Below are positions 1-64,000 of a DNA stretch of 64,000 bases, piece by piece. The notes below the pieces were generated by a model. The model saw only the letters and a list, made by a program, of their open reading frames with translations, was not told where the DNA came from and ran no database searches. Source of the stretch: Variovorax paradoxus B4 (GTDB taxonomy: Bacteria; Pseudomonadota; Gammaproteobacteria; Burkholderiales; Burkholderiaceae_C). The translations under genes were made by a program, and so were the position numbers. Where the stretch lies: assembly GCF_000463015.1 (NCBI RefSeq), contig NC_022247.1:3658001-3722000 (forward strand). Direction: 5' to 3'. Every line of letters starts with the position of its first letter. Within the stretch, counting starts at the first letter, position 1.

Positions 1-1183
1 CGGCAATCACCGAGAGCAGCGTCGACTTGCCCGCGCCGCTCGCACCGATCAACGCCACCCGCTCGCCGGGGACAATGGCCAGCGAGACATCGCTGAGCGC
101 AGGGATGCCGCTGCCGGAGTGCGCCGCGCTCAGGTGGACCAGGCTTACCGCGAAAGCCTTGCCGGGTTCGACGACGCCCGGCCGCGCCTCGTCAGGCGCC
201 AGGCGCGGCGCGAGGCGCCGGACCGCGAGCCAGGTGCGGCCGGCATCGAGCGCTCCGCGCCGCAGGGCCGCGAAAGGCTCCGTGGCCGTCAGGGCCACCA
301 GCAGCCCCAGTGCGGCGGCGGGTGCGCCGATGGCGCCCTCGCCCATGAGCGCGCCCACCGCCAGCAGCACGCCCACCAACGTCAGCGTGCCGGCCACGCC
401 GTAGGCGGCACCGGCCGAAGTCTCGAGCCTGTTCAGCGCGAGGTCGGCCTTGGCCAGGTGCGCGTCGGCGCTCATCAGTGCTTCGCGCTGGGCATCGGCA
501 CGCCCCGCCATCACCAGGTCGGTCTGGCCCGCGACGAGGTCGACGGTGCGCGCCCGCAGCGCCTCGATGCCATGTGCGCGGCGCACCGCCGGACGCCGGG
601 CCCGCCGCGCGATGAACAGTGCCAGGCCCCAGCCGACGGCCACCAGCCACAGCAGCAGCGCGAGCCCGACGCCGACGTGCATGAAGCCGAGCACCGCACC
701 CGCGAGCAGCGCCGCACCCAGCGCCGCGGCGGCGGGCACGAGCAGCCGCAGGTAGAGCGACTCCAGCGCATCGATGTCGGAAGTCAGCCGGAACAGCAGC
801 CGCGACGGCCGCATCGCCAGTTGGAGCGCCGCGCCGGGGCGTGCCCAGCCTCGGAACAGGCGCACGCGCAAGGCCGCGAGCACGCCGAAGGTCGCATCGT
901 GCGTGACCAGGCGCTCGCCGTAGCGCGATGCGGTGCGTCCCAGCGCCAGCAGCCGGATGCCGGCCGAGGGCATGAACACGTCGAAGGTGAAGGCCGTGGC
1001 CGCATGCAGACCCGCCAGCGCCGTCGCGGTGATGAACCAGCCCGACAGGCCGAGCAAGGCCATGCCCGCCAGCACGGTGGCCGCCGCCAGCAGACCGCCC
1101 CACAGCAGCGCGCGGGGCTGCGTTGCCAGGAACGGCCGCAGCACCAGCCGGAGCTCGCGCCAGTCGCTCTGAGACCTGCTCAT
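1..1183 (-). CDS. cydC: CydC, ABC exporter subunit (3' end cut by window edge)
   Basis: Inner-membrane ABC half-transporter of the CydDC family, which exports glutathione/cysteine to the periplasm and is needed for cytochrome bd and c assembly. The visible 394 codons start MSRSQSDWRELRLVLRPFL. They cover the six-helix membrane domain and enter the nucleotide-binding domain, with the Walker A GASGAGKS lying at the very left edge. The ATG at 1183-1181 overlaps the cydD stop (ATGA), so the two are translationally coupled. Roughly 150-170 residues (signature motif and Walker B) should lie outside the window. The family call is strong from the pairing with cydD and the helical N-terminal half; the transported thiol is family knowledge. 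Confidence 0.9.
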   Translation of the reverse strand, partial: MSRSQSDWRELRLVLRPFLATQPRALLWGGLLAAATVLAGMALLGLSGWFITATALAGLHAATAFTFDVFMPSAGIRLLALGRTASRYGERLVTHDATFGVLAALRVRLFRGWARPGAALQLAMRPSRLLFRLTSDIDALESLYLRLLVPAAAALGAALLAGAVLGFMHVGVGLALLLWLVAVGWGLALFIARRARRPAVRRAHGIEALRARTVDLVAGQTDLVMAGRADAQREALMSADAHLAKADLALNRLETSAGAAYGVAGTLTLVGVLLAVGALMGEGAIGAPAAALGLLVALTATEPFAALRRGALDAGRTWLAVRRLAPRLAPDEARPGVVEPGKAFAVSLVHLSAAHSGSGIPALSDVSLAIVPGERVALIGASGAGKSTLLSVIA

Positions 1184-2886
1184 GCTGCGCGCTCCAAGGC
1201 CGCATCGGCCGGCTCGGCATCGAGACAGATAGAGCGGTTCATGCGCGCCGCCAGCACCGGGTCATGCGTGGCGACGACCAGGGTCTTTCCGCGCGCCAGG
1301 CCCAGCAGCGCGTCGGCCACCTGGCTGGCGGTTTCGGTATCGAGGTGGGCGGTGGGCTCGTCCACCAGCAGCAGGTCGGCATGCCGATGGACGGCGATGC
1401 GCGCCAGCGCTAGGCGCACTGCCTCGCCGCCCGACAGGCCGATGCCACCCTCGCCCAGCGCCACGCCCGGATGCGCCTGCGCCACCGTATCGAGGGAGGC
1501 GAAGCGCATCGCGGCCGCAACCTGCGGTGCGCCCACGCCAGCGCGTCCGAGTGCGACGTTGGACTCGACCGAGCCCGCGAACACATGCGGCTTCTGTCCC
1601 ATCCAGGCGATGCGCTGGCGCAGCGCACCCACGGTGCGATCGGACAACGGCACGCCGCCGATGGAAATCTCGCCGCGCGTGGCTGGCAGCAGCCCCGCCA
1701 TCAGCGACAGCAGCGCCGTCTTGCCCGCGCCGCTCGCGCCCGTGAGCGCCACGTGCTCGCCGGCCGCAATGCGCAGGTCGAAGCCATCGAAGACTTGGCG
1801 CTCGTCGCCCGGCCATGCGAAATGCAGGCCGCGGATCACGATGGCGGGCGCGGAACCTGCGCGGGCCACGCCGGTCGCAGCACGTGCGACCGGCGCGTCC
1901 GCTCCAGGCAAGGGCAATGCGCGGGCGCGCAGCGCGTCGAGCGCCTGCAGTGCCGCCTCGCCGGCCGCGCGGTCGTGCCAGACCGCCGAGAGTTCGCGCA
2001 GCGGTTCGAAGAATGCCGGCGCGAGCAGCAGGACGAACAGCCCTTCCCCCAGGCTCAGCTGGCCTCCCCAGGCGCCGAATCCCAAGGTGCCCAGCAGGTG
2101 GAAACCGACGTACACCGCCACCATGGCAACGCCCAGCGCCGAGAAGAGCTCCAGCACCGCCGACGAGAGAAAGGCGATGCGCAACACCGCCATGGTCCGT
2201 TCCCGCAGCGCCTCTGCCGCCTGCCCGAGCCGCTCGGCGGCGGCATCCACCGCATCGAGCGCGCGCAGCGTGGCCAGCCCGCGCAGGCGGTCGAGCAGGA
2301 AGGCGTTCATGCCGCCCAACTCGACCATCTGTGCCTCGCTCGCCGCCTTGGCGCGCCAGCCGACGATGGCCATGAAAAGCGGGATGAGCGGGGCGGCAAC
2401 CAGCAGCACGAGTGCCGCAACCCATGAAAGGCTGGCCACTGCCACCAGGATGACGACCGGAACCACCATCGCGCGCCAGCGCGCGGGCCGGTAGCGCACG
2501 AGGTAAGGCACCAGCGCTTCCGCCTGTTCCGCGAGCACGCTGGCCGCACGCCCGGACGCGGCACGGTCGCGGTCCAGCGGCGAACCGGCCGCCAGCGCCA
2601 AGGCGGTTTGGGCGCGAAGCGCCGAGAGCTGCGCCCTGGCGTGCCCGAAGATGCGCCGTGCGCCCCATGCGTCGCAAACAGCCCGCAGCACGCCGAGCAG
2701 CAGGATGCCGCAAGCCGGCCACTGCACCGCCGAAATCCCCTGCCCCGATGCCAGCCCCTGCACGGCCATGGCCAAGAGCGCCGCCTGCGGAATCCACATG
2801 AGCGCCGCCATGCCTTGCACGAGGCTTGCGGCATCCGGCAGCGAGAAAACCTGCAGCGGCGACCGTGGCGGAGGATGCTTGATCAT
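1180..2886 (-). CDS. cydD: CydD, thiol reductant ABC exporter subunit
   Basis: Fused permease/ATPase (568 aa, usual family length) and partner of CydC in exporting reduced thiols to the periplasm. Six hydrophobic helices fill about residues 20-310. The ATPase domain follows with Walker A GASGAGKT, signature LSGGE, Walker B LLLVDEP and the H-loop ATHD. The ATG at 2886 has AAGGA directly against it, so the spacing is poor, and a start further in is possible. The stop overlaps the cydC start. No cydAB is visible in the window. Expression is probably controlled through the palindrome 19 nt upstream of the start. Confidence 0.9.
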   Translation of the reverse strand: MIKHPPPRSPLQVFSLPDAASLVQGMAALMWIPQAALLAMAVQGLASGQGISAVQWPACGILLLGVLRAVCDAWGARRIFGHARAQLSALRAQTALALAAGSPLDRDRAASGRAASVLAEQAEALVPYLVRYRPARWRAMVVPVVILVAVASLSWVAALVLLVAAPLIPLFMAIVGWRAKAASEAQMVELGGMNAFLLDRLRGLATLRALDAVDAAAERLGQAAEALRERTMAVLRIAFLSSAVLELFSALGVAMVAVYVGFHLLGTLGFGAWGGQLSLGEGLFVLLLAPAFFEPLRELSAVWHDRAAGEAALQALDALRARALPLPGADAPVARAATGVARAGSAPAIVIRGLHFAWPGDERQVFDGFDLRIAAGEHVALTGASGAGKTALLSLMAGLLPATRGEISIGGVPLSDRTVGALRQRIAWMGQKPHVFAGSVESNVALGRAGVGAPQVAAAMRFASLDTVAQAHPGVALGEGGIGLSGGEAVRLALARIAVHRHADLLLVDEPTAHLDTETASQVADALLGLARGKTLVVATHDPVLAARMNRSICLDAEPADAALERAA

Positions 2887-2904
2887 TCCTTGATATCTTG
2901 TATT

Positions 2905-2938
2905 TTCAGTATTTACTGAATATTCGCAATCTTATCAA
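2905..2938 (-). promoter_or_regulatory. Candidate cydDC promoter with overlapping palindromic operator
   Basis: On the minus strand a -35-like TTGATA (2938-2933) is followed after 17 nt by TAAATA (2915-2910), only a fair -10. Overlapping the -10 is a perfect inverted repeat, TTCAGTA-TT-TACTGAA (2905-2920), in an AT-rich patch that stands out from the GC-rich surroundings. The placement fits a repressor site. The regulator is not identifiable from the sequence. It is not a match to the FNR consensus TTGAT-N4-ATCAA. Confidence 0.45.
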
Positions 2939-2960
2939 AGATGGAAAATCCATGAAGCAA

Positions 2961-2980
2961 CCGGAGCGTGACTGCTCCGG
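2961..2980. terminator. Hairpin between the acyltransferase and cydD
   Basis: Perfect 7-bp inverted repeat CCGGAGC / GCTCCGG with a 6-nt loop, 50 nt beyond the stop of the acyltransferase gene in its direction of transcription. No clean T-run follows, so this is at best a weak terminator. Confidence 0.35.
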
Positions 2981-3030
2981 CGCCCACTTGCAACCATTTC
3001 AGCGAAAAAGACGCCGGCAGGCGGCTCGGG

Positions 3031-4143
3031 TCAGGACGGGACGAGCACCCCGCTCGCCAGCAGCGCCGCGAACAATGCGGCGACCGCGCGCCACGATGCC
3101 GGCCGCACCTCCACCCAGCGGTACAGCAGCAGCGCGGCCGCCACGGAAAGACCGAAGGTGGCGGCCATGCCCAGCGCATCGATCCAGGCCGCATGCGGGC
3201 CCATCTGGCCAACAGCGGCATTCGTGGCCAGGAGCACCGGAAAGTGAATCAGGAACAGCGAGTACGAGATGCGGCCCAAGCGCTGCAGGGGCATGGCCGC
3301 ATCCGGCCAGCGCCCGAGCGACAGCCAGCCCCGCCGCTGGGCAACGGCAATCAGCAACGCGCTCACGAGCGCAATGGCGATGCGGCTGCGCCAGTCGATG
3401 GCGAGTGCGCCCACGCCGGTCAGCGCCAGCAGCACGACGGCACTGCGCCAGGTGCTGGCCCGCGTGGCGCGTCCGATCCAGAAGGCCAGCATGCCGAGCC
3501 CGTAGGCGCCGAAGAAATAGAACGCCGTGTCGTCGAGATCGGCATTGCGGTTGAAGAGCACCAGCGAGGTGGTGGCCACCGCCAGCACCAACGCCACGGG
3601 AATCCAGCGCTCGCGCGAGACCGCCGCAGCCGGCACCGGCGCCCGCCGCAGCATGGCGGGAAGCCCCATGAGCGTGAGCGCCAGCACGAACAGCTGGAAG
3701 TCGATGGCCACGTACCAGACGCCCGTGGACAGCGCCTCGTAGCCCAGCAGATCCTGCATCAGCAATCCGTGCGCGAGCAGCTGGCCGATGCTCGGCGATG
3801 CCGGCACGTCGTCGCCGGTCATCCAGGGACGCACGAGGGCCGCCACCAGCACGCACACCGTGAGCGCCGCCAGGTAAGGCATGACCAAGCGGCCGTAGCG
3901 CTGCAGGATGCGCGCCATCGGCCGGTCGACGCGCAGCACGCCGTCGGGCGCGAGGCTCGCCGCCGCAAGGAAGCCGGCAATCACCAGGAAAATCTGCACC
4001 GCGAGCCGGCCGTCATCGGCCAGCCAGCCCAGGAAGCCCGGTGCCAGGAGAAAAGCGCCCACCGGCATCGTGCCGTAGCGCGACAGGTGGTGCCCGACGA
4101 TCACCGCACAGGCAATGCCTTTGGCGATGTCGAGCAGCGGCAT
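3031..4143 (-). CDS. Acyltransferase family 3 (OafA/YrhL-like) membrane protein
   Basis: Integral membrane acyltransferase of 370 aa that probably O-acylates a surface glycan or lipid. It has about ten hydrophobic segments. The N-terminus MPLLDIAKGIACAVIVGHH carries the family's early motif with the catalytic-type His pair, and the C-terminus has the typical SYSLFLIHFP block. The ATG at 4143 is used here. A TTG at 4197 overlapping the preceding gene's stop (TTGA) would add 18 residues and couple translation; the sequence does not decide between them. It is the last gene of the etfBA / acyl-CoA dehydrogenase / flavoprotein series and its acceptor is unknown. Confidence 0.85.
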   Translation of the reverse strand: MPLLDIAKGIACAVIVGHHLSRYGTMPVGAFLLAPGFLGWLADDGRLAVQIFLVIAGFLAAASLAPDGVLRVDRPMARILQRYGRLVMPYLAALTVCVLVAALVRPWMTGDDVPASPSIGQLLAHGLLMQDLLGYEALSTGVWYVAIDFQLFVLALTLMGLPAMLRRAPVPAAAVSRERWIPVALVLAVATTSLVLFNRNADLDDTAFYFFGAYGLGMLAFWIGRATRASTWRSAVVLLALTGVGALAIDWRSRIAIALVSALLIAVAQRRGWLSLGRWPDAAMPLQRLGRISYSLFLIHFPVLLATNAAVGQMGPHAAWIDALGMAATFGLSVAAALLLYRWVEVRPASWRAVAALFAALLASGVLVPS

Positions 4144-4193
4144 TCGCCCGCGCTGCGCGGGCTCCGCGGCAGGCACCGGGTTGCGCGTGCCGT

Positions 4194-5156
4194 TCAAAGT
4201 GCGAGCCGCTGCCTTGCTTCCTGGTACTCGCGCTTGAGCTTTTCGATGAACGCGGCCGCGCTGGCCACTTCGGTGACGGCGCCGATGCCCTGGCCCGAGC
4301 CCCAGATGTCTTTCCAGGCCTTGGCCTTGCTGCCCTCGCCGCCGCCGAAGTTCATGGTCTTGACGTCGCCTTCGGGCAGGTTGGCCGGGTCCATGCCGGC
4401 CTTGACGATGCTGGGCGCGAGATAGTTGCCGTGCACGCCGGTGAAGAGGCTCGAATAGACGATGTCGTCGGAGGTGCCGTCGACGATGGCCTGCTTGTAG
4501 TCTTCGCTGGCGCGCGCTTCCTCGGTGGCGATGAAGGCGGTGCCGATGTAGGCGAAGTCGGCACCCATGGCCTGCGCCGCGAGCACCGCGCCGCCGGTGG
4601 CGATGGAGCCCGACAGCGCGATGGGGCCGTCGAACCACTGGCGGATTTCCTGCACCAGCGCGAACGGGCTCTTCACGCCCGCATGGCCGCCGGCGCCGGC
4701 CGCCACGGCAATGATGCCGTCGGCGCCCTTCTCGATCGCCTTCTGCGCGAACTTGTTGTTGATGATGTCGTGCAGCGTGACGCCGCCGTAGCTGTGCACC
4801 GCGTCGTTCACGTCGGTGCGCGCGCCCAACGAGGTGATGACGATCGGCACCTTGTACTTCACGACCATCTCCATGTCGTGCTCGAGCCGGTCGTTGCTCT
4901 TGTGCACGATCTGGTTGATGGCGAACGGCGCGGCGGGCTTGTCCGGATTGGCCTTGTTGTAGGCAGCGAGCTCCTCGGTGATCTCGGCCAGCCAGTCTTC
5001 GAGCTGCGCCGCGGGGCGCGCGTTGAGCGCCGGCATCGAGCCGACCACACCCGCCTTGCATTGCGCAATCACGAGCTTGGGGTTGCTGATGATGAACAGC
5101 GGCGAGCCGATGATCGGCAGCGGCAGGTTCGCGAGGACGGGGGGCAGCTTGGACAT
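4194..5156 (-). CDS. Nitronate monooxygenase-family FMN protein
   Basis: TIM-barrel FMN enzyme of 320 aa, related to 2-nitropropane dioxygenase / nitronate monooxygenase, which oxidises nitronates. Visible motifs are the N-terminal substrate/flavin segment (LPIIGSPLFIISNPKLV), the catalytic-His loop AAGAGGHAG and the phosphate-binding run ALSGSIATGGAVLAAQAMGA. The start ATG is preceded by a good GGAGACG ribosome site. Its place behind an acyl-CoA dehydrogenase and ETF genes suggests a role beside acyl-CoA oxidation. Homologues are often over-annotated as 2-nitropropane dioxygenase, so the substrate is open. Confidence 0.85.
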   Translation of the reverse strand: MSKLPPVLANLPLPIIGSPLFIISNPKLVIAQCKAGVVGSMPALNARPAAQLEDWLAEITEELAAYNKANPDKPAAPFAINQIVHKSNDRLEHDMEMVVKYKVPIVITSLGARTDVNDAVHSYGGVTLHDIINNKFAQKAIEKGADGIIAVAAGAGGHAGVKSPFALVQEIRQWFDGPIALSGSIATGGAVLAAQAMGADFAYIGTAFIATEEARASEDYKQAIVDGTSDDIVYSSLFTGVHGNYLAPSIVKAGMDPANLPEGDVKTMNFGGGEGSKAKAWKDIWGSGQGIGAVTEVASAAAFIEKLKREYQEARQRLAL

Positions 5157-5235
5157 GTCGTCTCCGGAGATGGGTTCGGTTTTATAAGAGAGGAAGGCCC
5201 CTGTCGCCGGTCAGGTGGGCGACACGGGCGTTGAC

Positions 5236-7026
5236 TCAGAACGCGTCGAGCGCCAGGGACGTGACGCTCTCGGCACCGTCGACGATGCTGTCGCGGATGC
5301 CCGGCACCTTGTTCAGGATGTGCTCGGCGTAGAAGCGCGCGGTCGCGATCTTGGCGAGCATGAAGTCGGTGTCGAAGCTGCGCGAGGCGAGGTCCTCGGC
5401 AATGATCAGCGAGCGTGCGAGCTGCCAGCCGGCCACGAGGTTGCCCGCGAGCATCAGGTAGGGCACGCTGCCCGCGAATACGGCGTTGGGCGAGGCCTTG
5501 GTCTGGCCTGCGACGAAATCGACCACGTCGACGAACGCCAGGCGGGCAGCCTTCAGGCGCTTGAGCACGGCGGCGGCAGCGGGGCTGTCGCTCTTGGCAA
5601 GCTCGGCTTCGGTCTTCTCGATCTGCGCGGCAATCGCCTTGGCGGTCTGGCCGCCGTCGCGCGCGGTCTTGCGGCCCACGAGATCGTTGGCCTGGATGGC
5701 GGTGGTGCCTTCGTAGATCGTGAGGATCTTGGCGTCGCGGTAGTACTGCGCCGCGCCGGTCTCTTCGATGAAGCCCATGCCGCCGTGCACCTGCACGCCC
5801 AGCGAAGTCACTTCCAGGCTCATCTCGGTGCTGTAGCCCTTGACCAGCGGCACCATGAATTCGTAGAAGGCCTGGTTCTGCTTGCGCGCCTCGGCATCGG
5901 GGTGGTGGTGCGCGGCGTCGTACGCGGCGGCGGCCACCGAAGCCATCGCGCGGCAGCCTTCGGTGTAGGCGCGCATCGTCATCAGCATGCGCTTGACGTC
6001 GGGGTGGTGAATGATGGGCGCGCTCGCGTTGATCGAACCGTCGACCGGGCGGCTCTGCACGCGGTCTTTCGCGTAGGCCACGGCATGTTGATAAGCGCGC
6101 TCGGCGATCGCGATGCCCTGCATGCCCACGGCGTAGCGGGCCGAGTTCATCATGATGAACATGTACTCCAGGCCGCGGTTCTCCTGGCCAACGAGATACC
6201 CGACGGCACCGCCGTTGTCGCCGTACTGCAGCACCGCAGTGGGCGAGGCCTTGATGCCCAACTTGTGCTCGATGCTCACGCAGTGCACGTCGTTGCGTTC
6301 GCTCAAGCGACCGTCCTTGCCGACGATGAACTTGGGCACCACGAACAGGCTGATGCCCTTCACGCCTTCGGGCGCGCCGGTCACGCGGGCCAGCACGAGG
6401 TGCACGATGTTCTCGGCCATGTCGTGCTCACCGTAGGTGATGAAGATCTTGGTGCCGAACACCTTGTAAGTGCCGTCGGGCTGCGCCTCGGCGCGGCTGC
6501 GCACCATGGCGAGGTCGCTGCCGGCCTGCGGTTCGGTGAGGTTCATGGTGCCGGTCCACTGGCCGCTCACCAGCTTCTCGAGATACACCGCCTTGAGCTC
6601 GTCGGAGCCGGCCGTGAGCAGCGCCTCGATGGCGCCGTCACTCAGGAGCGGGCACAGCGCGAAGCTCATGTTGGCCGAATTGAGCATCTCGCCGCAGGCC
6701 GCGCCGATGGTCTTGGGCAGGCCCTGCCCGCCGAAGTCCGCCGGATGCTGCAGGCCCTGCCAGCCGCCCGACACGTACTGCGCAAAGGCTTCCTTGAAGC
6801 CCGGCGTGGTCGTGACGGCGCCGTCCTTGAAGGACGACGGGTTGCGGTCGCCCGCCACGTTCAGCGGCGCCACCACGTCCTGGTTGAAGCGCGCGCATTC
6901 CTCGAGCACGGCCTGCGCGGTTTCGAGGCCGGCGTCCTCGAAGCCGGGCAGCTTGGCGATCTCGCCGATGTTGGCCAGGTGTTCGATATCGAACAGCATG
7001 TCCTTGAGGGGGGCGGTGTAGCTCAT
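5236..7026 (-). CDS. Acyl-CoA dehydrogenase (long form with C-terminal extension)
   Basis: FAD acyl-CoA dehydrogenase of 596 aa, of the long subfamily that includes methylmercaptopropionyl-CoA dehydrogenases (DmdC-like). It oxidises an acyl-CoA to enoyl-CoA and passes electrons to ETF. Motifs include MNLTEPQAGSD (FAD-side loop), GVQVHGGMGFIEE and TIYEGTTAIQANDL, whose Glu is the usual catalytic base. About 130 residues beyond the core form the extra C-terminal helical domain. It follows etfBA directly, so donor and acceptor are encoded together. The substrate chain cannot be read from sequence. Confidence 0.92.
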   Translation of the reverse strand: MSYTAPLKDMLFDIEHLANIGEIAKLPGFEDAGLETAQAVLEECARFNQDVVAPLNVAGDRNPSSFKDGAVTTTPGFKEAFAQYVSGGWQGLQHPADFGGQGLPKTIGAACGEMLNSANMSFALCPLLSDGAIEALLTAGSDELKAVYLEKLVSGQWTGTMNLTEPQAGSDLAMVRSRAEAQPDGTYKVFGTKIFITYGEHDMAENIVHLVLARVTGAPEGVKGISLFVVPKFIVGKDGRLSERNDVHCVSIEHKLGIKASPTAVLQYGDNGGAVGYLVGQENRGLEYMFIMMNSARYAVGMQGIAIAERAYQHAVAYAKDRVQSRPVDGSINASAPIIHHPDVKRMLMTMRAYTEGCRAMASVAAAAYDAAHHHPDAEARKQNQAFYEFMVPLVKGYSTEMSLEVTSLGVQVHGGMGFIEETGAAQYYRDAKILTIYEGTTAIQANDLVGRKTARDGGQTAKAIAAQIEKTEAELAKSDSPAAAAVLKRLKAARLAFVDVVDFVAGQTKASPNAVFAGSVPYLMLAGNLVAGWQLARSLIIAEDLASRSFDTDFMLAKIATARFYAEHILNKVPGIRDSIVDGAESVTSLALDAF

Positions 7027-7100
7027 GTCATGTCTCCAGATACAGCGGATACGAAAAGGGCATCGCGAACGATGCCCTCCGGCTCAGTGCGGCGTTGCGA

Positions 7101-8033
7101 TCAGAGCGCCTTGACGAGTTCCGGCACGGCCGTGAACAGGTCGGCCACGAGGCCATAGTCGGCCACGCTGAAGATCGGCGCCTCTTCGTCCTTGTTGATC
7201 GCCACGATCACCTTGGAGTCCTTCATGCCGGCCAGATGCTGGATCGCCCCCGAGATGCCGCAGGCGATGTACAGCTGCGGCGCCACGATCTTGCCGGTCT
7301 GGCCCACCTGCCAGTCGTTCGGCGCGTAGCCCGCATCCACCGCGGCGCGGCTGGCACCCAGGCCCGCGTTGAGCTTGTCGGCCAGAGGGGCCATCACTTC
7401 GGTGAACTTCTCCGCGCTGCCCAGCGCCCGGCCACCCGAGACGATGATCTTGGCGGCCGTCAGTTCCGGGCGTTCGCTCTTGGTGACTTCGCGGCCCACG
7501 AAACTCGACTTGCCGCTGTCGGCCACGCCTTCGGCGGTTTCGACCGAGGCGCTGCCGCCGGTGGCGGCTGCCGCGTCGAAGCCGGTCGTGCGCACGGTGA
7601 TCACCTTGATCGCGTCGCTGCTCTGTACCGTGGCGATGGCGTTGCCGGCATAGATCGGGCGCTCGAAGGTGTCCGGGCTGTCGACCTTGGTGATGTCGCT
7701 GATCTGGGCCACGTCCAGCTTGGCGGCCACGCGCGGGGCGACGTTCTTGCCGTTGGCGGTCGAGGGGAACAGGATGTGGCTGTAGTTGCCGGCAATGGCC
7801 AACACCTGGGCGGCGACGTTCTCGGCCAGGTTCTCCGCCAGGCTGGGGCTGTCGGCCACGATGACCTTGGCCACGCCCGCGATCTGCGCGGCGGCCTTGC
7901 CGGCTTCGGCGGCGTTGGCACCGGCCACGAGCACGTGGACGTCGCCGCCGCAGGCCAGCGCCGCGGTCACGGTGTTGAGGGTCGCGGGCTTGACGGTCGC
8001 GTGGTCGTGTTCGGCAATAACTAGTGCGGTCAT
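7101..8033 (-). CDS. etfA: Electron transfer flavoprotein alpha subunit
   Basis: ETF alpha (310 aa, FixB family), which with EtfB accepts electrons from acyl-CoA dehydrogenases and passes them to ETF-quinone oxidoreductase. The FAD-binding C-terminal domain is clear, with [31 protein letters not shown] and [14 protein letters not shown]. The start lies 13 nt after the etfB stop and the acyl-CoA dehydrogenase follows 74 nt on, so the three are almost certainly cotranscribed. Confidence 0.96.
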
Positions 8034-8046
8034 GTCGTTGTCTTCC

Positions 8047-8796
8047 TCAGATCACTTTGGCTTCGTTCTTGAGCTTGTCCACCAGGGCGGCGACGTCGGG
8101 CACCTTGATGCCGGCGCCGCGCTTGGGCGGCTCGCTGACCTTGAGGGTCTTCAGGCGGGGCTTCACATCGACACCCAGGTCTTCGGGCTTGAAGACGTCG
8201 AGCGTCTTCTTCTTGGCTTTCATGATGTTGGGCAAGGTGACGTAGCGCGGCTCGTTCAGGCGCAGGTCGGTGGTGATGACCGCCGGCAGGCTGAGCGTGA
8301 GGGTTTCCAGGCCGCCGTCGACTTCGCGGGTCACGGTGGCCTTGCCGTCGGCCACTTCGACCTTGGAGGCGAAGGTGGCTTGCGGCAGGTCGGCCAGCGC
8401 GGCGAGCATCTGGCCGGTCTGGTTGGCGTCGTCGTCGATGGCCTGCTTGCCGAGGATGACGAGCTGGGGCTGTTCCTTGTCGACCAGGGCCTTCAGGAGC
8501 TTGGCCACGGCCAGGGGCTGCAGCTCTTCGGTGGTCTCGACCAGGATGCCGCGGTCGGCACCGATGGCCATGGCGGTGCGCAGGGTTTCCTGGCACTTGG
8601 CATCGCCGCAGGAGACGGCGATCACCTCGGTGACCACGCCCTTTTCCTTCAGGCGCACGGCTTCTTCCACCGCGATCTCGTCGAAGGGGTTCATGCTCAT
8701 CTTGACGTTGGCAATGTCCACTCCGGTGCCGTCGCTCTTCACGCGCACCTTGACGTTGTAATCGACGACCCGTTTGACAGGCACTAGAACCTTCAT
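8047..8796 (-). CDS. etfB: Electron transfer flavoprotein beta subunit
   Basis: ETF beta (249 aa, FixA family) starting [19 protein letters not shown]. It has the AMP-binding region and the conserved recognition-loop-like [12 protein letters not shown] that docks with partner dehydrogenases. The start ATG has GGAG 9 nt upstream. It is the first gene of the etfB-etfA-dehydrogenase operon. Confidence 0.96.
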
Positions 8797-8847
8797 TGAC
8801 TTGACTCCATTGGGATTGCAAAAAGGGGGCTTCGAGGGCAGCCGGTC

Positions 8848-8853
8848 ATTTTA
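8848..8853 (-). promoter_or_regulatory. Candidate -10 element for etfBA
   Basis: TAAAAT on the minus strand, 52 nt before the etfB start, is a 5/6 match to the sigma-70 -10. No convincing -35 lies 16-18 nt upstream. Only this hexamer supports the call. Confidence 0.3.
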
Positions 8854-8934
8854 GGGTCCGACCTTTGCCGCACCTGCGCTCATGGCGACTGGCACCGCGG
8901 GGCAACAAAAAAGAACGACCGTGCTTTTTCGTGA

Positions 8935-10230
8935 TTATACGGCAGGGTCGCGGGTGGCGGAAACGCCCGGCGGCAGCGACTCCACCCGCAGCACGCGCTG
9001 CGGATACGGAATGTCCACGCCCGCGCTGCGCAGGCCCTCGAGAATGGCGATGTTGATGGCCGAGCGCAGGTTGTCCTTGCCCTTGTCGGGATCGGCGACC
9101 CAGAAGTTCAGGGTGAACTCCAGCCCGTCGGGCGCAAAGTTCATCAGGAAGGCCACGGGCGCCGGGTCGGTGATCACGCGAGCCTGGGCCTTGGCCGCCT
9201 CGCACAGGATGCCCTGCACCTGCGCCACGTCGCTGTCGTAGCCCACCACGATGGTGGTCGTGATGTTGAACTTGCGGTCCGCCATCGAGAGGTTCTCGAC
9301 GCGGCTGGTGATGAGCGACTCGTTCGGCACGATGGCCTCGCGTCCGTTGCCCGCACGGATGAGCGTGTAGCGGGTCTTGATGTCGGTGATGCGGCCCTCG
9401 AAGGCGTCGACCTTGACGTTGTCGCCGATGCGGATGGAGCGCTCCAGCAGGATCACGAAGCCACTCACGTAGTTGGCCGCCAGCTTCTGCAGGCCGAAGC
9501 CCAGGCCCACGCCGAGCGCACCGCCCAGCACCGAGAGCGCCGTGAGGTCGACCCCCACCGCCGACAGCGCGAACAGCAGGCCGACCAGCAGCAGGAAGGC
9601 GCGCACCGCATTCGACGCCACCTTGCGCATCGAAAGATCGCTCACGGCCTCGCGCAGGATGCGCTTCTCGATGGTGGCGGCAATCCACAGCGCGATCACC
9701 AGCACCAACCCGGCCGACAGCACGCCCTGGACGATGGTCTGCAGGCTGACGCGCGTCTTGCCGAAAGCCAGCGTGATGTTGTCGAGTTCGGCCAGCACCG
9801 GCGGCAGCAGCCCGACGATCCAGAGGATGGCGGCAATCCAGGCCAGCCACGAAATCGTGCGCTCCAGCAGCCGGACCAGGTTGGAGGCGGGAAACACCGC
9901 CCGCATCACGCGCGCGAACAGGCGGATGACCGCCAGCGACAGGAACACCGACACCCCGATGCGCAGCACCAGCACGGGCTGGAAGTCGCTCACCAGCCGC
10001 CGGGCCAGCTCGGTGAAGACCAGCGCCAGCAGCGGGAACAGGAGCCCGTCGAAGATGCGCTCGCCGAACCAGATGGAATCCTTCGGCTGGTCGCGCCCGA
10101 ACCAGCGGGTGACCACCCAGGCCAGGGCCACGCAGCCCACCAGCGCGGCCAGTTCGATGCCCAGGCCGCGCGCGTCGACCTGACCCAGGCGTTGTGTGAA
10201 ATCGTTGAAATTCATCTCTTGGGAAAACAT
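8935..10230 (-). CDS. MscS-family mechanosensitive ion channel
   Basis: Small-conductance mechanosensitive channel of 431 aa that protects the inner membrane against osmotic downshock. Five or so hydrophobic segments precede the pore helix and beta domain. The pore-lining run LGGALGVGLGFGLQKLAANYVSGFVILLE is followed by the beta-domain motif IRIGDNVKVDAFEGRITDIKTRYT. Starts at 10230 (MFSQEMNF) or 10215 (MNFNDF) are both possible; neither has a strong ribosome site. It starts 26 nt after the amidohydrolase stop, suggesting one transcript. Confidence 0.93.
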   Translation of the reverse strand: MFSQEMNFNDFTQRLGQVDARGLGIELAALVGCVALAWVVTRWFGRDQPKDSIWFGERIFDGLLFPLLALVFTELARRLVSDFQPVLVLRIGVSVFLSLAVIRLFARVMRAVFPASNLVRLLERTISWLAWIAAILWIVGLLPPVLAELDNITLAFGKTRVSLQTIVQGVLSAGLVLVIALWIAATIEKRILREAVSDLSMRKVASNAVRAFLLLVGLLFALSAVGVDLTALSVLGGALGVGLGFGLQKLAANYVSGFVILLERSIRIGDNVKVDAFEGRITDIKTRYTLIRAGNGREAIVPNESLITSRVENLSMADRKFNITTTIVVGYDSDVAQVQGILCEAAKAQARVITDPAPVAFLMNFAPDGLEFTLNFWVADPDKGKDNLRSAINIAILEGLRSAGVDIPYPQRVLRVESLPPGVSATRDPAV

Positions 10231-10256
10231 GGCGCGATGTTCGCGCCTGCGGCTCT

Positions 10257-11210
10257 CTACAGATCGGCAAGGACACGGATATGGGCTTCGACGCTGCGCG
10301 CGAGGGCGTCCAGGTTGTAGCCCCCTTCGAGCATCGAGACGATGCGTCCGCGCGCATGGCGCCTGGCGATGTCCCGGATGCGGCTCGTGATCCAGGCGAA
10401 ATCGTTCTCGGTGAGGCCGAGCTGGCCCAGGTCGTCCTCGCGGTGGGCGTCGAAGCCCGCGCTCACGAAGACCATCTCGGGTGCAAATTCCTCGAGCCGG
10501 GGCATCCAGGCGGCTTCGATCAGCTCGCGCACGTCCATGCCCCTGGTGTAGGCCGGGATCGGCAGGTTCAGCATGTTCGAGGCCGGATGCTCGGTGCCGC
10601 TGTACGGATAGAACGGATGCTGGAAGAAGCCCACCATCAGCACGCGCGGATCGTTCGACAGGATGTTCTCGGTGCCGTTGCCGTGGTGCACGTCGAAGTC
10701 GACGATGGCCACGCGGTCCAGTCCGTGCACCTCGAGCGCATGCCGCGCCGCAATGGCCACGTTGTTGAGAAAGCAGAAGCCCATGGCCTGCTCGCGGCAG
10801 GCGTGGTGCCCGGGCGGGCGCACCGAGCAGAACGCGTTCTCGATCTCGCCCGCCATGACCGCATCGGTGGCGGCAATCGCGGCGCCGGCGGCGCGGCGCG
10901 CGGCCAGCAGCGTGAAGCGCGTCAGGACGGTGTCGGGGTCGAGCTGCGCATGGGTGGGCCCGCCGGCCGGCTCGTCGGCCACCAGGCGCTGGTGAAGCTC
11001 TTCGAGGTATTCGAGGTGAGCCTCGCTGTGCGCGCGCGTGATCTGGGAAAGGGTGGCCAGCGGCACATCCCGGTGCTCCAGGGCATCGCCCACGCCGGTG
11101 AGCAGCAGCCTGTCTTCGATGGCATCGAGCCGCTCGGGGCATTCGGGGTGGCCCCGGCCCATGTCATGCTTCCAGCAGTCGCGATGTGTGAAGTAGCCGG
11201 TCTTGCCCAT
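10257..11210 (-). CDS. Histone deacetylase-family (zinc amidohydrolase) protein
   Basis: Class II HDAC-like deacetylase (317 aa) like the bacterial HdaH / acetylpolyamine amidohydrolase group, which removes acetyl groups from small amines or lysines. Catalytic features are all present: RPPGHHA with the tandem His 135/136, the zinc ligands D173 and H175 in DFDVHHGNGT, D254 in SAGFDAH, and the transition-state Tyr in EGGYN. It is divergent from moxR and upstream of the channel gene. The true substrate is unknown. Confidence 0.93.
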   Translation of the reverse strand: MGKTGYFTHRDCWKHDMGRGHPECPERLDAIEDRLLLTGVGDALEHRDVPLATLSQITRAHSEAHLEYLEELHQRLVADEPAGGPTHAQLDPDTVLTRFTLLAARRAAGAAIAATDAVMAGEIENAFCSVRPPGHHACREQAMGFCFLNNVAIAARHALEVHGLDRVAIVDFDVHHGNGTENILSNDPRVLMVGFFQHPFYPYSGTEHPASNMLNLPIPAYTRGMDVRELIEAAWMPRLEEFAPEMVFVSAGFDAHREDDLGQLGLTENDFAWITSRIRDIARRHARGRIVSMLEGGYNLDALARSVEAHIRVLADL

Positions 11211-11278
11211 GTCTTTGCCGTGTCTCTGTCGTATCTAGACCTCACACGGCATGGGGCCGCGCAGTCTTACGGTATCGT

Positions 11279-12217
11279 TTGCATATGGATACAAATATGG
11301 ACGTTGCTGCGAAGCTTGCCACTTTGCTGAGTCAGCTTAACACGGTGATCGTGGGCAAGGAGCCCCAGGTGCGCGACTGCGTGGCCTGCCTGCTCGCGGG
11401 CGGGCACCTGCTGATCGAGGATGTGCCGGGGGTCGGCAAGACCACCCTCGCCCATGCGCTGTCGCACACCTTCGGCCTGCAGTTCTCGCGCGTGCAGTTC
11501 ACCGCCGACCTGATGCCGGGCGACCTGTCGGGCGTGGCCATCTACGACCGGGGCCAGCAGGCCTTCGTCTTCCACCCCGGGCCGATCTTCGCGCAGGTGC
11601 TGCTGGCGGACGAAATCAACCGCGCCAGCCCCAAGACGCAGAGCGCGCTGCTCGAGGCCATGGAAGAGAAGCAGGTCACCATCGAAGGCGAGACGCGGCC
11701 GCTGCCCACGCCCTTCTTCGTGATTGCCACGCAGAACCCGCAGGACCAGCTCGGCACCTTCGCCTTGCCCGAGTCGCAGCTCGACCGCTTCCTCATGCGC
11801 ATCTCGCTGGGCTACCCCGACCGCGCCGCCGAACGCGAGCTGCTCTCGGGCGCCGACCGCCGCGAGATGCTGGCCACCCTGCCCGCGCTCTTGACTGCCG
11901 GCGAACTCACGGCGCTGCAGCAGCGTGTGCAGCAGGTGCATGCGGCCGAGCCGCTTCTGAACTACGTGCAGGACCTGATCGCGGCCACCCGCTCCGGCCG
12001 CTGGTTCCTGCAGGGCCTCTCGCCGCGCGCCGGCATTGCCGTGCTGCGCGCCGCCAAGGCGCAGGCGCTGCTGGCCAACCGAAACTACGTTGCGCCCGAC
12101 GACGTGCAATCGATTCTTCCGCAGACCATTGCGCACCGCCTCACCCCGGTGGGCGACGCGGGCCGGGGCGCGGTGGAGCAGGTGCGCGCGATGATCGCGG
12201 ACGTGCCGCTGCCGTAA
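11279..12217 (+). CDS. MoxR-family AAA+ ATPase
   Basis: AAA+ chaperone-like ATPase (312 aa) of the MoxR family. Walker A is DVPGVGKTT, Walker B is LLADEINRA, and sensor 1 is FVIATQNP. The start is uncertain: ATGs at 11279, 11285 and 11297 are in frame, and the MDVAAKL start at 11297 fits homologue length best because the upstream A/T-rich stretch could be promoter. It is the first gene of the MoxR / DUF58 / transglutaminase trio, a conserved set thought to fold or activate a periplasmic or membrane partner. Confidence 0.93.
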   Translation: MHMDTNMDVAAKLATLLSQLNTVIVGKEPQVRDCVACLLAGGHLLIEDVPGVGKTTLAHALSHTFGLQFSRVQFTADLMPGDLSGVAIYDRGQQAFVFHPGPIFAQVLLADEINRASPKTQSALLEAMEEKQVTIEGETRPLPTPFFVIATQNPQDQLGTFALPESQLDRFLMRISLGYPDRAAERELLSGADRREMLATLPALLTAGELTALQQRVQQVHAAEPLLNYVQDLIAATRSGRWFLQGLSPRAGIAVLRAAKAQALLANRNYVAPDDVQSILPQTIAHRLTPVGDAGRGAVEQVRAMIADVPLP

Positions 12218-12244
12218 GAAAATGAACCGTCCCGTTCGCCACCG

Positions 12245-13216
12245 ATGATCGCGTCGCTACGCTCGCGTATCGACGGCTGGTTCCTATCGCGCCGGCCGCC
12301 TTCGGACACGCTGGAGCTCACGCAGCGCAACGTCTACATCGTGCCCACGCGCGCCGGCTGGACGCTGGGCGCCACGCTGCTGGTGCTGCTGATCGCGTCG
12401 ATCAACTACCAGCTCAACCTCGGCTACCTGCTGACCTTCCTGCTCGCGGGCAGCGTGGCCGTGGGCATGCACGTGTGCCATGCCACGCTGCGCGGCCTGG
12501 CCATGCACATGATGCCGCCCGAGGCCCACTATGCGGGCGCCGCCGCGGTCTTTCGCGTCGTGCTGCACAACACGCGGCGCAGCGTGCGCTACGGCATCGG
12601 CATGGCCGTGCGCGGCAGCGGCCAGTGGGCCTGGACCGACGTTCCGGCGGAAGGCAGCGCCACGGTCGAGATCGCATTCAAGCCCGAGCGGCGCGGACTC
12701 CATCCGGTGCCCCCGCTCACCGCCGAAACCCGCTTTCCGCTCGGCACATTCCGCGTCTGGACGGTGTGGCGGCCGGCCGCGAAGATGCTGGTCTATCCAA
12801 CGCCCGAGGCGCATCCGCCGCCGCTGCCGCCGGGCGAGCCGCTGTCGGGGCCGGCCGCCACGTCGGCCGCGCTGCGCGCCCAGGCCGCCGGCGAGTACGA
12901 CGGCCTCAGGGCCTACCGGCGCGGCGACCCGCTCAAGCTCGTGGTCTGGAAGAAGGCGGCCCGGGCGCAAGCCACCGGGTCGGAAGACCTGGTGAGCCGC
13001 GATACGCAGCAGACGCAGCGCGAAGAGCTGTGGCTCGACGCGCAGGCCACCCACCTGGCCGACACCGAGGCCCGGGTGTCGCGGCTCTGCGCCTGGGTGC
13101 TGATGGCGGACCGGCTGGGCGTGGACTACGGCATCCGCGTGGCCGCGCGCGTGGTGCAGCCGTCGCAGGGAGAAGCCCACCGAAGAGCTTGCCTGGAGGC
13201 GCTGGCGCTATGCTGA
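12245..13216 (+). CDS. DUF58 domain protein
   Basis: Protein of 323 aa with two N-terminal membrane helices (about residues 38-75) followed by a beta-rich region. The DUF58 core YDGLRAYRRGDPLKLVVWKKAAR lies in the von Willebrand A-like part. It is almost always encoded with MoxR and a TgpA-type protein, as here, and probably forms a complex with them. No enzyme activity is assigned to the family. Confidence 0.9.
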   Translation: MIASLRSRIDGWFLSRRPPSDTLELTQRNVYIVPTRAGWTLGATLLVLLIASINYQLNLGYLLTFLLAGSVAVGMHVCHATLRGLAMHMMPPEAHYAGAAAVFRVVLHNTRRSVRYGIGMAVRGSGQWAWTDVPAEGSATVEIAFKPERRGLHPVPPLTAETRFPLGTFRVWTVWRPAAKMLVYPTPEAHPPPLPPGEPLSGPAATSAALRAQAAGEYDGLRAYRRGDPLKLVVWKKAARAQATGSEDLVSRDTQQTQREELWLDAQATHLADTEARVSRLCAWVLMADRLGVDYGIRVAARVVQPSQGEAHRRACLEALALC

Positions 13217-13259
13217 ACCTGAACGCCGTTCGTTCTTCTTCAGGCCGGGAGCAGCGCGC

Positions 13260-15281
13260 ATGAACAAGTTCATGCGCGAAATCTCGGCGCTGCCAAGGGA
13301 CGCCAGGGACACCCTGTTCCTGCTGGCAGTCATCGCGCTCATCGTCCTGCCGCAGGTCGGGAACCTGCCCTGGTGGTGCACCGCCATCACGGCGATGGTG
13401 CTGGTGTGGCGCAGCACGCTCGCCATGGAGGCCCGCCCGCTTCCGGGCAAGTGGGCGCGCGTGGGCCTGCTGGCGCTGACGCTGGCCGCCACCTTCGCCA
13501 CCCATCGCACCCTGCTGGGGCGCGACGCCGGGGTGACGCTGATCGTGATCCTGCTGGCCTTGAAGACGCTGGAGCTGCGCGCGCGCCGGGACGCCTTCGT
13601 CATCTTCTTCCTGGGCTTCTTCGCGATGCTCACGAACTTCTTCTACTCGCAGTCGCTGATGACCGCGGTCACCATGCTGCTTGCGCTGCTGGGCCTGCTC
13701 ACCGCGCTGGTCAATGCGCACATGCCGGTGGGCAAGCCGCCGTTGATGCAGGCGGCGCGCACCGCCAGCTGGATGGCCCTGGCGGGCGCGCCGATCATGC
13801 TCGCGCTGTTCCTGCTGTTCCCGCGCTTCGCGCCGCTGTGGGGCACGCCCGGCGACGCGATGGCCGGGCGCACGGGCCTGTCGAACACCATGCGCGTGGG
13901 CGCCATCGCCGAACTGGCGCTCGACGACAGCATCGCGGCACGCATCAAGTTCGAGGACAACCGCGCGCCGCCCCAAAGCCAGCTGTACTTCCGCGGCCCG
14001 GTGCTCGCGCAGTTCGACGGGCGCGAGTGGACGGCGCTGCCATCCTGGGCGCGCGGCGCGCCAGCCTCGGGCAACCTGCGCACCAGCGGCCAGCCAGTTC
14101 GCTACGAGGTCACGCTCGAGCCCAACCATCGCCCCTGGCTGCTCACGCTCGATGTGGCGCCAGGCGCACCGCAGGCGCCCGGCCTCGAGGTCACGGGCAC
14201 CCCCGACCTGCAATGGCTCGCGAACCGCCCCATCTCCGACCTCGTGCGCTACCGCGCCGAGAGCTACACGCAGTTCCACAGCGGACCCGTGCGGCAGACG
14301 GCCGCGCTGCGGCCCTATCTCGCCCTGCCGCCCGGATCGAACCCGCGCACCGCTGCGCTCGCCGCGGAAATGCGCGCCCAGCCCGCCCTGGCCAACGCCG
14401 GCACGCAGGCCTTCATCCGCGCCGCACTGCAGCGGCTGCGCACCGGCGGCTACACCTATACGCTGGAGCCCGGCTTCTACGGCAACGACACGGCCGACGA
14501 GTTCTGGTTCGACCGCAAGGAAGGCTTCTGCGAGCACATCGCCTCGGCCTTCGTGGTGCTGATGCGCGGGGCGGGCATTCCGGCGCGCATCGTGACCGGC
14601 TACCAAGGCGGCGAACTCAATGGCGTCGACAACTACTGGGTGCTGCGCCAGAGCGATGCGCACGCCTGGGCCGAGGTCTGGGAGGAAGGCGTGGGCTGGT
14701 TGCGCGTCGATCCCACGGGCGCGGTGTCGCCGGGCCGGGTCGGCCAGTTGCAGCGGCTCGTGCCGCAGCCGGGCCTGTTCGCCGGCGCCATCGGCGCGAT
14801 GAGCCCCACGCTGGCGCAGAACCTGCGCGCCGCGTGGGAAGCGGTGAACAACGGCTGGAACCAGTGGGTGCTCAACTACACGCAGAGCCGCCAGCTCAAC
14901 CTGCTCAAGAGCATCGGCTTCGAAGCGCCCAGCCTCGAGGACCTGGCCTATGTGCTGCTCTACCTGCTGGTGGGTGCGAGCCTTGCCGGCGCGGCATGGG
15001 CCTTGTGGGAGCGCAGCCAGCACGACCCGTGGCTGCGCCTGCTCGGCCAGGCACGCGCGCGCCTCGCCAAGGCCGGCCTCAAGGTGCCCGACACGGCGCC
15101 GCCGCGCCAGATGGCCGCGCAGGCCGAGGCGCACTTCGGCCCCGCGGCGCAGGCGGTGCGCGAATGGCTGCTGAAGCTGGAGGCCCAGCGCTACGCCGAG
15201 GCCTCCCCGGCTTCGCTTGCGGCCCTGCGGGCCGAGTTCCGGCGCCTGAACTGGCCCGCTGCGCCGAATCCCGGGCGCTGA
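13260..15281 (+). CDS. TgpA-type membrane transglutaminase (DUF3488)
   Basis: Membrane protein of 673 aa with about six N-terminal helices (DUF3488), a periplasmic transglutaminase-like domain and one C-terminal helix with a cytoplasmic tail. The papain-like triad is C424 (EGFCEHIA), H468 (DAHAW) and D484 (VDPTG). The Pseudomonas aeruginosa homologue TgpA is reported as essential. The substrate is probably a periplasmic protein or peptide. It follows the DUF58 gene closely. This is one of three transglutaminase-fold proteins encoded in the window. Confidence 0.92.
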   Translation: MNKFMREISALPRDARDTLFLLAVIALIVLPQVGNLPWWCTAITAMVLVWRSTLAMEARPLPGKWARVGLLALTLAATFATHRTLLGRDAGVTLIVILLALKTLELRARRDAFVIFFLGFFAMLTNFFYSQSLMTAVTMLLALLGLLTALVNAHMPVGKPPLMQAARTASWMALAGAPIMLALFLLFPRFAPLWGTPGDAMAGRTGLSNTMRVGAIAELALDDSIAARIKFEDNRAPPQSQLYFRGPVLAQFDGREWTALPSWARGAPASGNLRTSGQPVRYEVTLEPNHRPWLLTLDVAPGAPQAPGLEVTGTPDLQWLANRPISDLVRYRAESYTQFHSGPVRQTAALRPYLALPPGSNPRTAALAAEMRAQPALANAGTQAFIRAALQRLRTGGYTYTLEPGFYGNDTADEFWFDRKEGFCEHIASAFVVLMRGAGIPARIVTGYQGGELNGVDNYWVLRQSDAHAWAEVWEEGVGWLRVDPTGAVSPGRVGQLQRLVPQPGLFAGAIGAMSPTLAQNLRAAWEAVNNGWNQWVLNYTQSRQLNLLKSIGFEAPSLEDLAYVLLYLLVGASLAGAAWALWERSQHDPWLRLLGQARARLAKAGLKVPDTAPPRQMAAQAEAHFGPAAQAVREWLLKLEAQRYAEASPASLAALRAEFRRLNWPAAPNPGR

Positions 15282-15333
15282 AACCGCATGTGTCCCGCGG
15301 AGGCGGGCTCGCGCGGACGGCACAATCGCCTCC

Positions 15334-16425
15334 ATGCGATTTTTTCTTTCCGTGCCACGCCGCACCGCCGCAGCAGCCCTCTTCGCCGCCTGCTGCGCAG
15401 GGTCCATGGCCGCGCAGGCCCAGAAAGCCCCCAGCGCCCGCATCGTGAAAACCGTGGCGGGCAGCACGCCCTACGCCAGGCGCGACGACGCCATGCGCTT
15501 TGCCGAAGAAGTGGCCGAGCGCCGCGGCCTCGACCGCAACTGGGTGCGCGCCACCATCGGCAGCGCGCGCTTCCTGCCGAACGTGCCGCGCCTGATGTTG
15601 CCGGGCCCGGCCGGCACGGTGAAGAACTGGCAGGCCTATCGCAGCCGCTTCATCGACGCGACGCGCATTGCCGCCGGCGTGCGCTTCTGGCGCAACAACG
15701 CCGACACGCTCGCGCGCGCGGAGGCGACGTACGGCGTGCCGGCCGAGATCATCGTGGGCATCGTCGGCGTGGAAACCATCTACGGCCGCAACATGGGCAA
15801 CTTCCGCGTGATCGATGCACTGGCCACGCTGTCGTTCGACTTCCCGCAGGCTCATCCGCGCGCGGCCGAGCGCGAAGCCTTCTTCCGCGGCGAGCTCGAG
15901 AGCTTCCTGAGCACCGAAAGCCGCACTTCAGACAACCCGCTGCTGCCCGTGGGCAGCTACGCGGGCGCCATGGGCATGCCGCAGTTCATGCCCAGCAGCA
16001 TCGCCAAGTACGCGGTCGACTTCGACGGCGACAGCCGCATCGACCTGGTCGACAACCCCGCCGACGTGATCGGCTCGGTGGCCAACTACTTCAAGGCCTT
16101 TGGCTGGACGCCCGGCGTGCCCGCGATCTACCCGGTGCATTTCGAGGAGGCCCGCCTCCAGAAGGCGCTGCTGCTGGCGCCCGACATCCTGCCGAGCTTC
16201 AGCGCCGACAGCTTCGTGGCGGCCGGCGCCGTTCCCGAAGGCGATGGCCTGCGCCACAAGGGCCTTCTCGCGCTGGTCGAGCTGCAGAACGGCGCCGACG
16301 CGCCGCCGACCTATGTGGCCGGCACGCGCAACTTCTACGTGATCACGCGCTACAACTGGAGCAGCTACTACGCGATGTCGGTGCTCGACCTTGGCCAGGA
16401 GGTCAAGGCCGCCATGGAGCAATAG
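15334..16425 (+). CDS. mltB: Lytic murein transglycosylase B
   Basis: Secreted peptidoglycan lytic transglycosylase (363 aa). The N-terminus has an Arg-rich n-region, a hydrophobic stretch and an AQAQ cleavage-type end. The catalytic Glu is E147 in GIVGVETIYG. The family blocks YAGAMGMPQFMPSS and FDGDSRIDLVDNPADVIGSVANYF are intact. No lipobox Cys is placed after the signal, so it is probably soluble periplasmic rather than a lipoprotein. It lies 52 nt after the transglutaminase gene on the same strand. Confidence 0.94.
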   Translation: MRFFLSVPRRTAAAALFAACCAGSMAAQAQKAPSARIVKTVAGSTPYARRDDAMRFAEEVAERRGLDRNWVRATIGSARFLPNVPRLMLPGPAGTVKNWQAYRSRFIDATRIAAGVRFWRNNADTLARAEATYGVPAEIIVGIVGVETIYGRNMGNFRVIDALATLSFDFPQAHPRAAEREAFFRGELESFLSTESRTSDNPLLPVGSYAGAMGMPQFMPSSIAKYAVDFDGDSRIDLVDNPADVIGSVANYFKAFGWTPGVPAIYPVHFEEARLQKALLLAPDILPSFSADSFVAAGAVPEGDGLRHKGLLALVELQNGADAPPTYVAGTRNFYVITRYNWSSYYAMSVLDLGQEVKAAMEQ

Positions 16426-16428
16426 CCG

Positions 16429-17055
16429 ATGGCGCCCCAGGCACTGCGGGACAACTGGAACGCCGCCTGGCACGCGCTGGGCGCGGCCCGCGCCGACGAG
16501 GTGCTGTGCGTCGAGCTCCAGCGCCGCTACGACGAGCCGCAGCGCCACTATCACACCCTGCAGCACCTCGGCGAATGCCTGGCCTGGTTCGAGCACGAGA
16601 AAGAGCTGGCCGAGCGCCCCGGTGAAGTGGCGCTCGCGCTGTGGTTCCACGACGCGGTCTACGACGTGCATGCGCACGACAACGAGGCACGCAGCGCCGA
16701 ATGGGCGCGCGGCGCCATCCTTTCGGCCGGTGTACCGGCAGATGCGGCCGAACGCGTGCATGCCCTCGTGATGGCCACGCGGCACGATGCCGTGCCCGAA
16801 GGCCGCGACGCCAAACTGCTGATCGACATCGACCTGTCGATCCTCGGCGCGGACTCCGCGCGCTTCGACGAATACGAACGGCAGGTGCATGCCGAATATG
16901 CGTTCGTGCCCACCGAAGTGCGCCTGCCGCGCCGCCGCGCGATCCTGCAGCGCTTCCTCGCGCGGGAGGCGATCTACGCCACGCCGCGAATGCACGCGCT
17001 GCTGGAGGCACGGGCTCGCGCCAACCTGGCCCGGTCGATCGCGGCAATGGCCTGA
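16429..17055 (+). CDS. HD-domain metal-dependent hydrolase
   Basis: Small HD-fold protein of 208 aa. His/Asp motifs consistent with metal binding are HYHTLQHL, ALWFHDAVYD and ATRHD, plus a later Asp run in LLIDIDLSILG. This is the widespread group of predicted metal-dependent phosphohydrolases often misnamed after an NMDA receptor subunit. It begins 3 nt after the mltB stop, so it is cotranscribed. The substrate is unknown. Its 3' end meets the biosynthetic cluster tail to tail, with 31 nt between. Confidence 0.85.
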   Translation: MAPQALRDNWNAAWHALGAARADEVLCVELQRRYDEPQRHYHTLQHLGECLAWFEHEKELAERPGEVALALWFHDAVYDVHAHDNEARSAEWARGAILSAGVPADAAERVHALVMATRHDAVPEGRDAKLLIDIDLSILGADSARFDEYERQVHAEYAFVPTEVRLPRRRAILQRFLAREAIYATPRMHALLEARARANLARSIAAMA

Positions 17056-17086
17056 CCTCGCTGCCTGCGGTTGGCCTTGCGATGTT

Positions 17087-17599
17087 TCAGGCCGGCACCA
17101 GCCGCCACCATTCGGAGCGCGGCTTCTCGCCATTGCGCTCCTCTTCCACCACGCCGACCAGCAGTCCGGCGCTTCCGGCGCTTCCGGCGCCCAGCTTCGA
17201 GAGCTGCAGCAGCTGCTGCGGATCGCGGCACAGCGCAAAGCTCGCGTCGCCCTGCCATTCGAGGCAGCGGCCGACCTCCGCCAGCATCAGCGCCGGCTGG
17301 CCCTGCATGAAGGTGAATGGCATCAGCATGCCCGCGTCGAGCTGCGCCAGGCCCGCATGCGTTGCTCCCCAGGCGCCGCGCAGGCTCGATACGCGCAGCC
17401 GGGCCCCCGCGGGCAAGGCCGCCTCGCCCGCGGCATCGAGGCACTGCCGGGCCCCGAACATCGCAAGCTCGGTCCAGAGGCCGACGCGCCGCGGCCGCCG
17501 GCCGAGGCGGTGCGCGAGCTGGTCGCGCCAATCCGCAGGCAGCGGATCGACCGCGAAGTGGGCGACGGTGCGCCATGCGTGGGCGGACCCGGCGTTCAT
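17087..17599 (-). CDS. Beta-ketoacyl synthase-like (Ketoacyl-synt_2 type) protein
   Basis: Protein of 170 aa resembling the stand-alone beta-ketoacyl synthase N-terminal-like proteins of aryl polyene clusters. Shared features are the RRPRRVGLWTELAMFGARQCL helix, the SSLRGAWGATHAGLAQ strand-turn and MPFTFMQGQPALMLAEVGRCL. No active-site Cys in a nucleophile elbow is seen, so an accessory or chain-length role is more likely than catalysis. Its ATG overlaps the stop of the full-length ketosynthase gene (ATGA), implying the two proteins are made together. It is the last gene of the nine-gene cluster. Confidence 0.65.
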   Translation of the reverse strand: MNAGSAHAWRTVAHFAVDPLPADWRDQLAHRLGRRPRRVGLWTELAMFGARQCLDAAGEAALPAGARLRVSSLRGAWGATHAGLAQLDAGMLMPFTFMQGQPALMLAEVGRCLEWQGDASFALCRDPQQLLQLSKLGAGSAGSAGLLVGVVEEERNGEKPRSEWWRLVPA

Positions 17600-18675
17600 C
17601 GGCCATCCTCCAGCACCAGCGAGGCGTGCCCGCCGCCGAACCCGACCACGTTGAGCAGGATGTTGCGCAGCCCGGAAGGCGCCTGCGCGCTCAGGGCAAT
17701 GCCGAGTTCATCGTCGATGGCATAGCCCGCCGACGGCCACACGCCAGCTTCGATGCAGCCAACGAGCAAGGCCAGCTCGGCGGCACCCGCGGCGCCCAGC
17801 GTGTGGCCGATGGCCGACTTGAGCGACACCAGCGGCGGCAACGGATCGAAGACCTGCTTCAATGCCAGCGCCTCGATCGCATCGTTGATCGGGCTGCCCG
17901 CGGCCTGCACCTTGATCAGGTCGATGTCCTGCGGCCGCAGCCCGCTCTGCGCCAAGGCCTCGCGGCACATGGCGAGCACCGCACTGGCTTCGGTGCCCGA
18001 GGGGTTGCGCCCGTCGACCACGTTGGCCCCGCCCGCGATGCGCCAGCGCGCCGCGCGCGAGCCGAGGCGCAATGCGGCCACCGCCTCGCCGAGCACCAGC
18101 CCGTTGCGCCCGGCGCCGAAGGGTTGCGCGCCGTCGGGCGAGAGCAGCTGCATGGCGCCGAAGCCGGCCACCGTGAAGCGGTTGCCCAACTCGGCGCCGA
18201 TCACCAGCGCCTCGTCGGCCTGCCCGCTTCGGATGAGATCGCAGGCCGCAAGCACCGCGTTGAGCGCCGAGGTGCAGGCCGTGGAGATGGTGAAGACCGG
18301 CCCCTGCCAGTCGAGTGCACCGGCCACGAGGCCGGCAAAGTCCTGCAGGTCGCCGCCAAGCCGCAGATCCTGCGCCGTGTGTTCCATGACGCCGATGTCC
18401 AGCGAGGACGATGCGACGAAGAGCGGGCCGGAACGCCCTGCCCCTGTCCCTTCGTCCGCCTGCGCAGCCACGCCGCGCACGACGCGCTCCAGGCGCTGCC
18501 TCCAATTGCCCTCCTGCGGTGGCAGCATGTGGACGGGCCACTGCACGCCTTCCGAAACGGCGAGCGGCGTGGGCCGAACGCCGCCGCGCGCCAGGGCGGC
18601 CACGGAGGAAGGAAGATCATTGCCCAGCGTGCAAGCCAGGCCCATGCCGGCAAGATAAACGCCCTCGCCGCTCAC
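17596..18675 (-). CDS. KAS II-type beta-ketoacyl synthase with altered active site
   Basis: Thiolase-fold ketosynthase of 359 aa. The nucleophile C134 sits in TISTACTSAL and H291 in KSAIGHTLGAAG. The first catalytic His, normally in an HGT motif, is absent: the aligned run reads KVQAAGSPIND, with Ala259 in its place and a two-residue deletion. The enzyme may therefore prime, transfer or condense without normal decarboxylation, or act as a partner subunit. The GTG at 18675 is chosen for its AAGG site 8 nt away and for matching the domain start. It lies 22 nt after the ACP stop, and its stop overlaps the next start. Confidence 0.85.
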   Translation of the reverse strand: MSGEGVYLAGMGLACTLGNDLPSSVAALARGGVRPTPLAVSEGVQWPVHMLPPQEGNWRQRLERVVRGVAAQADEGTGAGRSGPLFVASSSLDIGVMEHTAQDLRLGGDLQDFAGLVAGALDWQGPVFTISTACTSALNAVLAACDLIRSGQADEALVIGAELGNRFTVAGFGAMQLLSPDGAQPFGAGRNGLVLGEAVAALRLGSRAARWRIAGGANVVDGRNPSGTEASAVLAMCREALAQSGLRPQDIDLIKVQAAGSPINDAIEALALKQVFDPLPPLVSLKSAIGHTLGAAGAAELALLVGCIEAGVWPSAGYAIDDELGIALSAQAPSGLRNILLNVVGFGGGHASLVLEDGR

Positions 18676-18697
18676 AGGTGCACCCTTGACGCTGCGC

Positions 18698-18973
18698 TCA
18701 TGCCTTGCCCGCTTCCACCAGGTGGTCGGCCAGATGGGCAATGGAAGTGAGCGCGCGGCGCGTTTCCTTGCTGTCGGGCATGCGCACGCCAAAGCGCTGC
18801 TGGATCGTCATCGACACCTGCAGGGCGTCGAGCGAATCGAGGTCGAGCCGGGCCTCGGGCCCGAACAGCGGCTCGTCGTCGCCAAGGCCGCCCGGCGGTG
18901 CGTCTTTTTCGACGGCCTCGAGCACCATGGCTTTCAGGCTGGCGATGAATTCAGCAGAATGGGAGTGGGTCAC
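18698..18973 (-). CDS. Acyl carrier protein
   Basis: Acidic 91-aa carrier protein. The phosphopantetheine attachment Ser is in RLDLDSLDALQV, matching the DSL motif, and helix 3 is near the C-terminus. The GTG start overlaps the ABC permease stop (GTGA). As the only ACP in the cluster it probably carries the acyl chain handled by the two ketosynthases encoded alongside. A FabD- or ACP-synthase-type partner is not present locally and must be shared. Confidence 0.9.
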   Translation of the reverse strand: MTHSHSAEFIASLKAMVLEAVEKDAPPGGLGDDEPLFGPEARLDLDSLDALQVSMTIQQRFGVRMPDSKETRRALTSIAHLADHLVEAGKA

Positions 18974-20127
18974 GATGCGCGCCTGCGAAACAGAAAGACG
19001 GCCAGCAGGAACATGGCGGCCGCAAATACCACGAGCCTGCCGACCTGCGGCAGGGTGTCGGCCACGCCGCCGCCGCGCAGCAGCACGGTGAGCAGCGCCT
19101 CCAGCCCCCAGTTCATCGGCGAGATCTCGACCAGCCGCTGCATGAAGCCCGGCATGACGAACTTCGGCACCATGATGCCGCCCGCCGCCGCCATCAGCAC
19201 GTTGACCATCGGCCCGATGGTAGCGGCCTGCGCATGGCTGCGCACCGCGCACGCGAGCGCCAGCGACAGGCTCACCGCGGCCAGGCTCACGGCCGCCAGC
19301 GCCAGCACCAGCGCCCCCCAATGGATACCCGCGAGCGAAAGCGCGTCGCCGCCGATCAGCGGCATCAGCCAGATGCCGGCAGCCAGCATCAGTACGGCCT
19401 GCAGCGCGTTGACGCCCAGGTAGGGCAGCGCCTTCGACATCAGCAGCATGACGCGTGACACGCCCAGGCTGCGCAGCCGGCCCAGCGCGCCCGAGCTGCG
19501 TTCCTGCACGAACAGGCTCGAGAGCGAGGCGACCACGAAGAACATGCCGAACACCAGCCACGCCGGCACGTTCTGCTGCACCGAAGTGGGCCGCGGCCCG
19601 GCGGTGGCATAGCGCTCGGCATTCACCAGCGCCTGGATCGAGGCACCCGGCGGCGGACCGGAGGTGCCGGGCACCGCCAGCGCCAGGCGCGCCTTCAGTT
19701 CGCCGGACGCGCCGACGAGTTCGGCCCGCAGCGCGTTGAACAGGTTGGCGTCGATGCCGGGCTCCGTCAGCAGACGGATGTGGGCCTGGGTCGACAGCGC
19801 GGCCGATTCGAGTTCCGCCGACAGGCCGGGCTCCAGCACGATCACGTACTTGAGCGCGCCGCTTCGCAACTGCGCCTGCCAGTCGGCATCGAGGGCCTTG
19901 GGCGCGCCGTGGCTGCGCTGCCAGATCTGCTGCAGCCACTGCGCCGGTGTCCCGGTGTCGCGCCGGTCGACCGCATAGCTCAGTTCGGCGAGCGGCGGCC
20001 GGTAGATGTCCTTCAGCGTGAGCGACATCAGAACGATGAAGACCATCGGCATCAGGAACAGCGCCGCCAGCCCGTGCATGTCGCGCACGAGTGCGAGCAG
20101 TTCCTTCTTGATGAGCGCGAAGAGCAT
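18970..20127 (-). CDS. ABC-2 type exporter permease
   Basis: Membrane subunit (385 aa) of an ABC-2 exporter. One N-terminal helix is followed by a large extracytoplasmic domain (about residues 45-190) and then five helices, with FVQERSSGALGRLRSLGVSRVMLLMSK as the typical cytoplasmic coupling region. The layout resembles YhhJ/DrrB-like permeases that move lipids or small hydrophobic products. Its ATPase is encoded immediately upstream with an 8-nt gap. It probably exports the cluster's product. Confidence 0.88.
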   Translation of the reverse strand: MLFALIKKELLALVRDMHGLAALFLMPMVFIVLMSLTLKDIYRPPLAELSYAVDRRDTGTPAQWLQQIWQRSHGAPKALDADWQAQLRSGALKYVIVLEPGLSAELESAALSTQAHIRLLTEPGIDANLFNALRAELVGASGELKARLALAVPGTSGPPPGASIQALVNAERYATAGPRPTSVQQNVPAWLVFGMFFVVASLSSLFVQERSSGALGRLRSLGVSRVMLLMSKALPYLGVNALQAVLMLAAGIWLMPLIGGDALSLAGIHWGALVLALAAVSLAAVSLSLALACAVRSHAQAATIGPMVNVLMAAAGGIMVPKFVMPGFMQRLVEISPMNWGLEALLTVLLRGGGVADTLPQVGRLVVFAAAMFLLAVFLFRRRAS

Positions 20128-20135
20128 GGTGTTCT

Positions 20136-21044
20136 TCAGTCGCGCAGGGACCGGTGGGTGAGTGCCATGAAGAGCTGCTCGAGGTCGTGGCGGCCGAACT
20201 CGGCGTGGCGCACCTCGATGCCTTCGGCCTCCAGGGCCTGCAGAACCGGACCGGGGCCGGTGCCTTCGCGCAGGTGAATGCGCCAATGCGCGCCGCCCTG
20301 CTCCACCGTGCCAAAGCGCGAGAGCATCTGCGCGTCGAGCCCGTCGGCCGCCAACGTGAGCAGCATCGCGCTCTTCGACAGCAGTTCCTCGAGCGCGCCT
20401 TCGCGCAGCACGCGGCCATGGTCGAGGATGGCCACGCGGTCGGCAATGGCCTCGATCTCTTCCATGTAGTGCGAGGCATAGATCACCGCCGCACCCTGCT
20501 GCGCCAGGCTCTTGATGGCGTCGAGGATGAAGGCGCGCGACTGCGGATCGACGCCCACCGTGGGCTCGTCGAACAGCATCAGCTCGGGCTCGGGCAGCAG
20601 CGCGATCGCCAGGTTGAGGCGGCGCTTGAGGCCGCCCGAGAGCCGCTCGGCGCGCACGCCGGCGAACTGTTCGAGCTGGGCAAAGTGCGTGCAAGCGTCG
20701 ATGCGCTCCTTCTTGCGTGCGCCGGCGAGGCCGCCCGCCGCGGCGAAGCATGCGAGGTTCTCGGCCACGGTGAGCATCGGATAGAAGGCCTGGTCCTGCG
20801 GCGCTACCGCGATGCGCGTGGGTGCCTTGGCGCGCACTTGCTGCAGCGGCTGGCCGTCGATGCGGATCTCGCCCGACTGCACGGCCAGTGCGCCCGACAG
20901 ATGCGAGATCAGCGTGGTCTTGCCCGCGCCGTTGGGGCCGAGCAGGCCCATCACGCAGCCCCGGGGCACCGCGAGCGAGACGTCGGCCAGCGCGGCCGAG
21001 TCGGCGTGCGGATAGCGGTGGCCTAGGTTCTTCAGTTCCAGCAT
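20136..21044 (-). CDS. ABC exporter ATP-binding protein
   Basis: ABC ATPase of 302 aa with Walker A GPNGAGKTT, signature LSGGLKRRL, Walker B LMLFDEP and H-loop ASHYMEE. A C-terminal extension of about 70 residues is typical of drug/lipid exporter ATPases. It pairs with the adjacent ABC-2 permease. The ATG at 21044 gives an MLELKNLGHRY start, and the ribosome site is weak. The 260-bp structured repeat ends 39 nt upstream of this start. Confidence 0.9.
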   Translation of the reverse strand: MLELKNLGHRYPHADSAALADVSLAVPRGCVMGLLGPNGAGKTTLISHLSGALAVQSGEIRIDGQPLQQVRAKAPTRIAVAPQDQAFYPMLTVAENLACFAAAGGLAGARKKERIDACTHFAQLEQFAGVRAERLSGGLKRRLNLAIALLPEPELMLFDEPTVGVDPQSRAFILDAIKSLAQQGAAVIYASHYMEEIEAIADRVAILDHGRVLREGALEELLSKSAMLLTLAADGLDAQMLSRFGTVEQGGAHWRIHLREGTGPGPVLQALEAEGIEVRHAEFGRHDLEQLFMALTHRSLRD

Positions 21045-21083
21045 CGGGCTGCTTGCCGCTCTTGTTCGGGGCGCTGCTGTTCC

Positions 21084-21343
21084 TGTTCGGGGCGCGTGCA
21101 CAGGCCACCGGGTACTCCCCTCCGCGAATGTCCCCCGCCTTCGGCTCCTCCTTGATTTCGCTGCGGGGAGCACCCGATGCCCTGTGCACCTGGGCACGCT
21201 CTGGGTGCACAGCCGATCAACGACCGCTCCGCATAACGCTCCCGTCGATGGGGTGCCTTGCGCAGCGAAATCAAGGAGGAGGCCGCAGGCCGGGGGACAT
21301 TCGCGGAGCAAGGTACCCCGTCGGCGGGAGCGCGCCCCGAACA
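21084..21343 (-). repeat. Structured intercistronic repeat, copy 1
   Basis: This 260-bp element fills the 332-bp gap between the BtrH-like gene and the ABC ATPase gene. Its ends are inverted, TGTTCGGGGCGCG and CGCGCCCCGAACA. Arm A (21110-21175) is closed by GGGTACTCCCC / GGGGAGCACCC. Arm B (21250-21319) is its inverted counterpart, closed by GGGGTGCCTTGC / GCAAGGTACCCC. Both arms share GCGAATGTCCCCC, a small apical hairpin, TCCTCCTTGA and TTTCGC. The centre holds a further 9-bp inverted repeat, CTGTGCACC / GGTGCACAG. Homology with copy 3 runs on about 19 nt past the right end. No protein-coding pattern and no target-site duplication were seen. Confidence 0.9.
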
Positions 21344-21376
21344 ATGCCCCACGCGACGAACAGAAGAAGATCCCAT

Positions 21377-22357
21377 TCAGGCAACAACGGCCCTGAGGTC
21401 GCGAAAGAAGGTTTCTTCCTGCTGCGCCTGCTCGCGTAGCTTGCCGGCCAGCGCAGCGGGATCGACCGGCTCTCGGCCCTTCACCATGCGCGCTGCCTTC
21501 AATGCGAACGCTCGCCAGCCGTCGCCGATGGCGATCAGCCGCTCGGACATCTGCTGCAGCTGCGGCTTGTCGAGCAGCTGCGCCGCCTCCTGCAGGAAGC
21601 CCGCGTAGATGAAGCGGAATCCCGCCCCGCCCGTGCCGATTTCTTCCTGCATGCGCACCACATGGCCGATGAAATCGACACTGCGCGGATCGCCCGGCGG
21701 CAGCTTCTGCATGCGCCTGGCCAGCGTGCGCATGCCGCGCACGCCGACGATGGGAACCGGCGCGAGCATGGTGCGCACCGTCTTTCGGATCGCCTTGGTC
21801 ACCGATGCCGCATCGACCGTCTTGCGCTCGATGGCCTGCGGGTAGTACATGAGGCCCTTGGGCGCGAGCACGCCCTTGGCGAAGCGCGCACGCGAAAGAT
21901 CGGCGCTGGCGCAGCGCACCGGTTCTTCGAACACCGGGTCGCTGATCAGGTAGTCGTCGCCGTCCTTGCCGTACACCAGCAGGTTGTGCGCATTGAAGTG
22001 GAAGCGCATGTTGGGCGGAAAGTACGGCAGCCAGTAGACCGAGGTCTGCAAGCCCACGATCTGCCCGCCCGCGAGCAGCGCATCGAGGCGCTGCGCACCG
22101 GCCTCGGCGCTGCGGAAGGTCTCGAAGCGAAAGCGCGCGGCCATCGGCGCCAGGAGGCCCTTGATGATGGCCTTGGGCGGCATGCGGTACGAGATGAGCG
22201 GCAGACCCGAGAGCTTGATGAATGGCAGGTAGGCGAACGACAGCGCCGACGACAGGCCGAGCGCCATGCTCTCGGTCATGGGCACGCCGTGGTGGCGCAT
22301 GAGGTTCGAGATGACACCGCTTTCGCAATGCGCCGCTTGTTGGTGTTCGAATTTCAC
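21377..22357 (-). CDS. BtrH N-terminal domain protein, putative acyltransferase
   Basis: Papain-fold protein of 326 aa like the N-terminal domain of BtrH, the acyltransferase that moves an acyl group from an ACP to an amine in butirosin synthesis. A likely triad is C11 (HCESG), H124 (FNAHNLLVYG) and D140 (YLISDP). The C-terminal half is helical. The GTG start overlaps the preceding stop (GTGA). Its position among ACP, ketosynthase and exporter genes suggests it transfers the finished acyl chain from the ACP to an acceptor before export; that step is inference. Confidence 0.8.
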   Translation of the reverse strand: MKFEHQQAAHCESGVISNLMRHHGVPMTESMALGLSSALSFAYLPFIKLSGLPLISYRMPPKAIIKGLLAPMAARFRFETFRSAEAGAQRLDALLAGGQIVGLQTSVYWLPYFPPNMRFHFNAHNLLVYGKDGDDYLISDPVFEEPVRCASADLSRARFAKGVLAPKGLMYYPQAIERKTVDAASVTKAIRKTVRTMLAPVPIVGVRGMRTLARRMQKLPPGDPRSVDFIGHVVRMQEEIGTGGAGFRFIYAGFLQEAAQLLDKPQLQQMSERLIAIGDGWRAFALKAARMVKGREPVDPAALAGKLREQAQQEETFFRDLRAVVA

Positions 22358-22749
22358 GGCAGGCCCTGCAAGGTGGAAACGGGAAGCCCCAGCGCCTCCG
22401 AATAGCGCGCCAGATGCTTCTGCGGCAGCGCTGCGAAGTGCTTCGGCTTCAGGTGGCGCCGCACGCGCCATTGCCAGAAGCCGCTGGTCTGCGAGAGCAG
22501 CGCCACGTCCATGCGGCGCTCGTACATCCAGTATTCGAGCGGCGACGCAAGCCCCCGGGCCACGCGTTCCTTCGCGTCCCGGGCCTGCTCGACCAGCACG
22601 TCGACCGCGTGGCTGGTGACGATTTCCTCCGCCTCCCAGCCGCGCGAGCGGGTGGTGACCACGCGGCCCTGCGCGTCGCGCGCGTACATGAGCTTGGCGT
22701 GGCCGTCGAGGGTGGCGTTGCCTTCTTGCGGAACGGCGTCGAGGTCCAT
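22354..22749 (-). CDS. Conserved-looking small protein of unknown function
   Basis: Protein of 131 aa with no recognised domain. It begins MDLDAVPQEGNATLDGHAKLMYARD. The middle is charged and helical (VDVLVEQARDAKERVARGL). The C-terminal part, GFWQWRVRRHLKPKHFAALPQKHLARYSEALGLP, could be a helical carrier- or DNA-binding-like region. It has no signal peptide or membrane helix. It starts 1 nt after the DarB-like stop and its stop overlaps the BtrH-like start, so it is an integral cluster member. Confidence 0.7.
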   Translation of the reverse strand: MDLDAVPQEGNATLDGHAKLMYARDAQGRVVTTRSRGWEAEEIVTSHAVDVLVEQARDAKERVARGLASPLEYWMYERRMDVALLSQTSGFWQWRVRRHLKPKHFAALPQKHLARYSEALGLPVSTLQGLP

Positions 22750-22750
22750 G

Positions 22751-23884
22751 TCACACAGCTTCCATGTAGATGAAGCCGCTCGAGAAGCGGCCGCTTTCGG
22801 GCACGAACATCAGCAGCTTGTGGCCGGGCTTGATACGGCCCGAGCGGAACAGTTCGTCGAGCATGATGTAGGGCGATGCCGATCCGGTGTTGCCCTTGGT
22901 CGCGAGGTTGCTGAACCAGCGCTCGCGCGGAATGGCAAAGCCCATCGACTCGAGGCAGCGGCTCACGGGTTCGACGAAATAGCCGGACGACAGGTGCGGC
23001 AGGAACCAGTCGACGTCCGCTGCCTTCAGGCCGCGCTTCCCGACGATGGCCGCCAGCGGCTCGCCCAGCGTGGCGCGCACGATGTTCTCGTTGAGCAGGC
23101 GCACGTCCTGCTTGACGGCGAAGGTCGACTCGCGCCGCCAGTCTTCGGGATCGGTGCGCGCCCAGCCGTCGAGCCCGCCCTCGGCATTCTTGTCGGCGCC
23201 CGCATACATGCACACCGGCAGCTCGTGAGCGGCGGAAGACAGGTCGATCCATTCCACGCGCAGCGACAGCGGGCCGCGCGGCTCGCGCTCGAGCAGCACC
23301 GCGCCGGCGCCGTCGGAAAGCATCCAGCGCAGGAAATCCTTCTCGAAGGCGAGTTCCGGCCGCTCTTCGAGCGCCTGGAGCTTGTGTTCGAGCTCGGCTT
23401 CGAACCTGGAGCTGCGCATCACGGCCGAGGCCAGTTCCGAGCCGGTGGCCACCGCCCGCCGCGCATCGCCCGAACGCACCGAGAGCCACGCGTGCTTGAG
23501 CGCCGTGGTACCGGCCAGGCAGATGCCCGCGCAAGCCACGACCTCGAGGCGCGGCCAGCCGAGCTCGCCATGCACCATCACCGCGTGGTTCGGCATCAGC
23601 TGGTCGGGCAGCGAGGTGCCGGTGGCGAGGCAATCCACCGGGCCGACGTCGCCGAGCGCCCGGATGGCCGAGGCGGTGAGCTGCGCATTGCTCATGGCGA
23701 GCCGGCCGGTGGCCCGGTCGATGGCGTAATGGCGCGACTGGATGCCGTTGCTGCGAAGAATCAGCCGCCGCGCGCGCGAGGCCTTGCCGCCGATGCGGCC
23801 GAGGACGTCTTCGATGTCTTCATTGCTGACCGGGGAAAAGGGCAGAAAGGCGGCGGTGCGGGTCAGGAAGACTTCAGTCGTCAT
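22751..23884 (-). CDS. KAS III-type ketosynthase, DarB-like
   Basis: Thiolase-fold enzyme of 377 aa. The nucleophile is C118 or C122 in VVACAGICLAGTTALKHA, the His is in VDWFLPHLSSGYF and the Asn in NLATKGNTGSAS, so the Cys-His-Asn set of KAS III is intact. Together with the adjacent DarA-like gene it matches the DarA/DarB pair of dialkylresorcinol synthesis, where DarB joins two beta-oxoacyl units. Its ATG lies inside the 3' end of the DarA-like gene (11-nt overlap). Confidence 0.85.
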   Translation of the reverse strand: MTTEVFLTRTAAFLPFSPVSNEDIEDVLGRIGGKASRARRLILRSNGIQSRHYAIDRATGRLAMSNAQLTASAIRALGDVGPVDCLATGTSLPDQLMPNHAVMVHGELGWPRLEVVACAGICLAGTTALKHAWLSVRSGDARRAVATGSELASAVMRSSRFEAELEHKLQALEERPELAFEKDFLRWMLSDGAGAVLLEREPRGPLSLRVEWIDLSSAAHELPVCMYAGADKNAEGGLDGWARTDPEDWRRESTFAVKQDVRLLNENIVRATLGEPLAAIVGKRGLKAADVDWFLPHLSSGYFVEPVSRCLESMGFAIPRERWFSNLATKGNTGSASPYIMLDELFRSGRIKPGHKLLMFVPESGRFSSGFIYMEAV

Positions 23885-24854
23885 AGAGGGGGGAACGGTC
23901 CGTGGCCGAGCCCGAAGGGCGTTCGAAGCTGGCTGTCATTTTAGTCAGCCACCCCTTGAACAACGGCCGCAGCAACGCCTGGAGGGTCAAGCTCACCGGG
24001 ACGACCGTGACAATGAGCACGAGCAGGAACACCACATAGAGCAGCAGCAGCGGCTTGCGCTGCCAGGCGGCGGGCCGGCCCGCCGCCATGATCAGCTTGC
24101 CCCAGAGGAAAAAGCTGCGCGTGCCGGCCTTTTCGCTGATGAGAAGCCGCGCATCGGCCTGCACCGCACCCAGACCCGCGAGCAGCGGCTGCGATCCGCG
24201 CTCCCGGTCGCCGTGCAGCGCCTCGCGCAGCGCCCGGCCGAAACGGCCCGCGCCCCGGATCTGTGCGTCGCTCAGGCCCGCGTCGGGCATACCCCAGAAA
24301 CCGCGCTTGCGGCCCCAGATCAGCCAGGCCGGCGTGGTGAAGAAGGTGGCCAGCGTCGGGCCGGGATCGGTGAGCACCACGTTGTCGATGAGGCGCGCGC
24401 CCACCGCGTCGAGCAGGCCCTTGAGCTTCTCATGGGCCAGCAGCCACATGTTGCGGCAGGCAATGACCGTGACCACCGGCTTGCCCTCGAGCAGGCGCCG
24501 GGCCAGCGGATGCTTGAGAAAGGCGACGATCGGCTGCGACGGCGCCAGGAACCACACCTGGTACGGCAGGATGACGAGGTCGAACTGCTCGTCGCCCGTG
24601 AGCGAGAGCGGCGCGAGCGGCGGCGGCTTCATGTGGGCCGACTCCGGGAACGCGTCGAAGAAGGTCAGGAACGGCCAGGGGAACGGGAAATCCGCCTCTG
24701 GGCGCAGGGTCTCGACGTGCACGGAAATCCCCGGGTCGGCCCTGAGCGGCGCGACGATCTGCTCGGCGACGCTCCCGAGCTGGCCGGTCTGCGAATAGTG
24801 GATCACCAGGACACGCTTGATGCGCGCGGCGGGGCTGGAAATGCTTGAGTTCAC
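23874..24854 (-). CDS. DarA-like dialkylresorcinol-condensing enzyme
   Basis: Protein of 326 aa with a flavodoxin-like N-terminus (RVLVIHYSQTGQLGSVAEQI) and a C-terminal hydrophobic segment (KPLLLLYVVFLLVLIVTVVP) that should anchor it in the membrane. It matches proteins annotated as dialkylresorcinol condensing enzyme DarA, which acts with DarB to cyclise and aromatise the joined chains. The GTG at 24854 is chosen because it leaves a short N-terminus and lies about 20 nt after a plausible transcription start; an ATG near 24922 would add 23 residues. It is the first gene of the cluster. Confidence 0.78.
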   Translation of the reverse strand: MNSSISSPAARIKRVLVIHYSQTGQLGSVAEQIVAPLRADPGISVHVETLRPEADFPFPWPFLTFFDAFPESAHMKPPPLAPLSLTGDEQFDLVILPYQVWFLAPSQPIVAFLKHPLARRLLEGKPVVTVIACRNMWLLAHEKLKGLLDAVGARLIDNVVLTDPGPTLATFFTTPAWLIWGRKRGFWGMPDAGLSDAQIRGAGRFGRALREALHGDRERGSQPLLAGLGAVQADARLLISEKAGTRSFFLWGKLIMAAGRPAAWQRKPLLLLYVVFLLVLIVTVVPVSLTLQALLRPLFKGWLTKMTASFERPSGSATDRSPLYDD

Positions 24855-24880
24855 TTGCTGGGGCGAGGCGGGGGCCGTCG

Positions 24881-24886
24881 AATGTA
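24881..24886 (-). promoter_or_regulatory. Candidate -10 for the DarA/DarB cluster
   Basis: TACATT on the minus strand, 26 nt upstream of the GTG start, in the TTACATTCG context common for promoters of this group. No clear -35 was found. The only other promoter candidates for the nine genes would have to lie within the terminator region beyond. Confidence 0.3.
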
Positions 24887-24950
24887 AGCCAACCCTAGCA
24901 CTGGCGCATCTGCCATTGGTCATGCCGTCGCGTCGACCCCACGAATGAAC

Positions 24951-24981
24951 AAAAAAAGGGCCGCACCCTTCGGCGCGGCCC
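24951..24981 (-). terminator. Rho-independent terminator of the glp operon
   Basis: On the minus strand GGGCCGC and GCGGCCC form a perfect 7-bp GC stem around a 10-nt loop, followed at once by seven T. It lies 35 nt after the glpV stop and separates the glycerol operon from the DarA/DarB cluster. Confidence 0.93.
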
Positions 24982-25016
24982 CTCGAGAGAGCGCTGTCCT
25001 GCAAGAAAGCAGCGGG

Positions 25017-26747
<1,731 letters not shown>

Positions 26748-26772
26748 GAGTCTGTCTCCTCGATTGAAAGCT

Positions 26773-26803
26773 TCCCCGGTTTTTTCGATCGCGGCTCCGG
26801 GGA
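26773..26803 (-). promoter_or_regulatory. Hairpin in the glpU-glpV leader
   Basis: TCCCCGG and CCGGGGA form a 7-bp stem around a 17-nt loop that contains a T-rich run, 26 nt upstream of the glpV start. It could protect the glpV message 5' end after processing or partly terminate transcription; neither is shown. Confidence 0.35.
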
Positions 26804-26842
26804 GGCGGAGAGCCGGTCGCGTCTGAAAACCAATTCCTGGGC

Positions 26843-27151
26843 CTAGCCCTTGCGCATCACCAGTGCCAGAAGAAACATCGACAGCACGAAGCTGATCCAG
26901 ATCGAGGGCTCTGCTTCGAGACTCATCCATTCCTGGAACTTGCCCGCCAGGCCGATGAAGATCAGGTTCACATAGGCCGCAGCCAGCAGCCCGATGAAGA
27001 GCCGGTCGCCGCGCGTGGTGGCAATCGGCAGCCAGCCGCGCCGCATGGTGGTGGGCGACTTGAACTCCCACACCGTCATGCCAACCAGCATGAGCGCGAT
27101 GCAGATGAAGAAAACGGCCACCGGGGTGGTCCAGACCATCCAGTCGAACAT
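26843..27151 (-). CDS. glpU: Small membrane subunit of the glycerol ABC transporter (DUF2160)
   Basis: Membrane protein of 102 aa with three hydrophobic segments (residues about 7-27, 50-70 and 83-98). It is the DUF2160 protein found between the permease and binding-protein genes in glpSTPQUV loci. Its role in uptake is not defined biochemically. It starts 16 nt after the glpQ stop. Confidence 0.88.
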   Translation of the reverse strand: MFDWMVWTTPVAVFFICIALMLVGMTVWEFKSPTTMRRGWLPIATTRGDRLFIGLLAAAYVNLIFIGLAGKFQEWMSLEAEPSIWISFVLSMFLLALVMRKG

Positions 27152-27167
27152 GTCTTTTCGCCTCCTC

Positions 27168-27980
<813 letters not shown>

Positions 27981-28031
27981 GTCGGTTGCTCCATGGCATG
28001 TTGTTCTTGTTCTTGTCGCTTTTTTGGCTCT

Positions 28032-28290
28032 TGTTCAGGGCGCGTGCACAAGCCGGCGGGTACTCCCCTCCGCGAATGTCCCCCGGCCTGCGGCCTCCTC
28101 CTTGATTTCGCTGCGGGGAGCACCCGATGCCCTGCGCACCAGGGCACGCTCTGGTTGCACGGCTGATCAACGACCGCTCTGTCCAACGCTCCCGTCGATG
28201 GGGTGCCTTGCGCAGCGAAATCAAGGAGGAGCCGAAGGCGGGGGACATTCGCGGAGCAAGGTACCCCGTCGGCGGGAGCGCGCCCCGAAA
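28032..28290 (-). repeat. Structured intercistronic repeat, copy 2
   Basis: This element fills the 319-bp gap between glpP and glpQ. Arm A is 28058-28125 (closing stem GGGTACTCCCC / GGGGAGCACCC, apical GGCC-TGC-GGCC). Arm B is 28200-28267 (closing stem GGGGTGCCTTGC / GCAAGGTACCCC, apical GCC-TTC-GGC). Compared with copy 1 the two apical hairpin types are swapped between the arms, yet each remains self-complementary. A purine-rich leader with repeated AAGAACA follows towards glpQ. Confidence 0.9.
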
Positions 28291-28299
28291 AACGGCTGT

Positions 28300-29190
<891 letters not shown>

Positions 29191-29251
29191 TGAAATACCT
29201 CCGTGCTCCGCACTGCGGTGCGAGCTTGCTTGGGGCGGCCCTGCGCTGCAC

Positions 29252-30322
29252 TCATGCCACCAACTCCTCGTCCTTGTAATAGCAGGTGTGGGTGTCGAGC
29301 ACCCGCAGCCACACGGTGTCGCCCACAGCCGGCGGCTGGTCGTCCGAGTGCAGCCGCACCTTGACCACGCCACCGTCGACCTCGGCGCTCAGCATGGCGT
29401 GCGTGCCGACGTCCTGCACCTGCTTCACCACGGCCGGCACGGCGCCGGCGGCGCCCGCGTTCGACAGGCGCAGGTACTCGGGCCGGATGCCGATCTTGAG
29501 CGCACCCTGCGGCAGTTCGCGCGTCGGCATGAGCGGCGTGCCCGCCACTTCGAGCGCGCCGTTCGCGCTCTTCGCCGAAAGAAAGTTCATGCCCGGCGAG
29601 CCGATGAAGTGGCCCACGAAGGTATGCGCCGGCCGCTCGAACAGCGCCTCGGCACTGCCCACCTGCACGGCCTTGCCGCGCGTCATCACCACCACCTCTT
29701 CGGCGAAGGTGAGCGCCTCGACCTGGTCGTGCGTCACGTAGATCAGCGTGATCTTGAGCTCGCGGTGGATCTGCTTGAGCTTGCGGCGCAGCTGCCACTT
29801 GAGGTGCGGATCGATCACCGTCAGCGGCTCGTCGAACAGCACGGCCGAGACGTCGCTGCGTACCAGGCCGCGGCCGAGCGATATCTTCTGCTTGGCGTCG
29901 GCCGCGAGGCCCGAGGCGCGCTGGTTCAGCTGGCCGCTCATGTCGAGCATTTCGGCAATCTCGCCCACGCGCTTCCTGATCTGGTCTTCCGGCACCTTGC
30001 GGTTGCGCAGCGGAAACGCGAGGTTCTCGGCCACGGTCATGGTGTCGTAGATCACCGGGAACTGGAACACCTGCGCGATGTTGCGTTCCTGCGGCGTGGC
30101 GCGCGTCATGTCGCGGCCATCGAAGGTCACCGTGCCCTGCGAGGGCACCAGCAGGCCCGAGATGATGTTGAGCATGGTCGTCTTGCCGCAGCCCGAAGGG
30201 CCGAGCAAGGCATAGGCGCCGCCATCGCGGAAGCTCATCTTGAGCGGCAGCAGCGCATAGTCGCTGTCCTGTTTCGGGTTGGGACGGTAGGCGTGGGCCA
30301 GGTCGAGATCGATGCGTGCCAT
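29252..30322 (-). CDS. glpT: Glycerol ABC transporter ATPase GlpT
   Basis: ABC importer ATPase of 356 aa with Walker A GPSGCGKTT and Walker B VLFDEP. The signature region is degenerate: the expected LSGGQ reads LAADAKQK. A C-terminal regulatory OB/TOBE domain is present. With GlpS it probably forms an ATPase heterodimer in which this subunit has the weaker signature. The ATG at 30322 is preceded by AAGGAAAC, 2 nt after the glpS stop. Not the unrelated glycerol-3-phosphate antiporter glpT of enterics. Confidence 0.9.
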   Translation of the reverse strand: MARIDLDLAHAYRPNPKQDSDYALLPLKMSFRDGGAYALLGPSGCGKTTMLNIISGLLVPSQGTVTFDGRDMTRATPQERNIAQVFQFPVIYDTMTVAENLAFPLRNRKVPEDQIRKRVGEIAEMLDMSGQLNQRASGLAADAKQKISLGRGLVRSDVSAVLFDEPLTVIDPHLKWQLRRKLKQIHRELKITLIYVTHDQVEALTFAEEVVVMTRGKAVQVGSAEALFERPAHTFVGHFIGSPGMNFLSAKSANGALEVAGTPLMPTRELPQGALKIGIRPEYLRLSNAGAAGAVPAVVKQVQDVGTHAMLSAEVDGGVVKVRLHSDDQPPAVGDTVWLRVLDTHTCYYKDEELVA

Positions 30323-30324
30323 AG

Positions 30325-31397
<1,073 letters not shown>

Positions 31398-31398
<1 letters not shown>

Positions 31399-33002
31399 CA
31401 GCGCTCCCCGTTGATCATGTAGCTGTTGTTGGTGGTGCGCGCCTGCAGCCAGGCGGCGACCTGCCGGCGCTCCTCGGCCGTGTAGCGCAGGCCGAGCTTC
31501 GAACGGCGCCAGAGCACGTCGTCGGCGCTCACGGCCCATTCGTTCTGCTGCAGGAAGCGCAGCTCGCGCTCGTGGAGCCCCGGCGCCACGGCTTCGCCCA
31601 TGTCTTCCATGGACTTGGCATCGCCGAGCAGCTCGGCCACGCGTGCGCCGTAGGCGCGTGCCAGGCGCCGCGCGAGCCGTGCGTCCAGCCATGCATGGCG
31701 CGCCTGCACCGCGGCCACGAAGCGTTCGAAATCGTCGTCGGGCCGCGTGGCGGCGCCGATCCATGCGGAAAGATCGCCGCCGGCCAGGAAGGCGCCATCG
31801 GTCCAGGGCGGACGCTGCGCGCTCGACTGGCCGAGCATCTTGCCGACCTCGTCGGCCGCGTCCTCGGCCAGCTTGCGGAAGGTGGTGATCTTGCCGCCCC
31901 ACACCGACAGCAGCGGCGCCGCGGTGGTGTTCGACTCGAGCATGTAGTCGCGCGTGACGGCCGACGGGTCGCCCGACGCATCGTCGAGCAGCGGGCGCAC
32001 GCCCGAGTAGGTCCAGACCACGTCGGCCGGCTTGACCGGCTTGTCGAAATAGCGGCTCGCCTGCATGCAGAGGTAGGCGATTTCTTCCTCGGCAATGCGC
32101 GCCGCGCCGGGATCGTCGCCGTTCAGCTCGATGTCGGTGGTGCCGATCAGCGTGAACTCGTCCTGGTAGGGAATCGCGAAGATGATCCGCTTGTCGGGGT
32201 TCTGGAAGATGTAGGCGTGGTCGTGCTCGAACAGGCGCGGCACCACGATGTGGCTGCCTTTGACCAGCCGCAGGTGCCGCGTGGCCAGCGGCTCGCCCTT
32301 GGCCGACTGCGCCACGCCGCGCAGGAACGATTCCGCCCACGGCCCCGCGGCATTGACCACGGCACGGGCGCGCACCACGCGGATGCCGCCGTCCGCGGCT
32401 TCGAGCGTGGCGGTCCAGCCGTCGGCGTCGCGTTGCGCATGGACGCAGCGCGTGCGCGTGAGTATCTCGGCGCCGCGTGCCCTGGCATCGATGGCGTTGA
32501 GCACCACCAGCCGCGCATCGTCGACCCAGCCGTCGGAATAGACGAAGCCGCGCTTGAACTGCGGCTTGAGCGGCGCACCGGCCGCATGGCTGCGCAGATC
32601 GATGCTGCGCGAGCCCGGCAGCACTTCGCGCTTGGCGAGATGGTCGTACATGAACAGGCCGATGCGGATCATCCAGGCCGGCCGCATCGATGGATCGTGC
32701 GGCATCACGAAGCGCAGCGGCCACATGATGTGCGGCGCGCTCTTGAGCAGCACCTCGCGCTCCTGCAGCGCCTTGCGCACGAGCGAGAACTCGTAGTACT
32801 CCAGGTAGCGCAGCCCGCCATGGATCAGCTTGGTGGACGAGGACGACGTATGCGAGGCGAGGTCGTCCTTTTCGCACAGCACCACGCGCCAGCCCCGGCC
32901 AGCCAGGTCGCGCGCAATGCCGCAGCCGTTGATGCCGCCGCCGACGATCAACACATCGCAATCGGTTGCCGGCAGAGGCGAATTGGAGGAGAAATCGCTC
33001 AC
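31398..33002 (-). CDS. glpD: Glycerol-3-phosphate dehydrogenase (quinone-linked)
   Basis: FAD enzyme (534 aa from the chosen GTG) oxidising glycerol-3-phosphate to dihydroxyacetone phosphate and passing electrons to quinone at the inner membrane. The Rossmann motif DVLIVGGGINGCGIARDLAG is at the N-terminus, followed by TKLIHGGLRYLEYYEF and the C-terminal DAO_C domain. The GTG at 33002 gives the usual length and lies about 40 nt after a TACAAT -10. The ATG at 33071 lies upstream of that -10 and the one at 33050 overlaps it. It is the first gene of the glpDSTPQUV operon. Confidence 0.93.
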
Positions 33003-33022
33003 AGAAGATGGGCCCGTTGGTT

Positions 33023-33054
33023 CGTGACTTCGGTCACGGAAGGGCGCCATTGTA
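33023..33054 (-). promoter_or_regulatory. glpD promoter -10 and downstream palindrome
   Basis: TACAAT (minus strand, 33054-33049) is a 5/6 -10 with no good -35. Immediately downstream lies a perfect inverted repeat CGTGAC-CGAA-GTCACG (33023-33038), where a repressor would block initiation. GlpR is the obvious candidate by location, but this palindrome does not resemble the direct-repeat-like motif near glpR. Confidence 0.45.
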
Positions 33055-33114
33055 TTTTCGCGTCTTTTCATTTGGATTCCTTTTGGCGCGATTTTCCCCC
33101 GAGTTTTCCCTTAG

Positions 33115-33142
33115 TTGGATTCGTTTTCTTTCGTTTTAAAGT
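33115..33142 (+). promoter_or_regulatory. Candidate glpR promoter with TTCGTTTT direct repeats
   Basis: TTGGAT (33115-33120), a 16-nt spacer and TAAAGT (33137-33142) make a plausible promoter for glpR. The spacer contains two copies of TTCGTTTT exactly 10 bp apart (33120-33127 and 33130-33137), on one face of the helix. DeoR-family regulators often bind short T/A-rich repeats of this kind, so autoregulation by GlpR is likely. Confidence 0.45.
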
Positions 33143-33192
33143 GACACGGCCTGTACTCTCTAGAGAGTCTTCACGCTTTCCACGACGCCTCT

Positions 33193-33960
33193 GTGAACTC
33201 CAATCCGCGCCAGATCAATCTTCTCGATACCGTGCGCACGCGCGGCTCCGTCACCGTCGAGCAGCTGGCCGATATGCTGGGCGTCACGCTGCAGACGGTG
33301 CGGCGCGACGTGCAGCGGCTGGCCGACCAGGGATTGCTCACGCGCTTTCACGGCGGCGTGCGTGTGCCGAGTTCCACCACCGAGAACATCGGCTACCAGC
33401 AACGCGAAACGCTGCATGCGGAGGGCAAGGCGCGCATCGCGCGGCGCGTGGCCGAACTGGTGCCCAACGACTGCTCGCTGATCCTCAACATCGGCACCAC
33501 CACCGAGGCCATCGCCAAGGCGCTGCTGCGCCACACCGGCCTGCGCGTGATCACCAACAACCTGAACGTGGCAACCATCCTGAGCGGCAACTCCTCGTGC
33601 GAGGTGATCGTGGCGGGCGGTTCGGTGCGCGCGCGCGACCGCGCGATCGTGGGCGAGGCCACCATCGATTTCATCCGCCAGTTCAAGGTGGACATCGCGC
33701 TGATCGGCGTGTCGAGCATCGAGCCCGATGGGTCGCTGCGCGACTTCGACCTGCGCGAGGTGAAGGTGGCGCAAACCATCATCGCGCAGGCGCGCGAGGT
33801 GTGGCTGGCGGCGGATGCGAGCAAGTTCAACCGGCCCGCGATGATCCAGCTGGGCACGCTGTCGCAGATCGACCGCCTCTTCACCGACGCGGAGCCGCCT
33901 GCGCCTTTTGCCGATCTGCTGCATGCGGCGCAGGTTCGGCTCGAGATCGCGCGCGATTGA
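33193..33960 (+). CDS. glpR: DeoR-family repressor GlpR
   Basis: Repressor of 255 aa with an N-terminal DeoR helix-turn-helix (VTVEQLADMLGVTLQTVRRDVQRLADQG) and a C-terminal sugar-phosphate sensor (LNIGTTTEAIAKALL, VIVAGGSVRARDRAIVG). By family it releases DNA on binding glycerol-3-phosphate. GTG start. It is divergent from glpD and upstream of glpK, so it sits at the centre of its regulon. Confidence 0.93.
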   Translation: MNSNPRQINLLDTVRTRGSVTVEQLADMLGVTLQTVRRDVQRLADQGLLTRFHGGVRVPSSTTENIGYQQRETLHAEGKARIARRVAELVPNDCSLILNIGTTTEAIAKALLRHTGLRVITNNLNVATILSGNSSCEVIVAGGSVRARDRAIVGEATIDFIRQFKVDIALIGVSSIEPDGSLRDFDLREVKVAQTIIAQAREVWLAADASKFNRPAMIQLGTLSQIDRLFTDAEPPAPFADLLHAAQVRLEIARD

Positions 33961-34001
33961 TTCAAATGAGAGCTCGCTCTTTTGTTCGTCGCGTGGGGCA
34001 T

Positions 34002-34261
34002 TGTTCAGGGCGCGATCCCGCCGACGGGGTACCTTGCTCCGCGAATGTCCCCCGTCCTTCGGGCTCCTCCTTTATTTCGCTACGCAAGGCACCCCATCGA
34101 CGTGATCGTTGGAAAGAGCGGTTGTTGATCGGCGGTACCCCACAGCGTGCCCCGTGTACAGAGCATCGGGTGCTCCCCGCAGCGAAATCAAGGAGGAGGC
34201 CGCAGGCCGGGGGACATTCACGGAGGGGAGTACCCGGTGATCTGCGCACACGCCCTGAACA
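34002..34261 (+). repeat. Structured intercistronic repeat, copy 3 (opposite strand)
   Basis: This 260-bp element occupies most of the 351-bp gap between glpR and glpK. It is inverted on the genome relative to copies 1 and 2 but has the same orientation relative to transcription. Arm B is 34026-34095 (GGGGTACCTTGC / GCAAGGCACCCC, apical GTCC-TTC-GGGC with one G-T wobble). Arm A is 34168-34235 (GGGTGCTCCCC / GGGGAGTACCC). Homology to copy 1 extends outward to 33983. It ends 50 nt before the glpK start. Confidence 0.9.
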
Positions 34262-34311
34262 ACAGCACCAAGAACAGATGACATGACCAGACCCCGAGGA
34301 CCACTCAAGCC

Positions 34312-35805
34312 ATGACCTACCTGCTCGCTCTCGACCAGGGCACTTCGAGCTCCCGCAGCATCGTGTTCGACCGCGAAGGCCGCATCGTCGCCATCGCGCA
34401 GAAGGAGCTCACGCAAATCTATCCGCGGCCCGGCTGGGTCGAGCACGACCCGATGGAGATCTGGCACAGCCAGCTTGCCACCGCGCGCGACGTGCTCGCC
34501 AAGGCCAAGCTCCAGCCCGCGGACATCCATGCCATCGGCATCACCAACCAGCGCGAGACCACCCTTCTGTGGAACCGCAAGACCGGCCAGCCGGTGCACC
34601 ACGCCATCGTCTGGCAGGACCGGCGCGCCGAACCGATGTGCGCGCAACTGCGCGACCAGGGCATGACCGCCACCATCCAGGAAAAGACCGGGCTCGTCAT
34701 CGATGCCTATTTTTCCGGCACCAAGCTGCGCTGGCTGCTCGACAACGTGCCCGGCGCGCGCGCACAGGCCGAACGCGGCGAACTCGCCTTCGGCACCGTC
34801 GACAGCTGGCTCATGTGGCAGCTCACCGGCGGCAAGGTGCACGTGACCGACGTGAGCAACGCCTCGCGCACCATGCTCTTCAACGTGCACCGCAACGAAT
34901 GGGATGCCGACCTGCTCAAGGCGCTCGACATTCCTGCCGCGCTCATGCCCAGCGTGCAGCCGTCGAGCTCGCACTTTGCCGACACCGATGCGGCCCTGCT
35001 CGGCCGCGCGCTGCCCATCGGCGGCGTGGCCGGCGACCAGCAGAGCGCCCTCTTCGGCCAGGCCTGCTTTGCGGCCGGCATGGCCAAGAATACCTACGGC
35101 ACCGGCTGCTTCCTGCTGATGCACACGGGCGGCGAATTCCAGCCCTCGCACAACGGCCTGCTCGTGACCAGCGCCGCGCAGACAGACGCCACGCCCCAAT
35201 ACGCGATGGAAGGCAGCGTCTTCGTCGGTGGCGCTGTGGTGCAGTGGCTGCGCGACGGCCTGAAGGCCATCAAGGGCAGCGCCGAAGTGCAGTCGCTCGC
35301 CGAAAGCGTGCCCGACGCGGGCGGCGTGATGATGGTGCCCGCCTTCACCGGCCTCGGCGCACCCTACTGGGATGCCGATGCGCGCGGCACCATCACCGGC
35401 CTCACGCGGGGGACCACGGTGGCGCACATCGCGCGCGCCGCACTGGAAAGCATCGCCTACCAGAGCGCCGCGCTGCTGCAGGCCATGAGCCGCGATGCGG
35501 TGGCGGCCGGCGGCACGCCCGTGGCCGAACTGCGCGTGGACGGCGGTGCGAGCGTGAACGACCTGCTGATGCAGTTCCAGGCCGACCTGCTGGGCATTCC
35601 CGTGGTGCGGCCCGAGGTGATCGAGACCACAGCGCTCGGCGCCGCCTACCTTGCGGGCCTGTCGACCGGCGTCTACAGCGACGCGCGGCAGCTGTCGAAA
35701 CTGTGGAAGGTGGAGCGGCGCTTCATGCCGACCATGGGCCGTGCGCAGGCCGAAGAGTCGATGGCGCGCTGGGAGCGCGCGGTGCGGCAAGCCACGGCGA
35801 CCTGA
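34312..35805 (+). CDS. glpK: Glycerol kinase
   Basis: FGGY-family kinase of 497 aa making glycerol-3-phosphate from glycerol and ATP. Motifs are [18 protein letters not shown] (phosphate 1), [20 protein letters not shown], the substrate-binding TYGTGCF region and [17 protein letters not shown] (adenosine region). It supplies the GlpD substrate and the GlpR inducer. It lies behind glpR and the structured repeat, which may uncouple its expression from the low-level repressor. Confidence 0.97.
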
Positions 35806-35825
35806 GGCCCACTAACAGCGTCAGG

Positions 35826-36287
35826 CTACCAGCCCCAGACCAGGCGCCGCGCCACCCAGCCGGTGCCGCCGCCTTCGTGCCGGACCTTGACCCAGTCGCC
35901 CCGGCGCTCGAGCGTGCGCAGCACGTCGCCGTAGACCGCCCGCTTCACCACCGGGCTGCGTGTGCTCGGTGACCTGCGCAGCACGGCCACCTTCGCCTTC
36001 ACCACGTGGTGCGGCGTCTTGCTGGTCATCGGGCGGTAGACCCATGCCTTGTCGTTCTCGAAGTCGCTGACCCGCAGCCAGTCGCCCTTCCTGCCGATGA
36101 CGCGGAACGGGTAGCCCTTGCCCACGGTCCAGTGCGCTTCGTAGCGCTGGCCCGGACCGGTGCGCATGTTCAGGGTCTTGGCCGCGGAACTGACCATCTG
36201 CCGCTCGGCGGCGAACGCGGACGGCAATGCCATCCACGAGAGAACGAATGCGAGGAGCAGCGCGGGCAGTCGGCTGGATCTGAACAT
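35826..36287 (-). CDS. Secreted protein with two SH3b domains
   Basis: Protein of 153 aa with a signal peptide ending at SAFAA. Two bacterial SH3 domains follow: AKTLNMRTGPGQRYEAHWTVGKGYPFRVIGRKGDWLRVSD and VAVLRRSPSTRSPVVKRAVYGDVLRTLERRGDWVKVRHE. Such pairs bind cell-wall peptides. It is tail to tail with glpK, with only 20 nt between, and no terminator was seen there. Confidence 0.85.
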   Translation of the reverse strand: MFRSSRLPALLLAFVLSWMALPSAFAAERQMVSSAAKTLNMRTGPGQRYEAHWTVGKGYPFRVIGRKGDWLRVSDFENDKAWVYRPMTSKTPHHVVKAKVAVLRRSPSTRSPVVKRAVYGDVLRTLERRGDWVKVRHEGGGTGWVARRLVWGW

Positions 36288-36491
36288 GGAGGGACGGTTC
36301 CTTTCTATCGGGCTTCACGAATGTCCGGCGATGCCGGGCGAGCCCGTCTGGGCCTGCGAGGCGCAATAAGTTCCGTGGGGGATATCCCTGAGTCGCCGCG
36401 CCCGCTGTCCATCGACAAACACGCCATGGCCGATACTTGCAGGATGTTGCCCAACGCAGCGCGCCATGGCGCCCCATCCGCGTCCCCGCTC

Positions 36492-36944
36492 ATGAGACGG
36501 GCTCTGTGCCTGTTGCTGCTTGCCTGCATCGTGACGTCAGGATGCGGCGATCGCTATCCCATCGAAGACGCGCTGGACGACAGGCGCATGACCGCATCCG
36601 CCCACCTGAAAGCGCTCAATCGCTATCTGGCAGCAGGCGCGGGGAACAGACAGCTCGCGAAACAGGACAGCTGCCATCTCGTGCTGAAGAAATCCCGCAA
36701 TGCGGGCCCGGGCGAGCGCCTGGTCATCGCGCTGACGAACTCGCAGGTCGATATCGATTCCGTCCCGGCGAATGACGGCCTGCGGGTCAAGGTGACGCAG
36801 TATCACGATGGCGTGCGCCGCGTATCGCTCAGGCTCGATGTGGAGAGCTGGTTCGATGCGGTGGCATGGCGTTCGCATTTCCAGCAACTGCAGCTCAAAT
36901 GCAGAGACACCAGGGAGCGGGCTGCCGCACCACCACCTGCCTGA
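36492..36944 (+). CDS. Hypothetical lipoprotein
   Basis: Protein of 150 aa beginning MRRALCLLLLACIVTSGCGDRYP, with a lipobox (VTSGC) that predicts lipidation at the Cys near residue 18. The mature part is mixed alpha/beta with no recognised domain, and its C-terminus is Ala/Pro rich. An in-frame ATG at 36426 would add 22 residues and bury the signal, so the later start is preferred. It is a single-gene unit divergent from the SH3 gene. Confidence 0.7.
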   Translation: MRRALCLLLLACIVTSGCGDRYPIEDALDDRRMTASAHLKALNRYLAAGAGNRQLAKQDSCHLVLKKSRNAGPGERLVIALTNSQVDIDSVPANDGLRVKVTQYHDGVRRVSLRLDVESWFDAVAWRSHFQQLQLKCRDTRERAAAPPPA

Positions 36945-37017
36945 AACAGCCATCCGGAGATCGGAGCCGGGGGGCCTCGCCCCAGCACCGGCGACGCCCC
37001 TGGCTCGAGGCGTAGGC

Positions 37018-37974
37018 TCAGTGCGCCGGAACCAGAAAGTCCTGGCTGATCCGCCCACCGAGTTCGTTCACCCGGTCGAGGAACTGCGTGAGGTAGGCGT
37101 GCAGCCCGGTCGCAAGAATCTCGTCGACGCGTGCGTACTGCAGGTCGGCCAGCAGCTTGCCGGCGCGACGCTGGGTTTCGGCGCTCTGCTCGTTCTGCAC
37201 CTTGGCGAGGTTGCTCACCACTTCCACCAGGCTCGCATGCAGCGAGCGCGGCATGTCGGCGCGAAGAATGAGCAGTTCGGCCACGCGCTCGGGCTTGATC
37301 ACGTCGCGGTACACCTTGCGGTACACCTCGAAGGCCGAGACGCTGCGCAGGATGGCGCTCCAGTGATAGAAGTCGTACTCCTGGTCTTCTTCCGTGGCGG
37401 TGCCGAAGAACTCGCTGTTGAGCGCGTGGAACTTCACGTCCACCAGCCGCGCGGTGTTGTCGGCGCGCTCCAGAAAGGTGCCAAGGCGCGAGAAGTAGAA
37501 CGCCTCGTCCTGCAGCATGGTGCCGAGCGTGACGCCGCGCGACAGGTGCGAGCGGAACTTGACCCATTCGAAGAACTGGGCCGGGTCGCGCTCGAAATCG
37601 CCGGCGCGCAGCATGCGGTTGACTTCGAGCCAGGTGGTGTTCTGGGTTTCCCAGGCCTCGGTGGTGAGCGCACCGCGCACCGCACGCGCGTTCTCGCGCG
37701 CGGCCTTGAGGCAGGAAAGGATCGACGACGGATTGCTCTCGTCCTTGACCATGAACTCCATCACGTCGTGAGGCGTGATCTGCTCGTACTTCTTGTTGTA
37801 CGAGGGCAGCAGCTCGCTGATGGAAAGCACGCCCTGCCAGCCGTACTTGGCCACTTCGGCCGATTGGGGCAGCAGCGAGGTCTGGTAGTTGACGTCGAGC
37901 ATGCGGGCGGTGTTCTCCGCGCGCTCCGTGTAGCGGGACATCCAGTAGAGATGGTCGGCGGTGCGTGACAGCAT
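37018..37974 (-). CDS. Alpha-E domain protein
   Basis: All-helical protein of 318 aa of the alpha-E family (DUF403), starting MLSRTADHLYWMSRYTERAENTARMLDV. By comparative genomics the family accompanies circularly permuted ATP-grasp ligases and transglutaminase-like peptidases in a proposed peptide-ligation system. No activity has been shown. It lies 11 nt behind the ATP-grasp gene, so the two are coexpressed. Confidence 0.92.
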   Translation of the reverse strand: MLSRTADHLYWMSRYTERAENTARMLDVNYQTSLLPQSAEVAKYGWQGVLSISELLPSYNKKYEQITPHDVMEFMVKDESNPSSILSCLKAARENARAVRGALTTEAWETQNTTWLEVNRMLRAGDFERDPAQFFEWVKFRSHLSRGVTLGTMLQDEAFYFSRLGTFLERADNTARLVDVKFHALNSEFFGTATEEDQEYDFYHWSAILRSVSAFEVYRKVYRDVIKPERVAELLILRADMPRSLHASLVEVVSNLAKVQNEQSAETQRRAGKLLADLQYARVDEILATGLHAYLTQFLDRVNELGGRISQDFLVPAH

Positions 37975-37985
37975 CGTTTGTGCTC

Positions 37986-39479
37986 CTACGATTGGCTTTG
38001 CGACTGCGTGGCCGCCTTGGGCTTGGGCGTGCGGTCGGCTTCGAGAATCCAGGTGTCCTTGGTGCCCCCGCCCTGCGACGAATTGACCACCAGCGAGCCC
38101 TCCTTGAGCGCCACGCGCGTGAGGCCGCCGGGCACCATCTGCACCTCGCTGCCCGAAAGCACGAAGGGGCGCAGGTCGATGTGGCGCGGCGCAATGCCGG
38201 CATCGACGAAAGTCGGCGAGGTGGACAGGCTCAGCGTGGGCTGCGCGATGTAGCCGTCGGGCTTGGCGATCACGGCCTTCTTGAAGTCCTCGATCTCGGC
38301 CTGCGTGGCGGCCGGGCCGATCAGCATGCCGTAGCCGCCGGCGCCATGCACCTCCTTGACGACCAGGTCCTTCATGTTGTCGAGCGTGTACTGCAGCTCG
38401 TCCTTGTTGCGGCACATGTAGGTGGGCACGTTCTTCAGGATCGGCTGCTCGCCGAGGTAGAACTCCACCATCTTGGGCACATAGGGGTAGATCGACTTGT
38501 CGTCGGCCACGCCGGTGCCCACCGCATTGCAGATGACGACGTTGCCCTCGCGGTAGGCGCGCATCAGGCCCGCGCAACCGAGCGTGGACGTGGGGCGGAA
38601 CACCTCGGGGTCGAGGAAGTCGTCGTCGACGCGGCGATAGATCACGTCGACGCGCCGCGGCCCGCGCGTGGTGCGCATGTAGACGAAGTTGTCCTTCACG
38701 AACAGGTCCTGCCCCTCGACCAGTTCCACGCCCATCTGCTGGGCAAGGAAGGCATGCTCGAAGTAGGCGCTGTTGTACATGCCGGGCGTGAGCACCACCA
38801 CCGTGGGCTCGGCCGTGGCGGCCGGCGCGCTGGCGCGCAGCGTTTCGAGCAGCAGATCGGGGTAGTGCGCCACGGGCGCGATGCGGTTCTGGTTGAACAG
38901 CTCGGGAAAGAGCCGCATCATCATCTTGCGGTTCTCGAGCATGTAGCTCACGCCGCTGGGCACGCGCAGGTTGTCTTCGAGCACGTAGTACTCGCCGTTG
39001 CCCTGGGCATCGGGGGCGCGCACGATGTCGATGCCCGAGATGTTGGAGTAGACGTTGTGCGGTACGTTGACGCCCATCATCTCGGGGCGGAACTGCGCGT
39101 TGTTCAGGATCTGCTCGGCCGGAATGATGCCGGCCTTGATGATTTCCTGGTCGTGGTAGACGTCATGCAGGAACCGGTTGAGCGCCGTGACGCGCTGCAC
39201 CAGCCCCTTTTCCATGCTCTCCCACTCGTGGGCGGGAATGATGCGCGGCAGCAGGTCGAACGGTATGAGCCGCTCGGTGCCGGAACCGTCCTCGTCCTTC
39301 GCGCCGTACACCGCAAAGGTGATGCCGACCCGGCGGAAGATCATCTCCGCCTCTTCGCGCCGCGATCGCATCACCTCGCCGGGTTGCTTCGCGAGCCATT
39401 GGTCGTAGCGCTTGTAGTGCTGTCGGATTGCAGCCCCCGCATAGGGCAACTGCTCATACATCTCGTCGAATTTGTGCAT
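37986..39479 (-). CDS. Circularly permuted ATP-grasp type 2 protein
   Basis: Ligase-fold protein of 497 aa (DUF404/DUF407), predicted to make amide or peptide bonds using ATP. Conserved blocks are FNQNRIAPVAHYPDLLLETL, VVVLTPGMYNSAYFEHAFLAQQMGVELVEG, YRRVDDDFLDPEVF and VKEVHGAGGYGMLIGP. The C-terminus ends in a short SQSQS tail. The ATG at 39479 is favoured by the family start (MHKFDEMYEQLP). It pairs with the alpha-E gene downstream. Confidence 0.92.
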   Translation of the reverse strand: MHKFDEMYEQLPYAGAAIRQHYKRYDQWLAKQPGEVMRSRREEAEMIFRRVGITFAVYGAKDEDGSGTERLIPFDLLPRIIPAHEWESMEKGLVQRVTALNRFLHDVYHDQEIIKAGIIPAEQILNNAQFRPEMMGVNVPHNVYSNISGIDIVRAPDAQGNGEYYVLEDNLRVPSGVSYMLENRKMMMRLFPELFNQNRIAPVAHYPDLLLETLRASAPAATAEPTVVVLTPGMYNSAYFEHAFLAQQMGVELVEGQDLFVKDNFVYMRTTRGPRRVDVIYRRVDDDFLDPEVFRPTSTLGCAGLMRAYREGNVVICNAVGTGVADDKSIYPYVPKMVEFYLGEQPILKNVPTYMCRNKDELQYTLDNMKDLVVKEVHGAGGYGMLIGPAATQAEIEDFKKAVIAKPDGYIAQPTLSLSTSPTFVDAGIAPRHIDLRPFVLSGSEVQMVPGGLTRVALKEGSLVVNSSQGGGTKDTWILEADRTPKPKAATQSQSQS

Positions 39480-39570
39480 GGAACGACCAATCTCCTTGAG
39501 CCATAGCTTAGCAAGTTCGAGGCCAGTGAAAGCCCTATGTTGAGGCGAAACGCCGTGCCGCCGCCCGCCT

Positions 39571-42069
39571 TCACGGCAGGCGGTGGTGCCAATAGCGGGC
39601 ATTGCGCTCCCGTTCGCAGCCGACTTCGGCCGGTTCCTGGCTGCGCCACAGCGCGGCGCCGCAGGGCACGCTCTCGACCAGCTGCACGCCCTGCGCGGCA
39701 TAGCGCTCGACCACCTCCGGGGCCGGGTGGCCGAAACGGTTGCGGTAGCCCGCCTGGACCAGCGCGATGCGCGGGCGCACCGCTTCGAGGAACAGCGCGC
39801 TCGACGAAGTCTTGCTGCCATGGTGCGGCGCGAGCAGCACGTCGGCGCGCAGATCGGGGGTTCGCGACACCAGCGCCGCCTCCTGCAGACGCTCGATGTC
39901 GCCGGCCAGCAGCACCGTGGCGCGGCCGTTGGCGATGCGCAGCACGCACGACACGGCATTGGGCTTGGTGAAAGACAGATAGTCGCCCGCCGCCGGACGG
40001 AGGATCTCGAAATCCACGCCGTCCCAGGTCCAGCGCTGGCCCGCCTCGCAGCGCCTGGCCGGGCGCACCGACTGCAGCGGGTGCGTGGCCTCGATCGAGC
40101 TCAACAGCGCCGCCTGCGGCTGCATCGCGAGCACCGCGGGTGCGCCGCCGGCGTGGTCGCTGTCGCGGTGGCTCAGCACCAGCATGTCCAGCCGCTCGTC
40201 GAAGGCGCGCAGCAGCGGCACGAGCACGCGATGGCCGGCATCGCTCTCGAGGCTGTAGCGCGGGCCCGCGTCGTACAGCAGGCTGTGCGTTGCCGTGCGC
40301 ACCAGAACCGCGTTCCCCTGCCCGATGTCCGCGGCCAGCAGCTCGAACTGCCCCGCGGCCGGCCGGGGCGCATGCCAGAGCAGCATCGGCAAGAGGAGCG
40401 GCAGGCCCAGCGTGCGCAGCGACCCCGGCAGCCGCATCGCAAGCAGGACGCCACCCGCCACGCCGCAGGCCGCCATCCACACGGGCGGCGCCGCCATCGA
40501 GAGCGTGGCATAGGGCAGTGCGGCCAGCCAGCGCAGCAGCAGGGCCAGCAGCTGCACGGCCCAGGCCGCAAGCTCCCAGAGCGGCGGCGCCATGGCACCC
40601 AGCATCGCCAGCGGCGTGACGACCAGCGTGACCCAGGGGATCGCCATGGCATTGGCCAGCAGTCCCACCACCGACACCTGCTGGAAGAGCAGCAGGCTGA
40701 GGGGCGTCAGCGCCAGCGTGATCACCCACTGCTCGCGGAAGAACGCCAGCAGCCGAGCCGATTTTCCCGCCGCCTCCTCGGACGGCCGCATGAAGCCCGT
40801 CGCGAACAGGATGCCGACCGCAACGAAGCTGAGCCAGAAGCCGGCCTGCATCAGCGCCCACGGGTCGACGGCCACCACCACCGCCGCGATCAGCAGCCAG
40901 ACATGGGGCCATGGCCAGCGCCGCCCCGTGAGCCGCAGCAGCGCCGCGGTCGCGAGCATCCAGACCGTGCGCTGCGAAGGCACGCCCCAGCCGCTGAAAA
41001 GCGCATAGAGCCCGGCCAGCAGCACGCCGCCGGCCAGCGCGGCCTGCGGCGCGGGAACGCGAAGCATCAGCCAAGCGCTGCGCCGCCACAGCGCGCCCAC
41101 CGCATGCGCGGCGAGCCAGGCGAACATGGTGATGTGCAGCCCCGAGATCGACATCAGGTGAGCCACGCCGGTGGCGCGAAAGACATCCCAGTCGCTGCGG
41201 TCGATGGCGCTTTGGTCGCCGGTGACGAGTGCGGCGATGACGCCCGCCTGCCGCGCGTCGGCCACGCGTTCGAACACCGCGTCGCGCACCGCTTCCCGCG
41301 CACGCTCGACGGGATGCAGCCACGTGGATTGCAGATGCGCCGGCGCGGCGTCGCGGGCACCGGTTCGCACATAGCCGCTGGCATGCACGCCCTGCTCCCA
41401 GAGCCACAGTTCGTTGTCGAAACCATGCGGATTGAGATTGCCGTGCGGCGCCTTGAGCCGCACCGTGAGGCGCCAGCGCTCGCCCGCATGCAACGCGGCC
41501 GCATCGCCGCCCGTCGCCGCAGCACGGTTTTCCGGAGCGCGTCCCCAGAGAGAGGTGTCGTCGCGGTACCAGCCGAGCGCGATGCGCGCCGGAACGCGTG
41601 GCGCGGACCCAAGGCGTTCATCGGCCCAGCGGGCCGATTCGACATCGAGCCGAAAGCGCGTGCCGCCCTCGTTGCGCTGGGGCATCTGCGCGACCACGCC
41701 AACCACCTGCAGGTCGCGGCCCTCGAGGGCCGGATCCAGTGCGCCCTGCGCATAAGCCACCGCTCGCCAGCCCGCGAGCCCGCCGCCGGCGAGCGCTCCG
41801 CAGGCCAGGGCAACGGCCATCGCGAGCCCTGCCGGCATGCGCCAGGCGCGAGGCGGCGGCCGCCATCGCCGCGTCAGCCCGCCCAGGCCGGCCAGGCCTG
41901 CGAAGAGCAACACCGCATAGGCACCCGCGCTCCACAGCCTGGGCTGATGCAATTGCAAGGCCGCGCCGAGCAGCGATCCGCCCAGCGCAGCAAAGGCCCA
42001 CGATGCCGCCACGGCGCCGCCGGACGCGCGCGCCGGCGTCACCGGCAAACTCCAGAACACATGATGCAA
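39571..42069 (-). CDS. comEC: ComEC/Rec2 DNA uptake channel
   Basis: Protein of 832 aa for passage of single-stranded DNA through the inner membrane during natural transformation. The N-terminal DUF4131 and ComEC competence domains have about ten hydrophobic helices and the LMSISGLHITMF motif. The C-terminal metallo-beta-lactamase domain carries LSHRDSDHAGG and LLAPHHGSKTSS, consistent with a nuclease. It appears complete. Whether the organism is competent cannot be judged here, as no other com genes are present. Confidence 0.95.
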   Translation of the reverse strand: MHHVFWSLPVTPARASGGAVAASWAFAALGGSLLGAALQLHQPRLWSAGAYAVLLFAGLAGLGGLTRRWRPPPRAWRMPAGLAMAVALACGALAGGGLAGWRAVAYAQGALDPALEGRDLQVVGVVAQMPQRNEGGTRFRLDVESARWADERLGSAPRVPARIALGWYRDDTSLWGRAPENRAAATGGDAAALHAGERWRLTVRLKAPHGNLNPHGFDNELWLWEQGVHASGYVRTGARDAAPAHLQSTWLHPVERAREAVRDAVFERVADARQAGVIAALVTGDQSAIDRSDWDVFRATGVAHLMSISGLHITMFAWLAAHAVGALWRRSAWLMLRVPAPQAALAGGVLLAGLYALFSGWGVPSQRTVWMLATAALLRLTGRRWPWPHVWLLIAAVVVAVDPWALMQAGFWLSFVAVGILFATGFMRPSEEAAGKSARLLAFFREQWVITLALTPLSLLLFQQVSVVGLLANAMAIPWVTLVVTPLAMLGAMAPPLWELAAWAVQLLALLLRWLAALPYATLSMAAPPVWMAACGVAGGVLLAMRLPGSLRTLGLPLLLPMLLWHAPRPAAGQFELLAADIGQGNAVLVRTATHSLLYDAGPRYSLESDAGHRVLVPLLRAFDERLDMLVLSHRDSDHAGGAPAVLAMQPQAALLSSIEATHPLQSVRPARRCEAGQRWTWDGVDFEILRPAAGDYLSFTKPNAVSCVLRIANGRATVLLAGDIERLQEAALVSRTPDLRADVLLAPHHGSKTSSSALFLEAVRPRIALVQAGYRNRFGHPAPEVVERYAAQGVQLVESVPCGAALWRSQEPAEVGCERERNARYWHHRLP

Positions 42070-42182
42070 ACCCTCCCTGTACTCACGCTCAGTGGCGCGT
42101 TAATTGCTTTGCTTCTGGGCTAGTATGCGTCTCACAAGAGACATCTTTTCGATGCAATCTCGCAGTACTGCACACAAAACGC

Positions 42183-45100
42183 ATGTCCATTCACGCCGCA
42201 CTCCACCACGTCACCCACTACAAGTACGACCGCCTGGTGCAGTTGGGCCCGCAAGTCGTGCGCTTGCGCCCCGCGCCGCATTGCCGCAGCAACGTCATCT
42301 CGTATTCGCTGCAGGTCGAGCCGGCCGAGCACTTCGTCAACTGGATGCAGGATCCGTTCGCCAACTACCAGGCGCGGCTCGTGTTTCCCGAGAAGACGCG
42401 CGAGTTCAAGGTCACGGTCGACCTCGTCGTCGAGATGGCGGTCTACAACCCCTTCGACTTCTTTCTCGAGCCGCAGGCCGAGAACTTCCCGTTCAAGTAC
42501 ACCGCCTCGCAGGCCGAGGAACTCGCGCCCTACCTCGTCACCGAAGAACCCACGCCGCTGCTGTCGGCCTACCTCGACAAGATCGAGCGCAAGGAGCAGC
42601 GCACCATCGACTTCCTGGTCGGCCTCAACCAGCAGGTCCAGAAGGACGTCAACTACCTGATCCGCATGGAGCCCGGCGTGCAGACGCCGGAAGAAACGCT
42701 GACCAATGGCAGCGGCTCCTGCCGGGACTCGGGCTGGCTGCTGGTGCAACTGCTGCGCCATTGCGGGCTGGCGGCGCGTTTCGTCTCGGGCTACCTGATC
42801 CAGCTCACGCCCGACGTGAAGGCGCTCGACGGCCCGAGCGGCACCACGGTCGACTTCACCGACCTGCACGCCTGGTGCGAGGTCTTCCTGCCGGGCGCGG
42901 GCTGGATCGGGCTCGACGCCACCTCGGGGCTGCTTGCCGGCGAGGGGCACATCCCGCTCGCCTGCACGCCCACGCCTTCGAGCGCCGCGCCCATCGAGGG
43001 CGGGGTGGACGAAGCCGAGGTCGACTTCGGCCATGAGATGAAGGTCACGCGCATCTACGAATCGCCGCGCGTGACCAAGCCCTATACCGAGGAACAGTGG
43101 GCCGAGGTGCTCGCGCTCGGCGATGCGGTCGATGCGCGCCTGAAAGCCGGCGATGTGCGGCTCACGATGGGCGGCGAGCCCACCTACGTGGCCACCAGCG
43201 ACCGCGATGCGCCCGAATGGAACACCGATGCGCTCGGCCCCACGAAGCGCGGCTATGCCACCGAGCTCGTCCACAAGCTGCGCGCCGAATACGGCCAGGG
43301 CGGCTTCCTGCACTTCGGCCAGGGCAAGTGGTATCCGGGCGAGCAATTGCCGCGCTGGGCGCTGTCGATCTTCTGGCGCGCCGACGGCCAGACGCTCTGG
43401 CACGACCCCGAACTCTTTGCCGACGAACGCGTGCCCACGCACTACACGAGCGAAGACGCGCGCCGCTTCACCACCGTGCTGGCGCACAAGCTCGGCATCA
43501 CCGAGCGCTACATCCAGCCCGGCTACGAAGACGTCTACTACTACCTCTGGCGCGAGCGCCGCCTGCCGGTCAACGTCGACCCCTTCGAATCGAAGCTCGA
43601 CGACGAGCTCGAGCGCGTTCGCCTGCGCCGCGTGTTCACGCAGAAGCTCGACGCGGTCATCGGCTACATGCTGCCGCTCGAACCCGCCAACGCCGATGCC
43701 GACGCGCCGGCGCTCGAAGGCCCGGGCTGGAAGACCGGCCCCTGGTTCCTGCGCGACGACCGGCTCTACCTGATCCCGGGCGATTCGCCGATGGGCTATC
43801 GCCTGCCGCTCGATTCGCAGCCCTGGGCCAGCAAGGGCGACTACCCTTACTTGGTCGAGCGCGACCCGACCGCGCCACGCGCCGCGCTGCCGAGTTCGGC
43901 CGACTACCGGGCGCGCTATGCCGTGCCGACGGGCGGCGCAACGGGCGCCGACCTGGGCGCGGTGCCCTATGCCTTCGGTGCGCCGCCGGTGGTGCCTGCG
44001 GCCCTGCGCATGCAGGCGCCGGGCGAGGCGGCAGCCACAGGCGCAGCCGCGAGCGGCGATGCCTCCACAGCCGACGACGCAGCAGCCACCCGTTCCGCCG
44101 CCACGCCGGCCACGCGCCAGCCCGTGCGCGGCGAGTCGGCCCACTGGGTCACGCGCACCGCGCTGTGCGTCGAAGTGCGCGACCCGCGCCGCGCCAACGG
44201 TCCGTCGGCCGAGAAAAAAGGCAGCGCCTCGGGCGTGCTCTACGTCTTCATGCCGCCGCTCGCGCGCCTGGAGGACTACCTCGACCTGGTCGCAGCCGTC
44301 GAAGCCACGGCCCGGCAGCTCGGCATGCGCATCGTGATGGAAGGCTATCCGCCGCCGCGCGATCCGCGCCTGAAGATGCTGGCCGTCACCCCCGACCCGG
44401 GTGTGATCGAAGTCAACATCCATCCGGCCCACAACTGGAAGGAACTGGTCGCCCACACCGAGTTCCTCTACAACGCCGCGTTCGAAACCCGCCTCTCGGC
44501 CGAGAAGTTCATGACCGACGGGCGCCACACCGGCACCGGCGGCGGCAACCACTTCGTGATGGGCGGCGCCACGCCCGCGGACAGCCCCTTCCTGCGCCGG
44601 CCCGAACTGCTGGCGAGCCTGCTGCTCTACTGGCACAACCACCCCTCGCTGAGCTACCTGTTCTCGGGCATGTTCATCGGCCCGACCAGCCAGGCGCCGC
44701 GCGTGGACGAGGCGCGCAACGACCAGGTCTACGAGCTCGAAATCGCCCTGAAGGAAATCGCCAGGAACCGCGAGATCCACGGCCAGAACATGCCGGCCTG
44801 GCTGGTCGACCGCACGCTGCGCAACATCCTGATCGACGTGTCGGGCAACACCCACCGCAGCGAGTTCTGCATCGACAAGCTCTACTCCCCCGACTCGAGC
44901 ACCGGCCGCCTCGGCCTGCTGGAACTGCGCGCCTTCGAGATGCCGCCGCATGCGCGCATGAGCATTGCGCAGCAGCTGCTCATTCGCGCGCTGGTGGCGC
45001 GCTTCTGGGACGAACCGTACAAGGCGCCCGTCACCCGCTGGGGTACCGAGCTGCACGACCGCTTCCTGCTGCCGACCTTCATCAAGATGGATTTCGACGA

Positions 45101-45722
45101 CGTGATCAGCGAGATGCGCCAGGCCGGCTTCGCCTTCGATGCCGACTGGTTCGCGCCGCACTTCGAGTTCCGCTTTCCGCTGGTGGGCCAGGTGCAGGCC
45201 ATGGGCGTGGAGCTGTCGCTGCGCAATGCGCTCGAGCCCTGGCACGTGATGGGCGAGGAAGGCTCGGCCGGCGGCACGGTGCGCTACGTCGATTCGTCGC
45301 TCGAACGCATCGAGGTGCGCGTGACCGGCCTGAACGAGAGCCGCCACGTGATCACCGTCAACGGCAAGGTGCTGCCGCTGCAGCCCACGGGCACCGTCGG
45401 CGAGTTCGTGGCGGGCGTGCGCTACAAGGCCTGGAACCCGCCTTCGGCGCTGCATCCGAGCATCGGCGCCCATGCGCCGCTCACCTTCGACATCGTCGAC
45501 ACCTGGATGAAGCGCTCGCTGGGCGGCTGCCAGTATTTCGTCGCCCACCCGGGCGGGCGCAACTACGACACCTTCCCGGTCAATGCCTACGAGGCCGAAA
45601 GCCGGCGCATGTCGCGCTTCACGCAGATGGGCCACACGCCGGGGCTAATGCGCACGCCGCCGGCCACCATCGAGCTCGCGGGCAGCCGCGAATTCCCGTT
45701 CACGCTCGATTTGCGGCGGTAA
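42183..45722 (+). CDS. DUF2126 transglutaminase-family protein
   Basis: Large cytoplasmic protein (1179 aa). The N-terminal part is a transglutaminase-like peptidase with triad C180 (GSGSCRDSGW), H229 (DLHAWCEVF) and D245 (GLDATSG). The remaining 850 or so residues are the DUF2126 region, with blocks such as LTMGGEPTYVATSD and TGTGGGNHFVMGGATPADSPFLRRPELL. An Ala/Thr-rich insert lies near residues 610-650. It is normally encoded with ATP-grasp/alpha-E genes, as here, and divergent from comEC. Confidence 0.93.
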   Translation: MSIHAALHHVTHYKYDRLVQLGPQVVRLRPAPHCRSNVISYSLQVEPAEHFVNWMQDPFANYQARLVFPEKTREFKVTVDLVVEMAVYNPFDFFLEPQAENFPFKYTASQAEELAPYLVTEEPTPLLSAYLDKIERKEQRTIDFLVGLNQQVQKDVNYLIRMEPGVQTPEETLTNGSGSCRDSGWLLVQLLRHCGLAARFVSGYLIQLTPDVKALDGPSGTTVDFTDLHAWCEVFLPGAGWIGLDATSGLLAGEGHIPLACTPTPSSAAPIEGGVDEAEVDFGHEMKVTRIYESPRVTKPYTEEQWAEVLALGDAVDARLKAGDVRLTMGGEPTYVATSDRDAPEWNTDALGPTKRGYATELVHKLRAEYGQGGFLHFGQGKWYPGEQLPRWALSIFWRADGQTLWHDPELFADERVPTHYTSEDARRFTTVLAHKLGITERYIQPGYEDVYYYLWRERRLPVNVDPFESKLDDELERVRLRRVFTQKLDAVIGYMLPLEPANADADAPALEGPGWKTGPWFLRDDRLYLIPGDSPMGYRLPLDSQPWASKGDYPYLVERDPTAPRAALPSSADYRARYAVPTGGATGADLGAVPYAFGAPPVVPAALRMQAPGEAAATGAAASGDASTADDAAATRSAATPATRQPVRGESAHWVTRTALCVEVRDPRRANGPSAEKKGSASGVLYVFMPPLARLEDYLDLVAAVEATARQLGMRIVMEGYPPPRDPRLKMLAVTPDPGVIEVNIHPAHNWKELVAHTEFLYNAAFETRLSAEKFMTDGRHTGTGGGNHFVMGGATPADSPFLRRPELLASLLLYWHNHPSLSYLFSGMFIGPTSQAPRVDEARNDQVYELEIALKEIARNREIHGQNMPAWLVDRTLRNILIDVSGNTHRSEFCIDKLYSPDSSTGRLGLLELRAFEMPPHARMSIAQQLLIRALVARFWDEPYKAPVTRWGTELHDRFLLPTFIKMDFDDVISEMRQAGFAFDADWFAPHFEFRFPLVGQVQAMGVELSLRNALEPWHVMGEEGSAGGTVRYVDSSLERIEVRVTGLNESRHVITVNGKVLPLQPTGTVGEFVAGVRYKAWNPPSALHPSIGAHAPLTFDIVDTWMKRSLGGCQYFVAHPGGRNYDTFPVNAYEAESRRMSRFTQMGHTPGLMRTPPATIELAGSREFPFTLDLRR

Positions 45723-45805
45723 CAGGGTCTGAAAAACCCGCAAGAGGACATTCAGCACGTCGCCCATCATCCGACCGGTGACGGCAATGTGACAATCCAC
45801 CTCCT

Positions 45806-48544
45806 GTGGAACCTCTGAACGAATCCCTGTTCGACGCCCAGGCGCTGGAATTTCCAGCCGCCCTGGCGTCGGCGCTCGCGCCGGCCGCCCTGCCCGGCCA
45901 TTTCGACGAACTGCGCGGCCAGGCCACGCCGGCACGGCCGGTTGCGGGCGCAGCGCCCATGGCGCCGTTACCGCCCATGCTCTACGACGCTGCGGCGGAG
46001 CGGCCGGGGGTGCCGCCGGGTCCGTCGCAGGCCCAATCCCAGACGCAAACGCAGACCCAGGTCCTCCAGCCCTCCTCCAGCGACAACCCGCCCCTCACGC
46101 CCGCCTGGAACGCCTTCTTCGAGCAGCTCGGCCCGGGCGGATTCAATGACCTGCCGAGGCGCGCGGTCAGCCTCGAGCGGCAGATCCGGGACAACGGCGT
46201 CACCTACAACGTCTATGCCGACGCCGACGGCCCGCAGCGCCCCTGGTCGCTCGACCTGTTCCCGCTGATCGTCTCGCCCGAGAGCTGGAGCCAGATCGAA
46301 ACCGGCGTGCTGCAGCGCATGCGCGTGCTCGATCGCGTCATGGCCGATGTCTACGGCCCGCAGCAGCTGCTGGCCGAAGGCCTGCTGCCCGCGGCGCTGG
46401 TGCACGGCCATCCCGGCTACCTGCGCGCCCTGCACGGCGTGAAGCCGTCGGGCGACACATGGCTGCACATCGCGGCCTTCGACCTCGCCCGCGGGCCCGA
46501 CGGCAACTGGTGGGTGGTGTCACAACGCACCCAGGCGCCCTCGGGGCTGGGCTACCTGCTCGAGAACCGCCTGGCCATCACGCGCCAGTTTCCCCAGGCC
46601 TTCGAGGCCCTGCAGGTGCAGCGCCTGGCCGCCACCTACAGCGCCATGATGGACGGCCTGCAGCGCATGTGCCCGGCCGGCGCGCCGCCGCACATCGCGC
46701 TCCTGACGCCCGGCCCCTACAACGAAACCTACTTCGAGCATGCGTACCTCGCGCGCTATCTGGGCTTGACGCTGGTCGAGGGCAGCGACCTCACGGTGCG
46801 CGACCAGCGCCTCTACCTCAAGACCCTGCAGGGGCTGCGGCCGGTACACGGGCTCATCAAGCGCCTGGACGACCAGTTCCTCGACCCGCTCGAGCTGCGC
46901 CCCGATTCCACGCTGGGCGTGCCGGGCCTGCTGCAGGCCATTCGGGCCGGCAATGTGCTGGTGGCCAACATGCCGGGCTCGGCGTTCCTCGAATCGCCCG
47001 CGCTGCTGGGCTTCCTGCCCGGGCTCGCGCGCCGCCTCATCGGCGAAAAGCTCAAGCTGCCGGCGCTGCCGACCTGGTGGTGCGGGGAGCGCGCCGCGCT
47101 CGAGGCGGTGCTGCCGCAGCTGGGCGACTGCGCCATCAAGCCCACCTATCCCGGGTCCGACGGACAGACCAGCTTCGACGCGGTGCTCGGCAGCCAGCTG
47201 AGCCGGCGCCAGCTCGACGAATGGGCCGGCCGCATCGTTCGCGAGGGCGAAGCCCACACGGTCCAGAGCTACCTGCCGCTGTCGCAGATGCCCACCTGGG
47301 CCAATGACATGGGCCCCGGCCACATCGCGCCGCGCGCGATGCTGCTGCGCGTCTTCGCGGTGAGCGACGGGCCGCAGTCCTGGCGCGTGCTGCCGGGCGG
47401 GCTGGCCCGGCTGGCGGGCCGCGATGCGCAGATCGCCTCCATGCAGCGCGGCGGCAGCAGCGCCGACGTGTGGGTGCAGACGCACGGCGAAGTCGACCGC
47501 ACCACGCTGCTGCAGCCGCATGCCACGCCGGCCTCGCTCGCGCGGCACCGCGCGCCCGTGACCAGCCGCGCGGCCGAGAACATGTTCTGGCTCGGCCGCT
47601 ACACCGAGCGCGCCGAGAACGCGGTGCGCCTCGCGCGCCTCACGCTCAACCTGCTGGGCAGCGAAGACCAGTCGTCGCGCCCGCTGCTCGACTGGCTGCA
47701 CCGCATGGCGCTGCGCAATGCGCTGGTGCCGGCCGAAGCGCCGAGCGCGCCGCAATCGCGCCGCGTGTTCGAACGCGCACTGATCGCCGAGCTCGGCGAC
47801 GTGGAGCGCGGCGGCAGCGTGGGCTTCAGCCTGCGCTGCATCCGGCAGGCCGCCGCCGCCGTGCGCGAACGGCTCTCGCAGGACACCTGGAACCAGATCG
47901 TGCGCGCCGAGGCCGACTTTTTGCGGCGCGCGGCCGAGCAGGCCGGCGAAGGCAGCTTTGCCACCGGCGCCGCGCTGCGCGCGCTCGAATCCGCAAGCAC
48001 CGCGCTCGCCGCCATGACCGGCGCGCAGACCGACCGCATGACGCGCGACGACGCCTGGCGCCTGCTGTCGATCGGCCGCCACATCGAACGGCTGGGCTTT
48101 CTCGCGAGCGCGCTGGAGGCCGGCTTCGAGAACGGCGCCGTGCACGAAGTGAGCGGCTTCGAAGCCATGGTGGCGCTGTTCGACAGCACCATCACCTTCC
48201 ACGCCCGCTACCAGCAGCGGCGCGACGTGGCCACGCTGGTCGACCTGCTGGTGCTCGATGCCGAGAACCCGCGCTCGCTGGCATGGGTCACGCAGACGCT
48301 GCGCGGGCGCATTGCGCGCCTGGCCGGCAGCGCCCCCGGCAAGCTCACCGCGCTGTCGTACGAACTGTCCGATCCCGCCGCATGGACGCTGGAGCACCTG
48401 TGCGCCACCGGGCCCGACGGGAGCCACCCCGCGCTGGTCGAGCTGCTCGCCAATTGCGAGACCGCGGCCTACCATGTGTCCGACGCCATCGGCACGCGCT
48501 ACTTCACCCTTACCTCCGAATCGCTGCGATCGGTCGGCGCCTGA
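45806..48544 (+). CDS. Circularly permuted ATP-grasp / alpha-E fusion protein
   Basis: Protein of 912 aa that joins in one chain what the minus-strand pair encodes separately. A poorly conserved first 95 residues include QAQSQTQTQTQ. The ATP-grasp domain covers about 100-580 (RQIRDNGVTYNVYAD, ALLTPGPYNETYFEHAYLAR, VVSQRTQAPSGLGYLLENR). The alpha-E domain starts near residue 590 (SRAAENMFWLGRYTERAENAVRLARL). The GTG start lies in the 3' arm of a small hairpin and has no ribosome site; ATGs at codons 51 and 57 are alternatives. Confidence 0.9.
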   Translation: MEPLNESLFDAQALEFPAALASALAPAALPGHFDELRGQATPARPVAGAAPMAPLPPMLYDAAAERPGVPPGPSQAQSQTQTQTQVLQPSSSDNPPLTPAWNAFFEQLGPGGFNDLPRRAVSLERQIRDNGVTYNVYADADGPQRPWSLDLFPLIVSPESWSQIETGVLQRMRVLDRVMADVYGPQQLLAEGLLPAALVHGHPGYLRALHGVKPSGDTWLHIAAFDLARGPDGNWWVVSQRTQAPSGLGYLLENRLAITRQFPQAFEALQVQRLAATYSAMMDGLQRMCPAGAPPHIALLTPGPYNETYFEHAYLARYLGLTLVEGSDLTVRDQRLYLKTLQGLRPVHGLIKRLDDQFLDPLELRPDSTLGVPGLLQAIRAGNVLVANMPGSAFLESPALLGFLPGLARRLIGEKLKLPALPTWWCGERAALEAVLPQLGDCAIKPTYPGSDGQTSFDAVLGSQLSRRQLDEWAGRIVREGEAHTVQSYLPLSQMPTWANDMGPGHIAPRAMLLRVFAVSDGPQSWRVLPGGLARLAGRDAQIASMQRGGSSADVWVQTHGEVDRTTLLQPHATPASLARHRAPVTSRAAENMFWLGRYTERAENAVRLARLTLNLLGSEDQSSRPLLDWLHRMALRNALVPAEAPSAPQSRRVFERALIAELGDVERGGSVGFSLRCIRQAAAAVRERLSQDTWNQIVRAEADFLRRAAEQAGEGSFATGAALRALESASTALAAMTGAQTDRMTRDDAWRLLSIGRHIERLGFLASALEAGFENGAVHEVSGFEAMVALFDSTITFHARYQQRRDVATLVDLLVLDAENPRSLAWVTQTLRGRIARLAGSAPGKLTALSYELSDPAAWTLEHLCATGPDGSHPALVELLANCETAAYHVSDAIGTRYFTLTSESLRSVGA

Positions 48545-48592
48545 GGCAGGACGGCCCGGCGCCGCTTCGCACCGCAGCTCCACAGGACACCC

Positions 48593-49597
48593 ATGCTCCT
48601 TCACGTCACGCACGAAACCCGCTACGAGTATTCGCCCGCGGTCGAAACAGCGCAGCACCTGGCCCACCTGAAGCCGCTGGCCACCGGCTCGCAGCGGCTC
48701 GTGAGCCACAAGCTCGCGATCGAGCCGCAGCCCGCGCAGCGCAGCGAAGTGCCCGATGTCTACGGCAACACGCGCGCCTTCTTTGCGCTCGAGGCCACGC
48801 ACGACAGCCTCGTCGTCACCGCCGAAAGCGTGGTCGAGACTTCAACGCCGCAGCTCGCGCCGGGCATTGCGCGCGAGCTGCCCTGGGAAGCCGTGCGCGA
48901 ACGCTTCCGCTACCGCAAGGATGCCACCTTCGACCCCGCCTCGGAGTTCGTGTTTCCGTCGCCCTACGTGCCCCGCCACGACGACTTCGCGGCCTATGCG
49001 CGCGCGAGCTTCGCGCCAGGGCGGCCGACCTTCGATGTGGCGATGGACCTCACCGAGCGCATGTACCGCGACTTCGCCTACGACGCCGACAGCACCGAGA
49101 TCAGCACGCCCGCCGCCGAGGCGCTCGCGCAGCGCAAGGGCGTGTGCCAGGACTTCGCCCACATCATGATCGCCTGCTTCCGCGTCATGGGCCTGCCGGC
49201 GCGCTACGTGAGCGGCTACCTGCTCACGCAGCCGCCGCCGGGCCAGCCGCGGCTGGTGGGTGCCGACGCCTCGCACGCCTGGGTCTCGGTCTACCTGCCA
49301 GGCGAAGGCGACGGCGACGGCGACGGCCATGAAAGCGCCGGCGGCTGGGCCGAGTTCGATCCCACCAACGGCCGCCAGCCTGGCGAAGACTACGTTGCAC
49401 TCGCGATCGGCCGCGACTACTCCGACGTCTCGCCGATGCGCGGCGTGCTGCACGGCGGCGCGCGCCACACGCTCAAGGTAGGCGTGACGGTGCGGCCCAT
49501 CGAAGAGCTGCGCACGCAGGCGGCGGAGGCAGCGCAGTCACAATCACGGACACAATCGCAGATTCAATCGCAACCCCCTGACAAGGATCTTCAATGA
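48593..49597 (+). CDS. Transglutaminase-like cysteine protease
   Basis: Cytoplasmic transglutaminase-fold protein of 334 aa starting MLLHVTHETRYEYSPAVETAQH. The triad is C185 (GVCQDFAH), H228 (ASHAWVSVYLP) and D256 (EFDPTNG). The C-terminal tail is Gln/Ser rich (SQSRTQSQIQSQ). Family proteins occur with ATP-grasp/alpha-E genes. It follows the fusion gene by 48 nt and overlaps the RidA-family start, so all four plus-strand genes form an operon. Confidence 0.93.
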   Translation: MLLHVTHETRYEYSPAVETAQHLAHLKPLATGSQRLVSHKLAIEPQPAQRSEVPDVYGNTRAFFALEATHDSLVVTAESVVETSTPQLAPGIARELPWEAVRERFRYRKDATFDPASEFVFPSPYVPRHDDFAAYARASFAPGRPTFDVAMDLTERMYRDFAYDADSTEISTPAAEALAQRKGVCQDFAHIMIACFRVMGLPARYVSGYLLTQPPPGQPRLVGADASHAWVSVYLPGEGDGDGDGHESAGGWAEFDPTNGRQPGEDYVALAIGRDYSDVSPMRGVLHGGARHTLKVGVTVRPIEELRTQAAEAAQSQSRTQSQIQSQPPDKDLQ

Positions 49598-50052
49598 GCG
49601 TTTACGACAAGCTTTCCAGCCTCGGCATCACCCTGCCCCCCGTCGCCGCCCCGGCCGCGGCCTACGTGCCCTTCGTGCGCACCGGCAACCTCGTGTTCCT
49701 CTCGGGCCACATCGCCAGGAAAGACGGCAAGGTCTGGGCCGGCCAGCTGGGCGCGAACATCGGCACCGAAGAAGGCAAGCAGGCGGCGCGCGCCATTGCC
49801 ATCGACCTGCTCGGCACGCTCCATGCGGCCGTGGGCGACCTGAACAAGGTCACGCGCATCGTCAAGGTGATGAGCCTGGTCAACTCGGTCGGCACCTTCA
49901 CCGAGCAGCACCTGGTGACCAACGGCGCGAGCGAGTTCTTCGCCGAAGTGTTCGGCCCCGAGAAGGGCGCGCATGCGCGCAGCGCCTTCGGCGTGGCGCA
50001 GATTCCGATGGGCGCCTGCGTCGAGATCGAGCTGATCGCCGAAGTCGGCTGA
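49594..50052 (+). CDS. RidA (YjgF/UK114) family protein
   Basis: Protein of 152 aa of the RidA family, longer than the 130-residue archetype and like the YoaB/YjgH-type subgroups. Members hydrolyse reactive enamine/imine intermediates or act as small-molecule binding trimers. Visible motifs are NLVFLSGHIARKDGKVWAGQLG and GVAQIPMGACVEIELIAEV. The Arg that deaminating RidA uses in its RxxxxV-type motif is not in the usual place, so the activity may differ. Its ATG overlaps the transglutaminase stop (ATGA). Confidence 0.9.
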   Translation: MSVYDKLSSLGITLPPVAAPAAAYVPFVRTGNLVFLSGHIARKDGKVWAGQLGANIGTEEGKQAARAIAIDLLGTLHAAVGDLNKVTRIVKVMSLVNSVGTFTEQHLVTNGASEFFAEVFGPEKGAHARSAFGVAQIPMGACVEIELIAEVG

Positions 50053-50073
50053 TCCTTTTTCTCCTTCCCTCCC

Positions 50074-50094
50074 CCGCCCGCCTCCGCCGGGCGG
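50074..50094. terminator. Hairpin after the RidA-family gene
   Basis: CCGCCCG and CGGGCGG form a perfect 7-bp stem around a 7-nt loop, 22 nt after the RidA-family stop. The T-rich tract lies before rather than after the stem on the plus strand, so a canonical intrinsic terminator is not formed. Confidence 0.35.
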
Positions 50095-50095
50095 C

Positions 50096-50203
50096 TCAGT
50101 GGATGAGCGGTCCGCCGCGCGCCGCCTCCACCCTGATCATCGCCGCCACGCAGCCTTCGAGCGAGAAGTAGCTGAACTCGTCCTTGCCGCGCGTGCCGGC
50201 CAT
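50096..50203 (-). CDS. Possible small protein (35 aa)
   Basis: Short minus-strand reading frame MAGTRGKDEFSYFSLEGCVAA... that ends beside the hairpin. Its composition (DEFSYFSLEG) is unlike the Arg/Ala-rich products of non-coding frames in this GC-rich DNA, and a GGA lies 8 nt before the ATG. It could be a true small gene or the remnant of a larger one. No family was recognised. Confidence 0.3.
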   Translation of the reverse strand: MAGTRGKDEFSYFSLEGCVAAMIRVEAARGGPLIH

Positions 50204-50288
50204 CGGACATTTCCGGGCGACGCTACGGGGAACCCTGCTGCTCGCAAACCCTCGGCCCCGGGCCGCGCGGCGCCGCCCGCGACCTATC

Positions 50289-51374
50289 ATGCAGCGCGCC
50301 ACCGCCCACCCCATGACCGATCCCGCACCAGAGCGCCTGCCGGACATTCCCTTCGACACCATCGTCGAACAGATGGTCGCGGGCATCTACGTGATCCAGG
50401 ACGACCGCTTCGTCTATTGCAACGCGACCTGGGCCGGCATCGCAGGCTACACGGCGGAAGAAGCGACCGGCATGTCGCTCGCGCAGATCGTGCCGCCCGA
50501 CTTCCTCGAGGTGGTGCGCTCGCGCATCCGAGCCCGGCTGGCGGGGCATCCGCCGAGCATGCACTTCATCACGCGCGGCCTGCACCGCGACGGCCGCGTG
50601 CGCTTCGTGGAAGTGCACGGCTCGCGCATCACCTACCGGGGACGGCCGGCCGTGATGGGCGTGGGCGTCGACGTGACCGACCGCGTGCGCGGCGAGGAAG
50701 AACGCCAGCGCTCGCGCGAGCAATTGCAGGCCCTGGCCGCCTACACCGCGAACAAGCTCGAGGAGCAGCGGCTGGCGCTTGCGCGCGACGTGCACGACGT
50801 GCTCGGCGGCATGCTGACCTCGATCAAGATGGACGCCACGCGCATCCAGCGCCGCGCCGACAACCCCGAGGTGCAGGCGCTGACGCAGGGCCTGATCGCG
50901 CTGACGCAGCAGACCATCGACACGGTGAAGCAGATCTCCGAAGCGCTGCGCCCGAGCGCGCTAGACCATCTCGACCTGTCCGTTGCGCTGGCGAACGAGC
51001 TGCAGGCCTTCACGCGCCGATCGGGCGTGCCGCACGCGCTGGACGCCGACGTCCCGGCGTTGCGGCTCGCGCCCCGGCACGCGACGGCGGTCTACCGCAT
51101 CTTCCAGGAAGGCCTGACGAACGTCTCGCGCCACTCGAAGGCACAACGCGTGAACGTGCGGCTGCGCGTGGAAGACGGCCGGCTGCGGCTCGCGCTGCAC
51201 GACGACGGCTGCGGCTTCGACCCCGATGCCCCCGAGGGCAGCGCGCTCGGCCTGCTGAGCATGCGCGAACGCGCGCGCGAGATCGGCGGCGAACTGCAGA
51301 TCCGTTCGGCGCCCGGCGCAGGCACGCGGCTCGTGCTGAGCGTCCCGCTGCACCAAGAGCCCCGCCCCGCATGA
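50289..51374 (+). CDS. PAS-domain histidine kinase (NarL/UhpB type)
   Basis: Cytosolic sensor kinase of 361 aa. A PAS domain (about 25-140) contains DRFVYCNATWAGIAGYTAEEATGMSL. A HisKA_3 helix follows with the phospho-His in LARDVHDVLGGMLTSIKMD, then a HATPase domain with FQEGLTNVSRHSKA, DDGCGFD and GLLSMRERA. There is no membrane helix, so it senses a cytoplasmic signal. ATGs at 50289 and 50313 are both possible. It overlaps the response regulator gene (ATGA). Confidence 0.93.
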   Translation: MQRATAHPMTDPAPERLPDIPFDTIVEQMVAGIYVIQDDRFVYCNATWAGIAGYTAEEATGMSLAQIVPPDFLEVVRSRIRARLAGHPPSMHFITRGLHRDGRVRFVEVHGSRITYRGRPAVMGVGVDVTDRVRGEEERQRSREQLQALAAYTANKLEEQRLALARDVHDVLGGMLTSIKMDATRIQRRADNPEVQALTQGLIALTQQTIDTVKQISEALRPSALDHLDLSVALANELQAFTRRSGVPHALDADVPALRLAPRHATAVYRIFQEGLTNVSRHSKAQRVNVRLRVEDGRLRLALHDDGCGFDPDAPEGSALGLLSMRERAREIGGELQIRSAPGAGTRLVLSVPLHQEPRPA

Positions 51375-52003
51375 TCGACATCCTGATGGTCGACGACCAC
51401 ACGATCTTCCGCTCCGGGCTGCAACGCCTGCTGCTCGACGAGACCGACCTGCGCACCACCGCCGAGGCCGGCAACGGCGCCGAGGCGCTCGAGCTGGTGC
51501 GCCGGCGCCGCTTCGACGTGGTGCTGCTCGACATCAACATGGAGGGCCGCAACGGCCTGGAGGTGCTGGCCTCGATCCGCGCGGCGCAGCCCGCGCTGCC
51601 GGTGCTGATGCTGTCGATGTACGCCGAGGAGCAGTACGCGCTGGTCGCCATCCAGGCCGGCGCGCGCGGCTACATCGCGAAAGATGCGGAACCGGCCGAG
51701 CTGGTGTGCGCGATCCGCTGCGTGGCGGCCGGTGGCCAGTACCTGAGCGCGCGTGCCGCCTCGCAGGTCAGCGGCCAGCTCGGAGGCCGGGACGACCGCC
51801 CGGCCCACCAGCGGCTCACGGTGCGCGAGCACCAGATCATGCTGATGATGCTCAAGGGCCTGTCGCTCACGGCAATCGGCAACGAGATGCTCATCAGCGT
51901 GAAGACCGTGAGCACGCACCGCGGCAACATCCTCGACAAGCTCGGCGTGGCCAGCACGGCCGAGCTGGTGCTCTATGCCGTGCGCCACGGGATCATCCAA
52001 TAA
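51371..52003 (+). CDS. NarL/FixJ-family response regulator
   Basis: Regulator of 210 aa. The receiver domain has the acidic pair in MVDDH, phospho-acceptor Asp in VVLLDINMEG and Lys in GYIAKDAE. The LuxR-type helix-turn-helix is in LTVREHQIMLMMLKGLSLTAIGNEMLISVKTVSTH. It partners the overlapping PAS kinase. The adjacent convergent esterase gene is not obviously a target. Confidence 0.95.
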   Translation: MIDILMVDDHTIFRSGLQRLLLDETDLRTTAEAGNGAEALELVRRRRFDVVLLDINMEGRNGLEVLASIRAAQPALPVLMLSMYAEEQYALVAIQAGARGYIAKDAEPAELVCAIRCVAAGGQYLSARAASQVSGQLGGRDDRPAHQRLTVREHQIMLMMLKGLSLTAIGNEMLISVKTVSTHRGNILDKLGVASTAELVLYAVRHGIIQ

Positions 52004-52017
52004 GCCGTTGCCGCGGT

Positions 52018-53769
52018 TCAGCGCGTGCCGTCGCGCAGCGGGTCCACCGACTCGGGCAGCGCGTTGAAGTCGACATAGCGGAACAGGAGTTCGCGCTGCT
52101 GCGGCGACAGCAGCGTGTAGCGCGGCCAGAAAAACAGGTAGTCGTCGGCCGACATGCGCGGCTGGTTGTCGAAGATCATCCGCTTGCTGCACAGCAGGCA
52201 GACGAAGTTGGTCCAGTTGTTCCAGGGCGTCTTGCCGTCGAACAGCCGGCTCGGCGCGCCGTAGCGGGCGAAGGTGGCGGTGTAGTCGATGAACTTGTCC
52301 GACAGGGCCTTGCGGCTGCTCGCGTTCGACGCGCTCCAGGCAAAGCGCATGAAGTTCGGCTCGTCGGTCACGAAGTTGCCGAACAGCGCGGCCACGTCGA
52401 TGCCGTGGAAGGCGCCGAAAGTGTCTTTCCAGGGCTGGGGCGTATCGTCCCAGTTGTAGTTGTAGCGATAGATGTCGCCGTTCTGCAGGCGCAGCACGCG
52501 GATGACGTTGTCGAGCACGTTGTCGATCGCGTACGTCAGCACCTCGTGGGTCTGCGTGTAGATCGGCTGGAACTCCGGCTTGACGAGCTGGTTGAAGGTC
52601 ACGCTGCCGGGCGGCGCGAAGTTGGCCAGGTTCCAGAGCTCGGCCTGTGTCGGCTGGCCCATGCCGAACAGGAACGCGAAGTACGAGCCTTCGTCGTGCG
52701 TCGAGCCGATCATCAGCGGCATCTTGTTGTAGCTGCCCGCGAGGAGGCCGGGCAGCCCGCTCGCGCGGATCACCGTGCCGTCGGTGAAATGCCCCGGCAC
52801 CACCGGGCTCGGCGTGAACTTCATGATCTGCGCCGCCGTGGCATTGCGCAGCAGCGAGGCGATGTCGCCCTTGCTCATCGTCACGCGCTGCGCGGCGGCC
52901 TGCGCCGTGGTCGAGGCGCGGCCGGTGTCGACCAGCAGGCTGTCGATCAGCGACTCGGCCGCCAGCGTGCCCACCAGCGGCGGGTAGGCGTTCGGCACGC
53001 CCGACATGCATACCGCGCGATGGAACTTGCCTTCGGCCAGCGGCGACTGCAGCAGGCCCCAGGTGTTGATGCAGCCGGCCGACTGGCCCGCCACCGTCAC
53101 CTGCCCCGAGTTGCCGCCGAAGGCGCCGGCGTTGGCCCTCACCCAGTCGAGTGCGCGCACGAGGTCGAGCGTGGTGAAGTTGCCCGAGTCGTCCAGCGCA
53201 TTGCCGGTCTTCATCGCCGGGTGGTTGAGCCAGCCCAGCATGCCCATGCGGTACTGCACCGTCACCACCACCATGTTGGCCCGCTGCGCAAGGTAGGCGC
53301 CGTCGTACAGGGGCTCGCGCGCCGAGCCCTTGGTGTTGCTGCCGCCGTGGATCCAGAAGAACACCGGCAGGTTGTCAGCGCTCGAATTGGGGCGCCAGAC
53401 GTTCAGGTACAGGCAGTCCTCGCTGCCCACGGGCTGGCCGAAGGTGGCCGGGTCGGGTTCGCCGAAGGGGTTGCCGACCTGCGCGCACATGCCCGCCAGC
53501 GTGGTGGCGGCACGCGAGCCGCTCCACGGCACCGGCGGCTGCGGCGCGCGCCAGCGCAGGGTGCCGACCGGCGGCTGCGCGAAGGGAAGGCCCAGGAAGG
53601 CATGCGTGTTGTTGGCGGCGACCTTGCCGTAGATCTGGCCGGCATCGAGCGTGCGCGTCAGGCTCTGGTTGTAGGCCGCCAGCGCCGCCGGCGCCACGAG
53701 CACCGCGAGCGCCCACAGGACCGCGGTGCGGAGCAGCAGGCGAAAGAGGCCAGGGAGGGAGCGATGCAT
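52018..53769 (-). CDS. Secreted type-B carboxylesterase
   Basis: Alpha/beta-hydrolase of 583 aa (para-nitrobenzyl esterase family) with a signal peptide ending at PAALAA. The nucleophile Ser lies in VAGQSAGCINTWG (Gln replaces the usual Glu before Ser), the oxyanion motif is FFWIHGGSN, the acid lies in the STHDEGSYF region and the His in FHGIDVAALF. The ATG at 53769 has GAGGAGA 8 nt upstream and gives a proper signal peptide. Several Cys (EDCLYL, VCLLCSK) could form periplasmic disulfides. Confidence 0.92.
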   Translation of the reverse strand: MHRSLPGLFRLLLRTAVLWALAVLVAPAALAAYNQSLTRTLDAGQIYGKVAANNTHAFLGLPFAQPPVGTLRWRAPQPPVPWSGSRAATTLAGMCAQVGNPFGEPDPATFGQPVGSEDCLYLNVWRPNSSADNLPVFFWIHGGSNTKGSAREPLYDGAYLAQRANMVVVTVQYRMGMLGWLNHPAMKTGNALDDSGNFTTLDLVRALDWVRANAGAFGGNSGQVTVAGQSAGCINTWGLLQSPLAEGKFHRAVCMSGVPNAYPPLVGTLAAESLIDSLLVDTGRASTTAQAAAQRVTMSKGDIASLLRNATAAQIMKFTPSPVVPGHFTDGTVIRASGLPGLLAGSYNKMPLMIGSTHDEGSYFAFLFGMGQPTQAELWNLANFAPPGSVTFNQLVKPEFQPIYTQTHEVLTYAIDNVLDNVIRVLRLQNGDIYRYNYNWDDTPQPWKDTFGAFHGIDVAALFGNFVTDEPNFMRFAWSASNASSRKALSDKFIDYTATFARYGAPSRLFDGKTPWNNWTNFVCLLCSKRMIFDNQPRMSADDYLFFWPRYTLLSPQQRELLFRYVDFNALPESVDPLRDGTR

Positions 53770-53961
53770 GGTGGATGTCTCCTCGAGGTGGATGCGGCGA
53801 GCTCTGACGGCCCTGCTCATGCATCGATTCTCGTGAGCCCCCTCACCGCGCGCCTCGGTGTCATCGCAGGGGAGCGGCAAGAATTCTCCGATTGACATCC
53901 GGACGGCAAAGGGCCATGCAGGCGATGGCATCACCGGCCCGCACTGCGGCACGCAGGGCGG

Positions 53962-54974
53962 CTACTTGCGCTTCCAGCTCGCCACCGTGATGAACACGCC
54001 GGTTTCCTGCGCATCGCGCAGGCGGATGCTGTAGCGGCCCGCGCCGTCGGTGCCGTTGAAGGCGACCTCGCGGCCCTCCTCCTCCGGGCTCGCGCCCTTC
54101 GCGAGTTCGCGGTAGGTGTCGACCAGCGCGCCGAGCCCTGCATAGCTGCGCAGCGTGACCTCGGCATCGGGCAGCCGGGGCTCGTTGCGCTGGGAGCGCT
54201 GGTAGGCCGTACGCATCGGCTGGCCGGCGAGGCCCTTGGGGAGCACGATCTTGCCGGCGCTCGCCGTGCTGTTCACCTCGGCCGTCTGCACCAGCAGTGG
54301 GTGCAGCGATGCCGGGAAGCCCGGCGGCACCTGTTCGACACGCCAGCCCGGGACATCCGGCTGACCGGTGATGTATTCGACACTCGCGATCTTCTGCGCA
54401 TCCGCCGCCCTTGCCGGGTCGTCGCTGTCGGCCATGGCCGCCAGGAACGCAGGCAGCGTCCTGCCCCACACGACCAGCGGCTCTGCATCCGCCTGCTTCG
54501 CACCGGCGGGCTGGAAGATCGACAGCACCGTCTGCGGCGCGGGCTTGCACACCTTCGGCTTGTCGTCGGTCGGCGGCACATTGCAATGGCCATTGACCAG
54601 CCCCAGCGCCACCAGGCGGCCTTCGGCGTCGATCAGCATCGCGGCGCGCTCTTCGCCGTGGTCGCCGCCGTTGACGGACGCGATGACCCGGCGGCCATCG
54701 GGCCAGACGGTCGCGTGATGTCGTGCCTGGAACGCATGCCCTCGAGCACCTGCTGCGCAATCAACGCATCGGCCTCGGTGTAGCTGCCGCGCGCGTAGCC
54801 GACCATGCCGATCACGGCACTGCGGATGCGCGGCTGCTCGCTGAGCCGCAGCGCCGGCGCGGGCAGCTCCGTCGTGACGGCGCCCGATGCCGCAGGTTGC
54901 GCGCCCTGTGCATGGGCACCGACGGCGCAGGCGAGCAACAGCGAGGCGACGGTCTTGGGAATCAGCGCATTCAT
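53962..54974 (-). pseudogene. Frameshifted paralogue of the upstream secreted protein
   Basis: A signal-peptide start (MNALIPKTVASLLLACAVGAHA) opens a frame that fails near 54720. The continuation, WPDGRRVIASVNGGDHGEER onward, is in another frame and runs to 53962. The join aligns along its whole length with the intact neighbour (SSYRRPYGGSERAAVLLDD beside ASVNGGDHGEERAAMLIDA). One missing base near 54720-54722 (ATG-TCG instead of ATGGTCG on the plus strand) would restore 337 codons. The start overlaps the neighbour's stop (ATGA). It is either an inactivated gene or a sequencing error. Its function is unknown. Confidence 0.75.
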
Positions 54975-55900
54975 TCGGACATCTCCACTTCGATGTTGGT
55001 GATCGCCGGCATGTCCCGGTCGTGCTTCACGTTGACGGAAAAAGCCAAGCCCTTGCGGCTGCCCGCGACATAGCCGTTGCGCTCGTCCAGCCCCGACTCC
55101 ATGTCTTCGAGCGGCGGCGTCAGCTGCTTGTAGAAGGCCAGCACCTGCGCCATGCTGTCCGTGGTCTGCAGGCGCAGCACGCGCCTGGCCTTGGCGTCGC
55201 TCAGCGCATCCTGCGCGGTGCGATGGATCTGCGACTTCGGGTACAGCGGCACCGCTGCCGAGAAACCCTTCGGCCGTTCGACGGGGCGTGCGGCGGTGTG
55301 CGCCGCATCCATCGTGGCGTACTCGGTCTTCGCGATCTTCTCGCCGTCGCCGGACTGCAGGTCTTCGGGCACCTGGCGGCTCCATGCGAACAACGGCTGC
55401 GCCTTGGCGCGGTCGACGCCCGGGCGCAGGAAGATCGACAGCACCGCGTGCTGGTCGTCCAGGCAGCCGGTGGAAGCCGAACCCTTGCCGCACTGGCGAT
55501 GCACCAGCGCCGCAGCCAGCACATCACCGCTGCGGTCGTCGAGCAGCACGGCCGCGCGCTCGCTGCCGCCATAGGGCCGACGGTAGGACGACAGCAGCCG
55601 CTGGCCGCCGGGCAAGGCTTGCTGCTTGCGGTCACGGCGCGACGACAGCCCCGAGATCAGTTGCTCGGCCAGCAAGCCTTCGGGCCAGTAGTAGGAGCCG
55701 GATGCCATGCCGGCAAAGCGGGTCAGCGCAAGGTCGAGGGCGGGAGTCTGGGTATCTTCCTGCGCGCGGTCGGTGTCCAGTGTCAGGACGGCATTGGCGG
55801 CCGAAGCCGGGGCCGCTGTGCCGAAAGTGGAGAGAAGAAGAAGAAGAAGAAGAACAGCCAGGAAAGCAGGAGGCGCGGAGCGAAGTCGGAAAAGAGGCAT
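54971..55900 (-). CDS. Secreted protein of unknown function
   Basis: Protein of 309 aa starting MPLFRLRSAPPAFLAVLLLLLLLSTFGTAAPASA, a signal peptide with seven Leu in a row. The mature part has pieces such as SGSYYWPEGLLAEQLISGLSS, ERAAVLLDDRSGDVLAAALVH and TTDSMAQVLAFYKQLTPPLEDME; the latter resembles segments of small periplasmic proteins. No named family was recognised. The ATG at 55900 is chosen for the signal peptide. It is followed by its frameshifted paralogue with an ATGA overlap. Confidence 0.75.
   Translation of the reverse strand: MPLFRLRSAPPAFLAVLLLLLLLSTFGTAAPASAANAVLTLDTDRAQEDTQTPALDLALTRFAGMASGSYYWPEGLLAEQLISGLSSRRDRKQQALPGGQRLLSSYRRPYGGSERAAVLLDDRSGDVLAAALVHRQCGKGSASTGCLDDQHAVLSIFLRPGVDRAKAQPLFAWSRQVPEDLQSGDGEKIAKTEYATMDAAHTAARPVERPKGFSAAVPLYPKSQIHRTAQDALSDAKARRVLRLQTTDSMAQVLAFYKQLTPPLEDMESGLDERNGYVAGSRKGLAFSVNVKHDRDMPAITNIEVEMSE
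55834..55854 (-). repeat. GAA trinucleotide microsatellite in a signal peptide
   Basis: Seven tandem GAA on the plus strand (TTC on the minus strand). In the reading frame it is six CTT plus CTC, encoding the poly-Leu core of the signal peptide. CTT is a rare Leu codon in DNA of this composition. Unit gain or loss keeps the frame and changes only the hydrophobic core length. Confidence 0.85.
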
Positions 55901-56122
55901 GCGGAAAGACGAGATGGACGATGCGCCTTGCCTGAGCTGTGTCGGGCAAACGCGGGACTGGATTCTAGAAGGCCCTCGCGACGCGGGCGACGACGCACGC
56001 CGGCTCCAGTTATGAGCTCGACACGCCAGAAGCGCTCGAGGCCATGGCCGCGCAGGAGTGCGCCGACTGCGCCCACGCCGCAGCCCTGGGGCCGCTTCCA
56101 CAGGTGGTGATCGCGCCACCGC

Positions 56123-57037
56123 TCAGACGGCGGCGGCGGCGAGTTCGAGCTGCGTCAGCCGCCGCGCCATGCGGCCGACGAAGTTCTGCGTGACGTGCGG
56201 CAGCACGCGCTGCGACGGCACCACGATGCCGACCTGCAACTGGTCGAGCGCGGGCAGCTCGAAGGGCCGCCAGATCAGGTCGCCGCGCTTGAGGTCCTCG
56301 ATGAAAGCGATCTTCGAGAAGCACGAGATGCCCTTGCCGGCCCTGATCAGCCGCTTGAGCATGGGCGTCGAATTGCAGGTGGCGGCCGGCTCCATGTCGT
56401 CCCAGAACGCGGCGAACTCCGGCGACAGCGCGGCGCTGATGACCGGGTGCGAACTCGACCGCAGAAAGGGGTAGCGCGCGCACTCCTTCAGCGAGACGCT
56501 GGCGTGGTTCGCGAGCGGATGGCCGGGCGGCATCACGAGGCCGATCGGCAGCTTCGCCAGCGCCACCGCCGCCACGCCACCGGGCAGCCGGCTCACGAAG
56601 GTCATGCCCACGTCGACCTGCCCCGACATCACCATCTGCGCCACCTCCATCGGCTGCACGGCGGTGATGGTGTACGTGACGGCCGGAAACACCTGCAGAA
56701 AGTCTTCCACCGCCGAAGGCAACAGCTCCTCGAAGAACGAATCCATCGCCGCCACCTTCACGTGGCCGGTGCGTTCGCCCTTGAGTGCGTCGAGCTCGGT
56801 GCGCATCACCTGGTACTGGTGCAGCGTCTCCTGCGCGTGCTTGAGCAGGCGTTCGCCGGCCGCATTGAGCCGCAGGCCGTTGGGCATGCGGTCGAACAGC
56901 TCCACGCCCAGCTCGTCTTCGAGCTTGTGGATCTGCCGGTTGACGGCGCTCGCGGCCACGTAGAGCCGCTCGGAGGCCTTGCGCACCGAGCCGCAGCTCG
57001 CGACCTCGATGAAGTATTTGAGGATGCTGGCGTGCAT
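56123..57037 (-). CDS. LysR-family transcriptional regulator
   Basis: Regulator of 304 aa with an N-terminal winged helix-turn-helix (MHASILKYFIEVASCGSVRKASERLYVAASAVNRQIHKLEDELGVELFDR) and a LysR substrate-binding domain. It is the last gene of the catabolic series, 27 nt after the ferredoxin gene and in the same direction, rather than divergent as LysR genes usually are. It probably responds to the operon's substrate or its CoA ester. Confidence 0.92.
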   Translation of the reverse strand: MHASILKYFIEVASCGSVRKASERLYVAASAVNRQIHKLEDELGVELFDRMPNGLRLNAAGERLLKHAQETLHQYQVMRTELDALKGERTGHVKVAAMDSFFEELLPSAVEDFLQVFPAVTYTITAVQPMEVAQMVMSGQVDVGMTFVSRLPGGVAAVALAKLPIGLVMPPGHPLANHASVSLKECARYPFLRSSSHPVISAALSPEFAAFWDDMEPAATCNSTPMLKRLIRAGKGISCFSKIAFIEDLKRGDLIWRPFELPALDQLQVGIVVPSQRVLPHVTQNFVGRMARRLTQLELAAAAV

Positions 57038-57064
57038 CAGCCGGCCCTCCCCTCTGGCACCCGT

Positions 57065-57397
57065 TCACCCGGCCGGCTGCCGTGGGAACGCTGCAATCGC
57101 GGGATGGTCGCAGGCCACGCGCTTCGCATCGGCGCCGCCGGGCGACCCGAGCCCGCTGATGTCCGCCGCGAAGAACTCGCGGTTGATGGCAATGAAGTGC
57201 GCCATTTCGGACGGCAGCCGAAGGTCTTCATAGATGGCCTGCGTGGGGCAGGCGGATACGCAAACGCCGCAATCGATGCATTCATCCGGGTGAATGTACA
57301 GAGTGCGCTCGCCTTCGTAGATGCAGTCCACCGGACAGCACTTGACGCAGGCGCCGTCCTTGATGTCGACGCAGGCGCCGGTGATGACGTAGGCCAT
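57065..57397 (-). CDS. 7Fe ferredoxin (FdxA-like)
   Basis: Ferredoxin of 110 aa. Two cluster-binding runs are present: the first in [18 protein letters not shown], typical of a 3Fe-4S/4Fe-4S protein, and the second in [14 protein letters not shown]-terminal extension follows the usual core. It carries electrons, here plausibly for the flavoprotein encoded upstream. It starts 18 nt after the hydratase stop. Confidence 0.93.
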
Positions 57398-57415
57398 GGC
57401 ATGAAGGGCGGGCGC

Positions 57416-58192
57416 CTAGCGGCCCAGCCATTGCGGCTTGCGCTTCTGCTGGAACGCCAGCACGCCTTCGTTCGCATCTTCGGACTGCAGCGCCGCCACC
57501 AGCGCCGGCAGCCGCATGCGGTGCGCCTCGGCCGGCGCGAGCGTGCCGGTGCGGCGCACCACCTGCTTGATGGCCTTGAGCGACAGCGGCGCGCAGGCCA
57601 GCATCTGCTGCACCCAGCGATTGACGGCCGTGTCGAGCTCGGCGCGCGGCACCACCTCGTTGACCAGGCCCATCTCCAGCGCGCGCTGCGCCTTCACGCG
57701 CTGGCCGGTGAGCATCATGCCCATCGCCTGACGGTAGGGAATCTGCCGCTGCAGCAACAGCATGCCGCCGTCCAGCGGCAGGCGGCCCACCAGCGGCTCG
57801 GGCAGGCCGAAGCTCGCCTCCTCGCAGGCCACGACGATGTCGCAGCCCAGCACCATCTCGAAGCCGCCACCGAGCGCAAAGCCGTTGACGCGGGCGATCA
57901 CCGGCACGTCGAGCGTCTCGCGCAGCGCAATGCCGCCGAAGCCGCCGGGGCGTGCCGCCGCCCAATACTCGACGCCCTTGAGGTTCGACGTGTTCTTCAG
58001 GTCGGCGCCGGCGCAGAACGAGCGCTCGCCCGCACCGGTAAGCACCACCACGCGGATGTCGTCGCGCGACTCGATCTCGCTCCAGATGCGCTGCAGCTCG
58101 GCCTCGGTCGGCAGGTCCACCGCGTTGAGCACATCCGGGCGGTCGATGGTGACGGTGGCGACATGGTCGGCAACCTCGAAGCGCACGCTCAT
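57416..58192 (-). CDS. Enoyl-CoA hydratase/isomerase family protein
   Basis: Crotonase-fold enzyme of 258 aa. The oxyanion-hole segments are CAGADLKNTSN and NGFALGGGFEMVLGCDIVVA, and the catalytic-loop Glu region FGLPEPLVGRLPLDGGMLLL is present. It ends FQQKRKPQWLGR, as in many catabolic hydratases. Its ATG overlaps the CoA-transferase stop, so the CoA ester made by that enzyme is the likely substrate. Confidence 0.93.
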   Translation of the reverse strand: MSVRFEVADHVATVTIDRPDVLNAVDLPTEAELQRIWSEIESRDDIRVVVLTGAGERSFCAGADLKNTSNLKGVEYWAAARPGGFGGIALRETLDVPVIARVNGFALGGGFEMVLGCDIVVACEEASFGLPEPLVGRLPLDGGMLLLQRQIPYRQAMGMMLTGQRVKAQRALEMGLVNEVVPRAELDTAVNRWVQQMLACAPLSLKAIKQVVRRTGTLAPAEAHRMRLPALVAALQSEDANEGVLAFQQKRKPQWLGR

Positions 58193-59352
58193 ACGTCGGC
58201 CTCCTCGATCAGCGCTCGCGCCTCGGCCAGCACTTCGGCCGTGTGCTGCCCGAGCTTGGGCGGCTCGCGCCGCAGGCCGGCCTTGGCGCCCGACATCTGG
58301 ATCGGGCTGGCAATGAATTTCAGCGGACGGCCCGACGACGAACCCGCTTCCAGAATCATCGCGTTGTGCAGCGTCTGCGGATCGACCAGCGCCTCGCGCA
58401 TGTCGCGCACCGGGGCCGAGAGCAGGTCCTGCTCCTCGAGCTTCGCCAGCCAGTGCTCGCGCGTATCGCTCGCAAAGCGTTCGTGGAAGATCGCGTGCAG
58501 CGCTGCCTTGTTCTCGAACTGCGCCGACAGCGTGGCATAGCGCGCGTCGAGCGACAGGTCGTCGAGCCCCAGCGCGGTGCAGATGTCGCGCAGCGGATTG
58601 GCCTTGAACGCGCCCACCAGCACCAGCGGCCCGGTCTGCGTGTCGAACACGCCCGACAGCGGCATCGCGGCCCAGTTCACTTCGGAGTCTTCCATCATGA
58701 CCATGGCCGCTTCCTGCATCTGCATCGCAAGCATGGAGTTGTAGAGCGACACCGAAATCTTCTGGCCCTCGCCCGTGCGCTCGCGCTGCAGCAGCGCGAG
58801 CAGGATGCCCTGCACCATGTGCATGCCGGCGGTGTAGTCGGCCAGCGCGGTCGGGTAGATCGACACCGGCACCGAGGCATCGGCACGGCGCGCCATCACG
58901 CCGGTGAGTGCCTGTGCGAGCACGTCCTGCCCGCCCTTGTGCGCGTAGGGACCGGTCTCGCCGAAGCCCGTGCCCACCGCGTAGACGATGCGCGGGTTCA
59001 GCCGCCTGCAGTCTTCGTACCCCAGCCCGAGCCGCTCCATCACGCCGGCGCGGAAGTTGTTGGTGACCACGTCGGCGTCTGCGATCAGGGCCTTCACCAG
59101 CTCCATCTGCGCTGCGTCGCGCAGGTCGATCTCCACGCTGCGCTTGTTGCGGTTGAGGCTGCAGAAGATCGGGTTGTCTTCACCCGCCACTGGCGCGAAG
59201 GTCGAGCGGCTCAGGTCGCCCGCGCCCTTGCGCTCGATCTTGATGACGTCGGCGCCGTGGTCGGCCAGCATCTGCGTGCAGACCGGCCCCATCATCACCT
59301 GCGTGAAGTCGATCACGCGGATGCCGTCGAGCGGCAATGCACCGGTGCTCAT
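58189..59352 (-). CDS. CaiB/BaiF family CoA-transferase
   Basis: Class III CoA-transferase of 387 aa. N-terminal LDGIRVIDFTQVMMGPVCTQMLADHGADVIKIER and FCSLNRNKRSVEIDL are typical. The region normally bearing the catalytic Asp reads NNFRAGVMERLGLGYEDCRRLNP, where Asp can be located only by alignment. It activates a carboxylic acid as its CoA ester using an acyl-CoA donor. Start and stop overlap both neighbours (ATGA each). Confidence 0.93.
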   Translation of the reverse strand: MSTGALPLDGIRVIDFTQVMMGPVCTQMLADHGADVIKIERKGAGDLSRSTFAPVAGEDNPIFCSLNRNKRSVEIDLRDAAQMELVKALIADADVVTNNFRAGVMERLGLGYEDCRRLNPRIVYAVGTGFGETGPYAHKGGQDVLAQALTGVMARRADASVPVSIYPTALADYTAGMHMVQGILLALLQRERTGEGQKISVSLYNSMLAMQMQEAAMVMMEDSEVNWAAMPLSGVFDTQTGPLVLVGAFKANPLRDICTALGLDDLSLDARYATLSAQFENKAALHAIFHERFASDTREHWLAKLEEQDLLSAPVRDMREALVDPQTLHNAMILEAGSSSGRPLKFIASPIQMSGAKAGLRREPPKLGQHTAEVLAEARALIEEADV

Positions 59353-60731
59353 GCGGCCTCCCTGGCGAAGGAACGTGCGATGGCGGGCACATCGGCATTC
59401 GGCCCCTTCTGGTCGCCCGGGTCGGCACCCTGGGCGCGCAGCGTCTTCTGCAGCTTGCTCACGTCCACCTCGCGCACCGACACGCCCGCACTCAACGCCA
59501 GTGCCGCCGCCGTGCCGGTGGCCTCGCCCATCGCCATGCAGGGCGGAATCTCGCGCGAGATCTTCTGCGCGGCGGAGGTGGCCGAATAGTGCCGTCCCGC
59601 CACCAGCAGGTTCTCCACGCTGCGCGGCAGCAGCGTGCGGTACGGGTAGTAGTAGTCGCGCCCGCGCGCCACGCTGTCGTCGAAGCGCGTGCGCTGGGCC
59701 ACGTCTTCCTTGGTCATCACGTAGGCGCCTTCGAGCAGCCGCGTCTGGCGGATCCCGGTCTGCGGCGCCATGTCGATCAGCGTGCACTTCGAGAAGCCCG
59801 GCAGCCGGGCGCGCACGAAGTCGATCACCTTGTGGATGGTGGTGCGGCCCTGTACTTCTGCGCGCGTCAGGTCGCTCACCTTGAGGCCGTCGAGCCCCGG
59901 CATGTGCGGGCAGTTGCACCACACCACGCCCGGCAGCGGCGTCTTGAGCCACCAGGCTTCCCAGGCGCCGCCGAGCATGTGCTTGATCTCCCGGTCCAGC
60001 GCCTGCCAGGCCGCGGGCTCCTCGCGCTCGAAGCGCTCGGCCTCCTCGGTGTCGACGCTGCCGAGGCGGAACACGGTCGTCACGATGTAGCTGCCGCTGA
60101 TGTGCGGCGCACCGGCCGAGGCCGCCACGTCGAGATCGCCGGTGGCATCGATCACCACCTTGCCGAGGATGGCCTCGCGCCCGCCCTTGGTCTCGCACAC
60201 CACGCCCTTGACCTTGCCGTCTTCCACCAGCGTGCGCGAGAACCACGAGTGCAGGCGCAGCTCGATGCCGGCCTGCTGCACCATCTCCAGCGAGGTGCGC
60301 TTCCACGCGTCGGGGTCGAAGGCGGCAGCGAAGCAGATGGGGTGCGGCTTCTCCTTGCTGTGGAAGTCGTAGGTGCCCCAGCGCTTCCAGCGGCGCACCG
60401 AATCGGGCAAGGTGCCCCAGTCCTGCTGGCGCGGATATTCGGCCAGGCCCAACGCCGACATGCGCTCGATCATTTCCAGGCAGATGCCGCGCACCGAAAT
60501 TTCCTGCTGGTGGCTGTCCCACATGTCGTCCAGCACCAGCACCATGCCGCCCGAGGCCAGGCCGCCGAGGTGGTTGTAGCGCTCCAGCAGCGTCACGCTC
60601 GCGCCATTGCGCGCGGCGGCCAGTGCCGCGGCTTGCCCTGCAGGGCCGCCGCCGACCACCACCACGTCCGATTCGGCCGCCACGCGCACGTCGTGCGCGG
60701 GCTCTTGCATCCAGTCGCCAATACGGCTCAT
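59349..60731 (-). CDS. FAD-dependent oxidoreductase (FAD_oxidored family)
   Basis: Flavoprotein of 460 aa. The Rossmann motif is SDVVVVGGGPAGQAAALAAARNGASVTLLER, and a second FAD contact reads VVIDATGDLDVAASAGA. The C-terminal NLLVAGRHYSATSAA and CMAMGEATGTAAALAL blocks are typical of the PF12831 group, some of which work in aromatic or citrazinate-type catabolism. The substrate is unknown. It is cotranscribed with the CoA-transferase and the ABC importer genes. Confidence 0.9.
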   Translation of the reverse strand: MSRIGDWMQEPAHDVRVAAESDVVVVGGGPAGQAAALAAARNGASVTLLERYNHLGGLASGGMVLVLDDMWDSHQQEISVRGICLEMIERMSALGLAEYPRQQDWGTLPDSVRRWKRWGTYDFHSKEKPHPICFAAAFDPDAWKRTSLEMVQQAGIELRLHSWFSRTLVEDGKVKGVVCETKGGREAILGKVVIDATGDLDVAASAGAPHISGSYIVTTVFRLGSVDTEEAERFEREEPAAWQALDREIKHMLGGAWEAWWLKTPLPGVVWCNCPHMPGLDGLKVSDLTRAEVQGRTTIHKVIDFVRARLPGFSKCTLIDMAPQTGIRQTRLLEGAYVMTKEDVAQRTRFDDSVARGRDYYYPYRTLLPRSVENLLVAGRHYSATSAAQKISREIPPCMAMGEATGTAAALALSAGVSVREVDVSKLQKTLRAQGADPGDQKGPNADVPAIARSFAREAA

Positions 60732-60785
60732 AGAACTATCTCCTGTTGAAATCTTGGGATGTGTGTGTGAAGTGCACCGGGCGCG

Positions 60786-61652
60786 TCAGTGCGTGCTTTC
60801 GGGCTGCCAGCGGATGACCCACTTTTCCGCCAGCGTCACCAGCAGAAAGAACAGCCCCGAGAGCGTGGCGCTCATGACGATCGCGGCGTAGAGCAGCGGC
60901 GAATCGAAGTTGAAGGTGGCCTGCAGAATCATGGCGCCGATGCCCACCGTGGCCCCCACCCACTCGCCCACCACCGCCCCGATCACGCACATCGACGCAG
61001 CGATGCGCAGCGCCGAGAAAAGATAAGGCAGCGCATTGAGCAGGCGCAGGCGGAAGAAGATCTCCGTCTTGCTCGCCGACAGCACGCGCATCAGTTCCAT
61101 CGCCTGCGGGTTGACCGACTCCAGCCCGCGCACCATGTTCACCAGCGTCGGAAAGAAGCACACCAGGGCGGCGATCGTGATCTTCGGCTCCACGCCGTTG
61201 CCCATGATCAGCACCAGCACCGGCGCCTTCGCAACCAGCGGCACGGCGTTGAACATCAGCACCACCGGAAAGAAGATGTCCTGCAGCGTCTTGTTGTGCA
61301 CGAAGATCGTCGCGACGACGATCGCCGCGAGGTTGCCCAGCACGAAGCCGCCGGCGGCCTCGAACGCGGTGGGCAGCAGGTTGTCGAGCAGCACGCCGCG
61401 CTTGGCGTAGAGCGTTTCCAGCACGGCCCCTGGCGTGGGCGCAATGAAGGGCTTGACGCCGAATGCGACGATCACGACCCACCACAGCACGATGAGCCCG
61501 GCGATGCCGAGCGCCGGAAGAATTCGGCGCCGCCAGATTCGCTTCTGCCGCGCGGCGGCCCATGCCAGGTATTCGGGATCGGCCGGCGCGGCTGCGGCGC
61601 CGAGTGCGGCGGATGCGACGGGCACCGCGGTATCGATGGAACGGGTATTCAT
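60786..61652 (-). CDS. NitT/TauT-type ABC importer permease
   Basis: Permease of 288 aa with six hydrophobic segments and the coupling loop ELMRVLSASKTEIFFRLRLLNALPYLFSALRIAAS. Family members take up small anions such as sulfonates, nitrate, thiamine precursors or aromatic acids. An extended cytoplasmic N-terminus of about 45 residues precedes the first helix. It starts 10 nt after the ATPase stop. Confidence 0.93.
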   Translation of the reverse strand: MNTRSIDTAVPVASAALGAAAAPADPEYLAWAAARQKRIWRRRILPALGIAGLIVLWWVVIVAFGVKPFIAPTPGAVLETLYAKRGVLLDNLLPTAFEAAGGFVLGNLAAIVVATIFVHNKTLQDIFFPVVLMFNAVPLVAKAPVLVLIMGNGVEPKITIAALVCFFPTLVNMVRGLESVNPQAMELMRVLSASKTEIFFRLRLLNALPYLFSALRIAASMCVIGAVVGEWVGATVGIGAMILQATFNFDSPLLYAAIVMSATLSGLFFLLVTLAEKWVIRWQPESTH

Positions 61653-61662
61653 GGCATCGGCC

Positions 61663-62445
61663 TCAGCAGGTTTCCAGCACGCGCCGCAGATGGCTCGTGA
61701 GGCGGACGAATTCGGGGCTCTCGCGCATTTCGAGCGTGCGTTCGGCGGGCAGCTCGACGGGCACGATCTCGCGCACGCGCCCCGGGTTGGCCGCGAGCAT
61801 CAGCACGCGCTGGCCGAGAAAGGCCGCCTCGTGGATGCTGTGGGTGACGAAGAGGATCGTCACGCCGGTCTCGCGCCACACGCGCAGGATCTCCTCGTTG
61901 AGCCGGTCGCGCGTGATCTCGTCGAGCGCGCCGAAGGGCTCGTCCATCAGCAGGATCTTCGGATCGCTGGCCAGCGCGCGGGCAATCGACACGCGCTGGC
62001 GCTGGCCGCCAGACATTTCGTGCGGAAAGGCGTTCAGCCGGTCCTTCAGGCCCACCAGCTCGAGCAGCTCCTGCGGCGAACGGCGGCCCTTGCGGCCGGC
62101 GCCGCCGCCCACTTGCAGCGGCAGTTCGACGTTCTGCAGCGCCGTGCGCCAGGGCAGCAGCGCCGCGTCCTGGAACACGAAGCCGATGTCGCGGTTCTTG
62201 CGCGCGGCCTGCGGCGTGGACGACAGCACCTCGATGCCGCCGCTGCTCGGCTGCAGCAGGTCGGCCACCACGCGCAGGAAGGTCGACTTGCCGCAGCCCG
62301 AGGGCCCGAGCAGCGTGAGGAACTCGCCCTGCGCCACGTCGAGGTCGAGGCTCTTGATGGCGGTGACGTCGCGCCGCTCGGTGAAGAAGCGCACGCCGAT
62401 GCCGCGGCACGCGATGGCGGGGGGCGCGTTGAGAACGGCGGCCAT
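61663..62445 (-). CDS. NitT/TauT-type ABC importer ATPase
   Basis: ATPase of 260 aa with Walker A GPSGCGKST, Q-loop FQDAALLPW, signature MSGGQRQRVSIARAL, Walker B ILLMDEPFGALD and H-loop VTHSIHEA. All catalytic motifs are intact. It starts 4 nt after the binding-protein stop and supplies energy for the adjacent permease. Confidence 0.95.
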   Translation of the reverse strand: MAAVLNAPPAIACRGIGVRFFTERRDVTAIKSLDLDVAQGEFLTLLGPSGCGKSTFLRVVADLLQPSSGGIEVLSSTPQAARKNRDIGFVFQDAALLPWRTALQNVELPLQVGGGAGRKGRRSPQELLELVGLKDRLNAFPHEMSGGQRQRVSIARALASDPKILLMDEPFGALDEITRDRLNEEILRVWRETGVTILFVTHSIHEAAFLGQRVLMLAANPGRVREIVPVELPAERTLEMRESPEFVRLTSHLRRVLETC

Positions 62446-62449
62446 GGCG

Positions 62450-63481
62450 TCAGCCCTTCATGGCCCGCGCGGCGGCCGTGGCCTTCAGCGCGTCGAGCGA
62501 GATCACGTCCTCGACCTTCGGCGTGCGCGCGGTGAACTGGCCCAGCTCCGCATAGGTGGAGATCTGCTCCTGCCACACGGCCGGGTCCATCGCGCCCCAG
62601 CCCTGCGTCTGCGCGGCGCCGCCGAACGCGTATTCGAGCATCACGTCGACCGCGACGCGCTCGTCTTCCCGCTTGAGGTTCGGATATTCCTTGACCAGCA
62701 TGTCCACCGCATGGTCGCGGTTGGCACGCACGTAGTGCCAGCCCTTGGCCGTGGCGCGCAGGAAGGCCTCGATGACCTTGGGCTGCGTCTCCAGCGTTTT
62801 TGTCGATGCGTAGTAAGGCAGCGCGTAGAGGCGCACGCCCGCGTCCCACTGCGTCAGTTCGGCGATGTCGGGGCCCAGCACCTTGATGGCGGTGGTGTTG
62901 GTGAGCCAGCCCGTCACCACGTCGACCTGCCCCGTCAGCAGCGGCGACATGTCGGCGCCGATGGTGACGACCTTCACGTCCTTCTCGGCAATCTTGTTCT
63001 TCGCCAGCAGCGCGCGCAGCAGGATGGCCGCGGTCGACGGAATGCCCACGCGCTTGCCGATGAGGTCGGCCGGCTTGCGCACCGGGTTCTTCGCGAGGGA
63101 GAAGTAGGTGTAGGGATGCTTCTGCGCGCCCACCGCGAAGCACTTGATCGGCAGGCCCTGCGACACGGCCAGCATGATCGACGGACTCGACGATACCTGC
63201 CCGACCTCGTAGCGGCCCGAGGCGATGATGGCCACGCCGTCGATGTTCGGTCCGCCCGGCTGGATCGCGAAGTCGATGCCCTCCTGCTCGTAGAAGCCCA
63301 TGCGCTTGGCGGCCACCTCGCCGATCTGGTTGCCCCCGGCGATCCAGCCCAGCTGCATGTTGATGCGCGCCTTGCCCTGCGCAAAGGCATCGACCGAGAG
63401 CAGGCCGCCGGCGGAGAGTCCACCGGCGATGAGGGAGGTCTTGAGGAGACTTCGGCGACCGGGGTCGCGGAGCTTGGCCAT
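62450..63481 (-). CDS. NitT/TauT-type ABC substrate-binding protein (Tat-like signal)
   Basis: Periplasmic binding protein of 343 aa. The N-terminus carries RRSLLKTSLIAGGLSAGG, a twin-Arg type signal ending near DAFAQG. Typical SsuA/THI5-like blocks are QLGWIAGGNQIGEVAAKRMGF, DLIGKRVGIPS and DVVTGWLTNTTAIK. The ATG at 63481 has AAGGAATCC upstream and places the twin Arg close to the start. It is the first gene of the catabolic operon. The ligand is unknown. Confidence 0.92.
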   Translation of the reverse strand: MAKLRDPGRRSLLKTSLIAGGLSAGGLLSVDAFAQGKARINMQLGWIAGGNQIGEVAAKRMGFYEQEGIDFAIQPGGPNIDGVAIIASGRYEVGQVSSSPSIMLAVSQGLPIKCFAVGAQKHPYTYFSLAKNPVRKPADLIGKRVGIPSTAAILLRALLAKNKIAEKDVKVVTIGADMSPLLTGQVDVVTGWLTNTTAIKVLGPDIAELTQWDAGVRLYALPYYASTKTLETQPKVIEAFLRATAKGWHYVRANRDHAVDMLVKEYPNLKREDERVAVDVMLEYAFGGAAQTQGWGAMDPAVWQEQISTYAELGQFTARTPKVEDVISLDALKATAAARAMKG

Positions 63482-63575
63482 GGCGGATTCCTTTTCTTCG
63501 ATGCGGTGAGGTGAAGGCATTCGGCGGTGTATGCGTTGGCTTGCGATGCGAAGACATCCAGGGCCAGCGAGGCGA

Positions 63576-63604
63576 ATGCTAAAAGCGGGGGGCGTGCGCA
63601 CCAA
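63576..63604 (-). promoter_or_regulatory. Candidate promoter of the catabolic operon
   Basis: On the minus strand TTGGTG (63604-63599) and TAGCAT (63581-63576) are separated by exactly 17 nt. The -35 overlaps TGGTGCGCA, a half of the palindrome found 66 nt further upstream, which suggests a regulator binding both. The leader to the first start would be about 90 nt. Confidence 0.45.
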
Positions 63605-63669
63605 GCACCGTTTTTCGCAACGGGCGAGCTAAAAAAGAGTCAACGGTGCGCCGTCCCCAATGGCGCTTC

Positions 63670-63688
63670 TGGTGCGCATGGCGCACCA
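63670..63688. promoter_or_regulatory. Perfect palindrome upstream of the catabolic operon
   Basis: TGGTGCGC-ATG-GCGCACCA, 8-bp arms with a 3-nt centre, 23 nt beyond the stop of the LacI-type gene. It may be an operator (a half site recurs in the -35 region) or an RNA hairpin at the end of the LacI message; no T-run follows directly. The 230-bp gap 63482-63711 holds no gene. Confidence 0.45.
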
Positions 63689-63711
63689 TGAAGGCGCGCA
63701 CCGCGGGAAAC

Positions 63712-64000
63712 CTAGAGCGCCTGCGACGAGCCCCGCACCACAAGCTCTCCGGGCAGAAGAAGCTGGCGCGGCGCTGCATCCAGCCCCCGCAGCCGTTCGA
63801 TCAGGCAGGTGGCAGCCGTGCGGCCGATGGCGTCGGTGGGCTGAGCCACGGTGCTCAGGCCGGGGCCGATGAGCGAGGCCCATTCGGGATCGTCGAAGCC
63901 TACAAAGCCGAGGTCAGTACCAAACTGCCAGCCCAGCCGCGCCATCGCCTGCGCGATGCGCAGCGTGACCACGGCATTGCCCGCGACCACGGCCGCGCGG
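63712..64000 (-). CDS. LacI-family regulator (N-terminus beyond window)
   Basis: C-terminal 95 or so residues of a LacI/GalR-type effector-binding domain: the GFVGFDDPEWASLIGPGLSTVAQPTDAIGRTAATCLIERL run is characteristic. The frame is open to the right edge, so the DNA-binding domain is not visible. It lies upstream of, and in the same direction as, the catabolic operon, and may control it. Confidence 0.88.
   Translation of the reverse strand, partial: RAAVVAGNAVVTLRIAQAMARLGWQFGTDLGFVGFDDPEWASLIGPGLSTVAQPTDAIGRTAATCLIERLRGLDAAPRQLLLPGELVVRGSSQAL

Follow-up and report, generated by a model that had tools for sequence, protein, structure and literature searches.

The window, a 64,000-nt stretch of the Variovorax paradoxus B4 contig NC_022247.1, contains three copies of a repeat, each built as a doublet of two arms. 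Copy A (21084–21343, plus strand) served as the query and is defined by alignment and BLAST, copy B (28032–28290, plus strand) is flanked by two ABC-permease genes, and copy C (34002–34261, minus strand), inverted relative to A and B, lies in the gap separating the genes of a DeoR-type regulator and an FGGY-family kinase, which are both encoded on the plus strand. In copy A, the hairpin and outer stem of arm 1 span 21096–21189 with the minus strand as the G-rich folded strand (core 21124–21161), and those of arm 2 span 21237–21332 with the plus strand as the G-rich one (core 21265–21304), the limits of both arms being set by eye. An exact arm-pattern search places the cores of copy B at 28072–28111 (minus) and 28215–28252 (plus). 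The cores of copy C, located by eye, occupy 34041–34080 (minus) and 34182–34221 (plus), the second arm carrying one substitution in its GCGAA/TTCGC stem. The sequence-only reading had reported the three repeats at these positions, and they are borne out. Its inverted ends, its two arms in inverted orientation, its two closing-stem types and its three apical types that swap between arms are likewise all visible in the alignment of the three copies. The arms themselves are real but longer than it had drawn them, as the outer stems extend them to about 95 nt (copy A, by eye).

The element consists of two head-to-head hairpins in fixed orientation, usually about 100 nt apart. From the outside inward, each arm of 70–95 nt comprises a closing stem whose sequence is free, then the fixed GCGAA/TTCGC stem, a purine-rich internal region and an apical stem that is free in both sequence and length. 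The internal region is fixed as AT(C/A)AAGG(A/G)GGA facing GG(G/A)GGACA and is nearly invariant across arms, although the figures derive partly from loci chosen by the exact core pattern. Its four GG runs stand at fixed places and are all intact in 317 of 328 arms. Within the arrangement GG-N-GG, hairpin, GG-N-GG, the two N positions of these 328 arms are A/G in 288, G/A in 33, A/A in 3, G/G in 2 and other combinations in 2, so that the double exchange occurs 33 times compared with 3.8 expected, and A and G are coupled. A parallel fold in which two loops are 1 nt long would not be expected to show such a coupled exchange, and for this reason it is doubtful that a parallel two-tetrad quadruplex fully explains the core.

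As a single strand, copy A folds with z = –12.06 (plus) and –11.04 (minus). Each arm is self-complementary, as first described, but a whole copy reaches its energy minimum as a long arm-to-arm hairpin rather than as two separate arms, and selection on separate arms therefore needed comparative proof. The arms, for which a covariance model of 34 arms and 33 pairs can be reused to count the family, have a covariation score of 0.681, compared with 0.183 when shuffled and 0.11–0.14 when slid. Stem cells changed on both sides number 318, as against 107±8 after shuffling, the stems varying while their complementarity is kept. In the closing stems of 123 doublets, within-arm pairing reaches 94.6%, compared with an arm-to-arm identity of 55.5%. 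Counting against the fold model, pairing is absent at the three positions adjoining the fixed stem in 16, 9 and 15 of the 34 arms, respectively. Overall, the covariation supports the initial suggestion that the folded form is under selection.

The folding constraint acts on the G-rich strand. Interior wobble pairs in 201 non-redundant arms are G·T in 389 cases and A·C in 52, and with one arm per stem cluster the counts are 61 and 9, respectively. Among 36 stem clusters, G·T is in excess in 30 and A·C in none, with six ties. The apical loops show a marked preference as well. GNA triloops, which make up 131 of 146 triloops, cap 131 of the 201 arms, compared with two GNRA loops and no UUCG loop, and they are less dominant outside Variovorax-type stems (60/121) and when counted per cluster (16/36). 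DNA mini-hairpins with GNA or GNNA loops are described as exceptionally stable (PMC4686876).

In Variovorax-type doublets, the two arms of one element tend to be unlike each other. Under shuffling within arm type, which is the stricter and preferred test, equal apical sequences occur in both arms of 5 of 72 doublets compared with 13.3 expected, a value reached by only 0.08% of 5000 shuffles. The same test gives 0/27 versus 3.5 in the own genome (1.1% of shuffles) and 5/45 versus 9.3 in other genomes (3.8%). A looser shuffle that ignores arm type is partly inflated because each arm type prefers its own apical hairpin. It yields 0/28 versus 5.3 in the own genome and 6/85 versus 16.1 among short doublets, and over all 123 doublets the effect is weak (7 alike versus 11.7, with 6.4% of shuffles as low).

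The element is abundant in its own genome, with 28 near-full copies (query included) and 12 partial copies by BLAST, 40 of 79 candidates having been scored, and 74 arms by the covariance model. The exact arm-pattern search returned 33 matches there compared with none for the reversed pattern, and together with the copy number this excludes chance. Near-full copies have a median pairwise identity of 0.86, with one pair at 0.973. Matches occur in 84 of 101 congeneric genomes, and among 24 chosen congeners the model counts, with up to 150 candidates scored per genome, are 74, 112, 129, at least 150, 15, 12, 1, 1 and 1, followed by 0 in the remaining 15. Among the matches listed in a pattern scan, the same core also appears in further Burkholderiales as well as in Luteimonas, Lysobacter and their kin, and the minus–plus order of the doublet recurs from Variovorax to Luteimonas. 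Singlets and arrays of arms occur in addition to doublets. A class-wide search, with at most 11 candidates scored per genome, found matches in at least 6 of 369 genomes; two of the six, G435 and G246, were marginal (E near 1e-3) and were left uncounted. Viral contigs gave no match to the exact core pattern.

All 81 doublets classified by flanking genes lie outside called genes, with 60 in codirectional, 19 in convergent and 2 in divergent gaps. By comparison, background gaps of at least 60 bp in one set of sampled loci, element gaps included, are codirectional in 222, convergent in 57 and divergent in 84 cases. Intergenic placement and organisation in inverted doublets support the earlier assignment to REP/BIME-like repeats. 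Furthermore, five sites are polymorphic between relatives, being occupied in some and empty in others. At site B, 30 loci (own included) comprise 7 occupied, 18 plain empty and 5 with another repeat, these being the 30 best matches from a search of 100 genomes, which biases the sample towards occupied loci. The ABC-permease genes around copy B overlap in relatives that lack the element. Sites A and C are empty in G055, the L003 site is empty in G003, G032, G005 and G004, and the L002 site is empty in G077, G060 and G024.

The junctions carry little trace of insertion. No clean target duplication was seen by eye in 28 flanks and the five polymorphic sites, and no very young insertion was present among them. 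Both sides of sites A and B show just a short start/stop overlap, and the L003 and L002 sites have altered flanks and no target duplication. Variovorax copies possess near-perfect short terminal inverted repeats (TGTTCRGGGCGCG) and a nearly constant length, and half-size forms with both ends exist. The outer tails of the element carry degenerate repeats of the terminal motif. Thirteen doublets from other genera, inspected by eye, keep the arm core and show no evident Variovorax ends; one of them, L139, has TGTTCAGG on one side. With the whole element as query, the scored own-genome candidates included no match to a parental insertion sequence.

A gene for the mover was sought as well. A REP-associated tyrosine transposase had been proposed as a check, and it gave no support: the genome has a single Y1_Tnp match, with no arm in the surrounding 3.3 kb. 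Y1_Tnp is matched in 97 of 101 genomes (a single match in 94), with or without elements. All 15 genomes with no model arm have it, and G042, a one-contig assembly that is 99% complete, has 15 arms and no Y1_Tnp match. Since its presence is unlinked to the element and the own-genome gene lacks flanking arms, the resident Y1 transposase was rejected as a likely mover. Within 40 nt on the 5' side of the core, GTAG occurs in only 2 of 36 representative arms, one per cluster, and at differing offsets, compared with a mean of 4.1 after shuffling. The tetranucleotides GTGG (14; shuffled 9.1) and CGTC (11; shuffled 7.5) are slightly more frequent than after shuffling but have no single fixed place in this stretch. 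By eye, no transposase was recognised among the genes beside the five-arm array L180 and the three-arm locus L158. L171, whose arms lie 1.9 kb apart, was considered as a possible autonomous element and set aside, as the open reading frames between its arms include no transposase recognisable by eye.

Several known classes of repeat share features with the element. Correia, ERIC and RUP are MITE-like bacterial repeats that are intergenic and have terminal inverted repeats. The element resembles them in size class, in placement and, in its Variovorax copies, in terminal inverted repeats, but differs in that no fixed target duplication is seen and in that its conserved part is internal and recurs where the ends are not evident. 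Integron attC sites are imperfect hairpins of free sequence with conserved unpaired features, read as folded single strands. The element shares the imperfect hairpin, the free sequence and the conserved unpaired features, and would share the single-strand reading, whereas it forms dispersed doublets rather than cassette arrays and shows no R-box pair noticeable by eye. The closest likeness is to REPINs, described as inverted REP doublets for which a 'clover' fold with separate arms was proposed as the recognised form (PMC3116915). Both have an inverted palindrome pair as the unit, intergenic placement, many copies, a varied spacer and compensatory changes, and in both singlets occur, described for REPINs as likely remnants (PMC3116915). 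The ends of REPINs, by comparison, are reported to be conserved and capable of forming a single long hairpin with each other (PMC3116915). In the element, the arms measure 70–95 nt and contain a long invariant purine region, they pair internally far more closely than they match each other, they tend to differ, and no RAYT association was found. Strand-specific irregular hairpins, intergenic location, and mosaic pairs and arrays are likewise common to the element and to REP/BIME repeats with TnpA-REP (RAYT) (PMC2817692, PMC8266576), and TnpA-REP is described as binding one strand only (PMC8266576). In those descriptions, however, REP is a short palindrome of 20–50 nt preceded by a GTAG-type tetranucleotide (PMC8266576), and RAYT genes are always REP-flanked (PMC2817692, PMC8266576), unlike the own-genome Y1 gene.

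We consider it somewhat probable that these repeats are REPIN-like intergenic elements that form a non-autonomous family and are recognised in the state of folded single-stranded DNA. It would be the G-rich strand that is recognised in this form, for example when exposed on the template of the lagging strand or extruded as a cruciform, and a putative trans-acting protein would read the purine core. This protein may copy the unit, or move it, into intergenic sites that are transcribed, where insertions that are neutral would survive, and unlike arms would weaken the competing long arm-to-arm hairpin. Spread may instead proceed by recombination or segmental transfer rather than by transposition. 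A more specific proposal, which we regard as rather unlikely, is a mobile DNA family read via its fixed purine motif in the folded single strand, as a quadruplex–duplex hybrid or as a G·G/A·G run letting two arms form a protein-free four-stranded synapse, with a putative protein common to two distant families and selection for unlike arms. If true, a transposon end would be read by a non-Watson-Crick structure.

Among the other explanations, a structured RNA deserves the most attention, although we think it unlikely. The arms would act in 3'-untranslated or intercistronic transcripts, either binding a protein or affecting stability, and the doublet would ensure one G-rich arm whichever strand is transcribed. 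The fold is indeed strand-specific, 79 of the 81 doublets lie in transcribed (codirectional or convergent) gaps, and, by hand count, of 22 codirectional own-genome copies 17 point the same way with respect to transcription and 17 have their end 24–71 nt before the next called start codon. However, the G-rich arms lie on opposite strands, so that a transcript would carry one G-rich and one C-rich arm able to pair with each other, and a range from 0 to at least 150 model arms among congeners is unlike that of a needed RNA. The apical loops are also of the DNA type, with GNA triloops on 131 of 201 arms as against GNRA on two and UUCG on none. Moreover, Rfam 15 has no match in the window at gathering score, and with E up to 1 the matches of copy A and its flanks were limited to two microRNA families and a single lncRNA family, all scoring far below their gathering thresholds. 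Of the two options offered by the sequence-only reading, REP/BIME or structured RNA, the first thus stands in the sense of a REP/BIME-like repeat and the second is less well supported than folded single-stranded DNA; its statement that no named family is recognisable holds for Rfam and for the literature searched.

An ordinary REPIN family moved by a resident RAYT/Y1 transposase would account for the inverted hairpin doublet, the strand-specific fold, the irregular stem, the intergenic location and the singlets and arrays, but is improbable given that Y1_Tnp and arms occur independently (15 of 15 zero-arm genomes have it and G042 has none), that the own-genome gene has no arm within 3.3 kb, and that the arms are too long for REP and have a GTAG head at no fixed place. 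A little less probable is a classic MITE mobilised through its terminal inverted repeats by a cut-and-paste DDE transposase, with the arms as passengers. The near-perfect ends, the near-constant length and the half-size forms with both ends in Variovorax would fit, whereas covariation falls on the arms, a target duplication of fixed length is not seen in the flanks inspected by eye, and the 13 doublets from other genera keep the arm core where the ends are not evident. For BIMEs, a supercoil-relief role with gyrase has been proposed, and a chromosome-organising or supercoil-relief site kept for host benefit and spread by recombination would agree with placement after gene ends, long inverted repeats and a conserved core. 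We rate it lowest, as 15 congeneric genomes have no arm by the model, the sites are polymorphic, and a double-stranded site needs no strand-specific wobble.

These folded intergenic repeats seem to form a family that has not been described before. It is abundant in a genus common in soil and on plants, and two distant bacterial families share its almost invariant core. What the strand-specific wobble, the DNA-type loops and the tendency of the arms to differ predict is a protein recognising the purine core within one folded DNA strand. RAYT transposases are the usual explanation for REP-like repeats. With the repeat present where Y1_Tnp has no match, and Y1_Tnp present where the repeat is not, the family allows the existence of another mover to be tested directly.

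The three repeat copies that the sequence-only reading placed in the window, at 21084–21343 (copy A), 28032–28290 (copy B) and, inverted, 34002–34261 (copy C), are real and belong to a larger family. Each is a doublet of two head-to-head hairpin arms about 100 nt apart. A BLAST search of the V. paradoxus B4 genome with copy A, in which 40 of 79 candidates were scored, gave 28 near-full copies at 82–100% identity, copy A itself included, and 12 partial copies. Identity between pairs of these 28 ranges from 0.74 to 0.973 (median 0.86). The exact arm pattern matched this genome 33 times, compared with 0 for the reversed pattern, and added two further single-arm copies to the BLAST set; a covariance model counted 74 arms. 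Beyond the element ends, at 21044–21083 and 21344–21376 in the window and in the flanks of the own-genome copies L001–L028, the terminal motif recurs in degenerate form in up to several units, as TGTTC..GGGCGC on one flank and as the reverse complement on the opposite one.

The anatomy of the arm was derived from 328 arms of fetched loci, aligned on the core with at most 6 core mismatches in total. Within a closing stem, the G-rich strand, which bears the purine core, reads GCGAAAT(C/A)AAGG(A/G)GGA on the 5' side and GG(G/A)GGACATTCGC on the 3' side, with an apical part of 7 to 26 nt in between. Core columns other than the three bracketed positions deviate in at most 11 of 328 arms each, figures partly biased by the choice of many loci through the exact core pattern; partner arms and BLAST-found copies are free of this selection. 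Two pairs of the fixed GCGAA/TTCGC stem carry compensating changes (GC/GC in 5 arms, GA/TC in 2, AC/GT in 1), and one of them is broken in 8 arms and a wobble in one. The closing stems pair within the arm at 94.6%, whereas their letter identity between the two arms of a doublet is 55.5% (123 doublets). Covariation was assessed with a single arm per stem cluster for 34 of the 36 clusters, leaving out L100, which contains N's, and L167, whose stem is of the Variovorax type and carries a small insertion. Among these 34 arms, 88.9% of cells are paired versus 60.7% after shuffling, 318 cells are altered on both sides versus 107±8, and the covariation score is 0.681 versus 0.183 shuffled and 0.11–0.14 with partners slid. 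Double changes occur in 25 of 27 long-helix pairs and 5 of 6 apical pairs. The helix is interrupted beside the fixed stem, where the three adjoining pairs fail to form in 16, 9 and 15 of the 34 arms. The fold of the arms is thus under selection, as the sequence-only reading had proposed from the pairing kept in three copies.

The core keeps its four GG runs complete in 317 of 328 arms. Position 13 of the 5' core and position 3 of the 3' core are A/G in 288 arms, G/A in 33, A/A in 3, G/G in 2, T/G in 1 and C/G in 1, so that the double A/G exchange is observed 33 times against 3.8 expected. The swapped arms carry 15 different immediate stems and are confined to 4 of the 36 broad stem clusters; part of the coupled exchange therefore reflects common descent. 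These two positions are most likely in contact, and two predicted core forms are compatible with the data: a quadruplex–duplex hybrid, or a purine internal loop containing an A·G pair.

A G·T pair on one strand corresponds to an A·C mismatch on its complement, and folding of a single strand should thus leave a G·T excess on it. With both scored as neutral, interior pairs on the G-rich strand comprise 389 G·T versus 52 A·C in 201 non-redundant arms, 214 versus 35 in the 121 arms whose stems are not of the Variovorax type, and 61 versus 9 with one arm per cluster; 30 of the 36 clusters show a G·T excess, 6 a tie and 0 an A·C excess. The strand under folding constraint is the G-rich strand, which lies on opposite DNA strands in the two arms of a doublet. 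GNA triloops cap 131 of 201 arms on this strand (71 of 80 Variovorax-type, 60 of 121 others; 16 of 36 clusters), 130 of them closed by C-G, and GNA or GNNA loops with C-G closure occur in 139 arms and 21 clusters. By comparison, GNRA loops cap 2 of 201 arms and UUCG loops 0 of 201. GNA and GNNA loops on G-C stems are described as extraordinarily stable DNA mini-hairpins in PMC4686876. The loop types favour folded DNA as the acting form, short of proof, since loops are shared among related arms.

The two arms of a doublet tend to be unlike. Among doublets that combine the two Variovorax arm types, and with partners shuffled within arm type 5000 times, the apical sequence is identical in both arms in 5 of 72, against 13.3 expected (0.08% of shuffles as low); this holds for V. 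paradoxus B4 (0 of 27 versus 3.5; 1.1%) and for other genomes (5 of 45 versus 9.3; 3.8%). A looser test ignoring arm type gave 0 of 28 versus 5.3 for V. paradoxus B4, 6 of 85 versus 16.1 for doublets with two apical parts of 13 nt or less, and 7 versus 11.7 over all 123 doublets (6.4% of shuffles as low). What had been read as apical types swapping between arms reflects this tendency to differ, established only for the Variovorax type. The lowest-energy fold of an element copy is an arm-to-arm hairpin, the form that unlike arms would weaken.

According to codon-model gene calls made for this analysis, all 28 near-full own-genome copies are intergenic, with 22 in codirectional, 6 in convergent and 0 in divergent gaps. 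The 53 doublets of named loci that are 700 nt or more away from the end of a locus are placed similarly (38 codirectional, 13 convergent, 2 divergent, 0 within called genes); all gaps of at least 60 bp in the same loci, element gaps included, number 222, 57 and 84, respectively. The window neighbours are ordinary genes: an ABC-transporter ATPase and a BtrH_N/DUF4872 protein at site A, two ABC permeases at site B, and a DeoR-type regulator and an FGGY kinase at site C. The sites are polymorphic for presence and absence. Site B holds the element in 7 of 30 fetched loci, is plainly empty with the two genes overlapping in 18, and has an unrelated repeat of about 76 bp in 5 (L068, L073, L074, L079 and L080). 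This repeat, with its own inverted stems and in tandem duplicate in L068, sits at copy B's start/stop junction, one gene junction being used by two unrelated repeat families. Site A, in the empty relative G055, is again a start/stop overlap, and in G082 it holds an internally deleted remnant; at site C, G055 lacks the element, G082 retains a stub and G077 has other sequence. Both appear occupied, by continuous BLAST matches, in G003, G022, G032, G004 and G027. For the sites of own-genome copies L003 and L002, 10 relatives were searched: the former is empty in 4 of 5 fetched and a remnant in the fifth, and the latter is empty in 3 of 6, the others being half, remnant and full. No clean target duplication was seen at these five sites in the relatives compared. 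Internally deleted remnants that keep both ends and lack inner arm parts occur at L235, L275 and L280 in three genomes, the first two with a like junction at a common CCCCG, by eye.

BLAST matched the element in 84 of 101 genomes of the genus, with up to 7 candidates scored per genome. In a chosen set of 24 congeners, the covariance model found arms in 9 (the own genome's 74, then 112, 129, at least 150, 15, 12, 1, 1 and 1) and 0 in 15, with up to 150 candidates scored each; these 15 are all 17 BLAST-negative genomes except the incomplete G074 and G076. A pattern scan placed the core in at least 118 stretches of named genome contigs. By record label, the matches listed include, in Burkholderiales, Variovorax, Ramlibacter, Rhodoferax, Polaromonas, Hydrogenophaga, Pseudorhodoferax, Paracidovorax, Xylophilus, Aquabacterium and others, and, beyond that order, Luteimonas, Lysobacter, Thermomonas, Pseudoxanthomonas, Stenotrophomonas and a Xanthomonas-labelled MAG, genera of one family (Xanthomonadaceae or Lysobacteraceae). 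A class-wide sample gave matches in 6 of 369 genomes, 2 of them marginal; the clear matches comprise the own genome, a further genus from the same family and two genera from a single other family. A Comamonadaceae MAG has a BIME-like array of five arms (orders -,+,-,+,+; L180:4982–5687), and a MAG has two arms 1.9 kb apart with small ORFs in between (L171:3750–5830), which could be a cargo-carrying element or a chance pair. Single-arm copies in three genomes (L285, L097, L110) have a common further upstream stretch, CCAACAAATGCAGCTTC-like, which suggests a second composite repeat.

The usual movers of REP/REPIN repeats are REP-associated (RAYT) transposases of the Y1_Tnp family, and the sequence-only reading had proposed a search for such a gene. 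A Y1_Tnp match is present in 97 of 101 congeneric genomes, as a single match in 94, and in all 15 zero-arm genomes. The four genomes without one, three of them incomplete assemblies, all have element matches; G042, in one contig and 99% complete, has 15 arms and no Y1_Tnp match. Because Y1_Tnp is present without arms and absent with arms, it is unsupported as the mover. The sole Y1_Tnp-type gene of the own genome (L031:1464–2160) adjoins, by eye, an apparent glutamate synthase gene, and may be a domesticated relative of transposases; no repeat partner is visible for it. We propose that the G-rich strand would be recognised as folded single-stranded DNA and that a trans-acting protein may move the element.

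In the open-access literature, with subscription papers and preprints outside the scope, four core strings compared with 5.39 million papers matched two insect papers only, each with one string once, taken as chance, and no description of the element was found; within that literature it is undescribed. Its organisation is like that of REPINs, for which a two-armed clover fold is proposed as the recognised form in PMC3116915. Compared with REP-RAYT systems, however, the element differs in head sequence and size, flanks no rayt gene in the own genome, and does not follow the rayt (Y1_Tnp) gene in abundance.
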